Of a stretch of 64,000 bases of DNA, positions 1 through 64,000 are shown piece by piece (the stretch's first letter is position 1; each line of letters starts with the position of its first letter). The position numbers and the translations under genes were made by a program. The stretch covers positions 186,001-250,000 of the forward strand of contig NZ_JBGGTQ010000005.1 in the NCBI RefSeq assembly GCF_041320705.1, read 5' to 3'. The notes beneath the pieces were generated by a model that was not told the DNA's origin, ran no database searches, and worked only from the letters and a program-made list of their open reading frames with translations. The DNA is from Kineococcus mangrovi. GTDB taxonomy: Bacteria; Actinomycetota; Actinomycetes; Actinomycetales; Kineococcaceae.

Positions 1-9
1 CAGGATCAC
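1..9 (-). CDS. Start of a downstream gene, possibly a PIN-domain toxin (3 codons only)
   Basis: On the minus strand a GTG codon at 9-7 overlaps the TGA stop (8-6) of the antitoxin-like gene by 4 nt, and the visible codons GTG ATC CTG would read Met-Ile-Leu before the window ends. Translationally coupled 4-nt overlaps are the norm in this genome. Met-Ile-Leu is how many VapC PIN-domain toxins begin, and a toxin gene directly after a small ribbon-helix-helix-like gene is the usual toxin-antitoxin order. Only nine bases are visible, so the identity is inference. Confidence 0.25.
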
Positions 10-257
10 GCCCGGCGGGTGCTCACGAGGTCGGGGCCGTCCAGGTCGTGGGCGAGGGAGTCGAAGAGCTCGCGGTTCTGCGCGTAGACGGCGCGGGCGA
101 TGTCCTGCACGTCGGCGCGGTCGGCCTCGTCGGCCTGCTCCAGCAGCCGCTCGAACAGCCGCTGCCGCGAGAGGCCCGGGTGCCGCGCCTGCAGGCGCTC
201 CAGCATCGACCGGTGCGCGTCGTCCAGGCGCAGGGTGAAGGCGGACGTCGTCGACAT
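6..257 (-). CDS. Small ribbon-helix-helix-like DNA-binding protein, probable antitoxin
   Basis: An 83-residue protein whose N-terminus ([19 protein letters not shown]) has the alternating beta-strand plus helix pattern of CopG/VapB ribbon-helix-helix repressors, followed by a charged helical tail ([19 protein letters not shown]). I chose ATG at 257 over GTG at 272 because TACCGT (264-269 on the minus strand) lies 6 nt upstream, the spacing of a leaderless promoter. The start and -10 lie inside a 39-bp palindrome (256-294), which fits autoregulation. The stop overlaps the start of a further gene at the window edge. Family assignment is by pattern only; it could be an orphan regulator. Confidence 0.6.
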
Positions 258-294
258 GACGTCACGGTACACCAGTGGTGCACGGTGACGTCAT
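256..294. promoter_or_regulatory. 39-bp imperfect palindrome, probable autoregulatory operator
   Basis: Arms ATGACGTCAC (256-265) and GTGACGTCAT (285-294) are perfectly complementary, and the interior CACCAGTGGTG is also symmetric about 275. The element covers the start codon, transcription start and -10 (TACCGT, 264-269, minus strand) of the antitoxin-like gene, so bound protein would block its own transcription. It ends 32 bp before the rpe -10 (326-331). Confidence 0.65.
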
Positions 295-338
295 CACCCG
301 TTCCGGTGGTGTCCGGGCCAGCCAGTACGGTCGGGGAC

Positions 339-1010
339 GTGCGCAGCGACCGAGGACCCCAGGTCAACCCCAGCATCCTGTCCGCCGACTTCGCGAACCT
401 GCAGGCCGAGCTGGCCCGCATCGCCACGGCCGACGCCGCCCACGTCGACGTCATGGACGGCCACTTCGTCCCCAACCTCACCCTCGGTCTGCCCGTCGTC
501 GAAGCGCTGCAGCGGGTCAGCCCGGTGCCGCTGGACTGCCACCTCATGATCGAGGACCCCGACCGCTGGGCCCCGGCGTACGCCGAGGCCGGCGCGGCGG
601 GCGTCACCTTCCACGCCGAGGCCGCGCGGGCCCCCGTGAAGCTGGCCCGCGACATCCGCGCCGCCGGGGGCCGGGCGGGCATCGCCCTGCGTCCGGCCAC
701 CCCCGTCGAGCCGTTCCTGGACCTGCTGCCGGAGTTCGACATGCTCCTCGTCATGACCGTCGAGCCCGGCTTCGGCGGCCAGGGGTTCCTCGACGTGACG
801 CTGCCGAAGATCCGCCGGGCGCGCGCGGCCATCGGTGACCTCGACGTGCGCCTGCAGGTCGACGGCGGGGTCTCGACCGCGACCGTCGAGCGCGCGGCCG
901 AGGCGGGCGCGGACGTCTTCGTCGCCGGGTCGGCCGTCTACGGCGCCGACGACGCGGCCGCGGCCATCGGCGAGCTGCGCGACCTCGCGGCGAGGGCCTG
1001 CGCCCACTGA
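339..1010 (+). CDS. rpe: Ribulose-phosphate 3-epimerase
   Basis: Interconverts D-ribulose 5-phosphate and D-xylulose 5-phosphate in the non-oxidative pentose-phosphate pathway, in the cytosol. The 223-residue protein is full length for this TIM-barrel family. It shows the family landmarks NPSILSADF, the metal-ligand segment [27 protein letters not shown] and the C-terminal QVDGG and GSAVYG phosphate-binding loops. Start GTG 339 is supported by TACGGT at 326-331, 7 nt upstream (leaderless arrangement). It precedes the riboflavin operon, as in many actinomycetes; its substrate ribulose 5-phosphate is also the RibB substrate, a plausible reason for the neighbourhood. Confidence 0.95.
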
Positions 1011-1097
1011 CCCGCGCCCACCGAGGTCGTCCCGGGCCGTGGGACGGGCCGTCGCGTGGCACACTGACGCCCACGAGCAAGACCGCACGACACGCGT

Positions 1098-1217
1098 GCT
1101 CCGGGGTCGGTGGAAGTCCGAACCGGCGGTGACAGTCCGCGAGCCCCCACCTCGGTGGGTGGTCGACCCGGTGGAACTCCGGGGCCGACGGTGAGAGTCC
1201 GGATGGGAGGCAGCGCG
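1098..1217 (+). promoter_or_regulatory. FMN riboswitch (RFN element)
   Basis: The conserved RFN blocks appear in order: GGGGTCGGTGGAAGTCCGAA (from 1103), ACCGGCGGTGACAGTCCGCG, the variable hairpin CCCCCACC..GGTGGG, GGTCGACCCGGTGGAACTCC, and CCGACGGTGAGAGTCCGGAT ending in GGGAGG near 1210. This class binds flavin mononucleotide and represses riboflavin synthesis when FMN is abundant. It lies in the leader of ribE-ribB-ribH. A weak -10-like CACACT sits around 1061. The expression platform is discussed in the next entry. Confidence 0.95.
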
Positions 1218-1540
1218 CGGCGTCGTCGCCGTGCGCCGTCGCGCCCCGTCCGGGGCCCGTCGTCGTGCGCCGACCTCGCCCCGTCGGCGGTCCCGCAGGC
1301 ACCTCGCGGTGCCGCCGGGACCTCCTCCTCCCCTCGCCCTCCCCGGGGTCCGCCCGGACGCCCTGGGAGGAGGGGACCGTGGACCACCCGAACGCCGTGC
1401 CACCCGTGCCACCCGTGCCCCCCGTGCCGGGCCCCGTGCGCGCCGACGTCCGCCCCAGCGACCGCGCCGGTCCCCTCAGCGCTGAGGAGCAGGCCGCACG
1501 AGGACCGCAGGACCACAGGACAGTTCGAGGAGGCAGGGTC
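1218..1540 (+). promoter_or_regulatory. Long ribE leader: riboswitch expression platform with a sequestered Shine-Dalgarno
   Basis: No separate gene is evident in these 323 nt. CCTCCTCCC (1324-1332) is perfectly complementary to GGGAGGAGG (1365-1373), with an inner GTCCG-CC-CGGAC hairpin (1349-1360). The right arm is a strong ribosome-binding site 5 nt before a GTG at 1379 that is in frame with ribE and not followed by a stop. This looks like a translational switch. A 9-nt repeat, four copies of CCGTGCCAC-like units (1395-1430), follows and would encode Val-Pro-Pro repeats in the ribE frame. A second good ribosome-binding site, GAGGAGG (1527-1533), precedes the conventional start at 1541. Confidence 0.6.
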
Positions 1541-2176
1541 GTGTTCACCGGGATCGTGGAGGAGATCGGCGAGGTCGTCGCCGTGGAGTTCGGTGCGGAG
1601 TCGGCGCGGTTGACCGTGCGCGGTCCCGTCGTCGTCTCCGACGCCGTGCACGGGGCGTCCATCGCCGTCGACGGGGTCTGCCTGACCGTCGTCGACCAGC
1701 CCGAACCGGGCGCCTTCACCGTGGACGTCATGCAGGAGTCGTTGCGCCGCAGCTCGCTGCACGACGTCGCTGCGGGGCGGAAGGTGAACCTGGAGCGCGC
1801 GATGGCCGCGCACGGGCGACTGGGCGGGCACATCGTCCAGGGCCACGTCGACGGCACCGGCACCATCGCGCGGCGGACACCGGGGGAGGCGTGGGAGGTC
1901 GTGCGCGTCGAGGTCCCGGCCGGCCTGGCCCGCTACGTCGTGGAGAAGGGGTCCATCACCGTCGACGGCACCTCGCTGACCGTCTCGGCCGTCAGCGAGC
2001 CGGCCGCGACCGGGCACTGGTTCGAGGTCTCCCTCATCCCCGCCACCCTCGAGCTCACCGTCCTGGGCGCCAAGCCCGTCGGGGCCACGGTCAACCTGGA
2101 GGTGGACGTGCTGGCCAAGTACGTCGAGCGGCTGCGCGCCTTCGAGCCCACCGCCGCGCTCGGGGGGCAGGCGTGA
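1541..2176 (+). CDS. ribE: Riboflavin synthase, alpha chain
   Basis: Dismutates two 6,7-dimethyl-8-ribityllumazine molecules to riboflavin and the pyrimidinedione, the last step of riboflavin synthesis. The 211-residue protein begins with the invariant MFTGIVEEIG and has the two tandem lumazine-binding barrels of the family (each with a GGHIVQGHVDG- or VDGTSLTV-type segment). GTG 1541 with GAGGAGG 7 nt upstream is the conserved start. An in-frame GTG at 1379 with its own strong ribosome-binding site would add 54 residues including VPPVPPVPPVP. First gene of the FMN-riboswitch operon; its stop overlaps ribB by 4 nt. Confidence 0.95.
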   Translation: MFTGIVEEIGEVVAVEFGAESARLTVRGPVVVSDAVHGASIAVDGVCLTVVDQPEPGAFTVDVMQESLRRSSLHDVAAGRKVNLERAMAAHGRLGGHIVQGHVDGTGTIARRTPGEAWEVVRVEVPAGLARYVVEKGSITVDGTSLTVSAVSEPAATGHWFEVSLIPATLELTVLGAKPVGATVNLEVDVLAKYVERLRAFEPTAALGGQA

Positions 2177-2805
2177 GCGTGACCACCGGCGCGAGCGTGG
2201 CCCGTGCGCTGGACGCCCTGCGCGCGGGGCGTCCCGTGCTCGTCACCGACGACGCCGACCGCGAGAACGAGGGCGACGCGGTCCTGGCCGCCGAGCTGGC
2301 GACGCCGGAGTGGATCGGGTGGACCGTCCGGCACACCTCGGGGATGCTCTGCGCGCCCATGACCGCCGAGCGGGCCGCCGCCCTCGCGCTGCCGCCCATG
2401 GTCGAGCGCAACGAGGACTCCCTGCGCACCGACTACACCGTCAGCTGCGACGCGGCGCTGGGCGTGACGACGGGGATCTCCGCGGCCGACCGCGCCCGCA
2501 CGGCGCGGGTGCTGGCCGACCCGGCCGCCACGGCGGGCGACCTCGTCCGCCCCGGGCACGTGTTCCCGCTGCGGGCCCGGCCCGGTGGCGTCCTGGAACG
2601 CCCCGGGCACACCGAGGCCGCGGTCGACCTGTGCCGGCTGGCGGGGCTCACCCCGGTCGGGATCATCGCCGAGCTCGTGGAGGACGAGGGGGCGATGTCA
2701 CGCTGGGACCAGATCGTCGCTCTGGGTGAACGGTTCGACCTGCCGGTGCTGACGATCGCGGAACTGCGGGCACACCTGTCCGCCGAGGGAGAGGAGAAGG
2801 CGTGA
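2173..2805 (+). CDS. ribB: 3,4-dihydroxy-2-butanone 4-phosphate synthase (stand-alone RibB)
   Basis: Converts ribulose 5-phosphate to formate and 3,4-dihydroxy-2-butanone 4-phosphate, the four-carbon precursor of lumazine. Visible motifs are the acidic metal site [21 protein letters not shown], the substrate loop [28 protein letters not shown] and [14 protein letters not shown]. At 210 residues it is the single-domain form: the GTP cyclohydrolase II half found in the RibBA fusion of many actinobacteria is absent, so that activity must be encoded elsewhere. GTG 2173 overlaps the ribE stop, and the end overlaps ribH by 4 nt, so the three genes are translationally coupled. Confidence 0.95.
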
Positions 2806-3287
2806 GCGGGGACGGGAGTCCGGAGATCACGGTCGACGGTAGCGGCCTGCGGGTCGCGGTGGTCGCGGCGCGCTGGCACCACGAGGTCATGGACGGCCTG
2901 CTGGCGGGCGCGCGGCGCGCGTTGGAGGCCTCGGGCGTCACCGACGTCGTCGAGGTGCGCGTCCCGGGGGCCTTCGAGCTGCCCGTGGCCGCCGCCCGCC
3001 TGGCCCGGCAGGGCGTCGACGCCGTCGTCACCCTCGGGGTCGTCATCCGGGGCGGCACCCCGCACTTCGAGTACGTGTGCGACGCCGCCACCCAGGGGCT
3101 GACCCAGGTCGCGGTCACGACGGGGGTGCCGATCGGGTTCGGCGTCCTCACCGTCGACACCGAGGCGCAGGCGCTGCACCGCGCCGGTCTGCGCGGCTCG
3201 CGCGAGGACAAGGGCGCCGAAGCCGTGCTCGCCGCCCTGGAGACGGTCGTCGCGCTGCGCGAGGTCGCACCCCCGCCCCCGGGCTGA
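2802..3287 (+). CDS. ribH: 6,7-dimethyl-8-ribityllumazine synthase
   Basis: Condenses the RibB product with the ribitylamino-pyrimidine to give 6,7-dimethyl-8-ribityllumazine, the RibE substrate. The protein is 161 residues, normal for the shell-forming lumazine synthase family. It shows [14 protein letters not shown], the substrate segment [11 protein letters not shown] and the catalytic-histidine segment [20 protein letters not shown], then [10 protein letters not shown]. The GTG overlaps the ribB stop by 4 nt. It ends the operon, with a perfect 12-bp hairpin 21 nt downstream. No ribD lies in the cluster. Confidence 0.95.
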
Positions 3288-3308
3288 GCCGACGTCCCAC
3301 CGGAGCCG

Positions 3309-3336
3309 GGTGGTCGGGCGGGCGCGCCCGACCACC
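3309..3336 (+). terminator. Hairpin ending the rib operon and abutting the hisE promoter
   Basis: GGTGGTCGGGCG (3309-3320) and CGCCCGACCACC (3325-3336) form a perfect 12-bp stem with a GGCG loop. No T tract follows; instead the stem touches TAGACT (3337-3342), the likely hisE -10 box, so the same DNA is probably a terminator for ribH and the upstream part of the hisE promoter. Confidence 0.65.
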
Positions 3337-3350
3337 TAGACTCCGTGCCC

Positions 3351-3614
3351 GTGAAGAGCTTCGACGCCCTGTTCGCCGAACTGAGCGACAAGGCGCTGAC
3401 CCGGCCCGAGGGCTCGGGGACGGTGCGGGAACTGGACGCCGGCGTCCACGCCATCGGCAAGAAGGTCGTCGAGGAGGCGGCCGAGGTGTGGATGGCCGCG
3501 GAGCACGAGGGCGGGGAGCGGACCGCCGAGGAGATCTCGCAGCTGCTGTACCACCTGCAGGTGCTGATGATCGCCCGCGGACTGACCCTCGACGACGTGT
3601 ACGCCCACCTCTAG
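3351..3614 (+). CDS. hisE: Phosphoribosyl-ATP pyrophosphatase
   Basis: Hydrolyses phosphoribosyl-ATP to phosphoribosyl-AMP and pyrophosphate, step two of histidine synthesis. The 87-residue all-alpha MazG-like protein has the family pattern LFAEL..KA, the metal-binding [12 protein letters not shown] helix and [17 protein letters not shown] 3351 is preferred over GTG 3345 because TAGACT ends 8 nt upstream, leaving a leaderless spacing; the 3345 start would add Met-Pro. The monofunctional HisE here pairs with the separate hisI at 8307. hisG follows after 12 nt. Confidence 0.93.
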
Positions 3615-3626
3615 GAGCTCCACCCG

Positions 3627-4472
3627 ATGTTGCGCATCGCCGTCCCCAACAAGGGGTCCCTGTCCGAGGCCGCCTCCGCCATGCTGCGCGAGGCCGGCTA
3701 CAACCAGCGGCGCGAGGCCAAGGAACTCATCCTCGACGACCCGGACAACTCCGCCCAGTTCGTCTTCCTGCGCCCGCGCGACATCGCGCTGTACGTCGGC
3801 TCCGGGACGCTGGACGCCGGCATCACCGGCCGCGACCTGCTGCTGGACTCCCGCGCCCCGGCCGACGAGGTCCTGCCCCTCGGCTTCGCCCGCAGCACCT
3901 TCCGCTTCGCCGGGCGCCCCGGTGCGGCCGCGGGGGTCCGCGACCTCGAGGGCCGGCGGATCGCCACCAGCTACTCCGGTCTGCTGGCCGGGCACCTGGC
4001 CGAGCACGGCGTGACCGCCGACGTCGTCCACCTCGACGGAGCGGTCGAGACCGCCGTGGCGCTCGGCATCGCCGACGTCATCGCCGACGTCGTGGAGACC
4101 GGCACCACGCTGCGCGCGGCCGGGCTGGAGATCTTCGGTGAGCCCATCATGCGCTCGGAGGCCACGCTCGTGCGCCGTGCCGGCGCCCCGGCCGACCCCG
4201 CCGTCGACGTCCTCGTCCGCCGGCTGCAGGGCGTCCTGGTCGCCCGCCAGTACGTCATGGTCGACTACGACTGCCCGAAGGCGATCGTCGAGCAGGCCTG
4301 CGCCATCACCCCCGGTCTGCAGTCCCCGACGGTCTCGCCGCTGGCCGGCCCCGACTGGGTCGCCGTGCGGGCCATGGTCAAGAGCTCGGAGACCAACCGC
4401 GTCATGGACGAGCTGTACGAGCTCGGGGCGCGGGCGATCCTCGTCACGAGCATCCACGCGTGCCGCCTGTGA
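3627..4472 (+). CDS. hisG: ATP phosphoribosyltransferase, long form
   Basis: Catalyses the first committed step of histidine synthesis, joining ATP and PRPP. At 281 residues it is the long, homohexameric form with a C-terminal ACT-like regulatory domain (residues about 205-281, ending MVKSSETNRVMDELYELGA..ILVTSIHACRL), which gives feedback inhibition by histidine and needs no HisZ. N-terminal landmarks are MLRIAVPNKGSLSE, GITGRDLL and the PRPP loop DVVETGTTLRAAGL. A GGAG ribosome-binding site precedes the ATG. The end overlaps the next gene by 4 nt. Confidence 0.95.
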   Translation: MLRIAVPNKGSLSEAASAMLREAGYNQRREAKELILDDPDNSAQFVFLRPRDIALYVGSGTLDAGITGRDLLLDSRAPADEVLPLGFARSTFRFAGRPGAAAGVRDLEGRRIATSYSGLLAGHLAEHGVTADVVHLDGAVETAVALGIADVIADVVETGTTLRAAGLEIFGEPIMRSEATLVRRAGAPADPAVDVLVRRLQGVLVARQYVMVDYDCPKAIVEQACAITPGLQSPTVSPLAGPDWVAVRAMVKSSETNRVMDELYELGARAILVTSIHACRL

Positions 4473-4915
4473 CCGCTGGGCCCGTCTCCGACAAGCCGTT
4501 CCGGCCCCGGCGCGCCCGCGTCGTCGGCCTGGGCTTCGCGGTCGCGATCCTCCTCGTCATGGTGGGGATGTCGATCGGGCTGTCCCTGGCCCCGGAGTCG
4601 GGCTGGACGGGGCAGGACACGGTCTCGGCGCTCGTCTTCGGCGTCGTCGTCTCCGCCGGGCTCGTGCGCCTGGTCACCGTCAACGCGCGGGTCACCGGCA
4701 CCGCGCTCGTGGTGCGCAACGTCGTCTTCACCCGTGAGGTCGAGTGGGGCGCGGTCGTCGCCGTCCGCTTCGGCGGTGCCGACCCCTGGCTGACCCTCGA
4801 CCTCGACGACGGGGACAACCTCGCCGTCATGGCCGTCCAGCGCGCCGACGGCGAGCACGCCCGCGCCGAGGCCCTGCGGCTCGCCCGGCTCGTGGAGGAC
4901 CGCGCACCCCGCTAG
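4469..4915 (+). CDS. PH-domain membrane protein of the hisG-linked actinobacterial family
   Basis: A 148-residue protein with two hydrophobic segments (roughly residues 20-40 and 53-70 from this start) followed by a bacterial PH-like domain (VTGTALVVRNVVFTREVEW..VVAVRFGGADPWLTLDLDDG). Proteins of this type commonly follow hisG in actinobacteria; no biochemical role is known to me. I chose GTG 4469, which gives a GTGA overlap with the hisG stop, over GTG 4460, which adds three residues. Its stop TAG shares the bases CTAG (4912-4915) with the stop of the convergent gene, so the two coding regions overlap tail to tail. Confidence 0.75.
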   Translation: MTAGPVSDKPFRPRRARVVGLGFAVAILLVMVGMSIGLSLAPESGWTGQDTVSALVFGVVVSAGLVRLVTVNARVTGTALVVRNVVFTREVEWGAVVAVRFGGADPWLTLDLDDGDNLAVMAVQRADGEHARAEALRLARLVEDRAPR

Positions 4916-5490
4916 GTGCACCCGGCCCGGGTGGCCGCGTCGTCGGTGCCCGCGTCGTCGGTGGCCACGCTCAGGTCGGGACGCAACGGCCTGCGGGAGA
5001 ACAGCTCGTCCTCTTGAGCGGCCCACCGACCCCAGTGCGGGGCGTACGCCTGCCCGTCCCGCGCCAGGGCTCGCGCCCGGCGCACGGCGGGGTCGGCGGT
5101 CAGCTCCACGAGCAGGTCGACGCCCCCGGCGCACCCCGCCCCCACGCCCTCGACGACGAGCAGCCCCGACGTCGGCCACGTCACCGTCCCCGCGTAGGTG
5201 CCCCGCTGCCAGTCCCAGACCGGCTGGCGGACGACCCGCCCGCCGCGCAGCTGCGCCAGCAGCTCACCCAGCAGATCGACGGCCGCGGCCAGCCCGTCCC
5301 ACCCGGGGTACAGGTCGTCCATGTGCGCCACGACGGCACCCGTGCGCCTGGCCAGGACGGCGGCCAGGTCCGTCTTGCCGGTCCCGGACCGCCCGTCCAC
5401 CGCGAGGACCGGGGGACCGGCCGGCGGGGGCGCGACCCGCGCCAGCGCGGCCAGGACGCGGTCGGCGAGCGCCTGCGCGCTCACCCGCAC
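4912..5490 (-). CDS. P-loop kinase-like ATPase (uridine-kinase-like)
   Basis: A 192-residue P-loop protein. VLAVDGRSGTGKT (about residues 28-40) is a Walker A motif, HMDDLYPGWDGL resembles the substrate-binding HxDDxY segment of uridine and related small-molecule kinases, and LLVVEGVGAGC is in the Walker B-like position. It is best described as an ATP-binding kinase-like protein whose substrate cannot be told from sequence. The start is GTG 5490, with GTG 5484 as an alternative. It lies 19 nt downstream of the Eis-like gene on the same strand and is probably co-transcribed with it. The end overlaps the convergent PH-domain gene by 4 nt. Confidence 0.7.
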   Translation of the reverse strand: MRVSAQALADRVLAALARVAPPPAGPPVLAVDGRSGTGKTDLAAVLARRTGAVVAHMDDLYPGWDGLAAAVDLLGELLAQLRGGRVVRQPVWDWQRGTYAGTVTWPTSGLLVVEGVGAGCAGGVDLLVELTADPAVRRARALARDGQAYAPHWGRWAAQEDELFSRRPLRPDLSVATDDAGTDDAATRAGCT

Positions 5491-5509
5491 CCCACCGGCA
5501 CCGACCCGG

Positions 5510-6793
5510 TCAGAACCAGGTGGGGCACCACGGCTGCTCCGGCGCGGCCATGAGGGTCTCCAGCGTCCACGCGGCCGCGGGGGTCGCCGCGATGCGCCCC
5601 GCCCGCCGCAGCGCCACCGCCGACGTCCCCCCGAGCAGCAGCGAGCCGAGCTCGCCGACCGGCAGGACGACGTCGGGCTCGGCGTCCGTCGTCGTGACCT
5701 CGGCGCACACCCAGCCGTCGGCGCCGCAGCGCTGCGGGGCCACGTGCAGCCGCACGTTCGCCCCGGCCAGGCCGAGGGGGTCCTCCACGCGCAGCACGAG
5801 GGTGCCGCACCCCAGGTAGCGGCGGGCGGCCAGCGCCCCGGGCACGTCGAGCACCCGCAGCCACAGGAAGTCGTCGACCGGGCCGGTCTGCACCGCCCGC
5901 GGATCCACCAGCAGGTGCGGCAGCAGCTCGTCGACGGGCCGGTCCGCGGCCCGGGTCACCCGGACCAGGTCGATGGAGGCGGTGAACTCCCACAGCGCGC
6001 GGTAGGCCGCCGGGGTCGTCGCGGTGAGGTCGCGCAGGTGCACCGTGCCGTTCGGGACGCGACCCACCGCGTCGTCGGTGACGTCGTACGCCGCGTACCC
6101 GTCGGGGGTCCCGTCCGCGTCCCGGTGCAGGACGGCGTGCCCCCGTGGGCCGAGCCAGCGCCCCTCGCCCCGCCGGCCGGCGGCCTCCCACCACGTCGCG
6201 TCGCGCAGCAGACCCCCGGGGCGAGCGCGCCGCGCCGCGTCGTGGACGGCGGCCAGCTCGTCGGTGCGACCGGGCGGGACGAACTCCAGCGACCCCGTCG
6301 CCGCGGGGGCGTCCGGGCGGAAGGCGAGGCGGGCGTTGTCGACGACGAGGCTCGTGGCCCGGGTCGCGGCGCCGAACCCGAACCGGCCGTAGATGGGGGC
6401 CTCCAGGGCGATGAGCGCCGCGAACGCGTGACCGGCCTCGCGGGCGCGGTCGAGGTCGGCGGTCAGCATCCGCGACAGCAGTCCCCGGCGCCGGTGCGTG
6501 GGCAGCACCGTCGCCGTCGAGATCGCGTCCACCCCCACGGGCCCGGCGCCCGGCAGCGTCAGCTCGGAGTCGAACGAGCGCAGGGTCGCCACGACCCGGT
6601 CCTCACCGGCCACGGTGTCCCGCACCGCCGTCAGGCGGTGGCCGCGCACCTCGTGCTGGCGGTCCTCGAGGGCCTGCGGGGTCGGTGCCGGCTGCAGGAA
6701 CGACGTCCGGCTCGGCACCGACCAGGCCCGCAGGGCCTCGCGGTCCTCGGGGTCGACCTGCACCACGCTGACGTCCATCACCCTGTCCGGCAC
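5510..6793 (-). CDS. Eis-like GNAT N-acetyltransferase
   Basis: A 427-residue protein of the Eis family: two GNAT-type folds plus an SCP2-like C-terminal domain. The acetyl-CoA loop [14 protein letters not shown] is at about 96-109. [10 protein letters not shown] follows at about 132-141; its Tyr matches the proposed general acid of mycobacterial Eis. The chain ends in EQPWCPTWF; a C-terminal Phe whose carboxylate acts as base is typical of Eis. Eis proteins acetylate multiple amines of aminoglycosides and other substrates; the target here is unknown. GTG 6793 is supported by TACCGT 7 nt upstream, shared palindromically with the hisF promoter; ATG 6778 is the alternative. Inserted between histidine genes. 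Confidence 0.85.
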
Positions 6794-6816
6794 GGCTGCG
6801 ACGGTACCGTTCCCCC
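6794..6816. promoter_or_regulatory. Bidirectional leaderless promoter with a palindromic -10
   Basis: Only 23 bp separate the divergent Eis-like gene and hisF. The central ACGGTACCGT (6801-6810) is a perfect palindrome that supplies TACCGT on both strands: 6 nt before the hisF GTG at 6817 and 7 nt before the Eis-like GTG at 6793. Both spacings fit leaderless transcripts, so one core element appears to drive both genes. Confidence 0.6.
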
Positions 6817-7590
6817 GTGAGCGTCGCCGTCCGTGTCATCCCCTGCCTCGACGTCGACGCCGGCCGCGTCGTCAAGGGCGTCAACTTCACCGACCTGCGC
6901 GACGCGGGCGACCCGGTGGAGCTCGCCCGCCGCTACGACGAGCAGGGTGCCGACGAGCTGACCTTCCTCGACGTCACCGCCTCCTCCGGCTCGCGGGAGA
7001 CGACGTACGACGTCGTCCGGCGCACCGCCGAGCAGGTCTTCATCCCCCTCACCGTCGGCGGTGGCGTCCGCGCCGTCGCCGACGTCGAGAAGCTGCTGCG
7101 CGCCGGCGCCGACAAGGTCGGCGTCAACACCGCGGCCATCGCCCGGCCCGAGCTCATCACCGAGATCGCCGAGCGCTTCGGCGCCCAGGTGCTCGTCCTG
7201 TCCGTCGACGCCCGCCGCACCTCGCCGGGGGAGCCGGCCACCGCGTCCGGCTACGAGGTCACCACCCACGGCGGCCGCCGCGGCACCGGCCTGGACGCGG
7301 TCGAGTGGGCCGCCCGCGCCGCCGAGCTCGGTGCGGGGGAGATCCTGCTGAACTCCATGGACGCCGACGGCACCGAGCAGGGCTTCGACCTCCAGATGCT
7401 CACCGAGGTCCGCGCCCGCGTCACCGTCCCGCTCGTGGCCAGCGGCGGGGCCGGCGCGGTGGAGCACTTCCCGCCCGCCGTCGCCGCCGGCGCCGACGCC
7501 GTCCTGGCCGCCAGCGTCTTCCACTTCGGCCGGCTGACCGTCGGGGACGTCAAGGACGCCCTGCGCGCGGACGGCGCCCCCGTCCGCTGA
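6817..7590 (+). CDS. hisF: Imidazole glycerol phosphate synthase, cyclase subunit
   Basis: With HisH it converts PRFAR and glutamine-derived ammonia to imidazole glycerol phosphate and AICAR. The 257-residue (beta/alpha)8 barrel carries the catalytic Asp in [15 protein letters not shown] (Asp12) and a second in LSVDARR. Phosphate loops [21 protein letters not shown] and [12 protein letters not shown] are present, as are the gating segments NTAAIARP and [15 protein letters not shown]. Start GTG 6817 follows TACCGT by 6 nt. hisH and hisA, its usual neighbours, are not in the window. The stop is 1 nt from the convergent gene. Confidence 0.95.
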
Positions 7591-7591
7591 G

Positions 7592-8245
7592 CTACTCGCC
7601 CACCGCACCCGGGTGGGTCGAGCGGAACCGGGCGACGGCTCCCGGGGTCCCCTCCACGTGCACCAGCGCGCGCGTGCGCCGCCCGAAGGCGTGCAGCAGC
7701 AGCTCGGCGACCGGGCCGGTGACCGCGACCGACTCCGCGCCCGAGCGCACCACCGCCCGCGGGCCGGTCGGCGTCACCAGCACCACGCCCACGGGGCAGC
7801 GGCGGTAGGCCACCCGCCCCAGGACCCGCGCGGTGCGCCACAGCGCGTCCTCCTGCGCCCGCGGCAGCTCCCGCGGCCCCCAGCCGGGCTGGGCGCGCAG
7901 GACGTCCTCGTGGTGCACGAAGAACTCCGCGGTGTTCACCAGACCGTCCAGGGCCCGCACCCGCAGCGGCCCGTGGGGACCGCTGCGCACCCGCTCGACG
8001 AGCTCGTCGAACGGCTGGGACGCCAGCTCGGAGACCACCTTGTCGCGGTGCGGGCGCAACGGCGCCAGCGCCTCGCCGAGGGCCGCGTCGGGTCGGTTGT
8101 CGCGCACCGCCAGGTGCACCAGCAGGTCCCGCACGTCCCAGCCCGCGCACAACGTCGGTGCCTCCGGACCGACGCGCAACGCGGTCTCGCACAGCCCGTC
8201 CCGTTCACGTCGGGCGTCGCTGGGGTGCCGGGAGGGGAGGGACAT
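7592..8245 (-). CDS. TIGR03085-type protein of the DinB/mycothiol-dependent isomerase superfamily
   Basis: A 217-residue protein resembling the actinobacterial family annotated TIGR03085. The N-terminal half is a DinB-like helical bundle, with CAGWDVRDLLVHLAVRD carrying the first His of the presumed metal site and VNTAEFFVHHEDVLRAQPGW the others. The C-terminal part (ESVAVTGPVAELLLHAFGR) resembles the SCP2-like segment of mycothiol-dependent maleylpyruvate isomerase relatives. A thiol-transfer role is inferred only from the superfamily. ATG 8245 is preceded by a weak CACGAT box 7 nt upstream. It is convergent with hisF and divergent from hisI. Confidence 0.75.
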   Translation of the reverse strand: MSLPSRHPSDARRERDGLCETALRVGPEAPTLCAGWDVRDLLVHLAVRDNRPDAALGEALAPLRPHRDKVVSELASQPFDELVERVRSGPHGPLRVRALDGLVNTAEFFVHHEDVLRAQPGWGPRELPRAQEDALWRTARVLGRVAYRRCPVGVVLVTPTGPRAVVRSGAESVAVTGPVAELLLHAFGRRTRALVHVEGTPGAVARFRSTHPGAVGE

Positions 8246-8306
8246 GGCGCCGATCGTGCCACCCGGGCGGTCCGGTGCGCGCCCTGGCCGGTGAGAGCAT
8301 GACCGC

Positions 8307-8669
8307 GTGTCGTCGCCCGAGCTCGATCCCCGCACCGCCGCCCTCCTCAAGCGTGACCCCGCCGGACTCGTCTGCGCCGTCGTCCAGCAGCACGACACGC
8401 ACGAGGTCCTCATGGTGGCGTGGATGAACGACGAGGCCCTCGCCCGGACCCTGGCCACCGGCCGCGCCACCTACTGGTCGCGCAGCCGCGGGCAGCTGTG
8501 GCGCAAGGGCGACACCTCCGGGCACGTCCAGCACGTGCGCAAGGTCTCCCTCGACTGCGACGGCGACGCCCTGCTGCTCGAGGTCGACCAGGTCGGCGCC
8601 GCCTGCCACACCGGCGACCGCACCTGCTTCGAGGCCACCACCCTGCCCCTCGCCACCCCCACCGCGTGA
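8307..8669 (+). CDS. hisI: Phosphoribosyl-AMP cyclohydrolase
   Basis: Opens the adenine ring of phosphoribosyl-AMP in step three of histidine synthesis; zinc-dependent. The protein is 120 residues, the monofunctional form. It has the family motifs [36 protein letters not shown], the metal-binding [10 protein letters not shown], and the zinc cysteines in [15 protein letters not shown] 8307 has a weak GAGCAT box 6 nt upstream. Its TGA overlaps the next gene by 4 nt. In related genomes trpE often lies directly downstream; here it does not. Confidence 0.95.
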
Positions 8670-9274
8670 GCACCCCGCTGTCCGCCCAGCGCCCCTCCCG
8701 CCGCGGCCCGCTGCTGCTGCTCGCCGCCCTCGGCGCCGTCGCCGCCCTCGGGGCGGGGGCACCGACCTGGGTCAGCGGCCGGGCCGCCACCGCGACCGGG
8801 ACCGCGGCCGTGCTCGCGGCCGGCCGCGACGCCGCACCCGTGGCCACGGCCCTCGCCCTCGTCAGCCTGGCCGCCGTCGTCGCCTCCACCCTGGGACGGC
8901 GCGCGGCGCGCCTGGTCGCCGCGCTCGTCCTCGTCGCCGGCGGGGCCGGGGTCCTCGCCGCCAGCACGGGCCCCGTGCGCGACCCCGCCGCCGCGCTCGC
9001 GGCCCCGGCCCGCGCGGCCAGCGGCACGACCGAGGCCCGCGTCCAGGCGGGGGTCGACGTCGCCCCCTGGCCGGTGGTCTCCGCCGTGGGCGGCGGGCTC
9101 GTGGCGCTGGCCGGCGGCGGGCTCGTGCTCGGCGCGCGCCGGCGCGAGGCGCCGCGGACCGCGGGCCGCTACGACCGCGACGCCCGTCCCGGCTCCGGTG
9201 CGCCCGCCCCGGCGCGACAGGACCCGGCCGCGGCGTGGGACGCGCTGTCGCACGACGAGGACCCGACCCGCTGA
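8666..9274 (+). CDS. Trp biosynthesis-associated membrane protein
   Basis: A 202-residue membrane protein with four hydrophobic segments: after the basic N-terminus ([16 protein letters not shown]), in the middle ([13 protein letters not shown] and [17 protein letters not shown]), and near residue 140 ([20 protein letters not shown]). A charged cytoplasmic-type tail follows. Its position between hisI and trpC, its length and topology match the actinobacterial family annotated as tryptophan-associated membrane protein (TIGR02234 type), whose function is unknown. GTG 8666 overlaps the hisI stop by 4 nt. Confidence 0.75.
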
Positions 9275-9379
9275 CCGGGACGGCGACCCGTCCCGGCGCG
9301 CGCGGTCGCGAGTCGGTACGGTGTGCGTAGTACCCGGGCGCGCCCGCCGCCCGCCGACGACCCGCCCCGAGGAGCCCCC

Positions 9380-9679
9380 GTGAGCACCGAGCACAACGAC
9401 GCGTCCCCCGGGGACACCGCCGGCGCCGTCCGCGAGGCGGACATCATCGACGAGCACGGTCACGGCCACAGCATCGCGGCCTGGGCCGGGGTCGGCGTGT
9501 GCCTGCTCGGGTTCCTCATCCTCTGCCTGGCCATCGTCTTCCCGAGCCTGGTCTGGGGGATCGTCGGCAGCGTCGTCATCCTCGCCTCCCTCGTGGTCGC
9601 CGGCGCGCTCGCCAAGGCCGGCTACGGCGTCAAGGGCGCCGACGGCAAGCCCGTCGGCCTGGGCCGTCCCCGCCGCTGA
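9380..9679 (+). CDS. HGxxPAAW family membrane protein
   Basis: A 99-residue protein with a histidine-rich, acidic N-terminus, the signature HGHSIAAW (a variant of HGxxPAAW), then two hydrophobic segments ([18 protein letters not shown] and [18 protein letters not shown]). Small proteins of this family sit just before trpC in actinobacteria; function unknown. GTG 9380 has GAGGAG 6 nt upstream, so unlike many neighbours it is not leaderless. A TACGGT at about 9316 could be its -10. A strong hairpin lies between it and trpC. Confidence 0.75.
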
Positions 9680-9680
9680 C

Positions 9681-9724
9681 CCGCCGGGCACCCGGCCGGC
9701 GGACCGGGCCGGGTGCGCCCGGCG
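9681..9724 (+). terminator. GC-rich hairpin between the HGxxPAAW gene and trpC
   Basis: The arms GGGCACCCGGCC (from 9687) and GGCCGGGTGCGCCC pair with one bulged G, extended by flanking CGCCG/CGGCG. There is no T tract. The right arm ends at the trpC -10 (TACCCT, 9726-9731), so it may separate trpCBA expression from the upstream genes. Confidence 0.45.
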
Positions 9725-9737
9725 ATACCCTCGTGGC

Positions 9738-10562
9738 GTGACAGTCCTCGACGACATCCTGGCCGGCGTCCGCGAGGACCTGGCGGCGCGCAAGGCGCTC
9801 ACCCCGCTGGAGGAGCTGAAGCAGCGCGCGCACCGCCAGGTGCCCGCCAAGGACGCCCACGCCCTGCTGAAGCCCCGCGACTCCGAGCAGCGCGGGGTCA
9901 AGGTCATCGCGGAGGTCAAGCGCAAGAGCCCGTCCAAGGGGGCCCTGGCGGCCATCCCGGACCCGGCCGACCTCGCGGCGCAGTACGAGGCCGGCGGGGC
10001 CAGCGTCATCAGCGTGCTCACCGAGCAGCGCCGCTTCGGCGGCAGCCTGGACGACCTGCGGGCCGTCCGCTGCGCCGTCGACGTCCCCGTGCTGCGCAAG
10101 GACTTCGTCGTCGAGTCGTACCAGCTGTGGGAAGCCCGCGCCTGGGGGGCCGACGTCGTCCTCCTCATCGTCGCCGCCCTCGAGCAGGAGGCCCTCGTGT
10201 CGCTCGTCGAACGCACCCACTCCCTGGGGATGACCGCCCTCGTGGAGGTCCACACCGCCGAGGAGGTCGCGCGCGCCCTGGACGCCGGCGCCCGCGTGGT
10301 CGGGGTGAACAACCGCGACCTCAAGACCCTCCGGGTCGACAACGGCACCTTCGCCGACCTCGCCCCGCTCATCCCCGACGGCACGGTCAAGGTCGCCGAG
10401 TCCGGCGTCTCCGGTCCGCGCGACGTCGTCGAGTTCGCCCGCGCCGGCGCCGACGCCGTCCTGGTGGGGGAGACGCTCGTCAGGGGCGAGGACCCGCGCC
10501 GCGCCGTGGCCGACCTCGTGGCCGCGGGTGCGCACCCGGCCGTGCAGGCGGTGCGCCCGTGA
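9738..10562 (+). CDS. trpC: Indole-3-glycerol-phosphate synthase
   Basis: Ring closure of carboxyphenylamino-deoxyribulose phosphate to indole-3-glycerol phosphate. The 274-residue TIM barrel shows [13 protein letters not shown] with the catalytic Lys, [46 protein letters not shown] and [12 protein letters not shown]. It is monofunctional, with no TrpF domain. GTG 9738 has TACCCT 6 nt upstream, suggesting its own leaderless promoter. The stop overlaps trpB by 4 nt, giving a coupled trpC-trpB-trpA set. Confidence 0.95.
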
Positions 10563-11860
10563 CCACGTCGGAAACGCCCCTGACCACGTCCGGCCGCTCC
10601 TTCGGCGCCGAGCGCGGGCCCTACTTCGGCGCCTTCGGCGGCCGGTTCGTGCCCGAGGCCCTCGTGGCCGCCCTCGACGAGATCGACGCCGCGCACACCA
10701 CCGCGATGGCCGACCCCGGCTTCCTGGCCGAGCTGGCCGAGCTGCACCGCACGTACTCCGGCCGGCCGAGCATCCTCACCGAGGTGCCGCGCTTCGCCGC
10801 CCACGCCGGGGGTGCCCGTGTCGTCCTCAAGCGCGAGGACCTCAACCACACCGGCTCGCACAAGATCAACAACGTCCTCGGCCAGGCGCTGCTGACCAAG
10901 CGGATGGGCAAGCACCGCATCATCGCCGAGACGGGCGCGGGCCAGCACGGCGTCGCGACGGCGACGGCGGCCGCCCTCATGGGCCTGGAGTGCGTCGTCT
11001 ACATGGGCGAGGAGGACACCCGCCGGCAGGCGCTCAACGTGGCCCGGATGCGGCTGCTCGGCGCCACCGTCGTGCCCGTGAGCGCGGGCAGCCGCACGCT
11101 CAAGGACGCCGTGAACGAGGCGTTCCGCGACTGGGTCTCCTCGGTGGACACGACGCACTACGCCTTCGGCACCGTCGCGGGCCCGCACCCGTTCCCGGTG
11201 CTCGTGCGCGACTTCCAGCGCATCGTCGGCATCGAGGCGCGCCAGCAGGTCCTCGACCTCACCGGCCGCCTGCCCGACGCCGTCGCGGCCTGCGTCGGCG
11301 GCGGGTCCAACGCCATCGGCATCTTCCACGCCTTCCTCGACGACCCGGGCGTCGCGCTGCACGGCTACGAGGCCGGTGGGGACGGCGTGGAGACCGGCCG
11401 GCACGCCGCCCCCATCTCCGCGGGCGCGGCCGGGGTCTTCCAGGGCGCGCGCCAGTTCGTCATGCAGGACGAGGACGGGCAGACGGTGGAGTCGCACTCG
11501 ATCTCCGCCGGGCTGGACTACCCGGGGGTGGGTCCCGAGCACTCCTGGCTCGCCGCCAGCGGTCGCGCCCACTACCACCCGGTCACGGACACGCAGGCCA
11601 TGGACGCCTTCCGCCTCCTGTGCCGCACCGAGGGGATCATCCCGGCCATCGAGAGCGCCCACGCGCTCGCGGGGGCCCTCGACCTCGGGCGCGAACTGGG
11701 CCCGGAGGCCACCGTCCTCGTCAGCCTGTCCGGGCGCGGGGACAAGGACGTGGACACGGCGGCCCGCTGGTTCGGGCTCGTCAGCGACGCCGACCTCGTC
11801 GCCTCGGAGGCCGAACGGGTCGCCGACGCGCCCCAGGACACGGAAGGGTCCGGCTGGTGA
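10559..11860 (+). CDS. trpB: Tryptophan synthase beta chain
   Basis: PLP enzyme joining indole and serine to make tryptophan, in complex with TrpA. 433 residues. [14 protein letters not shown] is the TrpB1 N-terminus, [19 protein letters not shown] contains the PLP-binding Lys, [16 protein letters not shown] carries the catalytic Glu, and [15 protein letters not shown] is the phosphate-binding glycine loop. It is the conventional TrpA-dependent type. GTG 10559 overlaps trpC, and the end overlaps trpA, both by 4 nt. Confidence 0.96.
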
Positions 11861-12690
11861 GCACCGAACTCCAGGACAGCCCGACGGGGACGCGGACGGC
11901 GGCCGCGGCCGTCGACGACGCGAAGGCCGAGGGGCGGGCCGCCCTCGTGGCGTACCTGCCCGTGGGCTACCCCGACGTCGACGGGTCGATCGAGGCGGCC
12001 AAGGCCGCCGTCGCGGGCGGCGCCGACGTCGTCGAGCTCGGCCTGCCCTACTCGGACCCGACGATGGACGGGGCGACGATCCAGCGGGCCGCCGAGGTCT
12101 GCCTGGCCAACCGCACCCGCCCCGCCGACGTCCTGCGCGCGGTCGAGGAGGTGGCCTCCACCGGCGCGGCCGTCCTCGTCATGACGTACTGGCCGCCCGT
12201 GGACCGCTACGGCGTCGAGCGCTGGGCCGCGGACCTGGCGAACGCCGGCGGCGCCGGGCTCATCACCCCCGACCTCATCCCCGACGAGGCGGCCGGCTGG
12301 CTGGCCGCCAGCCAGGAGCACGACCTCGAGCGCGTCTTCCTCGTCGCCCCCAGCTCCACCGACGCCCGCCTGGAGACGACCGTCCGCGCCAGCCGCGGGT
12401 TCGTCTACGCGGCGTCGTTGATGGGAGTCACAGGAACGCGTGCGACCGTGGGCGCGGGTGCCGCCGACCTCGTCCGGCGCACCCGGGCCGCCGGCGCCGA
12501 GCGCGTCTGCGTCGGGCTGGGAGTGTCCACCCCCGCGCAGGCCACCGAGGTCGCCGGGTACGCCGACGGCGTCATCGTCGGGTCCGCGTTCGTCCAGCGC
12601 CTGCTGGACGCGGACTCGCCCGCCGCCGGTGCGCGGGCCGTCGGGCAGCTGGCCGAAGAGCTGTCCGCCGGCGTCCGCACCCGCCCCTGA
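11857..12690 (+). CDS. trpA: Tryptophan synthase alpha chain
   Basis: Cleaves indole-3-glycerol phosphate to indole, which is channelled to TrpB. The 277-residue TIM barrel has the catalytic Glu and Asp in [20 protein letters not shown], then [23 protein letters not shown] and the substrate loop [19 protein letters not shown] 11857 overlaps the trpB stop by 4 nt. The next gene starts 28 nt downstream with its own ribosome-binding site. Confidence 0.96.
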
Positions 12691-12718
12691 CGAGCACCCC
12701 CGCGGAGGAGAACGAGCG

Positions 12719-13549
12719 TTGAGCACCAAGAAGCCCGGCGGTCACCCGGCGCGCGCCGCCCAGGCCGAGGACGCCCGCGAGGCGCGGCGGGCCAAGGCCA
12801 CCGCGCTGCGACAGCGCGAACTGGCCCGCGAGCGCAGCCGCCGCGTGCTGCTCACCAGCATCGCCGTCGTCGTGGTGCTGGCGATCGTCGCCGTCGTGGT
12901 GGTCGTCATCGAGCGCTCGCGCCCGGACACCGTGGCGACGGCCGCCCAGGAGGTGCCGCCGAGCGCGAGCGGGATGGGCGCCGGCATCGTCCTGCCGGGC
13001 ACGCCGGCGCAGGGCGCGCCCACGCTCGACGTCTGGCTGGACTACCAGTGCCCCTACTGCGAACGGTTCGAGACGGCGGCCGGTGACGACGTCGTCCGCC
13101 TCGCCGCCGACGGCGAGGCGGAGGTCGTCGTCCACACGGTGACCTTCCTCGACGGCAACCTCGGCAACGACGCCTCCCAGCGCGCCGCCGAGGGCGCTGC
13201 CGCTGCCGCCGCCCAGGGCAGGTTCGTCGAGTACAACCGCGTCGTCTTCGCCAACCAGCCGGAGCGGGAGGGCGCCGGGTACACCGACGCCCAGCTGCGC
13301 GACTTCGCCGAGCAGGCCGGGGTCCCCGACCTCGCGCAGTGGCAGGCCGCCTACGACGGGCACGCCTACCGCGACTACGTCCAGTCGGTCCAGGACTCGA
13401 TGGGCGACAACGGCGTCAGCGGGACGCCGACGGTCACGGTGACGCCGGAGGGCGGGCAGAAGCAGGAGATCCCGACGCAGGACCTGCTGGGCTCCGACCC
13501 GGCCACCGCCCTCGAGCAGGCGGTCGCCGCCGCGACGACGACCCCGTGA
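12719..13549 (+). CDS. Membrane-anchored DsbA-like thiol-disulfide oxidoreductase
   Basis: A 276-residue protein with a basic cytoplasmic N-terminus, one membrane segment (about 43-64, valine-rich) and an extracytoplasmic DsbA/thioredoxin-like domain with the redox motif CPYC (111-114, in WLDYQCPYCERFE). The cis-Pro loop is VSGTPTV near the C-terminus. It is likely to form or isomerise disulfides in exported proteins. The only start that fits the strong GGAGGAG ribosome-binding site at 12703-12709 is the rare codon TTG at 12719. Its stop overlaps lgt by 4 nt. Confidence 0.85.
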   Translation: MSTKKPGGHPARAAQAEDAREARRAKATALRQRELARERSRRVLLTSIAVVVVLAIVAVVVVVIERSRPDTVATAAQEVPPSASGMGAGIVLPGTPAQGAPTLDVWLDYQCPYCERFETAAGDDVVRLAADGEAEVVVHTVTFLDGNLGNDASQRAAEGAAAAAAQGRFVEYNRVVFANQPEREGAGYTDAQLRDFAEQAGVPDLAQWQAAYDGHAYRDYVQSVQDSMGDNGVSGTPTVTVTPEGGQKQEIPTQDLLGSDPATALEQAVAAATTTP

Positions 13550-14547
13550 TCCCCGCCGCCGCGGGCGCGGTCGCCGCCGCGATCCCCAGCCCCACGGTCG
13601 CGGTCTGGCACCTCGGCCCGGTGCCGGTGCGGGCCTACGCGCTGTGCATCGTCGTCGGCATCGTCCTCGGCGTGCTCATCGCCGAGCGGCGCTGGCGGGC
13701 GAAGGGCGGTCGCGCGGACTTCGTCCTGGACGTCGCCGTCTGGGCGGTGCCCCTCGGCGTCGTCGGGGCCCGGCTCTACCACGTGATCACCTCCCCCCAG
13801 GCGTACTTCGGCGCGGGCGGGGACCCCGTCCGCGCCCTGTACGTGTGGGAGGGCGGCCTGGGGATCTGGGGGGCCATCGCCGGTGGGGCGCTCGGGGCGT
13901 GGATCGCCTGCCGCCGCGCGGGGTTCCGCTTCCTGCCGCTGGCCGACGCCATGGCACCGGGTCTGCTCGTCGCCCAGGCGGCGGGCCGGTGGGGCAACTG
14001 GTTCAACAACGAGCTCTACGGCCGGGCGACCGACGTCCCGTGGGCGCTGACCGTCCACCGCTGGGACGAGTCGGCGGGCCGGGCGGTCCTGGACGCGCAG
14101 GGGAACCCGGAGGTGCTCGGCACCTTCCACCCGACGTTCCTCTACGAGTCGCTGTGGTGCCTGCTCGTCGCCGCCGTCATCGTCCTCGCGGACCGGCGCT
14201 GGTCGCTGCGGCACGGGCAGGCGTTCTTCGCCTACGTCGCGCTGTACTGCCTGGGCCGGTCGTACTTCGAGGCCCTGCGCATCGACGACGCGAACCACCT
14301 GCTCGGTCTGCGGGTCAACCAGTGGGTCGCGGGTGCCGTGTTCCTCGTCGCACTCGCAGCTTTCATCCGCTCACGCAGGGTGAACGGTGGTCGGGCCGAG
14401 GTGCTGGAGCGGGTAGATTCCTCGCCGTCGGCCCCGGCCACCAGCCCGGACGACGCCGCGAGCCAGCCCGGTGGGCCCACCGTCACCGCCCGAGCTGATC
14501 GCCCCTCACCGGACCGCGACCCGCGGCCGGACGCGCGGGAGCCGTGA
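13546..14547 (+). CDS. lgt: Prolipoprotein diacylglyceryl transferase
   Basis: Transfers diacylglycerol from phosphatidylglycerol to the lipobox Cys of prolipoproteins, in the cytoplasmic membrane. The 333-residue multi-pass protein shows YALCIVVGIVLGV, GARLYHVI, YVWEGGLGIWGA, the Lgt signature AAGRWGNWFNNELYG, HPTFLYESLWCL and a C-terminal transmembrane helix followed by a long disordered Pro/Asp/Ser tail typical of actinobacterial Lgt. The lipoproteins encoded at 24088 and 37062 would be substrates. GTG 13546 overlaps the upstream gene by 4 nt. Confidence 0.93.
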   Translation: MIPAAAGAVAAAIPSPTVAVWHLGPVPVRAYALCIVVGIVLGVLIAERRWRAKGGRADFVLDVAVWAVPLGVVGARLYHVITSPQAYFGAGGDPVRALYVWEGGLGIWGAIAGGALGAWIACRRAGFRFLPLADAMAPGLLVAQAAGRWGNWFNNELYGRATDVPWALTVHRWDESAGRAVLDAQGNPEVLGTFHPTFLYESLWCLLVAAVIVLADRRWSLRHGQAFFAYVALYCLGRSYFEALRIDDANHLLGLRVNQWVAGAVFLVALAAFIRSRRVNGGRAEVLERVDSSPSAPATSPDDAASQPGGPTVTARADRPSPDRDPRPDAREP

Positions 14548-14603
14548 CCGAAGCTCGATCACGGTGTGATGGTCCAGTGCACGTGAGCACGGCACCACCC
14601 GCG

Positions 14604-14609
14604 TTACAG
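14604..14609 (+). promoter_or_regulatory. Possible gltB -10 box
   Basis: TACAGT in the sequence CGCGTTACAGTGAGG is the best -10-like element in the 247-nt gap before gltB, and would leave a leader of about 180 nt. No convincing -35 is seen. Confidence 0.35.
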
Positions 14610-14760
14610 TGAGGTGAACGGGGGCCAGCGCCGCCCCTCGTTCGTGGTGCGCGCCCGCCAGGTGCGCGCCTCATCTCGAAGAGACTGACCCGGCTCACCG
14701 AGATCCGCCCGCCCGGGCGACCCTCGAGGAGACCCGTCGAGAGACCCCCTGTCCACCGAG

Positions 14761-14784
14761 GTCCTGGACCTCTCTCTTCAGGAC
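14761..14784 (+). promoter_or_regulatory. Hairpin covering the gltB ribosome-binding site
   Basis: GTCCTG (14761-14766) and CAGGAC (14779-14784) form a perfect 6-bp stem. The right arm contains AGGA, the only purine-rich ribosome-binding site before the gltB ATG at 14795, so folding could limit translation. Whether it responds to a signal is unknown. Confidence 0.4.
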
Positions 14785-14794
14785 GGTGCACTGC

Positions 14795-17700
14795 ATGTCG
14801 CCCCACACGTCCACGCACACCGCGTCGCACCTCGGCCGGCGGGTCCGCCCGCTGCCCTTCACGAGCTTCCCGGACGACGCCGGGCTGTACGACCGCGCGA
14901 ACGAGAAGGACGCCTGCGGGGTGGCCTTCGTCGCCACCGTGCGCGGTGAAGCGGGCCACGACATCGTCGAGCACGCGCTCACCGCCCTGCGCAACCTCGA
15001 CCACCGCGGCGCCGTCGGCGCCGAGGCCAACACCGGTGACGGCGCGGGCATCCTCACCCAGGTCCCCGACGAGTTCCTGCGCGCCGTCATGGGCGAGCAG
15101 GGCGTGCAGCTGCCCGCCCGGGGCGCCTACGCCGTCGGCAACGCCTTCCTGCCCGCCGAGGAGGCCGAGCGCGCGCAGGCCGTCGCCCGCATCGAGGAGA
15201 TCGCCGAGGCCGAGGGCCTCGACGTCCTCGGCTGGCGCGACGTCCCGGTGACCGCCGACCTCGTCGGGGCGCAGGCCCGCGCCTGCATGCCGTTCTTCGC
15301 CCAGCTCTTCGTCGCCACCCGTACCGACGGGCTGCGCCCGCTGGAGACCGGCGTCGACCTCGACCGCCGGGTGTACGTGCTGCGCAAGCTCGCCGAGCGC
15401 GACCTGGGCGTCTACTTCCCGTCGCTGTCGGCGCGGACGATGGTCTACAAGGGCATGCTCACCACCGGCCAGCTCGAGCCGTTCTTCCCCGACCTGTCCG
15501 ACCGGCGCTTCACGTCCGAGCTGGGCCTGGTCCACTCGCGCTTCTCGACGAACACGTTCCCGAGCTGGCCGCTGGCCCACCCCTTCCGGACCATCGCCCA
15601 CAACGGCGAGATCAACACGGTCAAGGGCAACCGGAACTGGACCGCCGCGCGCGAGTCGACGATGAGCACCCCGCTCATCCCCGGCGACGTGCAGCGCCTG
15701 GGCCCCATCTGCGCCACCGAGGGCTCGGACTCGGCGTCCTTCGACGAGGTCCTCGAGCTGCTGCACCTGGCCGGCCGGTCGCTGCCGCACGCGGTGCTGA
15801 TGATGGTCCCGGAGGCCTGGGAGAACAACGCGGAGATGGACCCGGCCCGCCGGGCCTTCTACGAGTTCCACTCGATGTTCTCCGAGCCGTGGGACGGGCC
15901 GGCCAACCTGACGTTCACCGACGGCACCGTCATCGGCGGCGTCCTGGACCGCAACGGCCTGCGCCCCTCGCGCTACTGGGTGACCGACGACGGGCTCGTC
16001 GTGCTGGCCTCGGAGACGGGGGTCCTGGAGCTGGACCCGGCCTCGATCGTGGCCCGCGGCCGCGTCGCCCCCGGCAAGATGTTCCTCGTCGACACGGCCA
16101 AGGGCCGCATCGTCGACGACGAGGAGGTCAAGGCCGAGCTCGCGGCCGCCCAGCCCTACGGCGAGTGGCTGAAGAACGTGGTCCGCCTGCCCGACCTGCC
16201 TCCGCGCGAGCACATCGTGCACAGCCACGCGTCGGTGACCCGCCGGCAGCAGACCTTCGGGTACACCGAGGAGGAGCTGCGGCTCATCCTCGCCCCGATG
16301 GCCCGCGCCGGGGCCGAGCCGATCGGCTCGATGGGCTCGGACACCCCGCTGGCGGTGCTGTCCACCCGTCCGCGGATGCTGTTCGACTACTTCACCCAGC
16401 TCTTCGCCCAGGTGACGAACCCGCCGCTGGACGCGATCCGCGAGGAGCTCGTCACCTCGCTCATCACGGTGACCGGCCCGCAGCAGAACGCCCTGTCGGA
16501 GTCGGCGGCGCACTGCCACCAGCTCGTCATGCCCTTCCCGGTCATCGACAACGACGAGCTCGCCAAGATCGTCCACATCGACCGCGACCGCCGGAACCCG
16601 GGCCGCACGACCCTCGTGGTCAAGGGCCTGTACCGCGTCGCCGGCGGGGGAGCCGAGCTGGCCCGCCGCATCGAGGAGATCCGCGCGGAGGTCTCGCGCG
16701 CCATCGCCGACGGCGCCGTCTTCGTCGTGCTGTCCGACCGCGACTCCAACGCCGAGTACGCACCGATCCCGTCGCTGCTGCTGACCTCGGCCGTGCACCA
16801 CCACCTCGTGCGCCAGAAGCTGCGCACGCAGGTCGGTCTGGTCGTCGAGGCGGGCGACGTGCGCGAGGTGCACCACGTCGCGCTGCTCATCGGCTACGGC
16901 GCGGCCGCCATCAACCCGTACCTGGCCATGGAGACGGTCGAGGACCTCGTCCGCCACCAGGTCATCACGACGGTCGACGCGCAGACCGCGGTGCGCAACC
17001 TCATCAAGGCGCTCGGCAAGGGCGTCCTGAAGGTCATGTCCAAGATGGGCATCTCCACGGTCGCCTCCTACCGCGGCGCCCAGGTCTTCGAGGCCCTCGG
17101 CCTGTCGCAGACCCTCGTCGACGAGTACTTCACGGCCACCACCTCCCGCCTCGGTGGGGTCGGGCTGGACGTGCTGGCCGAGGAGGTCGCCCAGCGCCAC
17201 CGCCTCGCCTACCCCGTCGAGGGGCAGGAGCGCGCGCACCGCACCCTGGAGACGGGCGGGGAGTACCAGTGGCGCCGCGAGGGCGAGCCGCACCTGTTCG
17301 ACCCCGAGACCGTCTTCCAGCTGCAGCACTCGACGCGTTCGCGGAACGAGGCCCTGTTCCGCAAGTACACCTCGCGGGTCGACGAGCAGTCCGAGCGCCT
17401 CATGACGCTGCGCGGTCTGCTGCAGCTGAAGAAGGGCGCGCGCGAACCGGTGGCGATCGACGAGGTCGAACCCGTCAGCGAGATCGTCAAGCGCTTCTCC
17501 ACCGGCGCGATGAGCTACGGCTCCATCTCCCAGGAGGCGCACGAGGTCCTCGCCGTGGCGATGAACCGCCTCGGTGGCCGGTCGAACTCCGGGGAGGGCG
17601 GGGAGGACGTCGAGCGCCTGTACGACCCCGAGCGCACCTCGAGGGTGAAGCAGATCGCCTCGGGCCGCTTCGGCGTCACGAGCAACTACCTCACCTCGGC

Positions 17701-19402
17701 CACCGACCTGCAGATCAAGGTCGCCCAGGGGGCCAAGCCCGGTGAGGGCGGTCAGCTGCCCGGGCACAAGGTGTACCCGAACATCGCCAGGACGCGGCAC
17801 TCCACGCCGGGCGTGGGTCTCATCTCGCCGCCGCCGCACCACGACATCTACTCGATCGAGGACATCGCCCAGCTCATCCACGACCTGAAGAACGCGAACC
17901 CGGCCGCCCGGGTGCACGTGAAGCTGGTCTCGGAGGTCGGGGTCGGCACGGTCGCGACGGGCGTGTCCAAGGCCAAGGCCGACGTCGTGCTCATCTCCGG
18001 GGCCGACGGCGGGACGGGGGCCGCACCGCTGACGAGCCTGAAGCACGCCGGTGGTCCCTGGGAGCTCGGCCTGGCCGAGACCCAGCAGACGCTCGTCGTC
18101 AACGGGCTGCGCGACCGCATCACCGTGCAGGTCGACGGGCAGTTCAAGACGGGCCGCGACGTCGTCATCGCCGCGCTGCTCGGCGCGGAGGAGTACGGCT
18201 TCGCTACCGCTCCGCTCGTCGTCTCGGGCTGCATCATGATGCGCGTCTGCCAGCTCGACACCTGCCCCGTCGGCGTCGCGACGCAGAACCCCGAGCTGCG
18301 CGCCCGGTTCACCGGCAAGGCCGAGTACGTCGTGAACTTCTTCGAGTTCGTGGCGCAGGAGGTCCGCGAGCTGCTGGCCTCCCTGGGCTTCCGCTCCCTG
18401 GAGGAGGCCGTCGGGCACGTCGAGGTCCTGGACACCCGCCGCGCGGTGGCGCACTGGAAGGCCTCCGGGCTGGACCTGGCGCCGATCCTGCACGCTCCCG
18501 TGGGTCCGGAGGGCTCGACCCTGCACCGCTCCACGACGCAGGACCACGGGCTGGAGAAGGCCCTGGACCACGTCCTCGTCGAACGCGCCGCCGACGCCCT
18601 CGTCAGCGGCACGCCGGTGCGGATCGAGCTGCCCGTGCGCAACGTCAACCGGACGGTCGGCACCCTGCTCGGCCACGAGCTGACGAAGAAGTGGGGCGAG
18701 GAGGGGCTGCCCGAGGGCACCGTCGACGTGACGTTCACGGGGTCCGCGGGCCAGTCGTTCGGCGCGTTCCTGCCCCGCGGCATCACGCTGCGGCTGTTCG
18801 GCGACGCCAACGACTACGTCGGCAAGGGCCTGTCCGGCGGCACGGTCGTCGTGCGTCCCGACACCGCGTCGGGCTCGCGCGACCGCGACATCGTGGCGGG
18901 CAACGTCATCGCCTACGGCGCGACGAGCGGCAAGCTCTTCCTGCGCGGTGAGGTGGGGGAGCGGTTCTGCGTCCGCAACTCCGGCGCCACCGCCGTCGTG
19001 GAGGGGGTGGGCGACCACGCGCTGGAGTACATGACCGGCGGTGAGGTCGTCGTCCTCGGCCGCGTCGGGCGCAACGTGGCCGCGGGCATGTCGGGCGGGT
19101 TCGCCCACGTGCTCGACCTGAAGGAGTCCCGCGTCAACCGCGACATGGTCGACGTCGTCCCGCTCGACGACGAGGCCGCCGCGCGCGTCCACGACCTGCT
19201 CGTGGCCCACCGCGAGCACACCGACTCCACCGTCGCCGCCAAGCTCCTGTCCGACTGGGGGGCCGCGCGGCAGCGCTTCTCGACGATCGTCCCGCGGGAC
19301 TACGCCCGCGTGCTCGAGGTCCGCGCCCAGGCCGTCTCCGACGGTCTGGAACCGGACTCCGACGCCGTGCTCACCCGCATCATGGAGGCTTCGCATGGTT
19401 GA
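14795..19402 (+). CDS. gltB: Glutamate synthase, large (alpha) subunit
   Basis: Transfers the amide nitrogen of glutamine to 2-oxoglutarate, using electrons from GltD. 1535 residues in the standard order: a short propeptide ending at Cys41 ([10 protein letters not shown]), which becomes the N-terminal nucleophile of the amidotransferase; a central domain; the FMN-binding synthase barrel ([47 protein letters not shown]); a 3Fe-4S loop ([15 protein letters not shown], near residue 1146); and the C-terminal GXGXG beta-helix ([12 protein letters not shown]). I chose ATG 14795 over GTG 14786. It overlaps gltD by 8 nt. Confidence 0.96.
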
Positions 19403-20852
19403 CCCCCGGGGGTTCCTCAAGGTCCGCGAGCGGGAACTGCCGCCGCGCCGGCCCGTCCCGCTGCGCCTGATGGACTGGCGCGAGGTGTACGAGAAGCAGG
19501 ACCAGCAGCAGCTGCAGCGCCAGGCCGGCCGCTGCATGGACTGCGGCATCCCGTTCTGCCACAACGCGTGCCCGCTGGGGAACCTCATCCCCGAGTGGAA
19601 CGACCTCGTCAGCCGCGGTGACATGCGCGCGGCCATCGAGCGCCTGCACGCCACGAACAACTTCCCGGAGTTCACCGGGAAGCTGTGCCCGGCCCCGTGC
19701 GAGTCGGCGTGCGTGCTCGGCATCAACCAGCCGCCGGTGACCATCAAGCAGGTCGAGGTGATGATCGCCGAGAACGCCGCCGAGGCCGGCTGGATGACCC
19801 CGCAGGTGCCCGAACGCCTCACGGGCAAGACCGTCGCGGTCGTCGGGTCCGGCCCGGCCGGGCTCGCTGCCGCGCAGCAGCTGACCCGGTCCGGGCACAC
19901 CGTCGTCGTCTACGAGCGCGACGACGCCATCGGCGGGCTCATGCGGTACGGCATCCCCGAGTTCAAGATGGAGCGGGCGGTGCTGGACCGCCGCCTCGCG
20001 CAGATGGAGGCCGAGGGCACCCGCTTCCGGGCCGGCGTCGACATCGGCGCGGACATCACCGGTGAGCAGTTGCGCGAACGCTTCGACGCGGTCGTCGTGG
20101 CCACCGGCGCCACCCAGTGGCGCGAGGTGGACCTGCCCGGCCGCGACCTCGCCGGCATCCACCAGGCCATGGAGTACCTGCCGCCGACGAACCGGGTCGC
20201 CGTGGGCCAGGAACCCCCCGCCGACCACGTCGACGCCCGGGGTCTCGACGTGGTCGTCATCGGCGGCGGCGACACCGGTTCGGACTGCTACGGCACCGCC
20301 CTGCGCCAGGGGGCGCGGTCGGTCACCCAGCTCGACATCTACCCGATGGCGCCCGAGGACCGGGCCGAGCACGAGCCGTGGCCGACGATGCCGAAGGTGT
20401 TCTCGGTGTCCTCCTCCCACGAGGAGGGGGGCGACCGGAAGTTCTCCGCCTCCACCCGGGCGTTCGTGGGCGAGGACGGCGAGGTCACCGCTCTGCGCAT
20501 CGTCGAGGTCACCAAGGTCGACGGCGTCTGGACGCCGGTGGAGGGGACCGAGCAGGACCTGCCGGCCCAGCTCGTGCTGCTGGCCATCGGGTTCGCCGGG
20601 CCCGAGCACGGCGGCCTCGTCGGTCAGCTCGGCCTGGAGGCCGACGCCCGCACCCGCTTCACCCGCACGCCGGGCTACGCGACGGGCACCCCGGGCGTGT
20701 TCGTGGCCGGTGACGCGGGCCGCGGGCAGTCCCTCATCGTCTGGGCGATCGCCGAGGGCCGGGCGTGCGCCGCGGCCGTCGACGAGTTCCTCATGGGCGA
20801 CACGGCGCTGCCCTCGCCCATCAGGGCCGACGCGGTGCCGTTGACTGCCTGA
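19395..20852 (+). CDS. gltD: Glutamate synthase, small (beta) subunit
   Basis: NADPH-oxidising FAD subunit that feeds electrons to GltB. 485 residues. The N-terminal cysteine clusters [15 protein letters not shown] and [10 protein letters not shown] hold 4Fe-4S centres, [15 protein letters not shown] binds [14 protein letters not shown] is the NADPH site, and [19 protein letters not shown] is the C-terminal FAD motif. The ATG lies inside the end of gltB (8-nt overlap), so the subunits are translationally coupled. Confidence 0.96.
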
Positions 20853-20900
20853 TCGTCGCGCGTCCCCGGTGCCGACGAGGCCCGGGTCACCGGCGCGCCA

Positions 20901-21314
20901 CTACCAGCGCTCGACCTCGTCGCGGTCGAAGGTCCACACCGCCTGGTCCGAGAGCACCGTCACGTCGGCGGCGTACCCGGCCAGGTCGCGGGCGGTGGCG
21001 GCGGCCGTGACGCGGCCCAGGGCGTGCCGGGCGGCGCCCTCGGCGTCCAGCCCGTCCCCGTCGACGCTGATGACGACGTCGTGCTCCGGGGCGTGCGCGC
21101 CGGCCAGCGCGCGTTCGACGCGCGGGTGCGCCGCGCGCAGGTCCGACAGCAGACCGGCCAGCGCCCCCCGCGGCCAGTCCCCGACCTCGTGCAGGCGCAC
21201 GTACACGGCGTACTCGTGCTCCAGCGACTCCTCGACGACCTCGTCGACCTCCCGTTCGAAGTCGAGGTCCCGGGTGGGGGCCGTCTCGTCGCGCTGCGGT
21301 TCCTGCGTGTTCAC
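20901..21314 (-). CDS. Hypothetical protein
   Basis: A 137-residue, strongly acidic soluble protein (DFEREVDEVVEESLEHEYAVYVRLHEVGDWPRGAL, then AHPRVERALAGAHAPEHDVVISVDGDGLDAEGAA and a C-terminal AVWTFDRDEVERW). No signal peptide or membrane segment. I do not recognise the family. The coding assignment rests on position between gltD and pyk, actinobacterial codon bias and a CACCAT box 6 nt before GTG 21314. It is convergent with gltD and divergent from pyk. Confidence 0.55.
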   Translation of the reverse strand: MNTQEPQRDETAPTRDLDFEREVDEVVEESLEHEYAVYVRLHEVGDWPRGALAGLLSDLRAAHPRVERALAGAHAPEHDVVISVDGDGLDAEGAARHALGRVTAAATARDLAGYAADVTVLSDQAVWTFDRDEVERW

Positions 21315-21441
21315 GCGGCCATGGTGGGGGCGGGGTCGGGACCGCGCACGTCGGCGACCCCCGGGTGGCCGTGCGGTGACGGTCCGGGGTCCGGCGCGCC
21401 CCACGCGTCGGGTGGCGGGACGGGCGGAATAGGCTCGGGGC

Positions 21442-22881
21442 ATGCGCAGAGCGAAGATCGTCTGCACCCTCGGACCCGCCGTGGCCGGTCCCGAAGGGTT
21501 GCGGTCACTGGTGGACGCCGGGATGGACGTCGCCAGGATGAACTTGAGCCACGGCTCCCACGACGACCACCGGGCGAACTTCGAGGGGGTGCGTGCCGCC
21601 GCCGAGGCCACGGGCCGGTCCGTCGCGATCCTCGCGGACCTGCAGGGTCCGAAGATCCGCCTCGGGAAGTTCGCCGACGGCCCGCACGCCCTCGCCGTCG
21701 GGGACGTCTTCACGATCACGACCGAGGACGTCGTCGGCACGAAGGACGTGTGTTCCACGACGTACGGGGGCCTGACGGGCGACGTCGCGGTGGGCGACCG
21801 GATCCTCATCGACGACGGCAAGGTCGGCCTGGAGGTCACCGCCGTCGACGGCCCCCGCGTCGTCACGAAGGTGACCGTCCCCGGGCCCGTCAGCAACAAC
21901 AAGGGCATCAACCTGCCCGGCGTGGCCGTCAGCGTCCCGGCGTTGTCCGAGAAGGACGTCGAGGACCTCCGCTTCGCCCTCCGCCTCGGTGTCGACATGG
22001 TGGCGCTGTCCTTCGTGCGCTCGGCGGCCGACGCCGAGGACGTCCACGCGATCATGGACGAGGAGGGCGTCACCGTCCCCGTCATCGCCAAGGTGGAGAA
22101 GCCGCAGGCCGTCGAGAACCTGCGCGAGGTCGTCGCGGCCTTCGACGGCATCATGGTCGCCCGCGGCGACCTGGGCGTCGAGCTGCCGCTGGAGGAGGTG
22201 CCGCTGGTCCAGAAGCGCGCCATCGAGCTCGCCCGCCGCCAGGCCAAGCCCGTGATCGTCGCCACGCAGATGCTCGAGTCGATGATCACCGCGCCCCGGC
22301 CCACGCGCGCCGAGGCCTCCGACTGCGCGAACGCCGTCCTCGACGGCGCGGACGCGCTCATGCTCTCGGGCGAGACGAGCGTGGGGGCGTTCGCGTTCGA
22401 GGCGGTGCGCACGATGGCGCGCATCATCGAGAACACCGAGACCCACGGCGCGGACCGCATCGCGGCCCTGGGCACCGTCCCGCACACCAAGGGCGGCGCC
22501 ATCACGCTGGCGGCCTCGGAGATCGGCAAGCAGCTCGACGCCAAGCTGCTCGTCACCTTCACCCAGTCCGGTGACTCCGCCCGCCGCCTGTCCCGCCTGC
22601 GCGCCCAGATCCCCCTCGTGGCCTTCACGGCCGAGGAGACGACGCGCCGCCGCCTGGCGCTGTCGTGGGGCGTGGACTCGCAGTACGCCGCGTTCATCTC
22701 CACGACCGACGAGATGGTCAAGGAGGTCGACCGCCGACTGCTGGAGATGGGCCGCTGCGCCGTCGGCGACCTCGTCGTCATCGTCGCCGGTGCCCCGCCC
22801 GGGATCGTCGGGTCGACGAACGCCGTGCGGGTGCACCGCATCGGCGACGCGACGGCCGGGGTGTCCAGCGCCTACGCCTGA
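21442..22881 (+). CDS. pyk: Pyruvate kinase
   Basis: Makes pyruvate and ATP from phosphoenolpyruvate, the last glycolytic step. 479 residues in the A-B-A-C domain order: RAKIVCTLGPA at the start, the B-domain around 70-165, the signature VIAKVEKPQAVENLREVVAAFDGIMVARGDLGVE with the catalytic Lys, ATQMLESMITAPRPTRAEASD, and the C-terminal effector domain. ATG 21442 follows TAGGCT (21430-21435) by 6 nt, indicating a leaderless transcript. A strong terminator follows. Confidence 0.96.
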   Translation: MRRAKIVCTLGPAVAGPEGLRSLVDAGMDVARMNLSHGSHDDHRANFEGVRAAAEATGRSVAILADLQGPKIRLGKFADGPHALAVGDVFTITTEDVVGTKDVCSTTYGGLTGDVAVGDRILIDDGKVGLEVTAVDGPRVVTKVTVPGPVSNNKGINLPGVAVSVPALSEKDVEDLRFALRLGVDMVALSFVRSAADAEDVHAIMDEEGVTVPVIAKVEKPQAVENLREVVAAFDGIMVARGDLGVELPLEEVPLVQKRAIELARRQAKPVIVATQMLESMITAPRPTRAEASDCANAVLDGADALMLSGETSVGAFAFEAVRTMARIIENTETHGADRIAALGTVPHTKGGAITLAASEIGKQLDAKLLVTFTQSGDSARRLSRLRAQIPLVAFTAEETTRRRLALSWGVDSQYAAFISTTDEMVKEVDRRLLEMGRCAVGDLVVIVAGAPPGIVGSTNAVRVHRIGDATAGVSSAYA

Positions 22882-22893
22882 GCCCCGACGTGA

Positions 22894-22927
22894 GGAGAGC
22901 CCCGGAGCAGCTGCTCCGGGGCTCTCC
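22894..22927. terminator. Perfect 17-bp inverted repeat after pyk
   Basis: A 34-nt perfect palindrome (arms GGAGAGCCCCGGAGCAG and its complement, no unpaired loop bases) starts 13 nt after the pyk stop. It probably terminates pyk, and, being symmetric, also reading from the minus-strand tRNA on the other side. Confidence 0.75.
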
Positions 22928-22960
22928 GCGTCCCGCGGTCCTGCCCGCGGTACCGCGCGG

Positions 22961-23034
22961 TGCCCTGGGTGGGATTCGAACCCACACTGGATCGAGTTTG
23001 AGTCGATTGCCTCTGCCGGTTGGGCTACCAGGGC
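22961..23034 (-). tRNA. tRNA with anticodon CAA (Leu), short variable loop
   Basis: A complete cloverleaf on the minus strand: acceptor GCCCTGG/CCAGGGC (7 bp) with discriminator A, a 3-bp D stem GCC/GGC, anticodon stem ATCGA/TCGAT with loop CTCAAAC, T stem GTGGG/CCCAC with TTCGAAT loop. The anticodon CAA (complement of 22998-23000) reads UUG, hence Leu. Bacterial tRNA-Leu normally has a long variable arm, but only CCAGT separates the anticodon and T stems here. CC follows the discriminator A in the genome. The gene is well formed; its true amino acid is less certain than the anticodon implies. Confidence 0.85.
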
Positions 23035-23153
23035 GCGTACCGAGCACCCTACAAGGACCGGGGACCTCCTCCGCGCGGGCGGGTGCGGGCCGGCGACGAC
23101 GGCCGGTAGTAGGTGCGGTGCGCACCGGCCGGGCCACCGACTAGGATGCCCGG

Positions 23154-23771
23154 GTGACGAACACTGCCGACACCACCGCCGCGTCCGCCACGACCACACG
23201 TCGGGTGGTCGTCGCGGAGGACGAGGCCATCATCCGTCTCGACATCGTCGAGATGCTCACCGAGGCCGGCTACGACGTCGTGGGCCAGGCCGGGGACGGC
23301 GAGCAGGCCGTGGCCCTCGCCGAGGAGCACAAGCCCGACCTCGTCGTCATGGACATCAAGATGCCCGTCCTGGACGGCATCTCCGCCGCCGAGCGGATCG
23401 CCAAGGCGCGCATCGCCCCCGTCGTCCTGCTCACCGCGTTCTCCCAGGCCGAGCTCGTCGAGCGCGCCCGCGACGCCGGTGCCATGGCCTACGTCGTCAA
23501 GCCGTTCACCTCGGCCGACCTGCTGCCCGCCGTCGAGATCGCGGTGAGCCGCTACCAGCAGATCATGACCCTCGAGGACGAGGTCGCCGACCTCGCCGAC
23601 CGCTTCGAGACGCGCAAGCTCGTCGACCGCGCGAAGTCGAAGCTGCAGACGCAGTTCGGGATGAGCGAGCCCGAGGCGTTCCGCTGGATCCAGAAGACCT
23701 CGATGGACAAGCGCCTCACGATGCGCGAGGTCGCCAACACCGTCATCAGCGCCGGCGACGACCGCGGCTGA
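23154..23771 (+). CDS. pdtaR: Response regulator with ANTAR RNA-binding domain (PdtaR type)
   Basis: A 205-residue two-domain antiterminator: a receiver domain (RVVVAEDEAIIRLDIVEML, phosphoacceptor Asp67 in VVMDIKMPVLDG, conserved LLTAFS and YVVKPFT) followed by an ANTAR domain (about 135-195, ending EPEAFRWIQKTSMDKRLTMREVANTVI). In mycobacteria PdtaR, phosphorylated by PdtaS, binds tandem hairpins in mRNAs. No sensor kinase gene is in the window. GTG 23154 follows TAGGAT (23142-23147) by 6 nt. An inverted repeat GGCCGGT..ACCGGCC (23101-23130) lies just upstream. Confidence 0.92.
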   Translation: MTNTADTTAASATTTRRVVVAEDEAIIRLDIVEMLTEAGYDVVGQAGDGEQAVALAEEHKPDLVVMDIKMPVLDGISAAERIAKARIAPVVLLTAFSQAELVERARDAGAMAYVVKPFTSADLLPAVEIAVSRYQQIMTLEDEVADLADRFETRKLVDRAKSKLQTQFGMSEPEAFRWIQKTSMDKRLTMREVANTVISAGDDRG

Positions 23772-23790
23772 GCGCCGCCCCGGCCCGTCC

Positions 23791-23826
23791 CGACGGCCCC
23801 GCACCCCACCGGGTGCGGGGCCGTCG
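23791..23826 (+). terminator. Hairpin after pdtaR
   Basis: CGACGGCCCCGCACC and GGTGCGGGGCCGTCG pair as a perfect 15-bp stem with a 6-nt loop, 20 nt after the stop, followed by the T-poor TGCTGCC. Confidence 0.75.
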
Positions 23827-23989
23827 TGCTGCCACCGCCGCGTCGTCGCCGTGCCGTGTCGTCGTCGTGTCGTCGCCCACGGTGGGGAACAGGTGCATCT
23901 GCGCAGTTCAGGCGCCTCACGGTGGCCGATGTGTGTAACGACCCGGTGAACTCGCGCACGGAATCCGCCCCAGCGGTGCGGCCGACCCC

Positions 23990-23995
23990 TAGTGT
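23990..23995 (+). promoter_or_regulatory. Possible livK -10 box
   Basis: TAGTGT in CCCCTAGTGTTCACT is the best -10 candidate in the 261-nt gap before livK, leaving a leader of about 85 nt that contains a strong AGGAGGA ribosome-binding site. The same CCCTAGTGT occurs before the acetyltransferase gene (29218-29226). No clear -35 is seen. Confidence 0.4.
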
Positions 23996-24087
23996 TCACT
24001 CCGGCTCCACCGCTCCCGGGTGGCGCTCACGAGAACGCGCGTCGTGGCGCGTGCTCTCGTGCCCTCTCCTCCAGGAGGACAAGCCCA

Positions 24088-25260
24088 GTGCGCTCCATCG
24101 TCAAACTCGCGGCCCCGGCCGCGGCGGCCGCCCTCCTGCTGGCCGCGTGCGGCACCACCGGTGGGGACGACACCTCCTCCGGTTCGGCGTCCGGATCCTC
24201 GGGGGGCGACTGCCCCGACGGCATCAGCATCGGGTTCTTCGGCGCCCTCACCGGCCCGAACGCCAACCTGGGCGTGAACATCAACAACGGGGTCAAGCTC
24301 GCCGTCGACCAGCACAACGCCGAGTCCGGTGCCTGCCAGGTGACGCTGAAGCCCTTCGACTCCCAGGGCGACCAGAACCAGGCCCAGGGCCAGGCGCAGC
24401 AGGCCGTCGGCGACTCCGAGGTCGTCGGCATCGTGGGCCCGGCCTTCTCGGGTGAGTCCAAGGTCGCCGACCCGATCCTCGCCGAGGCCGGCCTCGTCGG
24501 GATCTCGCCGTCGGCGACGAACCCGGCGCTGGCCGACAACGGCTGGAAGACGTTCTTCCGCGTCCTGGGCAACGACGCCACGCAGGGCCCGGCCGCCGCG
24601 AAGTTCATCACCGGCACCCTGGGCAAGCAGAAGGTGTACGTCGTCGACGACTCCTCCGAGTACGGCAAGGGACTGGCCGACATCGTCCGCGAGGACCTCG
24701 GCAGCGCCGACGTCAAGGACAACACCGTCCAGACCGGGCAGACGGACTTCTCGGCCGTCGTCGCCGACATCCGCGCCTCAGGTGCCGACGCGGTGTTCTT
24801 CGGCGGGTACTACTCCGAGGCGGGTCTGCTGCTCAAGCAGATGCGCGACGCGGGCCTGAGCGACGACCAGGTCACCTTCGTCAGCGACGACGGCGCCAAG
24901 GACGAGGGGCTCATCACCGCGGCCGGTGCGCAGGCCGCCGAGGGCGCCTACGTGACCTGCCCGTGCCTGCCGCCGGACCAGGCCGAGGGCAGCTTCGTGG
25001 AGGACTACACCGCCGCCTACGGCACGGCCCCGGCGACGTACTCCGCGGAGGGTTACGACGCGGCGACGATCCTGCTCGACGGGATCGCCGACGGGAAGAC
25101 GACGCGCGAGGACCTGCTGTCCTACGTCGCGTCCTACGACGAGCCGGGCGTGACCAAGCAGCTGAAGTTCGACGACAAGGGCGAGCCGAGCTCGGTCAGC
25201 GTCTGGTCCTACAGGGTCGAGGGCGGCGAGATCGTGGCCGACCAGGAGATCGACTCCTGA
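24088..25260 (+). CDS. livK: Branched-chain amino-acid ABC transporter, substrate-binding lipoprotein
   Basis: A 390-residue periplasmic-binding-fold lipoprotein. The signal peptide ends at the lipobox LLAAC (Cys21), followed by a Gly/Ser linker and a type I Leu/Ile/Val-binding domain (IGFFGALTGPNANLGVNINNGVKLAVDQHNA, VGIVGPAFSGESKV, ISPSATNPALADNGWKTFFR, FFGGYYSEAGLLLKQMR). It delivers ligand to LivHMGF. Ligand identity (branched-chain amino acids versus related compounds) is by family and operon only. GTG 24088 has AGGAGGA 8 nt upstream. A 15-bp hairpin separates it from livH. Confidence 0.9.
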   Translation: MRSIVKLAAPAAAAALLLAACGTTGGDDTSSGSASGSSGGDCPDGISIGFFGALTGPNANLGVNINNGVKLAVDQHNAESGACQVTLKPFDSQGDQNQAQGQAQQAVGDSEVVGIVGPAFSGESKVADPILAEAGLVGISPSATNPALADNGWKTFFRVLGNDATQGPAAAKFITGTLGKQKVYVVDDSSEYGKGLADIVREDLGSADVKDNTVQTGQTDFSAVVADIRASGADAVFFGGYYSEAGLLLKQMRDAGLSDDQVTFVSDDGAKDEGLITAAGAQAAEGAYVTCPCLPPDQAEGSFVEDYTAAYGTAPATYSAEGYDAATILLDGIADGKTTREDLLSYVASYDEPGVTKQLKFDDKGEPSSVSVWSYRVEGGEIVADQEIDS

Positions 25261-25266
25261 CGCCCT

Positions 25267-25302
25267 GACGGCCCCATCCGCTCCCCGGCGGGTGGGGCCG
25301 TC
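25267..25302 (+). terminator. Intra-operon hairpin between livK and livH
   Basis: GACGGCCCCATCCGC and GCGGGTGGGGCCGTC form a 15-bp stem (one wobble pair) with loop TCCCCG, 6 nt after the livK stop. It likely terminates most transcripts or protects livK mRNA, giving more binding protein than permease. Confidence 0.7.
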
Positions 25303-25340
25303 CCACGTCCGACCGTCCCCGTCAGCTCACCTCACCCCGG

Positions 25341-26330
25341 GTGGTTCCCCTGTCCACGTTCCTCGACCTGACCTTCACGGGTCTGGTGATCGGTGCGATC
25401 TACTCGCTCTTCGCGCTCGGCTACACGCTCGTCTACGGCGTCCTGCGCCTCATCAACTTCGCCCACTCCGAGGTCTTCATGTGGGGCAGCTTCGGCGCGG
25501 TCTGGGCGATGACCTTCCTCGGGTCGCGCCAGGGCATGGCCTGGCCCGCTGCCGTCGGCCTGCTGCTCGTCGCCCTCGTGGTGGCCATGGCGGTCAGCGG
25601 CGGGGTCGCGCTCGTCGTGGAGCGCATCGCCTACCGGCGGTTGCGGGAGAAGAAGGCCCCGCCGCTGGTCGCGCTCATCTCCGCCATCGGCGCCTCGTTC
25701 ATGCTCTCCGAGCTCATGGGTCTGCGGGACCGGATCGCCGGCTGGGTGGGTCTCGACGGCGTCCTGGCCCCGTACGTCCGGCAGGCCCGCGAGAACACCG
25801 CCTTCGTGAACCCGCTGCCGAACGTCACCGTCCTGTCGGCCGGCGGTTTCGAGGTCCGCAGCAACCAGCTCATCGTCCTCGTCGGTGCCATCGTCATGAT
25901 GATCGCCCTCGACCAGTTCGTGTCCCGCTCCCGGCTCGGCCGCGGCGTGCGCGCGGTGTCCCAGGACCCCGAGGCCGCCGCCCTCATGGGCGTCAACCAG
26001 CAGCGGGTCGTCCAGCTGACCTTCCTCATCGGCGGTCTGATGGCCGGCGCGGCCGCTGTCCTGTACCTCATCCACATCCCGGTCACCCGGTACAACGTCG
26101 GCTTCATCCTGGGCATCAAGGCGTTCACGGCCGCGGTCCTGGGTGGCATCGGGAACATCCGCGGTGCTCTCGTCGGCGGTCTCGTGCTGGGGCTGGTGGA
26201 GAACTACGCGACGTTGTTCGGGCTGGCCAGCTCGTGGAAAGACGTCGTGTCGTTCCTCCTGCTGGTCGTGGTCCTGTTGTTCCGCCCCACCGGCATCCTC
26301 GGTGAGTCCCTCGGGAAGGCCCGCGCATGA
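25341..26330 (+). CDS. livH: Branched-chain amino-acid ABC transporter, permease LivH
   Basis: A 329-residue inner-membrane permease with about eight hydrophobic segments. It starts FLDLTFTGLVIGAIYSLFALGYTLVYGVLRLINFAHSEVFMWG, the classic LivH opening, and carries the ATPase-contact loop RAVSQDPEAAALMGVN and GGLMAGAAAV. GTG 25341 lacks a clear ribosome-binding site and is the least certain start in this operon. ATG of livM overlaps its end by 4 nt. Confidence 0.92.
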   Translation: MVPLSTFLDLTFTGLVIGAIYSLFALGYTLVYGVLRLINFAHSEVFMWGSFGAVWAMTFLGSRQGMAWPAAVGLLLVALVVAMAVSGGVALVVERIAYRRLREKKAPPLVALISAIGASFMLSELMGLRDRIAGWVGLDGVLAPYVRQARENTAFVNPLPNVTVLSAGGFEVRSNQLIVLVGAIVMMIALDQFVSRSRLGRGVRAVSQDPEAAALMGVNQQRVVQLTFLIGGLMAGAAAVLYLIHIPVTRYNVGFILGIKAFTAAVLGGIGNIRGALVGGLVLGLVENYATLFGLASSWKDVVSFLLLVVVLLFRPTGILGESLGKARA

Positions 26331-27481
26331 GCACCGACACCGTCACCGCCAAGGCTCCGGCGCGCCCGTCCTTCGCCGACCGCTGGACGGCGCTGCCCCG
26401 TCCGGTGCAGATCCTCATCTGGTGCGCCATCGCGGTGTTCTTCTTCGTCCTGCCGCTGCTGAACCTGCCCATCCTGTCCACCCCGGACGCCGAGTTCGGT
26501 GCCGTGCTGGCCACCGTCGCGAACTACGCGCTCGTCGCGCTGGGCCTGAACATCGTGCTCGGGTACGCCGGTCTGCTCGACCTGGGGTACGTCGGGTTCT
26601 ACGCCATCGGCGCGTACACCGTCGGCGTCTTCGGTTCCCTGCACGGGCAGGTGAACTGGTTCGTCCTCATCGTCATGGCGGTCACGATCTCCACGGCGTC
26701 CGGCCTGCTGCTGGGTGCCCCGACGCTGCGCGTGCGGGGGGACTACCTCGCGATCGTGACCCTCGGTTTCGGGGAGATCATCCGGCTCACCGCGCTGAAC
26801 TCGGAGTGGCTGAACCAGGCCCGCGGCATCACCGGCATCCCGCGGCCACCCTCGACCGAGCTGTTCGGGCTGCCCAGCCTCGTCTGGGACGGGGCGACGG
26901 CCAAGGTCGACCTCGGTGAGGGCGCCCGGTCGGTGTTCTTGAAGTTCGGGCTCATCGACGCGGTGCCGTACTACTGGCTCTCGCTCATCGTCATCGTCAT
27001 CGTGATCTTCGCGGACAAGCTGCTGCAGGCCAGCCGCGTGGGTCGGGCGTGGGAGGCGACCCGCGAGGACGAGGAGGCCGCCGAGCTCAACGGCGTCCCG
27101 ACCTTCCGGTTCAAGCTGCTGGCCTTCGCCATGGGCGCGTTCGTGGGGGGTCTGTCCGGGGCGCTCTACGCCAGCCGCATCGGCGCCATCAACCCCGACT
27201 CGTTCATGATCCAGCTGTCGATGATGTTCCTGGCCGCCGTCGTCATCGGGGGGCAGGGCAACCGCTGGGGCGCCATCGCCGGCGGTGTCGTCGTGGCCTA
27301 CCTGCCCGAGCGGTTCCGCGAGTTCGCCGACTTCCGCATCGTGGTCTTCGGTCTGCTCCTGCTGCTGCTGGCCAACTTCCGCCCACAGGGGCTGCTGCCC
27401 CCGCGTCGGGCCCGGCGGGCCCAGCGCGCCGACGACGCGACCACACGACTCGAGGGGACCGAGGAGGGCGCTCGTGCCTGA
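26327..27481 (+). CDS. livM: Branched-chain amino-acid ABC transporter, permease LivM
   Basis: A 384-residue membrane permease that pairs with LivH. After a cytoplasmic N-terminus it has about nine to ten membrane segments. LivM landmarks are NYALVALGLNIVLGYAGLLDLGYVGFYAIGAY, LRVRGDYLAIVTLGFGEIIR, the coupling loop RAWEATREDEEAAELNG and AVVIGGQGNRWGAIAGG. It overlaps livH by 4 nt and livG by 8 nt. Confidence 0.93.
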   Translation: MSTDTVTAKAPARPSFADRWTALPRPVQILIWCAIAVFFFVLPLLNLPILSTPDAEFGAVLATVANYALVALGLNIVLGYAGLLDLGYVGFYAIGAYTVGVFGSLHGQVNWFVLIVMAVTISTASGLLLGAPTLRVRGDYLAIVTLGFGEIIRLTALNSEWLNQARGITGIPRPPSTELFGLPSLVWDGATAKVDLGEGARSVFLKFGLIDAVPYYWLSLIVIVIVIFADKLLQASRVGRAWEATREDEEAAELNGVPTFRFKLLAFAMGAFVGGLSGALYASRIGAINPDSFMIQLSMMFLAAVVIGGQGNRWGAIAGGVVVAYLPERFREFADFRIVVFGLLLLLLANFRPQGLLPPRRARRAQRADDATTRLEGTEEGARA

Positions 27482-28316
27482 AACGACCGAGGGCACCACG
27501 ACCGCAGCTCCCCGCGAGTTCGGTCCGCCCCTGCTGACCATGGAGGACGTCACGTTGCGGTTCGGCGGGGTCGTCGCCCTCGACGGCGTCTCCTTCGACA
27601 TCCGCCAGGGTGAGATCCTGGGCCTCATCGGCCCCAACGGGGCCGGCAAGACGACGTGCTTCAACGCCCTCACCGGCGTCTACCAGCCGACCGAGGGCCG
27701 CGTCGTCTTCGACGGCGAGGCGTTGGGCCGGCGCAAGCGCTACCAGATCAACCGGCTCGGGATCGCCCGCACGTTCCAGAACATCCGGCTGTTCGGCAAC
27801 ATGACGGCACGCGAGAACGTCCTCGTGGGCGCGGACTCCCACCACCGCTCCGGTGTCGTGAACTCGCTGTTCCGGCTGCCGCGGCACCGGCGCGAGACCC
27901 GCGAGGGGCACGCGCTGGCCGAGGAGCTGCTGGAGATGATGGACCTCGGCCACCGCGCGGACGACTTGGCGCGCAACCTGTCCTACGGCGAGCAGCGCCG
28001 GTTGGAGATCGCCCGGGCGCTGGCGACCCGGCCCAAGCTGCTGTGCCTGGACGAACCGGCCGCCGGGTTCAACCCCGTCGAGAAGCAACGCCTCATGGAC
28101 CTCATCCGCAAGGTCCGCGACCTGGGCAACACCGTCCTGCTCATCGAGCACGACATGCGCCTGGTCATGGGCGTCACCGACCGCATCGTCGTGCTGGAGT
28201 TCGGCAAGAAGATCGCCGAGGGCCTGCCCGCCGACATCCGCAACGACCCGGCCGTCATCGCCGCCTACCTCGGCGTCGACGACGACCAGCTCTCCGACGA
28301 GGACGAGGAACTGTGA
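27474..28316 (+). CDS. livG: Branched-chain amino-acid ABC transporter, ATPase LivG
   Basis: A 280-residue ABC ATPase: Walker A GPNGAGKT, Q-loop ARTFQNIRLFGNMTARENVLVG (the LivG-type insertion follows), signature LSYGEQRRLEIARAL, Walker B LLCLDEPAAGFNP and switch His in LLIEHDM. It powers LivHM with LivF. GTG 27474 lies 8 nt inside livM. It ends in an acidic tail (DDDQLSDEDEEL). Confidence 0.94.
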   Translation: MPETTEGTTTAAPREFGPPLLTMEDVTLRFGGVVALDGVSFDIRQGEILGLIGPNGAGKTTCFNALTGVYQPTEGRVVFDGEALGRRKRYQINRLGIARTFQNIRLFGNMTARENVLVGADSHHRSGVVNSLFRLPRHRRETREGHALAEELLEMMDLGHRADDLARNLSYGEQRRLEIARALATRPKLLCLDEPAAGFNPVEKQRLMDLIRKVRDLGNTVLLIEHDMRLVMGVTDRIVVLEFGKKIAEGLPADIRNDPAVIAAYLGVDDDQLSDEDEEL

Positions 28317-29056
28317 CGACCACCGCAGGCGCGGACGACCAGCTCGTCGTCACCGACCTCAGCGTCAACTACGGCCGCATCGAGGCCATCCGGGACGTGT
28401 CGTTCACGGTGCCGACCGGCGCCATCGCCACGCTCATCGGCGCCAACGGCGCGGGCAAGACGACGACGCTGAAGACCGTGTCCGGTCTGCGCACGGTGCG
28501 CACGGGCTCGATCGTCTTCGAGGGCGAGGACATCACCAAGGTGCCCTCCCACAAGCTCGTCGTGCGCGGTCTGTGCCAGGCGCCGGAGGGTCGCGGGACG
28601 TTCGTGGGGATGACGGTCGAGGAGAACCTCGACATGGGGGCCTACACCCGCAAGGACCGCCGGACGGCGGCCTACCGGCAGGACCTCGACCGGGTCTTCT
28701 CGTTGTTCCCGCGCCTGGCCGAGCGCCGCTCCCAGGTCGCCGGGACGATGTCCGGCGGGGAGCAGCAGATGCTGGCCATCGGGCGCGCCCTCATGAGCCG
28801 GCCCCGCGTGCTCCTGCTCGACGAGCCGTCCATGGGGTTGGCGCCCAAGCTCATCCAGCAGATCTTCTCGATCATCGTGGAGATCAACCAGCAGGGCACC
28901 ACCGTGCTGCTCGTGGAGCAGAACGCCGCCCAGGCCCTGCGCATCTCCGACGTCGCCTACGTCCTGGAGACCGGCACGGTGGTGCGTTCGGGCACCGGCG
29001 CCGAGCTCGCCGCCGACGACTCCATCCGCGCCGCCTACCTCGGCGGCGACGTCTAG
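28313..29056 (+). CDS. livF: Branched-chain amino-acid ABC transporter, ATPase LivF
   Basis: The second ATPase, 247 residues: Walker A GANGAGKT, CQAPEGRGTFVGMTVEENLDMGAY (LivF Q-loop region), signature MSGGEQQMLAIGRAL, Walker B VLLLDEPSMGLAP and switch His replaced by Gln in LLVEQNA, as usual for LivF. GTG 28313 overlaps livG by 4 nt. Last gene of the liv operon, followed by a long hairpin. Confidence 0.94.
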   Translation: MTTTAGADDQLVVTDLSVNYGRIEAIRDVSFTVPTGAIATLIGANGAGKTTTLKTVSGLRTVRTGSIVFEGEDITKVPSHKLVVRGLCQAPEGRGTFVGMTVEENLDMGAYTRKDRRTAAYRQDLDRVFSLFPRLAERRSQVAGTMSGGEQQMLAIGRALMSRPRVLLLDEPSMGLAPKLIQQIFSIIVEINQQGTTVLLVEQNAAQALRISDVAYVLETGTVVRSGTGAELAADDSIRAAYLGGDV

Positions 29057-29074
29057 CCCGTCCACAGCCCTGAC

Positions 29075-29118
29075 GGGGGGTCGTCGTCCGGCGCGCCGGC
29101 ACCGGACGACGATCCCCC
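29075..29118. terminator. Terminator hairpin after livF
   Basis: GGGGGGTCGTCGTCCGG and CCGGACGACGATCCCCC pair over 17 bp (one G-T wobble) around a 10-nt loop, 18 nt after the livF stop. Confidence 0.75.
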
Positions 29119-29327
29119 GGGGTGGACCCCGGTAGTGGCTCGCTGTCGATCACTGGGCACTGCGGGTGAAGGTCACGACCTGATCGCGGCGGGATCTTCC
29201 CCCGGCGCCCACCGTGCCCTAGTGTCCGGCGCAGTCGCCCTCTCCGAGGAGGGGACCACCGGAGCGGGGGCCCGGTCTGCTTCGTCGTGCGCACCGGGCG
29301 GTGCGCCGCGCGGAAGGGGATCCACCC

Positions 29328-29915
29328 GTGGCACGACCCGCAGTCGAGGTCCGCGACGCCGGTACCGGCGACGTCGACGTCCTCATGGAGCTCTACGCCT
29401 CCGCCCGCTTCGACCAGGCGCAGCTGCGGGCCTCCGTCGAGAACGTGCGCGCCCGCCTCGTCCGCGCCCTGACGAGCGGTGAGGTGCGCGTCCTCCTGGC
29501 CTTCTGCGGGTCCGAGCCGGCCGGTTACGCGCTCCTGACGACCTCCCCGCTGCTGCCGCTGGGCAACTGCGCGGGCCCGAGCATCGAGCACCTCCACGTC
29601 GTGCCGGGGCTGCGCCGCCGCGGCGTGGGCCGGGCCCTGCTGCGCCGCGCCGTCCACGTCGCCGAGAGCGAGGGGGCCGACCAGATCGCCTGCACGGTGC
29701 TGCCGGGGGACCGGGACTACACCCGCTACCTGGCGCGCCTGGGGTTCGCCCCCGTCGTCGTGCGCCGCGCGGTCTCGCTGTCCGTGCTGCGCCGGCGCCT
29801 GTCCGACGGTCCGGCCGCGGCCGTCCACACGACCGACGTGGTGGCCCGGCGCAGGTCGCTGCGGGCGCGGTTGGCCCGCTCCGGTGGCGGCGTCGAGGTC
29901 CCCACCGCGAGCTGA
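29328..29915 (+). CDS. GNAT family N-acetyltransferase
   Basis: A 195-residue protein with a single GNAT fold. IEHLHVVPGLRRRGVGRALLRRAV is the acetyl-CoA binding beta4-alpha3 region with the RRRGVG pyrophosphate loop, and DYTRYLARLGFAPV matches the C-terminal GNAT motif. A basic, probably disordered tail of about 45 residues follows. The acetyl acceptor cannot be told. GTG 29328 follows an AGGGGA ribosome-binding site, and a TAGTGT box at 29220-29225 could be its -10. The 209 nt between the liv terminator and this gene hold nothing else I can support. Confidence 0.8.
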   Translation: MARPAVEVRDAGTGDVDVLMELYASARFDQAQLRASVENVRARLVRALTSGEVRVLLAFCGSEPAGYALLTTSPLLPLGNCAGPSIEHLHVVPGLRRRGVGRALLRRAVHVAESEGADQIACTVLPGDRDYTRYLARLGFAPVVVRRAVSLSVLRRRLSDGPAAAVHTTDVVARRRSLRARLARSGGGVEVPTAS

Positions 29916-29945
29916 CCGGCGCTCCGCGCCGGCTCCAGCGGGGGT

Positions 29946-29975
29946 GTGTCGGAGGGTCTGACTACCCTGACCGAC
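29946..29975 (+). promoter_or_regulatory. polA promoter of the RecA-NDp (PafBC) damage type
   Basis: GTGTCGGAG (29946-29954), exactly 8 nt, then TACCCT (29963-29968), then 7 nt to the polA GTG. The arrangement matches the mycobacterial motif TTGTCRGTG-N8-TAGNNT and recurs before uvrB, uvrA and uvrC. Confidence 0.7.
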
Positions 29976-32780
29976 GTGACCCCCGCCCCGAGCACCAGCA
30001 CAGCCCGCACCACCGGCTCGTCCCGCTCCGCCGCGACGAAGGGCGCGGCGCAGGAGCCGGCGCCGACGAAGCCCCGGCTGCTGCTCATCGACGGGCACTC
30101 GATGGCCTACCGGGCCTTCTACGCGCTGCCGGTGCAGAACTTCTCCACGACGACGGGCCAGGCGACCAACGCCGTCTACGGCTTCACCTCGATGCTCATC
30201 AACCTGCTGCGCGACGAGGAGCCGACGCACTTCGCGGTGACGTTCGACGTCTCGCGCGCCTCGTTCCGCACCGAGGTCTACGCCGAGTACAAGGGCACCC
30301 GGACCAAGAGCCCGGACGAGTTCCGCGGCCAGGTCGACCTCGTCAAGGAGGTCCTGGCCGCCCTGCGCGTCCCGGTCGTGGAGGTCGAGGGCTACGAGGC
30401 CGACGACGTCATCGCCACGCTGACGGAACGGGCGGTGGAGCAGGGGTTCGAGGTGCTCGTCTCGTCGGGGGACCGGGACGCCTTCCAGCTGGTGCGTCCC
30501 GACGTCACCGTGCTCTACCCGGTCCGGGGGGTCTCCGAGCTGACCCGCATGACCCCCGAGGCGGTCGAGGAGAAGTACGGCGTCCCGCCGCAGCGCTACC
30601 CCGAGCTCGCCGCGCTCGTGGGGGAGACGTCCGACAACCTGCCCGGCGTCCCGGGGGTGGGGGCCAAGACGGCGGCGAAGTGGATCGCGGCCTACGACGG
30701 CCTCGACGGGGTCATCGCGAACGCGGACCTGGTCAAGGGCAAGGCGGGGGAGAACCTGCGCGCCCACCTCGACTCCGTCATCCGCAACCGCCGGCTCAAC
30801 GCCCTGGTCACCGACCTCGCCCTCGACGTCGACGTCCCGGACCTCCTGCGCCGCGCCTGGGACCGCGAGCAGGTGCACACCGTCTTCGACGGCCTGGAGT
30901 TCCGCGTCCTGCGCGACCGGCTGTTCGCCACCCTGGAGTCGGCCGAGCCCGAGGCCGAGGAGGGGTTCGGCGTCGACGGCGCGGTCCTGCTGGCCGGGGA
31001 GGTCGGCCCGTGGCTGGACGAGCACGCCACGGGCCGCACCGGCGTGCACGTGCAGGGCCGGTGGAGCCGCGGGACCGGTGAGGTGACGGGGCTCGCCCTG
31101 GCCGGGGCCGACGGCGTCGCGGCGTGGGTCGACCCCGTGACGCTCGACCCCGCCGACGAGCAGGCGCTCGCCGCGTGGCTGGCCGACGCCGAGCGCCCCA
31201 AGGTGGCCCACGACGTCAAGGGCCCCTCGCACGCCCTGCGGGCCCGCGGCTGGGACCTGGCCGGGGTCGTCCTCGACACCGCGCTGGCCGCGTACCTGTG
31301 CCGGCCCGACCAGCGCAGCTACGACCTGGCCGACCTCGCCGTGCGGCACCTCAAGCGCGAGCTGCGCGCCGAGGGGTCCGCGACCGCCCCCGAGGCGGCC
31401 GACGAGCAGCTGACCCTCGACGGCGGCGACGGCCCCGTCGGCGGGGACCAGGCCGCCCGCGCCGAGGAGGGGATGGTCCGCGCGCTGGCCACCACCGAGC
31501 TCGCCGGGGTCCTGGTCACCGAGCTGGAGGAGCGGGGCGGCACGCGGTTGCTGGCCGAGGTGGAGCTGCCCCTGGTGGACGTGCTGGCCCGGCAGGAACG
31601 GGTCGGCGTCGCCGTCGACGCGCAGCTGCTGACCGACCTCGAGCAGCACTTCGCCGACCGCGTCGGGCAGGCGCAGGCGCAGGCGTACGAGGTGATCGGC
31701 ACCGAGATCAACCTCGGTTCGCCCAAGCAGCTGCAGACGGTCCTGTTCGACCAGCTCCAGATGCCCAAGACCAAGCGCACCAAGACGGGGTACACCACCG
31801 ACGCCGACGCCCTGGCCGCGCTCTTCGTCAAGACCGAGCACCCGTTCCTGGCGCACCTGCTCGAGCACCGCGACGCCTCCCGGCTGCGCCAGACGGTCGA
31901 GGGGCTGCAGAAGTCGGTGGCCGACGACGGCCGCATCCACACGACCTACCAGCAGATGATCGCCGCGACGGGCCGGCTCAGCTCGACCGACCCGAACCTG
32001 CAGAACATCCCGATCCGCACCGAGGAGGGCCGCCGCATCCGCGAGGCGTTCGTGGTCGGCCCGGGGGGCTCCGGCGGCGGCTTCGAGTGCCTGTTGACGG
32101 CCGACTACTCCCAGATCGAGATGCGGATCATGGCGCACCTGTCCGGGGACGAGGGCCTCATCGCGGCCTTCCACTCCGGGGAGGACCTGCACCGCTTCGT
32201 CGGCAGCCGCGTCTTCGGCGTGGCCCCGGCGGACGTGACCGCCGAGATGCGCGCCAAGATCAAGGCGATGTCGTACGGCCTGGCGTACGGGCTGTCCGCC
32301 TTCGGCCTGTCGAACCAGCTGAAGATCTCGACCGAGGAGGCCAAGGACCTCATGGACGAGTACTTCGAGCGCTTCGGCGGGGTGCGCGACTACCTGCGCG
32401 GCGTGGTCGAGGAGGCCCGCCGGACGGGGTGGACCGAGACGATCCTCGGCCGCCGCCGTTACCTGCCCGACCTGGCCAGCGACAACCGCCAGCGGCGCGA
32501 GATGGCCGAGCGGATGGCGCTGAACGCCCCCATCCAGGGCAGCGCCGCGGACATCATCAAGGTCGCGATGCTCGACCTGGACCGCGGGCTGCGCGAGTCC
32601 GGCCTGCGCTCGCGCCTGTTGCTGCAGGTCCACGACGAACTCGTGCTCGAGGTGGCGCAGGGCGAGCGCGAACCGCTGGAGCAGCTCGTGCGCTCGACCA
32701 TGGCGGGGGCGGCCGACCTGGCCGTCCCCCTGGACGTCTCGGTGGGCGCCGGCCGGTCCTGGCACGAGGCGGGCCACTGA
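29976..32780 (+). CDS. polA: DNA polymerase I
   Basis: Fills repair gaps and removes Okazaki primers. 934 residues: an N-terminal 5'-3' exonuclease (LLLIDGHSMAYRAFYALP, SSGDRDAFQLV, GETSDNLPGVPGVGAKTAAKW), a middle exonuclease-like domain without the DxE metal motif, so proofreading is probably absent as in other actinobacterial Pol I, and the polymerase domain (motif A LLTADYSQIEMRIMAHLS, O-helix region AKIKAMSYGLAYGLS, motif C LLQVHDELVLEV). GTG 29976 is chosen over an upstream in-frame start at 29946 because the latter lies inside the promoter and the leaderless spacing fits 29976. It shares one base with the next gene (TGATG). Confidence 0.96.
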   Translation: MTPAPSTSTARTTGSSRSAATKGAAQEPAPTKPRLLLIDGHSMAYRAFYALPVQNFSTTTGQATNAVYGFTSMLINLLRDEEPTHFAVTFDVSRASFRTEVYAEYKGTRTKSPDEFRGQVDLVKEVLAALRVPVVEVEGYEADDVIATLTERAVEQGFEVLVSSGDRDAFQLVRPDVTVLYPVRGVSELTRMTPEAVEEKYGVPPQRYPELAALVGETSDNLPGVPGVGAKTAAKWIAAYDGLDGVIANADLVKGKAGENLRAHLDSVIRNRRLNALVTDLALDVDVPDLLRRAWDREQVHTVFDGLEFRVLRDRLFATLESAEPEAEEGFGVDGAVLLAGEVGPWLDEHATGRTGVHVQGRWSRGTGEVTGLALAGADGVAAWVDPVTLDPADEQALAAWLADAERPKVAHDVKGPSHALRARGWDLAGVVLDTALAAYLCRPDQRSYDLADLAVRHLKRELRAEGSATAPEAADEQLTLDGGDGPVGGDQAARAEEGMVRALATTELAGVLVTELEERGGTRLLAEVELPLVDVLARQERVGVAVDAQLLTDLEQHFADRVGQAQAQAYEVIGTEINLGSPKQLQTVLFDQLQMPKTKRTKTGYTTDADALAALFVKTEHPFLAHLLEHRDASRLRQTVEGLQKSVADDGRIHTTYQQMIAATGRLSSTDPNLQNIPIRTEEGRRIREAFVVGPGGSGGGFECLLTADYSQIEMRIMAHLSGDEGLIAAFHSGEDLHRFVGSRVFGVAPADVTAEMRAKIKAMSYGLAYGLSAFGLSNQLKISTEEAKDLMDEYFERFGGVRDYLRGVVEEARRTGWTETILGRRRYLPDLASDNRQRREMAERMALNAPIQGSAADIIKVAMLDLDRGLRESGLRSRLLLQVHDELVLEVAQGEREPLEQLVRSTMAGAADLAVPLDVSVGAGRSWHEAGH

Positions 32781-33022
32781 TGGCCGCGGCGCAGGAACCG
32801 GGGGCGGGCCCCGTGAAGGGACCGGCGTCCTACTTCCCCTCGATCGAGGCGAGGTACGGCCGCCCGGTCTCGCAGTGGCAGGCCCTGCTGCGCGAGCACC
32901 GCGCCGCGCACCCCGGGGTCCGGCACTCCGAGCAGGTGACGTGGTTGAAGGCCGAGCACGGTCTCGGCCACGGGCACGCCAACGCCCTCGTCGCCGCCAC
33001 CCGTTCCCAGGACGACGCCTGA
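32780..33022 (+). CDS. DUF4287 family small protein
   Basis: An 80-residue protein. The sequence SYFPSIEARYGRPVSQWQALL and SEQVTWLKAEHGLGHGHANALVAAT match the DUF4287 pattern, a short domain often seen alone or fused to other domains; function unknown. The ATG uses the last base of the polA stop (TGATG), so it is probably translated by re-initiation on the polA message and may share its damage-responsive promoter. Confidence 0.8.
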   Translation: MAAAQEPGAGPVKGPASYFPSIEARYGRPVSQWQALLREHRAAHPGVRHSEQVTWLKAEHGLGHGHANALVAATRSQDDA

Positions 33023-33047
33023 CCCCGGTGGTGCCGGTCGGGCCCGT

Positions 33048-33863
33048 TCAGGGGCGGTCGGCCACGAGCACGAGGGTGCCGGGGACGAGCTCGCCGCGCA
33101 GCCTGCTCCACCCGCCCCAGACGGCGTCCCCGGAGCGCCACCGCGGCTCGACGAGGTCGCGCACGACGAGGCCGACGCCCACGAGCAGTCGCACCCAGTC
33201 CCCGACGGTGCGGTGGTGCTCGGCGTAGGTGACCCTCCCGTGCTCGTCGGCCTCGACGTAGGCGTTCCGGTCGAAGTAGGAGTGCGTCACGGTCAGCCCC
33301 TCCGGACCGGGCACGTCGGGCAGGGCCCACCGCAGCGGGTGCGGCACGCTCGCGGCGAACCGGCCCCCCGGGCGCAGCACGCGGGCGGCCTCGGCGAGGA
33401 CCCGCCCGGCGTCGGCGACGAACGGCAGGGCCCCGTAGGACGTGAACACGACGTCGAAGGTGGCGTCGGGGAAGGGCAGCACCCGGGCGTCGCACTGCAC
33501 GAGCGGCACCCCGGCCGACCGCGCGGGCGCCGACCCCTCGCGCAGCATCCCCAGGGACAGGTCGGTCGCCACGACCCGGGCGCCGCGGCCGGCGACCCAG
33601 CGCGCGCACTGCGCCGCCCCCGCCCCGATCTCCAGGACGTCGCGACCGGCCAGGTCGCCGAGCAGCTGCGCCTCGTCCTCGCGCAGGCCGTCCGGGCCCC
33701 ACACGAGGTCCGATCCGGGCCGGGCGTCGCCGAGGAAGGCGCCGTGCTCGCGGCGGTACTCCGCGGCCTCGGCGTCCCACCAGGACCGCTGCGCGGCAAC
33801 GGTCTCGGCGGCCCCGGCGGGGCGGCGACCGACACTGGGCTGGGCGCTGGGCTGCTGGTCCAC
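33048..33863 (-). CDS. Class I SAM-dependent methyltransferase
   Basis: A 271-residue methyltransferase of the Methyltransf_11 type: motif I VLEIGAGAAQCARWVAGRGARVVATDLS binds SAM, followed by LPFPDATFDVVFTSYGALPFV and EAARVLRPGGRFAASVPHP. The N-terminus has RSWWDAEAAEYRREHG, common in actinobacterial proteins of this group. The substrate is unknown. GTG 33863 has CAGGAT 6 nt upstream, a near-consensus leaderless box. It is convergent with the DUF4287 gene and divergent from rpsA. Confidence 0.85.
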   Translation of the reverse strand: MDQQPSAQPSVGRRPAGAAETVAAQRSWWDAEAAEYRREHGAFLGDARPGSDLVWGPDGLREDEAQLLGDLAGRDVLEIGAGAAQCARWVAGRGARVVATDLSLGMLREGSAPARSAGVPLVQCDARVLPFPDATFDVVFTSYGALPFVADAGRVLAEAARVLRPGGRFAASVPHPLRWALPDVPGPEGLTVTHSYFDRNAYVEADEHGRVTYAEHHRTVGDWVRLLVGVGLVVRDLVEPRWRSGDAVWGGWSRLRGELVPGTLVLVADRP

Positions 33864-33906
33864 CCGGTGATCCTGCCAGCCCCGCCGAGCACCGGCCGGG
33901 GGTGCT

Positions 33907-33935
33907 TTGCCCGCCTCCGGTCGCGCCGGTAGTCT
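33907..33935 (+). promoter_or_regulatory. rpsA promoter
   Basis: TTGCCC (33907-33912), a 17-bp spacer and TAGTCT (33930-33935) make the best full -35/-10 pair in the window. Transcription would start near 33942, leaving a leader of about 120 nt before rpsA. Confidence 0.65.
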
Positions 33936-34062
33936 GGGACAGCGCGCGCCCGGTGGTCCGACCGGTGTTCCTCCCCGGAGCTCGACGGCCCGTGGGCACG
34001 CGTGGCGGCCGGGAACCCCCGGACGTCCACCTACGACTGTCCCTGACGGAGCCCCTACCTCC

Positions 34063-35574
34063 ATGACGACCACCACGACCGCGCCGGCGGGCACCACTCC
34101 TCAGATCGCGATCAACGACATCGGATCGGCTGAGGACTTCCTTGCCGCGGTCGACGCGACCATCAAGTACTTCAACGACGGTGACATCGTCTCCGGCACC
34201 ATCGTGAAGGTCGACCGGGACGAGGTCCTCCTCGACATCGGTTACAAGACCGAGGGCGTCATCCCCTCGCGCGAGCTCTCGATCAAGCACGACGTCGACC
34301 CCAACGAGGTCGTGGGCGTCGGCGACGAGGTCGAGGCCCTGGTCCTCCAGAAGGAGGACAAGGAGGGCCGCCTGATCCTGTCCAAGAAGCGTGCCCAGTA
34401 CGAGCGCGCCTGGGGCACGATCGAGGCCAAGAAGGACGCCGACGAGGTCGTCGAGGGCACTGTCATCGAGGTCGTCAAGGGTGGGCTCATCCTCGACATC
34501 GGCCTCCGTGGCTTCCTGCCCGCGTCGCTGGTCGAGATGCGTCGCGTCCGCGACCTGCAGCCCTACGTCGGCAAGACGATCGAAGCCAAGATCATCGAGC
34601 TGGACAAGAACCGCAACAACGTGGTCCTGTCCCGCCGCGCCTGGCTCGAGCAGACCCAGTCCGAGGTCCGCCAGAACTTCCTCACGACCCTGCAGAAGGG
34701 TCAGGTCCGCTCCGGCGTCGTCTCCTCGATCGTCAACTTCGGTGCGTTCGTGGACCTCGGTGGCGTCGACGGTCTGGTGCACGTCTCGGAGCTGTCCTGG
34801 AAGCACATCGACCACCCCTCCGAGGTCGTCGAGGTCGGCCAGGAGGTCACGGTCGAGGTCCTGGACGTCGACATGGACCGCGAGCGCGTGTCCCTGTCGC
34901 TCAAGGCGACCCAGGAAGACCCGTGGCAGCAGTTCGCCCGGACCCACGCGATCGGCCAGGTCGTGCCGGGCAAGGTCACCAAGCTCGTCCCGTTCGGTGC
35001 GTTCGTGCGCGTCGACGACGGCATCGAGGGCCTGGTCCACATCTCCGAGCTGGCCGAGCGCCACGTCGAGGTGCCCGAGCAGGTCGTCCAGGTCAACAGC
35101 GACATCTTCGTCAAGGTCATCGACATCGACCTGGAGCGTCGCCGGATCTCGCTGTCGCTGAAGCAGGCCACCGAGTCCCTCGCCGCCGCCGGTGACGAGT
35201 TCGACCCGTCGCTGTACGGCATGGCCGCGGACTACGACGAGCAGGGGAACTACAAGTACCCCGAGGGCTTCGACCCCGAGACGAACGAGTGGCTCGAGGG
35301 CTACGAGGCCCAGCGCGAGGAGTGGGAGGGGCAGTACGCCCTGGCCCACGAGCGCTGGGAGCAGCACAAGAAGCAGGTCGCGGAGGCCGCCGAGGCCGAG
35401 GCGAAGGCCGAGGCCGAGGGTGGCGCCGCCGCTCCCACGAGCAGCAGCTCCTCGAGCAGCAGCTCGTCGTCGGCGCCGTCGTCCTACACCTCCGAGGCTC
35501 CGGAGGCCGCGGGCACGCTCGCGTCCGACGAGGCCCTCGCCGCCCTGCGCGAGAAGCTGACCGGGGGCAACTGA
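34063..35574 (+). CDS. rpsA: 30S ribosomal protein S1
   Basis: Binds mRNA leaders on the 30S subunit to help initiation. 503 residues with four S1 OB-fold repeats (about 38-108, 126-192, 212-282, 297-368), the actinobacterial number; repeats three and four are canonical (FGAFVDLGGVDGLVHVSELSW, FGAFVRVDDGIEGLVHISEL). The tail is acidic, then Ala/Glu-rich, then holds a run of 11 Ser encoded by AGC/TCG blocks, and ends REKLTGGN. Codon choice is less extreme than in neighbours, as expected for a highly expressed gene. Own promoter and terminator. Confidence 0.96.
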   Translation: MTTTTTAPAGTTPQIAINDIGSAEDFLAAVDATIKYFNDGDIVSGTIVKVDRDEVLLDIGYKTEGVIPSRELSIKHDVDPNEVVGVGDEVEALVLQKEDKEGRLILSKKRAQYERAWGTIEAKKDADEVVEGTVIEVVKGGLILDIGLRGFLPASLVEMRRVRDLQPYVGKTIEAKIIELDKNRNNVVLSRRAWLEQTQSEVRQNFLTTLQKGQVRSGVVSSIVNFGAFVDLGGVDGLVHVSELSWKHIDHPSEVVEVGQEVTVEVLDVDMDRERVSLSLKATQEDPWQQFARTHAIGQVVPGKVTKLVPFGAFVRVDDGIEGLVHISELAERHVEVPEQVVQVNSDIFVKVIDIDLERRRISLSLKQATESLAAAGDEFDPSLYGMAADYDEQGNYKYPEGFDPETNEWLEGYEAQREEWEGQYALAHERWEQHKKQVAEAAEAEAKAEAEGGAAAPTSSSSSSSSSSSAPSSYTSEAPEAAGTLASDEALAALREKLTGGN

Positions 35575-35609
35575 GGCTGACCGCCCCGGTGCTCCGCTGA
35601 GCTGAGCAG

Positions 35610-35642
35610 GAGGCCCCGACCGGTTCGTCCGGTCGGGGCCTT
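35610..35642 (+). terminator. rpsA terminator
   Basis: AGGCCCCGACCGG and CCGGTCGGGGCCT form a 13-bp perfect stem with loop TTCGT, followed by TCGTG. It begins 36 nt after the rpsA stop. Confidence 0.8.
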
Positions 35643-35683
35643 CGTGCGTGCCGGTGGTGTCCGGGTGAGGGGGAGGGTTCCGC

Positions 35684-36727
35684 TCAGGCCGGGACGGGCG
35701 GGGGAGCGGTGCTGGAGCGCACGACGAGACCGGGGGGGACGGTGCCCGGTTCGACGACCCGGTCGTGCAGCCGGCCCAGCAGCACCCGGACGCAGCGGCG
35801 GCCGATCTCGGAGAAGTCCTGACGGACGGTCGTCAGGGGCGGGGCGTAGTAGGCCGCTTCCGGGACGTCGTCGAACCCGACGACGGACACGTCGTCCGGG
35901 ACGCGCACCCCGCGGGCGGACAAGGCGCTCAGGGCGCCCAGGGCCATGGCGTCGTTGGCGGCGAAGAGGGCGGTGACCTCGGTCAGCGGCAGGTCGGCGA
36001 CGGCCGCGTGCCCCGAGGCGGCGGTCCAGTCCCCGCGCACGGGACGCGGCACGACCCGCGCCCGCTCCACCAGGGCGGTGCGCCAGCCGGTGGAGCGGGC
36101 GCGGGACTCGGCCCAGTCGCCGGGGCCGCCGAGGTGGTGCACGGTGCGGTGCCCGAGGCCGAGGAGGTGGTCGGTGGCGGCGCGCGCGGCGGCGACCTCG
36201 GCCCAGTAGGCGTCGGTCACACCGGCCCCGTCGAGGCCGGGCGCCAGGACGCAGGGGAAGGCGGCGTCGACCTCGCGCACGGCGTCCTGCGCGCCGTCCT
36301 GGGGCACGACGGCGATCGCGCCGTCGACGTACTGGGCCCGCAGGTCCTCCAGCGCCTCCTGCACGCCCGCCGTCGTCAGTTCCGGGAGCATGACGAGGGA
36401 GACGGAGTAGCCGGTGGTCCGGGCCGCCTCCTGGATCCCCTGCAACGTCATGGCCGCGCCGTAGAGCGCGGCGTTGGCGGCGACGACGCCGATCCGGTGC
36501 GAGCGCCGGGTGACGAGGGTGCGAGCGGCGACGTTGGGGCGGTAGCCGACCTCGGCGATGGCGGCCTCGACCCGCTCGCGGGTGCGCCGCGCCACGGACG
36601 GGCTGCCGCGCACGACGCGCGAGACGGTCTGCTGCGAGACGCCGGCCAGCTGCGCGACGTCGGCCAGGACGGGGACCCGCGGCTCGGCGTCGGGGTAGAC
36701 GCTCCGCTCGTCGGAGTCGGCGGACAT
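35684..36727 (-). CDS. LacI-family transcriptional regulator
   Basis: A 347-residue repressor. The helix-turn-helix and hinge are at about 19-66 (VLADVAQLAGVSQQTVSRVVRGSP, RPNVAARTLVTRRS), followed by a sugar-binding periplasmic-binding-like domain (DDVSVVGFDDVPEAAYYAPPLTTVRQDF near the end). It is transcribed away from a three-gene sugar ABC transporter and most likely represses it; a LacI-type operator sits on that promoter (36899-36914). The inducer is unknown but is probably the transported monosaccharide or its phosphate. Confidence 0.92.
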   Translation of the reverse strand: MSADSDERSVYPDAEPRVPVLADVAQLAGVSQQTVSRVVRGSPSVARRTRERVEAAIAEVGYRPNVAARTLVTRRSHRIGVVAANAALYGAAMTLQGIQEAARTTGYSVSLVMLPELTTAGVQEALEDLRAQYVDGAIAVVPQDGAQDAVREVDAAFPCVLAPGLDGAGVTDAYWAEVAAARAATDHLLGLGHRTVHHLGGPGDWAESRARSTGWRTALVERARVVPRPVRGDWTAASGHAAVADLPLTEVTALFAANDAMALGALSALSARGVRVPDDVSVVGFDDVPEAAYYAPPLTTVRQDFSEIGRRCVRVLLGRLHDRVVEPGTVPPGLVVRSSTAPPPVPA

Positions 36728-37061
36728 GACGGGTCCCGCTTCCTGCAGGCCGGTCCTCGGCGGCGAGGGCCGGAGGTGGATGGGTGGCGAGGGAGCGTCG
36801 CACCGTCCTCGCGGGAGCAGAGTAACCCACGGGTCCGGCGGGCACGCCCACCTGCGTCGAGTCCGGGTGCAACCGGGTGACTGGCTTGACGGCCTCGATT
36901 GGCAACGCTAACAATGAGGTCGTCCGAACGATGTGCCGGTGGTGACGAGACGAGGAAGCTCGACTCCCACCCGGCAACCCGCGCCACCACGGCGCACATC
37001 CCCACACTCGTCGCGGCCGGACGCCGCGCGGGTTCACGAGGTACAGAGGAGTCCCGCCGTG
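36728..37061. promoter_or_regulatory. Divergent control region between the LacI gene and the sugar transporter
   Basis: These 334 nt contain no gene I can support. The transporter promoter and operator are at 36886-36914. The remaining leader (about 140 nt) ends with an AGAGGAG ribosome-binding site. No clear promoter for the LacI gene was found. Confidence 0.6.
36886..36914 (+). promoter_or_regulatory. Sugar-transporter promoter overlapped by a LacI-family operator
   Basis: TTGACG (36886-36891), 17 bp, then TAACAA (36909-36914) form the promoter. TTGGCAACGCTAACAA (36899-36914) fits the LacI/CcpA-family operator form TTGnnAnCGnTnnCAA, with central CG, and covers the spacer and -10, a direct repression geometry. 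Confidence 0.65.
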
Positions 37062-38210
37062 ATGAAACGCCGCAGTGCCCTTGCCGTCTTCGGGGCCGGT
37101 CTGGCCCTGACCCTCTCCGCCTGCGGTGGCGGTGGCGCCGGAACCGGTGCCGGCGGCGACGACAGCGCCCCCGCCGACAAGGGCGACATCACCGTCGGCG
37201 TCGCGATGCCGACCCAGACGTCCGAGCGCTGGATCGCCGACGGCAACAACGTCAAGGCGGGTCTGGAGAAGGCCGGCTACAAGGTCGACCTGCAGTACGC
37301 CAACGACGACATCCCGACCCAGTCGCAGCAGATCGACCAGATGATCACCAAGGGCGACAAGGTCCTCATCGTCGCGGCGATCGACGGCACCGCCCTCTCG
37401 AGCCAGCTCTCCTCCGCGGCGTCGGCCGGCGTCAAGATCATCTCCTACGACCGCCTCATCCGCGGGTCCGGGGACGTCGACTTCTACGTCTCCTTCGACA
37501 ACTACAAGGTCGGTGTGCAGCAGGGCACCTCGCTGCTGACCGGCCTGGGGCTGAAGAACGCCGACGGTTCCGAGGGCACCGCCACCGGCCCGTTCAACGT
37601 CGAGCTGTTCGCCGGCTCCCTGGACGACAACAACGCCCAGTTCTTCTGGGACGGCGCGTTCGACACGCTCAAGCCGTACATCGACTCCGGCCAGCTCGTC
37701 GTGAAGTCGGGGCAGACGAAGATCGACCAGGCCGCCATCCTGCGCTGGCAGCAGGAGACCGCGCAGAAGCGCATGGAGGACCTGCTCACCTCCGCCTACA
37801 ACGACGGCAGCAAGGTCGATGGCGTCCTGTCGCCCTACGACGGCATCTCCCGCGGCATCATCACCGCGCTGCAGAACGCCGGGTACGGCGGCTCGGGCAA
37901 GCCCATGCCGATCATCACCGGCCAGGACGCCGAGATCGCCTCCGTGAAGCTCATCAACGACGGCGTGCAGTACTCGACGATCTTCAAGGACACCCGCAAG
38001 CTGGCCGACGAGGCCGTCACCGTCGCGACCGCGCTGGTCGAGGGCGACGAGCCCGAGGCGAACGACACCGAGACGTACGACAACGGCGTCAAGGTCGTCC
38101 CCTCCTACCTCCTGGAGTCCCAGATCGTCACCAAGGACAACGTCAAGAGCGCCCTGGTGGACACCGGCTACTACACGCAGGCCGAGGTCGACGCCGGTCA
38201 GGCCAGCTGA
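37062..38210 (+). CDS. Monosaccharide ABC transporter, substrate-binding lipoprotein (ChvE-like)
   Basis: A 382-residue lipoprotein. The signal peptide ends at LTLSAC (Cys21), followed by a Gly-rich linker and a periplasmic-binding domain ([76 protein letters not shown]). This is the ChvE/XylF-type pattern with SYDRLI at the sugar site. The likely ligand is a monosaccharide such as xylose, glucose or arabinose. The ATG is immediately preceded by an alternative GTG (37059). It is the first gene of the LacI-controlled operon and is followed by a 15-bp hairpin. Confidence 0.9.
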
Positions 38211-38222
38211 CCATCCTCCCGT

Positions 38223-38256
38223 CCCCGCCCCGAGTTCTCGCGAACTCGGGGCGGGG
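38223..38256 (+). terminator. Intra-operon hairpin after the sugar-binding protein gene
   Basis: CCCCGCCCCGAGTTC and GAACTCGGGGCGGGG form a perfect 15-bp stem with loop TCGC, 12 nt after the stop. As in the liv operon, it lies between the binding-protein gene and the rest of the transporter. Confidence 0.75.
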
Positions 38257-38310
38257 TTCGTGCGGTCCAGCGAGAAACTCCCCACCACGACGAGGGACGA
38301 CGGTTCACCG

Positions 38311-39924
38311 ATGACCGAGAACACCCGCACCACCGGCGCCGAGAACATCCTCGAGATGCGCTCCATCACCAAGACCTTCCCGGGCGTCAAGGCCCTGTCC
38401 GACGTCTCGTTGTCGGTGCGCCGCGGTGAGGTCCACGCGATCTGCGGGGAGAACGGCGCCGGGAAGTCGACGTTGATGAAGGTCCTGTCCGGGGTCTACC
38501 CGCACGGGACCTACGACGGCGAGATCTACTTCAACGGCCAGCTCTCGACGTTCTCCGGGATCGTCGACTCCGAGAAGGCCGGCATCGCGATCATCCACCA
38601 GGAGCTGGCCCTCGTGCCGTACCTGTCGGTGGCCGAGAACCTCTTCCTGGGCAACGAGATCAAGGGCCGTACCGGTCTCATCGACTGGAACCGCACCAAC
38701 GGCGAGGCCTCCAAGCTGCTGCAGCGCGTGGGCCTGACGGAGAACCCCAGCACGCCCATCGGGCAGCTCGGCGTCGGCAAGCAGCAGCTCGTCGAGATCG
38801 CCAAGGCCCTCAGCAAGGACGTCAAGCTGCTCATCCTCGACGAGCCGACGGCCGCGCTGAACGACAACGACTCCGCCCACCTGCTCGACCTGCTGCGTCA
38901 GCTGCGCCAGGAGGGCATGACGAGCATCATGATCTCGCACAAGCTCAACGAGATCGAGGCGATCTCGGACTCGGTGACGATCATCCGCGACGGCCAGACC
39001 ATCGAGACCCTCGACATGCGGGCCGACGCCGTCACCGAGGACCGCATCATCCGCGGCATGGTCGGCCGTGACCTCGACAGCCGCTACCCCGAGCGCGAGT
39101 CCCACCCGGGCGAGGAGATCCTGCGCATCGAGGGCTGGACCGTCGGGCACGCCAACCAGGACCGCCTCGTCGTCGACCACGCGTCGCTCAACGTCCGCGC
39201 GGGCGAGGTCGTCGGCATCGCCGGCCTTATGGGCGCCGGACGCACCGAACTGGCGATGAGCGTGTTCGGCCGCAGCTACGGCCGGTACCTCGGGGGCAAG
39301 CTGTTCCTGCACGGCAAGGAGACGCAGGCGCGCTCGGTCCGCGAGGCCATCAAGGTCGGGCTGGCCTACGCCACGGAGGACCGCAAGAAGTTCGGCCTGA
39401 ACCTCATCGACGACATCAAGCGCAACGTCTCCGCGGCCGCGCTCGGCAAGCTCGCCAGCGGCGGTTTCGTCGACGCGAACGAGGAGATCAAGGTTGCCGA
39501 GGACAGCAAGCGGAGCATGAACATCAAGGCCCCGACCGTCAGTGCGCTGACGGGCAAGCTGTCCGGCGGCAACCAGCAGAAGGTCGTCCTGTCGAAGTGG
39601 ATCTTCTCCGACCCCGAGGTCCTCATCCTCGACGAACCCACCCGCGGGATCGACGTCGGCGCCAAGTACGAGATCTACACGATCATCAACCGCCTGGTGG
39701 CGGCCGGGAAGGCCGTCATCGTCATCTCCTCCGAGCTGCCCGAGCTGCTCGGGATCTGCGACCGCATCTACACGCTGTCCGCGGGGCGCATCACCGGCCA
39801 GTTGCCGATCGCCGAGGCGAGCCAGGAGAGCCTCATGGTCCTCATGACCAAGGGCGGCAGCGTCTCCGTCGCGCCCGACCCCCACCCCACCGACGAACTC
39901 ACCCCGCAGGAGCGCACCGCATGA
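38311..39924 (+). CDS. Monosaccharide ABC transporter, tandem ATPase (MmsA/XylG type)
   Basis: A 537-residue protein with two fused ABC domains. Domain 1 has Walker [11 protein letters not shown]-loop [21 protein letters not shown], signature [15 protein letters not shown] and Walker [12 protein letters not shown]. Domain 2 has the degenerate Walker [10 protein letters not shown], signature [14 protein letters not shown] and [13 protein letters not shown], as in the sugar ATPases MglA, RbsA and XylG. It energises the permease encoded just downstream, whose ATG overlaps its end by 4 nt. Confidence 0.92.
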
Positions 39925-41147
39925 GCGGCAGCACGCTGACCAAGGACAGCAAACCCGCACCGGCCCCGAAGACGGGCAGCGCGAACCCCTTCGTCGCCAT
40001 CACCCAGAACCTGCGCGAGAGCGGCATCTACATCGCCTTCGTCGTCGTGGTGGTGCTGTTCGCGATCCTCACCGACGGGTTGTCCCTCAGCCCGGGCAAC
40101 ATCACGAACATCGTGCTGCAGTACTCCTACGTGCTGGTGCTCGCCATCGGCATGCTCATCGTCATCGTCGCCGGCCACATCGACCTGTCGGTCGGGTCGG
40201 TCGTCGCGTTGACGGGCGCCGTCTCGGCCCAGCTCGTCATCGGCTCCAACCAGCCGTGGTGGGTCGGGGTCATCGCCGCCCTCGGCGTCGGGCTCCTCGT
40301 CGGTGCCTGGCAGGGGTTCTGGGTCGCCGTCGTCGGGATCCCGGCGTTCATCGTCACCCTGGCCGGGATGCTGCTGTTCCGCGGCCTGACGTTCTTCGTC
40401 CTGAACAACGTCTCGCTCTCGCCGTTCCCCGCGCAGTACGGCAAGATCGCCACCGGGTTCTCGAACGGCCTCATCGGCGGCAACGGCTACGACGCCTTCA
40501 CCCTCCTCATCGCCGTCCTCGCCGTCGTCGCGTTCGCCGTCACCCAGGTGCGCACCCGCATCGCCAAGATCCGCTACCAGCAGGTCGTGGACGCGATGCC
40601 GTTGTTCGTGCTGAAGATCGTCGTCGTGGCCGCGGTCGTCATGGCCTTCGCCTGGCAGCTGGCGAACAGCCGGGGCCTGCCGTACGTGCTCGTCATCCTG
40701 GCCGTGCTGATCCTCACGTACTCGATGGTCATGAAGTCGTCCGTCTTCGGCCGTCAGGTCTACGCCATCGGCGGCAACCTCGCCGCCGCGCAGCTGTCCG
40801 GCGTCAACGTCCGCCGGGTGAACTTCTGGATCTTCGTCAACATGGGCTTCCTCGCCGCGGTCGCGGGGGTCATCTTCTCCTCGCGCTCCAACGGGGCCCA
40901 GCCCAGCGCCGGCAACAGCTTCGAGCTGGACGCCATCGCCGCCGCCTTCATCGGTGGCGCCGCGGTCACCGGCGGGGTCGGCAAGATCCAGGGCGCGATG
41001 ATCGGTGGTCTGCTCGTCGGCGTCATCTCCAACGGGATGCAGCTGTACAACGTGGACCAGTCGCTCCAGTCGGTCATCAAGGGCCTGGTGCTGCTGCTGG
41101 CCGTCGCCTTCGACGTCTTCAACAAGCGCCGCAGCGGCGTGCGCTGA
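39921..41147 (+). CDS. Monosaccharide ABC transporter, permease (MmsB/XylH type)
   Basis: A 408-residue membrane permease with about ten membrane segments. Landmarks are [20 protein letters not shown] and [21 protein letters not shown] near the N-terminal half, [21 protein letters not shown], and [36 protein letters not shown]. This is the single-permease sugar ABC type (RbsC/XylH/MmsB). It ends in a basic NKRRSGVR tail. Last gene of the operon; a terminator follows 14 nt after the stop. Confidence 0.92.
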
Positions 41148-41161
41148 CGCACCACCCTCTC

Positions 41162-41196
41162 GCAGGGCCCGTCCGGTTCGTCCGGGCGGGCCCTGC
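41162..41196 (+). terminator. Terminator of the sugar transporter operon
   Basis: GCAGGGCCCGTCCGG and CCGGGCGGGCCCTGC pair over 15 bp (one wobble) with loop TTCGT; it lies 14 nt after the permease stop and shortly before the coaE promoter. Confidence 0.75.
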
Positions 41197-41222
41197 GCGC
41201 GTCCGGGGCTAGGGTCGGCCGC

Positions 41223-42116
41223 GTGCTGCGCGTGGGGTTGACCGGCGGGATCGGTGCGGGCAAGTCGACGGTGTCGCGGCTGCTGGTGCAGCTCGGGGCC
41301 GTGCTCGTCGACGCCGACGTCGTCGCGCGGGAGGTCGTCGCCGCCGGCACCCCGGGGCTGGCCGCGGTGGTCGAGGAGTTCGGTCCCGGTGTCCTGGCCG
41401 ACGACGGGTCGCTGGACCGGCCGGTGCTGGGGCGGGTCGTGTTCGGCGACACCGGCCGCCGCGCGGCGCTCAACGCGATCGTCCACCCGCTGGTGGCGGC
41501 CCGGCGGGCCGAGCTGGCCGCCGCCGCCCCCGAGGACGCCGTGGTCGTCGAGGACGTGCCGCTGCTCGTGGAGACCGGGGCCGCCCCGACGTACCCGCTC
41601 GTCGTGGTCGTCGACGCCGACGCCACCGAGCGCGAGCGCCGGCTCGTCACCGAGCGGGGCATGGACGCGCAGGCGGCCCGGGCCCGCATCGCCGCGCAGG
41701 CCGGGGACGAGGAGCGCAGGACGGCGGCCGACGTGCTGCTGCCCAACCCGCGCCGGGACCCGGCGGCGCCCGACCCGCTGCCCGGGCTCGTCGGGCGGTT
41801 GTGGAGCGAACGGCTCGTCCCCTTCGAGGAGGGGACGCGCACCGGCCGGCCGGGGGCCCTGCCCGCCGGGACGCCCGCCGAGGGGGACGAGCGCCGCGTG
41901 CTGGCCCGGCTGGAACGGGCGGCCGGTTCCGCCCGGCTCACCGCCACCGGCGCCTGGCCGCTGCGCACGGTCGTGTCCGCCGAGGGCGGACTGGCCGGCC
42001 TGGGGTACGTCCGGGCAGGTCAGGGGCGGTGGGCCAGCGCCGACCCGGGGTGCGCGGTCCTGGTCGAGGTCGAGGCGGGCCTCGCCCGGAGGGCCCGTGT
42101 CGGAGGTCCGACCTAG
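41223..42116 (+). CDS. coaE: Dephospho-CoA kinase with an unusual C-terminal extension
   Basis: Phosphorylates dephospho-CoA, the last step of coenzyme A synthesis. The kinase domain occupies residues 1 to about 200: P-loop [12 protein letters not shown] (6-17), [23 protein letters not shown] and [12 protein letters not shown]. The remaining 90 or so residues ([16 protein letters not shown] to the end) are not the GrpB-like domain fused to CoaE in mycobacteria, and I do not recognise them. GTG 41223 follows TAGGGT (41210-41215) by 7 nt. Its TAG stop is also the first half of the uvrB -10 box. Confidence 0.92.
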
Positions 42117-42125
42117 TCTTCCCCC
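42097..42125 (+). promoter_or_regulatory. uvrB promoter of the RecA-NDp (PafBC) damage type
   Basis: GTGTCGGAG (42097-42105), 8 nt, TAGTCT (42114-42119), then 6 nt to the uvrB ATG. The -10 contains the coaE stop codon (42114-42116), so the promoter is embedded in the end of coaE. Confidence 0.7.
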
Positions 42126-44273
<2,148 letters not shown>

Positions 44274-44362
44274 TCACCGACGGCACGAACGGGGGCCGGC
44301 CGTCCCCTCCTGACCGGCCGGCACCCGACGGCGTGACGGCGTGGCCGCCATCCCCCGCCGCG

Positions 44363-44941
44363 TCAGGCGCGGTCGGGGGCGGGCGGGACGGAGGACACGC
44401 TCCCGGTCGCCTGCAGGTGGTCCAGCAGCACGGTGCTGATCTCCCGCAGCTGCCGCAGCTGCTCGGCGGAGAGCTGGTCGAACAGCGTGCCGCGCACCGT
44501 GTCCACGTGCCCGGGGGCGGCCGAGGCCAGCGCGGCCGAGCCCTCGTCGGTGAGCACGGCGAGGAACCCGCGACCGTCGGTGGGGCAGGCCTCGCGGCGG
44601 ATCCAGCCGCGCTCCTCCATGCGGGCCACCGCGTGCGAGACGCGGCTGCGGGAGGAGGAGGAGGACTCGGCGAGCTCGCTCATGCGCAGCGAGCGGCCCG
44701 GGGCCTCCGAGAGCCGGACGAGCATCTCGTAGTACGTCAGGAGGATGCCGGAGTCCCGCTGCAGCTGACGGTCGAACCGGTCGAGCAGCAGCTGGGTGGC
44801 GGACAGGAAGGTCCGCCAGGTCACCTGCTCGTCGTCGTCCAGCCACCGGGCCGGCACCGGGTCCGCGGGGCCGGCGCCTCCCGCGGTCTCGTCGGGGGCG
44901 GCGGGGCGCGCTTCCTGCAGAGCCGATCCGGGTGGAGCCAT
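44363..44941 (-). CDS. MarR-family transcriptional regulator
   Basis: A 192-residue regulator: a variable N-terminus, dimerisation helix (WRTFLSATQLLLDRFDRQLQ), winged helix (LTYYEMLVRLSEAPGRSLRMSELAESSSSSRSRVSHAVARMEERGWIRREACPTDGRG) and C-terminal helices. The ligand is unknown. ATG 44941 has TACCCT 6 nt upstream (leaderless), and an imperfect inverted repeat GTAAGC..GCTCAAC (44951-44968) overlaps it, a possible autoregulatory site. It is divergent from uvrA, with 167 nt between them. The 89 nt between it and uvrB contain only a short CCGGCCG/CGGCCGG repeat. Confidence 0.9.
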   Translation of the reverse strand: MAPPGSALQEARPAAPDETAGGAGPADPVPARWLDDDEQVTWRTFLSATQLLLDRFDRQLQRDSGILLTYYEMLVRLSEAPGRSLRMSELAESSSSSRSRVSHAVARMEERGWIRREACPTDGRGFLAVLTDEGSAALASAAPGHVDTVRGTLFDQLSAEQLRQLREISTVLLDHLQATGSVSSVPPAPDRA

Positions 44942-45079
44942 GAACCGAGGGTAAGCAGAACGCTCAACTACCTGCGTCCTCCGAACGGTGGACGTCGACC
45001 CGTGCAGTCCTCACGCCCCGCCCGTGCGCAGGTCCCTCCGCCCGGACCGGGACCGTGGCCAGGAGCTGCCCGCGGGCTC

Positions 45080-45108
45080 GTGTCGGAGGTGACGCCTAGG
45101 GTTGCCCC
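45080..45108 (+). promoter_or_regulatory. uvrA promoter of the RecA-NDp (PafBC) damage type
   Basis: GTGTCGGAG (45080-45088), 8 nt, TAGGGT (45097-45102), 6 nt, then the uvrA GTG: the same layout as uvrB, uvrC and polA. Confidence 0.7.
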
Positions 45109-48129
<3,021 letters not shown>

Positions 48130-48157
48130 GGCGAGCTGACGCCGGGCCCGGCGCCGG

Positions 48158-49324
48158 TCAGGCCGAGACGACGAGCTTGACCACCTGCTCGACCACGACG
48201 CGGCTGGCCGAGCCGTCCCCGCAGGGGGTCGGCACGGCCCGCCACCGGCCAGGGTCCGCGGCCAGGACGCCGAGGGCGGCGCTCGCGAGGCGCAGCCCGC
48301 CCGGGACGAGGGTGGCGAAGGTGCCGAGCACCTCCGGCCGCTCGCTCGAGCGGCGCACGAGCAGCAGGGGCCGCTTGAGGACGGAGGCCTCCTCGGCCAC
48401 GCCGTCGGCGTCGGAGACGAGGACGGCGGCCCGGTGCTGCACGACGGCCGCCTGCACGGGGTCCAGCGGGCCCAGGACCGTGCACCGGTCCAGGAGCGGC
48501 GCGAACCCCGCCTCGCGCCACCGGTCCCCGGTCGAGGCGGTCACCGGGACCACGACGGGGGTCCCGGCGTCCAGGAGCGTGCTCACCTCGGTCAGCAGCT
48601 GCGCCAGCAGGGCGGGCCGGTCGGTGTGCTCGGGCCGGTCCACCGTCAGCAGCACGTACCCGCTCGGCAGGCCCAGAGCGGCGGCCACCGCCTCTTGCGT
48701 CCCGTCGTCGGGCAGCAGCCGGTGGACCGCCTCCACGACGGGGTCACCGGTGAGGAGGATGCGCTCGTCGGCGACCCCCTCGGCGCGCAGGGCCGCCACG
48801 GCCGCGGCGGTCGGCGCGCAGCACAGGTCGGCGAGCCCGTCGACCACCCGGCGGTGGTGCTCCTCGGGGGTGCGCCGGTCGTGGCTGCGCAGCCCGGCGC
48901 CGAGGTGCACCAGGTGCAGCCCGGCCGCGTTCGCGGCCAGCGCGCCCGCCAGGGCCGCGCTCCCGCCGCCGTGCACCACCACGGCCGAGGGCCGGTGCTC
49001 GGCGAAGGCGGTGGTGAGGGCGGTGACGAGCTCGCCCAGCACCCGGCCCCGCGGGCCCTCCGGCGCCGCCACGTCCACGCACGCGCCGGCGGGGGTGCCC
49101 GCGGCGGACCCGGCGGCCGCACCGGCGCGCACGAGCAGCCCGGCCGCCCCGAGCCGGTGCACGACCTCCGCCGTCCGCACCACGTCGAGGCGATCGCCCA
49201 CCACGACCGCGACCGGTCCGGGAGCGCCCTCGCCGACGGGGAAGCCCAGCGGCCGGCGCGGCACCGGCGGGCGAGCGCCCGCCGCCGGGAGCGGGACCGA
49301 GGGGCTGAGCGTCGGGGTGGGCAC
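48158..49324 (-). CDS. Degenerate UDP-GlcNAc 2-epimerase-like protein
   Basis: A 388-residue protein with the fold pattern of non-hydrolysing UDP-N-acetylglucosamine 2-epimerase (WecB): VVHGGGSAALAGALAA, HLGAGLRSHDRRTPEEHHRRVVDGLADLCCAPTAAA, TGDPVVEAV, and LVSDADGVAEEASVLKRPLLLVRRSSERPE. Several catalytic positions differ from WecB: GDT is GGG, HVEAGLRS is HLGAGLRS (Glu lost), and THRREN is replaced by TVDRPEH (His lost); the N-terminal TRPE motif is absent. It is probably inactive as an epimerase, or acts on something else. GTG 49324 follows TAGCGT by 6 nt. It lies antisense-oriented between uvrA and uvrC. Confidence 0.75.
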   Translation of the reverse strand: MPTPTLSPSVPLPAAGARPPVPRRPLGFPVGEGAPGPVAVVVGDRLDVVRTAEVVHRLGAAGLLVRAGAAAGSAAGTPAGACVDVAAPEGPRGRVLGELVTALTTAFAEHRPSAVVVHGGGSAALAGALAANAAGLHLVHLGAGLRSHDRRTPEEHHRRVVDGLADLCCAPTAAAVAALRAEGVADERILLTGDPVVEAVHRLLPDDGTQEAVAAALGLPSGYVLLTVDRPEHTDRPALLAQLLTEVSTLLDAGTPVVVPVTASTGDRWREAGFAPLLDRCTVLGPLDPVQAAVVQHRAAVLVSDADGVAEEASVLKRPLLLVRRSSERPEVLGTFATLVPGGLRLASAALGVLAADPGRWRAVPTPCGDGSASRVVVEQVVKLVVSA

Positions 49325-49475
49325 GCGCGGACGCTAGGGCACGACCGCGCGCGCCACCGAGCGCTCCGGGCCGTCCGGGACGGAGTTCACCCGTGCCCCG
49401 CACGGCCGGTCCCGGACAGTGACCTCACCGTCACGCGAGGTCGGCCCTCGCCGCGGCCCCGGGGGTGCCGGGCCC

Positions 49476-49505
49476 CTGTCGGAGGAGCGACCTACCCTCG
49501 GAGCC
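49476..49505 (+). promoter_or_regulatory. uvrC promoter of the RecA-NDp (PafBC) damage type
   Basis: CTGTCGGAG (49476-49484), 8 nt, TACCCT (49493-49498), 7 nt, then the uvrC GTG. Confidence 0.7.
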
Positions 49506-51524
49506 GTGCCCGACCCCGCCACCTACCGCCCCAAGCCGGGGGAGATCCCGCTCGAACCCGGGGTGTACCGCTTCCGCGACCCGCACGGCCGGGTCATCTA
49601 CGTCGGCAAGGCCAAGAGCCTGCGGGCGCGCCTGGCGAACTACTTCCAGGACCTGTCGGCGCTGCACCCGCGCACCACGGCCATGGTCACCACCGCCGCC
49701 AGCGTGGAGTGGACCGTCGTGTCCACCGAGGTCGAGGCCCTGCAGCTGGAGTACTCCTGGATCAAGGAGTTCGACCCGCGGTTCAACGTCAAGTACCGCG
49801 ACGACAAGTCCTACCCCTACCTCGCCGTCACCATGGGCGAGGAGGTGCCGCGCGTGCAGGTCCTGCGCGGGGCCAAGCGCAAGGGCACCCGCTACTTCGG
49901 CCCCTACACCCACGCCTGGGCCATCCGCGAGACCGTCGACCTCCTGCTGCGCGTCTTCCCCGTCCGCACCTGCTCCACCGGCGTCTACAAGCGCGCCGGC
50001 CAGGTCGGCCGGCCCTGCCTGCTCGGCTACATCGACAAGTGCTCCGCGCCCTGCGTCGGCAAGATCTCCCCCCAGGACCACAAGGACCTCGCGCAGGACT
50101 TCTGCGACTTCATGGCCGGCAACACCGCCAAGTTCGTCCGCCGCGCCGAGCGGGAGATGAAGGCCGCCGCCGCCGAGATGGACTACGAGCGCGCCGCCCG
50201 CCTGCGCGACGACGTCGGCGCCCTCACCAAGGCCCTGGAGAAGTCCGCCGTCGTCCTGCCCGACGCCACCGACGCCGACGTCTTCGCCATCGCCGACGAC
50301 GAGCTCGAGGCCGCCGTGCAGGTCTTCCACGTCCGCGGCGGCCGCGTCCGCGGCCAGCGCGGCTGGGTCTCCGAGAAGGTCGAGGACGTCGACACCCCCG
50401 AGCTCGTCGAGCAGCTGCTGCTGCAGGTCTACGGCGGCGAGTCCGGCGAGGGCGTCCCGCGCGAGGTGCTCGTCCCCGAGCTGCCCGCCACCGTCGAGGC
50501 CGACGTGGAGGACTGGCTCAGCGAGCTGCGCGGGTCCCGCGTCGACCTGCGCGTCCCCCAGCGCGGGGACAAGCGCGCCCTCATGGAGACGGTGCACCGC
50601 AACGCCACCCAGGCCCTGGCCCTGCACAAGACCCGCCGCGGCGGGGACCTCACGACCCGCAGCCTGGCCCTGCAGGAGCTGCAGGAGGCGCTCGGGCTGG
50701 AGGAGGCGCCGCTGCGCATCGAGTGCTACGACGTCTCGCACACCCAGGAGACCAACGTCGTCGCGTCCATGGTCGTCTTCGAGGACGGCCTGCCCAAGAA
50801 GGCCGACTACCGCCGCTTCGCGGTGCGCGGCGAGGAGGGCGGCCTCGACGACACCCGCGCCATGCGCGAGGTCCTGTCCCGCCGGTTCCGCCGGGTGCGC
50901 TCGGAGCAGGACGGCGCGCCGGGACAGCCCGCGCCGATCACCGAGACCGCCGACGGCGTGGAGGTCGAGACCTCCGGGGCGGTCGGCGGTGAGGTCCTCG
51001 CCGGCCTCGACCCCGAGACCGGCCGGCCCCGCCGCTTCGCCTACACCCCCAACCTCGTCGTCGTCGACGGCGGCCGGCCCCAGGTCGAGGCCGCCGCCCG
51101 CGCCCTGGCCGACGTCGGCGTCGTCGACGTGGCCCTGTGCGGGCTCGCCAAGCGCCTGGAGGAGGTGTGGCTGCCGGGGGAGGAGCACCCCGTCGTGCTG
51201 CCCCGCACCAGCCAGGGCCTGTTCCTCCTGCAACGCGTGCGCGACGAGGCCCACCGCTTCGCCATCACCTACCACCGCTCCAAGCGGTCCAAGGCGATGA
51301 CGACCTCCGCCCTCGACGGGGTGCCCGGGCTCGGCCAGGCCCGCAGGACGGCCCTGCTGAAGCACTTCGGCTCCGTCAAGAAGCTGCGCGCCGCCAGCGA
51401 GGAAGAGGTGGCCGCCGTGCCCGGCATGGGGACCAAGACCGCCCGGGCCGTCGTCGAGGCGCTCGCGAGCGCCCCGGCGCCCGAACCGGCGGTGAACACC
51501 GCCACCGGCGAACTGCTCGACTGA
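49506..51524 (+). CDS. uvrC: Excinuclease ABC subunit C
   Basis: Dual-incision nuclease of nucleotide excision repair. 672 residues: GIY-YIG domain at the N-terminus ([27 protein letters not shown]), a Cys-rich region ([23 protein letters not shown]), a UVR motif ([20 protein letters not shown]), the RNase H-like nuclease ([34 protein letters not shown]) and C-terminal helix-hairpin-helix repeats ([21 protein letters not shown]). The leaderless GTG 49506 is used; an upstream in-frame start would fall across the promoter. 97 nt then separate it from rapZ. Confidence 0.95.
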
Positions 51525-51621
51525 GCCCGCCGGACCAGACCCACCACGGCTGGTGACCGCGTGACCGCGGCGAGTCCTGACCCCGTCGTCGCCGACACGC
51601 CCGGGATGACAGGATGAGCGC

Positions 51622-52523
51622 GTGCAGGAGACGGTGGAGGCCACGGGGGCGGGGCCAGCACGGCCGCGACGGCCCGAGCTGCTCATCATCACCGGGATGT
51701 CGGGGGCGGGGCGCTCCACGACGGGCAAGGCCCTGGAGGACCTGGGCTGGTACGTCGTCGACAACCTGCCCCCGCAGATGCTCGAACCCCTGGCCCAGCT
51801 CGCGGCCCGGGCGGGGCAGGCCATCCCGCGCCTGGCCGTCGTCGTCGACGTCCGCGGCCGCAGCTTCTTCGCCGAGCTCACCGGCGCCCTCGCCTCGCTC
51901 GACACCCGGCACGTCTCCCCGCGCGTGCTGTTCCTCGACGCCACCGACGAGGTCCTCGTCCGCCGCTTCGAGTCGGTCCGGCGCCCCCACCCCCTGCAGG
52001 GCGAGGACCGCATCGTGGACGGCATCGCCCGCGAACGCGTCCTCACCGGCGAGCTGCGCGCCCGCGCCGACGTCGTCGTCGACTCCAGCTCCTTCAACGT
52101 CCACCAGCTCGGGTCCCTCGTCGCCTCCCTCTTCGAGGCCGACCGCGCCGAGGACCTGCGCGTCACCGTCATGAGCTTCGGCTTCAAGTACGGCACCCCG
52201 GCCGACGCCGAGCACGTCGCCGACGTCCGCTTCATCCCCAACCCGCACTGGGAACCGGACCTGCGCCCCCTCACCGGCCAGGACGAACCGGTGTCCCGCT
52301 TCGTCCTGGCCGCCCAGGGCGCCACCCCGTTCCTGGACGGCTACGAGTCCGCGCTGTCCCCCGTCTTCGACGGCTACCGGCGCGAGAACAAGCGGTACGC
52401 GACGATCGCCATCGGCTGCACCGGCGGCAAGCACCGCTCGGTGGCCATGGCCGAGGAGCTCGGCGCCCGGCTGCGCCGCGACGGCGTGCCCGTCCGCGTC
52501 CTCCACCGCGACCTGGGGCGTGA

Positions 52524-52527
<4 letters not shown>
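51622..52527 (+). CDS. rapZ: RNase adapter/nucleotide-binding protein RapZ
   Basis: A 301-residue protein of the RapZ (YvcJ) family: P-loop GMSGAGRST at 25-33, [39 protein letters not shown], and the C-terminal [25 protein letters not shown] and [19 protein letters not shown]. In E. coli it guides RNase E to small RNAs controlling glucosamine-6-phosphate synthase; in Gram-positives it binds nucleotides and its role is less clear. CAGGAT lies 6 nt before GTG 51622. It starts the conserved rapZ-yvcK-whiA cluster and overlaps yvcK by 4 nt. Confidence 0.93.
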
Positions 52528-55835
<3,308 letters not shown>

Positions 55836-55850
55836 GCCTCTGACACGTTC

Positions 55851-55887
55851 CGGCCCGGGCACTCGCGCACGCGCAGTGCCCGGGCCG
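55851..55887 (+). terminator. Hairpin between gap and pgk
   Basis: CGGCCCGGGCACT and AGTGCCCGGGCCG make a perfect 13-bp stem with an 11-nt loop, 15 nt after gap. It probably attenuates read-through into pgk, giving more gap than pgk message. Confidence 0.65.
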
Positions 55888-55946
55888 TCGTCCGTCCGGA
55901 CCCCGGGCCGCACCAGCAGGCCGGGCAGCAGCAGAAGGGAACGTCC

Positions 55947-57185
<1,239 letters not shown>

Positions 57186-57226
57186 CCCCGCGACCCCGCC
57201 CACACACCCCGCTGGAAGGCGTACCG

Positions 57227-58012
57227 ATGCCCCGCACCCCGCTCATCGCCGGCAACTGGAAGATGGTCCTGGACCACCAGCAGGGCACCCTGCTGGTGCA
57301 GAAGCTGGACTGGACCCTGAAGGACGCCAAGCACGACTACTCCGCCGTCGAGGTGGCCGTCCTGCCCTCGCACACGAGCCTGCGCACCGTGCAGACGCTC
57401 ATCGACGGCGACAAGCTGTCGATCCGCCTCGGCGCGCAGGACGTCTCCGAGCACGACGCGGGTGCCCACACCGGTGAGGTGTCCGCGGCCCAGCTCAGCA
57501 AGCTCGGCGTCACCTACGTGGCCGTCGGGCACTCCGAGCGCCGCCAGCACCACGGCGAGGACGACGCGGTGGTGCGGGCGAAGACGGCGAAGGCCCTGGC
57601 CGGCGGGCTCGTCCCCGTCGTCTGCGTGGGGGAGCCGCTGGAGGTCCGCAAGGCGGAGCAGCACGTCGAGCACACCGTCGGGCAGGTCGTGCAGGCCCTC
57701 ACCGGCCTGACGGCCGAGCAGGTCGCCGGGCTCGTGCTCGCCTACGAGCCGGTGTGGGCCATCGGGACCGGCGAGGTCGCCACGCCCGAGGACGCCCAGG
57801 AGGTGTGCGCCGCGCTGCGTTCGGCCGTGGCCGAGCAGTTCGACCAGACGACGGCCGACGCGGTGCGGATCCTCTACGGCGGCAGCGTGAAGCCCGCCAA
57901 CATCGCCTCGATCATGAAGCAGCCGGACGTCGACGGGGCCCTCGTCGGGGGCGCCAGCACGGACGCGGGCGACTTCGCCGCGATCGTGCGCTTCCGCGAT
58001 CACCCGGCCTGA
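57227..58012 (+). CDS. tpiA: Triosephosphate isomerase
   Basis: Interconverts dihydroxyacetone phosphate and glyceraldehyde 3-phosphate. The 261-residue TIM barrel has IAGNWKM (Lys), [15 protein letters not shown] (catalytic His), [16 protein letters not shown] (catalytic Glu) and [12 protein letters not shown] with the GALVGGAST phosphate loop. GGAAGG precedes the ATG. The stop lies 19 nt before the secG -10. Confidence 0.96.
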
Positions 58013-58043
58013 GGACGGCCCGTGATGGCCTAGGCTGAGCGGC

Positions 58044-58295
58044 GTGAGCGTCCTCCGCATCGTGCTGCAGGTGATCCTCGCGATCTCCAGCCTCTTCCTG
58101 ACCCTGCTCATCCTGCTGCACAAGGGCAAGGGGGGTGGCCTGTCGGACATGTTCGGCGGTGGCGTCACGACGAGCCTGTCCGGGTCGAGCATGGCCGAGC
58201 GGAACCTCAACCGGTTCACGATCACGGTCGGTTGCGTCTGGTTCGCGACCGTCGTGCTGCTCGGCCTGGTCGAGCGCTTCACCAACGAGTTCTGA
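58044..58295 (+). CDS. secG: Preprotein translocase subunit SecG
   Basis: Small membrane subunit of the SecYEG channel. 83 residues with two membrane helices (about 4-24 and 55-77) separated by the conserved loop LLHKGKGGGLSDMFGGGVTTSLSGSS. GTG 58044 follows TAGGCT (58031-58036) by 7 nt, so it probably has its own leaderless promoter within the glycolytic cluster. rbpA starts 13 nt later. Confidence 0.95.
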   Translation: MSVLRIVLQVILAISSLFLTLLILLHKGKGGGLSDMFGGGVTTSLSGSSMAERNLNRFTITVGCVWFATVVLLGLVERFTNEF

Positions 58296-58308
58296 GGAGA
58301 CGACCGAC

Positions 58309-58659
58309 GTGGCAGGTGGCAACGCCATCCGGGGCAGCAGGGTCGGCGCCGGCCCCATGGGCGAGGCGGAGCGCGGCGACACCGCGCCGAGGATCCGCAT
58401 CTCCTACTGGTGCGCGAACGGGCACGAGACGAAGCCCAGCTTCGCCGAGGAGTCCGGGGTCGAGCCGCCGGAGACGTGGGACTGCCCGCGCTGCGGGTTC
58501 CCCGCCGGCACGGACCGGAGCAACCCGCCGGCCCCGCCGAAGAACGAGCCCTACAAGACGCACCTCGCGTACGTGAAGGAGCGCCGCTCCGACGCCGACG
58601 GCGAGGCCATCCTCAACGAGGCCCTGGACTCGCTGCGAGCGCGCGGCCTCATCCGCTGA
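58309..58659 (+). CDS. rbpA: RNA polymerase-binding protein RbpA
   Basis: An actinobacterial transcription factor that binds RNA polymerase and the principal sigma factor and stabilises the open complex. 116 residues: the N-terminal tail and basic linker (NAIRGSRVGAGPMGEAERGDTAPR), a zinc-ribbon core (YWCANGHETKPSFAEE, WDCPRCGFPAG) and the C-terminal sigma-interaction region (PYKTHLAYVKERRSDADGEAILNEALDSLRARG). GTG 58309 with GAGGAGA upstream. A marker gene for the phylum. Confidence 0.96.
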   Translation: MAGGNAIRGSRVGAGPMGEAERGDTAPRIRISYWCANGHETKPSFAEESGVEPPETWDCPRCGFPAGTDRSNPPAPPKNEPYKTHLAYVKERRSDADGEAILNEALDSLRARGLIR

Positions 58660-58678
58660 TCCCGCCCGCTCCACGGAC

Positions 58679-58717
58679 GACGAAGGCCCCCCGCACACCG
58701 TGCGGGGGGCCTTCGTC
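58679..58717. terminator. Bidirectional terminator between rbpA and pgl
   Basis: An 18-bp perfect stem (58679-58696 with 58700-58717; arms begin GACGAAGGCCCCCCGCAC) and a 3-nt loop lie between the convergent rbpA and pgl stops, so one hairpin can end both the glycolytic and pentose-phosphate operons. Confidence 0.8.
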
Positions 58718-58732
58718 CGTGCCGGACCGGGC

Positions 58733-59482
58733 TCAGAGGTCGGCGGCAGCAGCCTCGTCGACGAGCCACAGCGTCCGCTCGGTGCCGAACACGCCGGCGG
58801 CCGGGGTCTCGGAGACCTCGCCGGCGGCGACGCCGCGGGCGACGGCGGCGGCCTTCTCGGCGCCGGCGGCGACGAGCCACACCTGCCGGGCCCGTGCGAT
58901 GGCCCCGAAGGTGAACGAGACCCGCAGCGGCGGCGGCTTGGGGGACTCCCGGATCCCGACGACGCTGGACTCGTCACGCGCCAGCCCGGGGTGGCCCGGG
59001 AAGAGGGAGGCGACGTGCCCGTCGGGCCCCATCCCCAGCAGCAGGACGTCGAACGCAGGGACCTCCGCCCCGTCGCCGAACTGCAGCAGCTCGGCGGCGT
59101 AGCGGGCGGCGGCCGCGTCGAGGTCGTCCCCGTCGGGGCCGTCCGTGGCCGGGGGGTAGTGCACGGTGGACACGTCGAGGTCCAGCGCGTCCAGCAGGGC
59201 GTCCTGGGCCTGCGTGGCGTTGCGCTCCGGGTCGCCCGTCGGCAGGAACCGCTCGTCGGACCACCAGAAGTGCACCCGGCGCCAGTCCACGGCGTCCCGA
59301 CCGGCCGCGCCGGCGACCGCCGCCAGCGTCTTGCCGCCGATCGTGCCGCCCGTCAGGGACAGGTGCGCCACCCCCCGCGCCGCCTGTGCGTCGGCCAGCG
59401 CGGTGAGGAGCCGGTCGGCGGTGGCCGCGGCCAGCAGCTCGGCAGAGCCGTACCGGACGACGGAGACGGCCTGACGGCTCAC
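58733..59482 (-). CDS. pgl: 6-phosphogluconolactonase
   Basis: Hydrolyses 6-phosphogluconolactone in the oxidative pentose-phosphate pathway. 249 residues of the DevB/Pgl family: HLSLTGGTIGGKTL, VHFWWSDERFLP, DVLLLGMGPDGHVASLFPGHPGL and GAEKAAAVARG. GTG 59482 overlaps the opcA stop by 4 nt. Last gene of the tkt-tal-zwf-opcA-pgl operon on the minus strand. Confidence 0.95.
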   Translation of the reverse strand: MSRQAVSVVRYGSAELLAAATADRLLTALADAQAARGVAHLSLTGGTIGGKTLAAVAGAAGRDAVDWRRVHFWWSDERFLPTGDPERNATQAQDALLDALDLDVSTVHYPPATDGPDGDDLDAAAARYAAELLQFGDGAEVPAFDVLLLGMGPDGHVASLFPGHPGLARDESSVVGIRESPKPPPLRVSFTFGAIARARQVWLVAAGAEKAAAVARGVAAGEVSETPAAGVFGTERTLWLVDEAAAADL

Positions 59483-60756
59483 CGGTCCACCGCCGCGCGC
59501 CTCGTCGTCGTCCGTGCCGTCTTCTTCGCGGTCTTGGCGGCCGTCGTCTTCTTCGCGGTGGTCTTCTTCGCAGTGGTCTTCTGCCCGGTCGTCTTCTGGG
59601 CGGCCGTCTTCGTCGCGGCGGCCGCCCGCTTCTGGGTGGACCGGACCTGCGGGGTCTGCGACTCCGGGGCCTCACCCGCGACGGGGGAGGTGCCGTCGGA
59701 ACGTTCCTGCTCCGGCGGGGCCCCCTTCATCTGCTCCGAGACCACCGCCGAGGCGGCCTCGGCGGCGGCCTGGCGCGCCGCCGCCCCCCGGCTGCCGGAC
59801 AGCTTCCCGGCGTGCTCGGCGTCGCGGGCGGACATGACCTTCCTGCTCACCTGCGGCAGGCCGTCGCGCAGCACCTCGCCGTAGACCTCGTCGGGGTCCA
59901 GGCGCCGCAGCTCCTCGGTCAGGCAGTCCTTCACCTGCCGGCGGGCCAGGGAGAGCCGTCGGTCCGGCTGACCCGGCTGGGTCAGCGTGGCGACCGTCGC
60001 GTCGGGGCGGATCAGCTCCACCGCGCCGGACCGGCGTTCGAGCCGGACGCTCTGGACGCCGGTGCCGCGACGGGTCCGGGCCCGCACGACGGGCGCCTTG
60101 AGCTTGGCGGCGAGCCAGGCGGCGAGCAGCTCGGTGCTCGGGCTGTCCGGAGCGCCGGCGACCGTGATGGACGTGACCGGCTCGTAGGGCGGCTGGTCCA
60201 GCGCGGCCGCGAGCAGCGCGCGCCAGTTCGTCAGGCGGGTCCACGCGAGGTCGGTGTCACCCTCGCGGTAGGTGGCCCGCCGCGCCGCCAGGGCCTTCGC
60301 CGGGTCGCGCGACTCCGCGGAGTCGGTGATCCGGCGCTGCGCGATGCGGCCGATGGGGTCGGTGCGCAGGTCCTCGGGGGCCGCGCCGGGCCAGTAGGCC
60401 ACGATCGGCGCGTCCGGCAGCAGCAGGGAGACGATGGTCGTCTCACCGTGCTCGACGAGCGGGCCGTACGCGCGCAGCACGATGACCTCGCTGGCCCCGG
60501 CGTCCCCGCCGACCCGGATCTGCGCGTCCAGGCGGGCCGCCCCGCGCTTGGTGCCGCGGGCGAGGACGAGCACCCGGCACGGGTGCTCGCGGCTGGCCTC
60601 GTTGGCCGCGGAGATGGCGTCCTCGGCGTGGGCGTCGTCGGTGACGACGACGAGCGTCAGGACCCGGCCGAGGGCCACGGCCCCGCCGGAGTCGCGCAGG
60701 TCGATGAGCGCCTTGTTGATGGCGCTCGTCGACGTGCTGGGCAGGTCGATGATCAT
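59479..60756 (-). CDS. opcA: Glucose-6-phosphate dehydrogenase assembly protein OpcA with an H1-like tail
   Basis: OpcA supports assembly and activity of Zwf in cyanobacteria and actinobacteria. The first 320 or so residues look typical (LTLVVVTDDAHAEDAISAANEASREHPCRVLVLARG, LLLPDAPIVAYWPG, DTDLAWTRLTNWRALLAAALDQ). From about residue 325 a disordered extension follows, the last 50 residues of which are almost only Lys, Ala, Thr and Gln/Arg, with repeats such as KKTTAKKTT, like histone H1 or actinobacterial HU tails. The ATG has GAGGAGG upstream, 22 nt after zwf. The overlap with pgl is 4 nt. Confidence 0.93.
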   Translation of the reverse strand: MIIDLPSTSTSAINKALIDLRDSGGAVALGRVLTLVVVTDDAHAEDAISAANEASREHPCRVLVLARGTKRGAARLDAQIRVGGDAGASEVIVLRAYGPLVEHGETTIVSLLLPDAPIVAYWPGAAPEDLRTDPIGRIAQRRITDSAESRDPAKALAARRATYREGDTDLAWTRLTNWRALLAAALDQPPYEPVTSITVAGAPDSPSTELLAAWLAAKLKAPVVRARTRRGTGVQSVRLERRSGAVELIRPDATVATLTQPGQPDRRLSLARRQVKDCLTEELRRLDPDEVYGEVLRDGLPQVSRKVMSARDAEHAGKLSGSRGAAARQAAAEAASAVVSEQMKGAPPEQERSDGTSPVAGEAPESQTPQVRSTQKRAAAATKTAAQKTTGQKTTAKKTTAKKTTAAKTAKKTARTTTRRAAVDR

Positions 60757-60778
60757 CGTGAGACCTCCTCGGTGCGCG

Positions 60779-62320
60779 TCACGGTCGCCGCCACTGCCGG
60801 CCGGTCCGCTCGAGCATGGCGTCCGCCGACGGCGGCCCCCACGTGCCCGACGGGTACGGCTCGGGCCGGCTGTTCTTGGCCCAGAACGAGGTGATCGGGT
60901 CCAGGATCTTCCAGGACAGCTCGACCTCCTCGTGCCGCGGGAACAGCGGGGGGTCCCCGAGCAGGACGTCGAGGATGAGCCGCTCGTACGCCTCGGGGCT
61001 GGACTCGGTGAAGGCGTGCCCGTAGCCGAAGTCCATCGTCACGTCCCGCACCTCCATCGCGGTGCCCGGGACCTTCGACCCGAACCGCATGGTGATGCCC
61101 TCGTCCGGCTGGACCCGCACGACCAGCGCGTTCTGGCCCAGCTCCTCGGTCGCGGTCCGCTCGAACGGCAGGTGCGGCGCCCGCTTGAAGACGACGGCGA
61201 TCTCGGTCACGCGCCGGCCCAGGCGCTTGCCCGCCCGCAGGTAGAACGGCACACCCGCCCAGCGGCGGGTGTCGATCTCCAGCTCGACGGCGGCGAACGT
61301 CTCGGTCCTCGAGGCCGGGTCGATGCCGTCCTCGTCGAGGTAGCCCTTGACGAACTCCGAGCCCTGCCAGCCCGAGGCGTACTGCCCGCGGGCCGTCGAG
61401 CGGGCCAGGTCCTTCAACGGCCGCACGGCCGAGAGCACCTTGGCCTTCTCGGCGCGCAGGTCGGCCGCCTCGAAGGAGACCGGTTCCTCCATGGCCGTCA
61501 GGGCCAGCAGCTGCAGGAGGTGGTTCTGGATGACGTCGCGCGCCGCGCCGATGCCGTCGTAGTACCCCGCACGGCCGCCGATGCCGATGTCCTCGGCCAT
61601 GGTGATCTGCACGTGGTCGACGTGGTTGGCGTTCCACAGCGGCTCGAACATCTGGTTCGCGAAGCGCAGCGCCAGGATGTTCTGGACCGTCTCCTTGCCC
61701 AGGTAGTGGTCGATGCGGAACACCGAGTCCGGGGGGAAGACGTCCTCGACCACGGCGTTCAGCTCGCGCGCCGAGGCCAGGTCGTGCCCGAACGGCTTCT
61801 CGATGACGACGCGGCGCCACTGGTCGCCGTGCTGGGCGCTCAACCCGCTGCGCGCCAGCTGCTTGGCCACGACGGGGAAGAACCGCGGCGGGATCGACAT
61901 GTAGAACGCGTGGTTCCCGCCGGTGCCGCGCACCCGGTCCAGGTCGGCGACCGTCGCGGCGAGCTGGTCGAACGCCTCGTCGTCGTCGAACTCCCCGGGC
62001 ACGAAGCGGAACCCCTCGGCCAGCTGGGCCCACACGGACTCGCGGAACGGGGTCCGGGCGTGCTGGCGGACCGAGTCGTAGACGATCTTGCCGAAGTCCT
62101 GGTCGACCCAGTCGCGCCGGGCGAACCCGGTGAGGGCGAACCCCGGGGGCAGCAGCCCCCGGTTCGACAGGTCGTAGATCGCCGGCATGAGCTTCTTGCG
62201 CGCCAGGTCACCGGTCACGCCGAACATCACCATGCCGCAGGGACCGGCGATCCGGGGGAGCCTGCGGTCCCGCGGATCGCGCAGCGGGTTCACCGCGTGC
62301 GTCACCCGCGTGGGGCTCAC
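60779..62320 (-). CDS. zwf: Glucose-6-phosphate dehydrogenase
   Basis: NADP-linked first step of the oxidative pentose-phosphate pathway. 513 residues: the coenzyme loop [30 protein letters not shown], the active-site [21 protein letters not shown], and [24 protein letters not shown] 62320 overlaps the tal stop by 4 nt; a start a few codons later is possible because the first 25 residues are not conserved. OpcA, encoded next, is its assembly partner. Confidence 0.95.
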
Positions 62321-63468
62321 CGGGCGTCTGCCTGCGTCTTCACGCGCTCCAGCTCGTCGGTGACGGTCTGCAGCAGCTCGGTCCAGCTCTTCTCGAACTT
62401 GTCCACGCCCTCGGTCTCGAGCAGGTCGACGACCTCGGTGTAGGAGATGCCCAGGCGCTCGAGGTCGTCGAGGACCTTCTGGGCCTCGCCGTAGGAGCCG
62501 CGGACGGTGTCACCGCTCACCTCGGCGTGGTCGACGGTCGCGTCGAGCGTCTTGCCGGGCATGGTGTTCACGGTGTTCGGCGCCACGAGCTCGGTGACGT
62601 AGAGGGTGTCGGGCAGGTTCGGGTCCTTGACCCCGGTGGAGGCCCACAGCGGACGCTGTGGACGGGCGCCGGCCTCCTTGAGGACCTGCCAGCGCGGGGT
62701 CGAGAAGACCTCCTCGTAGGCCTGGTAGGCCAGGCGCGCGTTGGCCAGGCCCGCCTGGGAGCGCAGGCCCTTCGCCTCCTCCGTGCCGATCTCGTCGAGC
62801 CGCTTGTCGATCTCGGTGTCGACGCGGGAGACGAAGAACGACGCCACGGACTCGATCGTGGAGAGGTCGTGGCCGTTGACCTTGGCCTGCTCGAGGCCGG
62901 TGAGGAAGGCCTGCATCACCGCGCGGTAGCGGTCCAGGGAGAAGATCAGCGTGACGTTGACGCTGATGCCTTCCGACAGCGCGGTGGTGATGGCGGCCAG
63001 GCCCTCGACCGTGGCGGGGATCTTGATGTAGAGGTTCTCCCGGCCCACGGCCTTCCACAGCGTGCGGGCGGACCCCTCGGTGGCGGCGGTGTCGCGCGCC
63101 ATGCGGGGGTCGACCTCGAGGGAGACGCGGCCGTCGAGGCCGTCGGTGCGGTCGAAGACCGGCTTGAGGACGTCGCAGGCGCGGCGGACGTCCTCGGTGG
63201 TGATCTCGAAGACGGCCTTCTCGGTGTCGGCGCCGGCGGCGACGAGCTCGGAGACCTGCTCGGTGTAGCGGTCGCCCTTGGACAGCGCCGTCGCGAAGAT
63301 CGTCGGGTTGGACGTGACGCCCAGGACGCCGAGGTCGACGAGGCGCTGCAGCTCCCCGCCGTCGGTCAGCTCGCGGGAGAGGTCGTCGAGCCAGACCGAG
63401 ACGCCGTGCTGGTGCAGGGCCTCGAGGGTGGGGCTGGTGCTGGTGGGGGTGCTGGTGGTGTCGCTCAC
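62317..63468 (-). CDS. tal: Transaldolase
   Basis: Moves a dihydroxyacetone unit between sugar phosphates. 383 residues, the longer actinobacterial class: [29 protein letters not shown], the Schiff-base Lys in [13 protein letters not shown], and [16 protein letters not shown] chose GTG 63468 ([13 protein letters not shown]..), which gives the family N-terminus, over an upstream in-frame GTG or ATG that would add a Pro-rich leader. GGAGC lies upstream. Confidence 0.95.
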
Positions 63469-63501
63469 GGGATTGCTCCGTTCCTTCGTCCACGGGGTGG
63501 T

Positions 63502-63559
63502 GGGCGCCGGGACGGCGCCCGCACGAGGTCCCGGGGGCCCGCCGGTGCGGGCCCCCGGG
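63502..63559 (-). terminator. Two hairpins between tkt and tal
   Basis: A perfect 13-bp stem (63530-63542 with 63547-63559, arms CCCGGGGGCCCGC) is followed in the direction of transcription by an 8-bp stem GGGCGCCG/CGGCGCCC (about 63502-63520). They begin 8 nt after the tkt stop and fill the gap before tal, so tkt message may be partly terminated or stabilised here. Confidence 0.55.
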
Positions 63560-63566
63560 GTGGTGC

Positions 63567-64000
63567 TCACTGCAGACCGGCGAGGGATTCCTTCGCAGCG
63601 GTCACGACCGCGGTGTCGGTCAGGCCGAACTCGCGGTACAGGTCCTGGTAGTCGGCCGACGCGCCGTAGTGCTCGATCGAGACCGAGCGGCCGGCGTCAC
63701 CGACGATGCCCTCCCAGCCGAAGGCCAGGGCGGCCTCGACCGAGACGCGGGCCTTGACCTGCGGCAGCAGGACGGTGTCGCGGTAGGCCTGGTCCTGCTG
63801 GGAGAACCACTCCCGGCACGGCATCGAGACCACGCGGGTGGGGACGCCCTCGGCCTCGAGCTTCTCGCGGGCCGCGACGGCGACCTGGACCTCGGAGCCG
63901 GTGCCGATGAGGATGACCTGCGGGGTGGCGGCCGAGCTCTCCACCAGGGTGTACGCGCCCTTGGCCACGCCGGAGGCGTCGCCCCAGCCGTCCTGCGAGC
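63567..64000 (-). CDS. tkt: Transketolase, C-terminal part (cut by the window edge)
   Basis: The last 143 codons of transketolase, which moves two-carbon units between sugar phosphates with thiamine diphosphate. The visible part is the C-terminal domain: [33 protein letters not shown], the conserved [23 protein letters not shown]-like segment, [20 protein letters not shown] and [20 protein letters not shown]. The frame is open to base 64000. Probably the first gene of the tkt-tal-zwf-opcA-pgl operon. Confidence 0.94.

Follow-up and report, generated by a model that had tools for sequence, protein, structure and literature searches.

The 64-kb window analysed here, the whole stretch of 64,000 nucleotides from Kineococcus mangrovi, contains a single tRNA gene according to ARAGORN and Rfam, at 22961–23034 on the minus strand. 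Very probably this is a functional tRNA-Leu(CAA) of class I that receives leucine from the single leucyl-tRNA synthetase (LeuRS) of the genome and reads UUG. Class II tRNAs have a stem-loop variable arm, in place of which class I has a 5-nt variable loop; the long arm is usually described as a universal feature of tRNA-Leu in bacteria, whereas this bacterial chromosome and many of its relatives use an arm-less form. The assignment is based on the identity elements of the tRNA, its conservation with covariation, the codon complementarity of the two classes and a locus shared with the long-arm CAA gene of relatives, and from these we infer that the gene is expressed, that LeuRS charges its product and that the ribosome uses it. 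The gene belongs to a class I tRNA-Leu family that phages share with the chromosomes of Actinomycetota. The anticodons of this family are CAA, UAA, UAG and, rarely, CAG or GAG; the window gene is one of its many members and not a one-off oddity.

The gene and its genome

The tRNA was called as tRNA-Leu(caa) by ARAGORN over 22959–23034 of the minus strand, and RF00005 matches 22961–23034 at full length (model positions 1–71 of 71) with 58.2 bits, the gathering score being 29, which bears out the complete cloverleaf of the original prediction. The anticodon loop, CUCAAAC, gives CAA in the ARAGORN call just as it had been read by eye, a leucine anticodon; the discriminator is A, and CCA, as read from the sequence, is absent from the gene. 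The variable region had been described as CCAGT and nothing more, and the Rfam alignment likewise places 5 nt there, short of the 10 nt or more of a class II variable arm. When folded as a single strand at minimum free energy, the acceptor, anticodon and T stems form, and the native D-stem does not.

Features of the tRNA gene and its surroundings, in window coordinates
Feature	Position	Strand	Source or remark
Class I tRNA-Leu(CAA) gene, 74 nt without CCA	22961..23034	-	ARAGORN, Rfam, models R2 and R3
Anticodon CAA	22998..23000	-	ARAGORN, position 35 of the gene
Variable loop CCAGU, 5 nt, final base U48	22986..22990	-	Rfam alignment
D-arm, 17 nt, with A14, A15, G18, G19, A20a	23009..23025	-	
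Discriminator A73	22961	-	Sequence
pyk (pyruvate kinase)	21442..22881	+	Open reading frame
pdtaR-like response regulator	23154..23771	+	Open reading frame
Perfect 15-bp hairpin, loop AGCU	22894..22927	none	Fold z-score -4.80; between convergent pyk and tRNA

The tRNA gene is convergent with the open reading frame 21442–22881, which we take to be pyk, and divergent from 23154–23771, presumably a pdtaR-like gene, both names agreeing with the original prediction. The hairpin at 22894–22927 may be a shared terminator for the pyk and tRNA sides, though without a T run; a terminator scan found no T-tailed terminator.

The genome of K. mangrovi (4.36 Mb, 99.9% complete) has 48 RF00005 matches. Its other four tRNA-Leu (CAG, GAG, UAA and UAG) are long-armed, 84–86 nt as printed by ARAGORN. 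A search for a normal long-arm tRNA-Leu(CAA) had been proposed as a check; ARAGORN calls no second CAA tRNA in the genome, and the window gene is its sole CAA gene. The 17-nt D-arm with A14A15 occurs in 5 of the 48 distinct tRNA sequences, which are exactly the five Leu tRNAs, and one LeuRS gene lies above the cut-off (921.7 bits over joined pieces). The earlier statement that UUG is very rare holds in part: in 38 window open reading frames picked by a GC3 rule it makes up 35 of the 1597 Leu codons (2.2%), but UUA (0), CUA (3) and CUU (3) are rarer still, and UUG is the third most used Leu codon there. In-frame TTA is absent from the 16116 codons of these reading frames. UUA is scarce in Streptomyces too, a likeness to these TTA-free reading frames.

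A class I tRNA-Leu family in Actinomycetota and phages

An exact pattern scan of GTDB genomes matched at least 120 stretches, whose titles are mostly those of Actinomycetes, the exceptions being L081 (Acidobacteria), L123 (Planctomycetota) and L150 (Bacteroidales). Among the matches listed, 119 of 120 stretches received a Leu(caa) call, and the calls in the 80 loci listed are all 74–78 nt long. The chromosome survey is one of Actinomycetota, and these three array-borne finds are the class I Leu genes seen beyond that phylum; the array of L123 (41–2428) comprises 14 called tRNAs, in which all four called Leu (UAA, CAA, GAG, CAG) are of class I size, 77–78 nt. Closer to the window, the tRNA of Kineococcus rubinsiae differs at 1 position and that of K. 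xinjiangensis at 3, beside pdtaR matches of 93% and 86% identity, respectively. A DNA search of the order with the window tRNA matched 89 of 99 genomes, a figure that mixes CAA and UAA members and is not a count of CAA genes; blastn against E. coli genomes gave no match. In an alignment of 56 sequences, L081, L123 and L150 included, 15 of 20 base pairs have changes on both sides and 98.9% of the cells pair, compared with at most 52.3% when the partner is slid by 1–3 columns. None of 500 shuffles, a control that ignores relatedness, reached the observed pairing and covariation. Chance is excluded for the structure of the window tRNA.

A phylum sample of 246 Actinomycetota genomes was searched with R2, a model of the class I family whose training set includes the window tRNA. 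In the genome of K. mangrovi, R2 gives the window tRNA 100.4 bits and the next tRNA 66.7. Since R2 finds some tRNA match in all 246 genomes, the presence of class I Leu was read from the score. Among the matches listed, 76 reach 71.7 bits or more. ARAGORN identifies 75 of them as class I Leu; it reads the remaining one, L343, as Phe(aaa), but inspection by eye makes this a class I Leu too, its loop CTTAAAA giving UAA. Five matches at 69–70 bits were fetched and proved to be four Met-type tRNAs and one Leu(UAA). With L343 left out and the latter UAA gene included, the genes of the sample are 20 CAA, 52 UAA and 4 UAG. Of the 77 rows, in which one CAA gene is counted twice, all have A73, 75 have A14A15 and 74 have U48; both rows with G15 carry C48. 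The four chromosomal UAG genes of class I are from family f45 (L370 500–574, L376 500–573, L377 501–575 and L404 499–574). The G15–C48 members, a compensatory change of the Levitt pair, are two class I CAA genes (501–574 in both L361 and L363) of family f21, in genomes of 8–9 Mb. They run against the A15–U48 rule of E. coli, and may reflect a tolerant LeuRS or copies changing role.

The phage members served as a test of the anticodon. A viral pattern in which the D-arm was fixed and the anticodon left open at 34, 35 and purine 36 matched at least 120 stretches, of which 116 of 120 received a tRNA call from ARAGORN and four did not; all the calls are Leu (UAA 77, CAA 29, UAG 9, CAG 1). Two viral scans that paired this D-arm with different anticodons and, unlike the leucine-anticodon scan, also required GTTC at a set distance found one stretch each, an Asn(GUU) with G73 (L318 4715–4788) and a Gln(UUG) with U73 (L319 7434–7507). 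These are the only sequences lacking A73 among 97 distinct viral ones, and may be Leu-bodied tRNAs of changed identity. By blastn, 123 records of annotated phages were found, and 50 of 60 among the matches listed are annotated as tRNA-Leu.

Leucine identity and codon complementarity

The long arm is contacted in bacterial LeuRS structures. In E. coli, according to the available part of a 2023 review, leucine identity resides in A73, A15–U48, G18G19, A20a and contacts between D-loop and T-loop, and tRNA-Leu variants without the long arm remain active (PMC9976931). The window tRNA has all ten of the identity elements that were checked, including A73, A14, A15–U48, G18G19 and A20a. Model R3, which was trained on 16 long-arm Leu tRNAs alone (four from the genome of K. 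mangrovi), ranks the window tRNA of that genome at 65.4 bits directly after the four long-arm Leu (82.4–97.1) and 16 bits over the next tRNA (49.0); part of this margin is due to the anticodon, since CAA loops make up half of the training set (8 of 16 rows). In other genomes the model additionally selects two Ser tRNAs, at 52.0 bits. LeuRS would charge the tRNA through A73, the tertiary pairs U8–A14 and A15–U48, and the corner of D-loop and T-loop (G18G19, A20a), none of which would need a long variable arm, and the leucylated tRNA would then decode UUG. That LeuRS relies on alternative features, the A discriminator for example, to accept the tRNA was among the readings first offered for this gene, and the identity elements, R3, the genomes with class I as sole UAA tRNA and the exchange of classes at the pdtaR locus all point to it.

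In their gene sets, class I and class II tRNA-Leu complement each other by codon. A pattern for UAA tRNAs was run on 20 chosen genomes and matched 32 times. Each genome has one true UAA tRNA among these matches, 20 in all, and the remaining 12, once fetched, proved not to be UAA tRNAs. The UAA tRNA is class II in four genomes (that of K. mangrovi, G120, G128 and G208) and class I in 16, where, provided the pattern missed no UAA tRNA, the decoding of UUA would fall to class I. A pattern for class II CAA matched at least 102 of the 246 Actinomycetota genomes, but no genome among the 20 that carry class I CAA (Fisher p = 1.6e-5, the genomes not being independent); this pattern is too strict and misses true cases in G021, G223 and G298. 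No class II CAA was found among all 68 class II-length R3 matches of the other 19 class I CAA genomes, which comprise 65 Leu (CAG, GAG, AAG, UAG, UAA), two Ser(UGA) and one called Pro(agg). With a less strict CAA pattern, overlap with an R3 match was seen in all four controls but not in any of the 20 class I CAA genomes. The R3 matches likewise contain no class II UAA in G135, G170, G191, G244 and G256, which have class I CAA and UAA, and no class II UAG in G128, G208 and G250, which have class I UAG. In G165 and G218 R3 finds only one and two class II Leu, respectively, and their Leu sets are incomplete.

Charging with another amino acid, with UUG misread or recoded, was also among the original suggestions. 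The missing arm is unusual for Leu, and R2 ranks Asn and other class I tRNAs of the genome over class II Leu, an order that is expected from length alone. Against this, the same body goes with leucine anticodons (all 116 viral calls among the matches listed of the open-anticodon scan) and with A73, which was part of no search pattern used and is kept in all 64 distinct sequences from cells and in 95 of the 97 from viruses, the exceptions being the Asn and Gln tRNAs; in the 16 genomes where class I is the sole UAA tRNA found, UUA would otherwise go unread as leucine. We consider this reading to be very improbable, and the suggestion has found no support.

We give equally little credence to the proposal that the gene has no translational use and is a pseudogene, a regulatory tRNA-like RNA or a mere integration site. 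UUG is a minor codon that the UAA tRNA of the genome could read, so the gene may be dispensable, and a sequence scan found no sigma-70-like promoter for it; however, its covariation is strong, its anticodon and identity elements are intact, its sister UAA genes are the sole UAA tRNA found in 16 genomes, and it takes the place of class II CAA at the locus where relatives keep their long-arm tRNA-Leu(CAA), which leaves the non-translational role first suggested without support. The chances are practically nil that the gene arose as an artefact of assembly or sequencing, or that a single deletion in this strain removed the arm of an ordinary tRNA-Leu. Nothing but the rarity of the form speaks for this, whereas the class I D-stem is also unlike that of class II and the gene is found in six other genomes of the genus and family (four at 100% over 76–79 bases, two at 95–96% over 81–82), independent assemblies that refute this explanation.

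The pdtaR locus and known systems

A leucine tRNA used in translation is the reading to which the locus also points. Conservation beside pdtaR in relatives, proposed as a check, was seen at 30 of 30 loci of the order, that of the window included, where class I CAA lies within 1.5 kb of pdtaR; these are the best 30 of the order-wide matches. In many genomes tblastn places pdtaR next to a class I CAA gene, and among the GTDB matches listed the same distance holds for 89 of 119 named loci, the other 30 consisting of 14 without a pdtaR match though both flanks exceed 900 bases and 16 with short flanks. In the phylum sample it holds for 20 of 21 rows (19 of 20, as one gene appears twice), and for none of 52 rows of class I UAA, 38 of which have short flanks. 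We also sampled 14 genomes chosen mostly for the absence of class I CAA, 12 of which have pdtaR. In seven of these 12 (G005, G021, G147, G223, G265, G298 and G328) a class II Leu(CAA) of 83–87 nt lies 28–248 bases from pdtaR, in G334 it lies 1.4 kb away, and in four no tRNA was called at the locus. G005 and G021 are of the same order as the window, and both forms occur in families f21 and f22.

Since class I and class II CAA genes occupy the same pdtaR locus, one tRNA-Leu(CAA) locus has switched from one class to the other, either on several occasions or with transfer. Arm loss alone does not explain this change, because the classes differ in the D-stem as well as in the arm (GCC/GGC in class I, mostly GYG/CRC in class II); possible routes are gene conversion and replacement, with a class I gene as donor, and the change may have run in either direction. 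A bolder and rather doubtful proposal is that class I Leu is a second, separately evolving leucine architecture common to phages and Actinomycetota, which has repeatedly displaced the long-arm form at fixed positions on the chromosome, one isoacceptor at a time, perhaps favoured because it escapes recognition by arm-dependent toxins, nucleases or modifying enzymes. The family offers a natural test of what LeuRS requires, provides an example of a fixed locus that switches class, and links phage tRNA sets to cellular ones. In some genomes an arm-less tRNA-Leu is the sole tRNA found for UUA, and isotype calls based on arm length could mislabel such genes.

In its available part, the 2023 review gives tRNA-Leu as long-armed in all organisms and organelles but animal mitochondria (PMC9976931), and another source, likewise seen in part, names three M. 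tuberculosis tRNA-Leu as long-looped (PMC11541572). The terms 'short variable' and 'phage' do not occur in the available text of a review of non-canonical tRNAs (PMC7609411). The open-licence literature searched held no description of the class I tRNA-Leu family, and nothing relevant on a Streptomyces tRNA-like RNA; what is known is a short-loop tRNA-Leu(TAG) in mycobacteria.

Apart from the arm and the D-stem, the window tRNA shares with bacterial class II tRNA-Leu the anticodon set, A73, U8, A14, A15, G19, A20a, U48 and the 17-nt D-arm, as well as the locus beside pdtaR in relatives. The phages EFDG1 (Enterococcus), ZC03 (Pseudomonas) and Bromden (Mycobacterium) carry class I Leu of 75–77 nt with a body like that of the window tRNA, annotated plainly as tRNA-Leu; their anticodons are UAG, UAA and UAG, respectively, in contrast to CAA, and a class II tRNA-Leu for another codon lies nearby (UAA, UAG and CAA). 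The tRNA-Leu(TAG) of the Mycobacterium mucogenicum clade, encoded in a tRNA cluster, is also an actinobacterial tRNA-Leu with a short variable loop, but in the available text it is a passing mention of one anticodon in a mobile-looking cluster, and it is likened here by description (PMC6582537). Animal mitochondrial tRNA-Leu, as described in the available part of the 2023 review, is leucylated without a long arm, with identity through A73 and A14; it differs in being mitochondrial and degenerate, and the likeness is one of features, not of sequence (PMC9976931).
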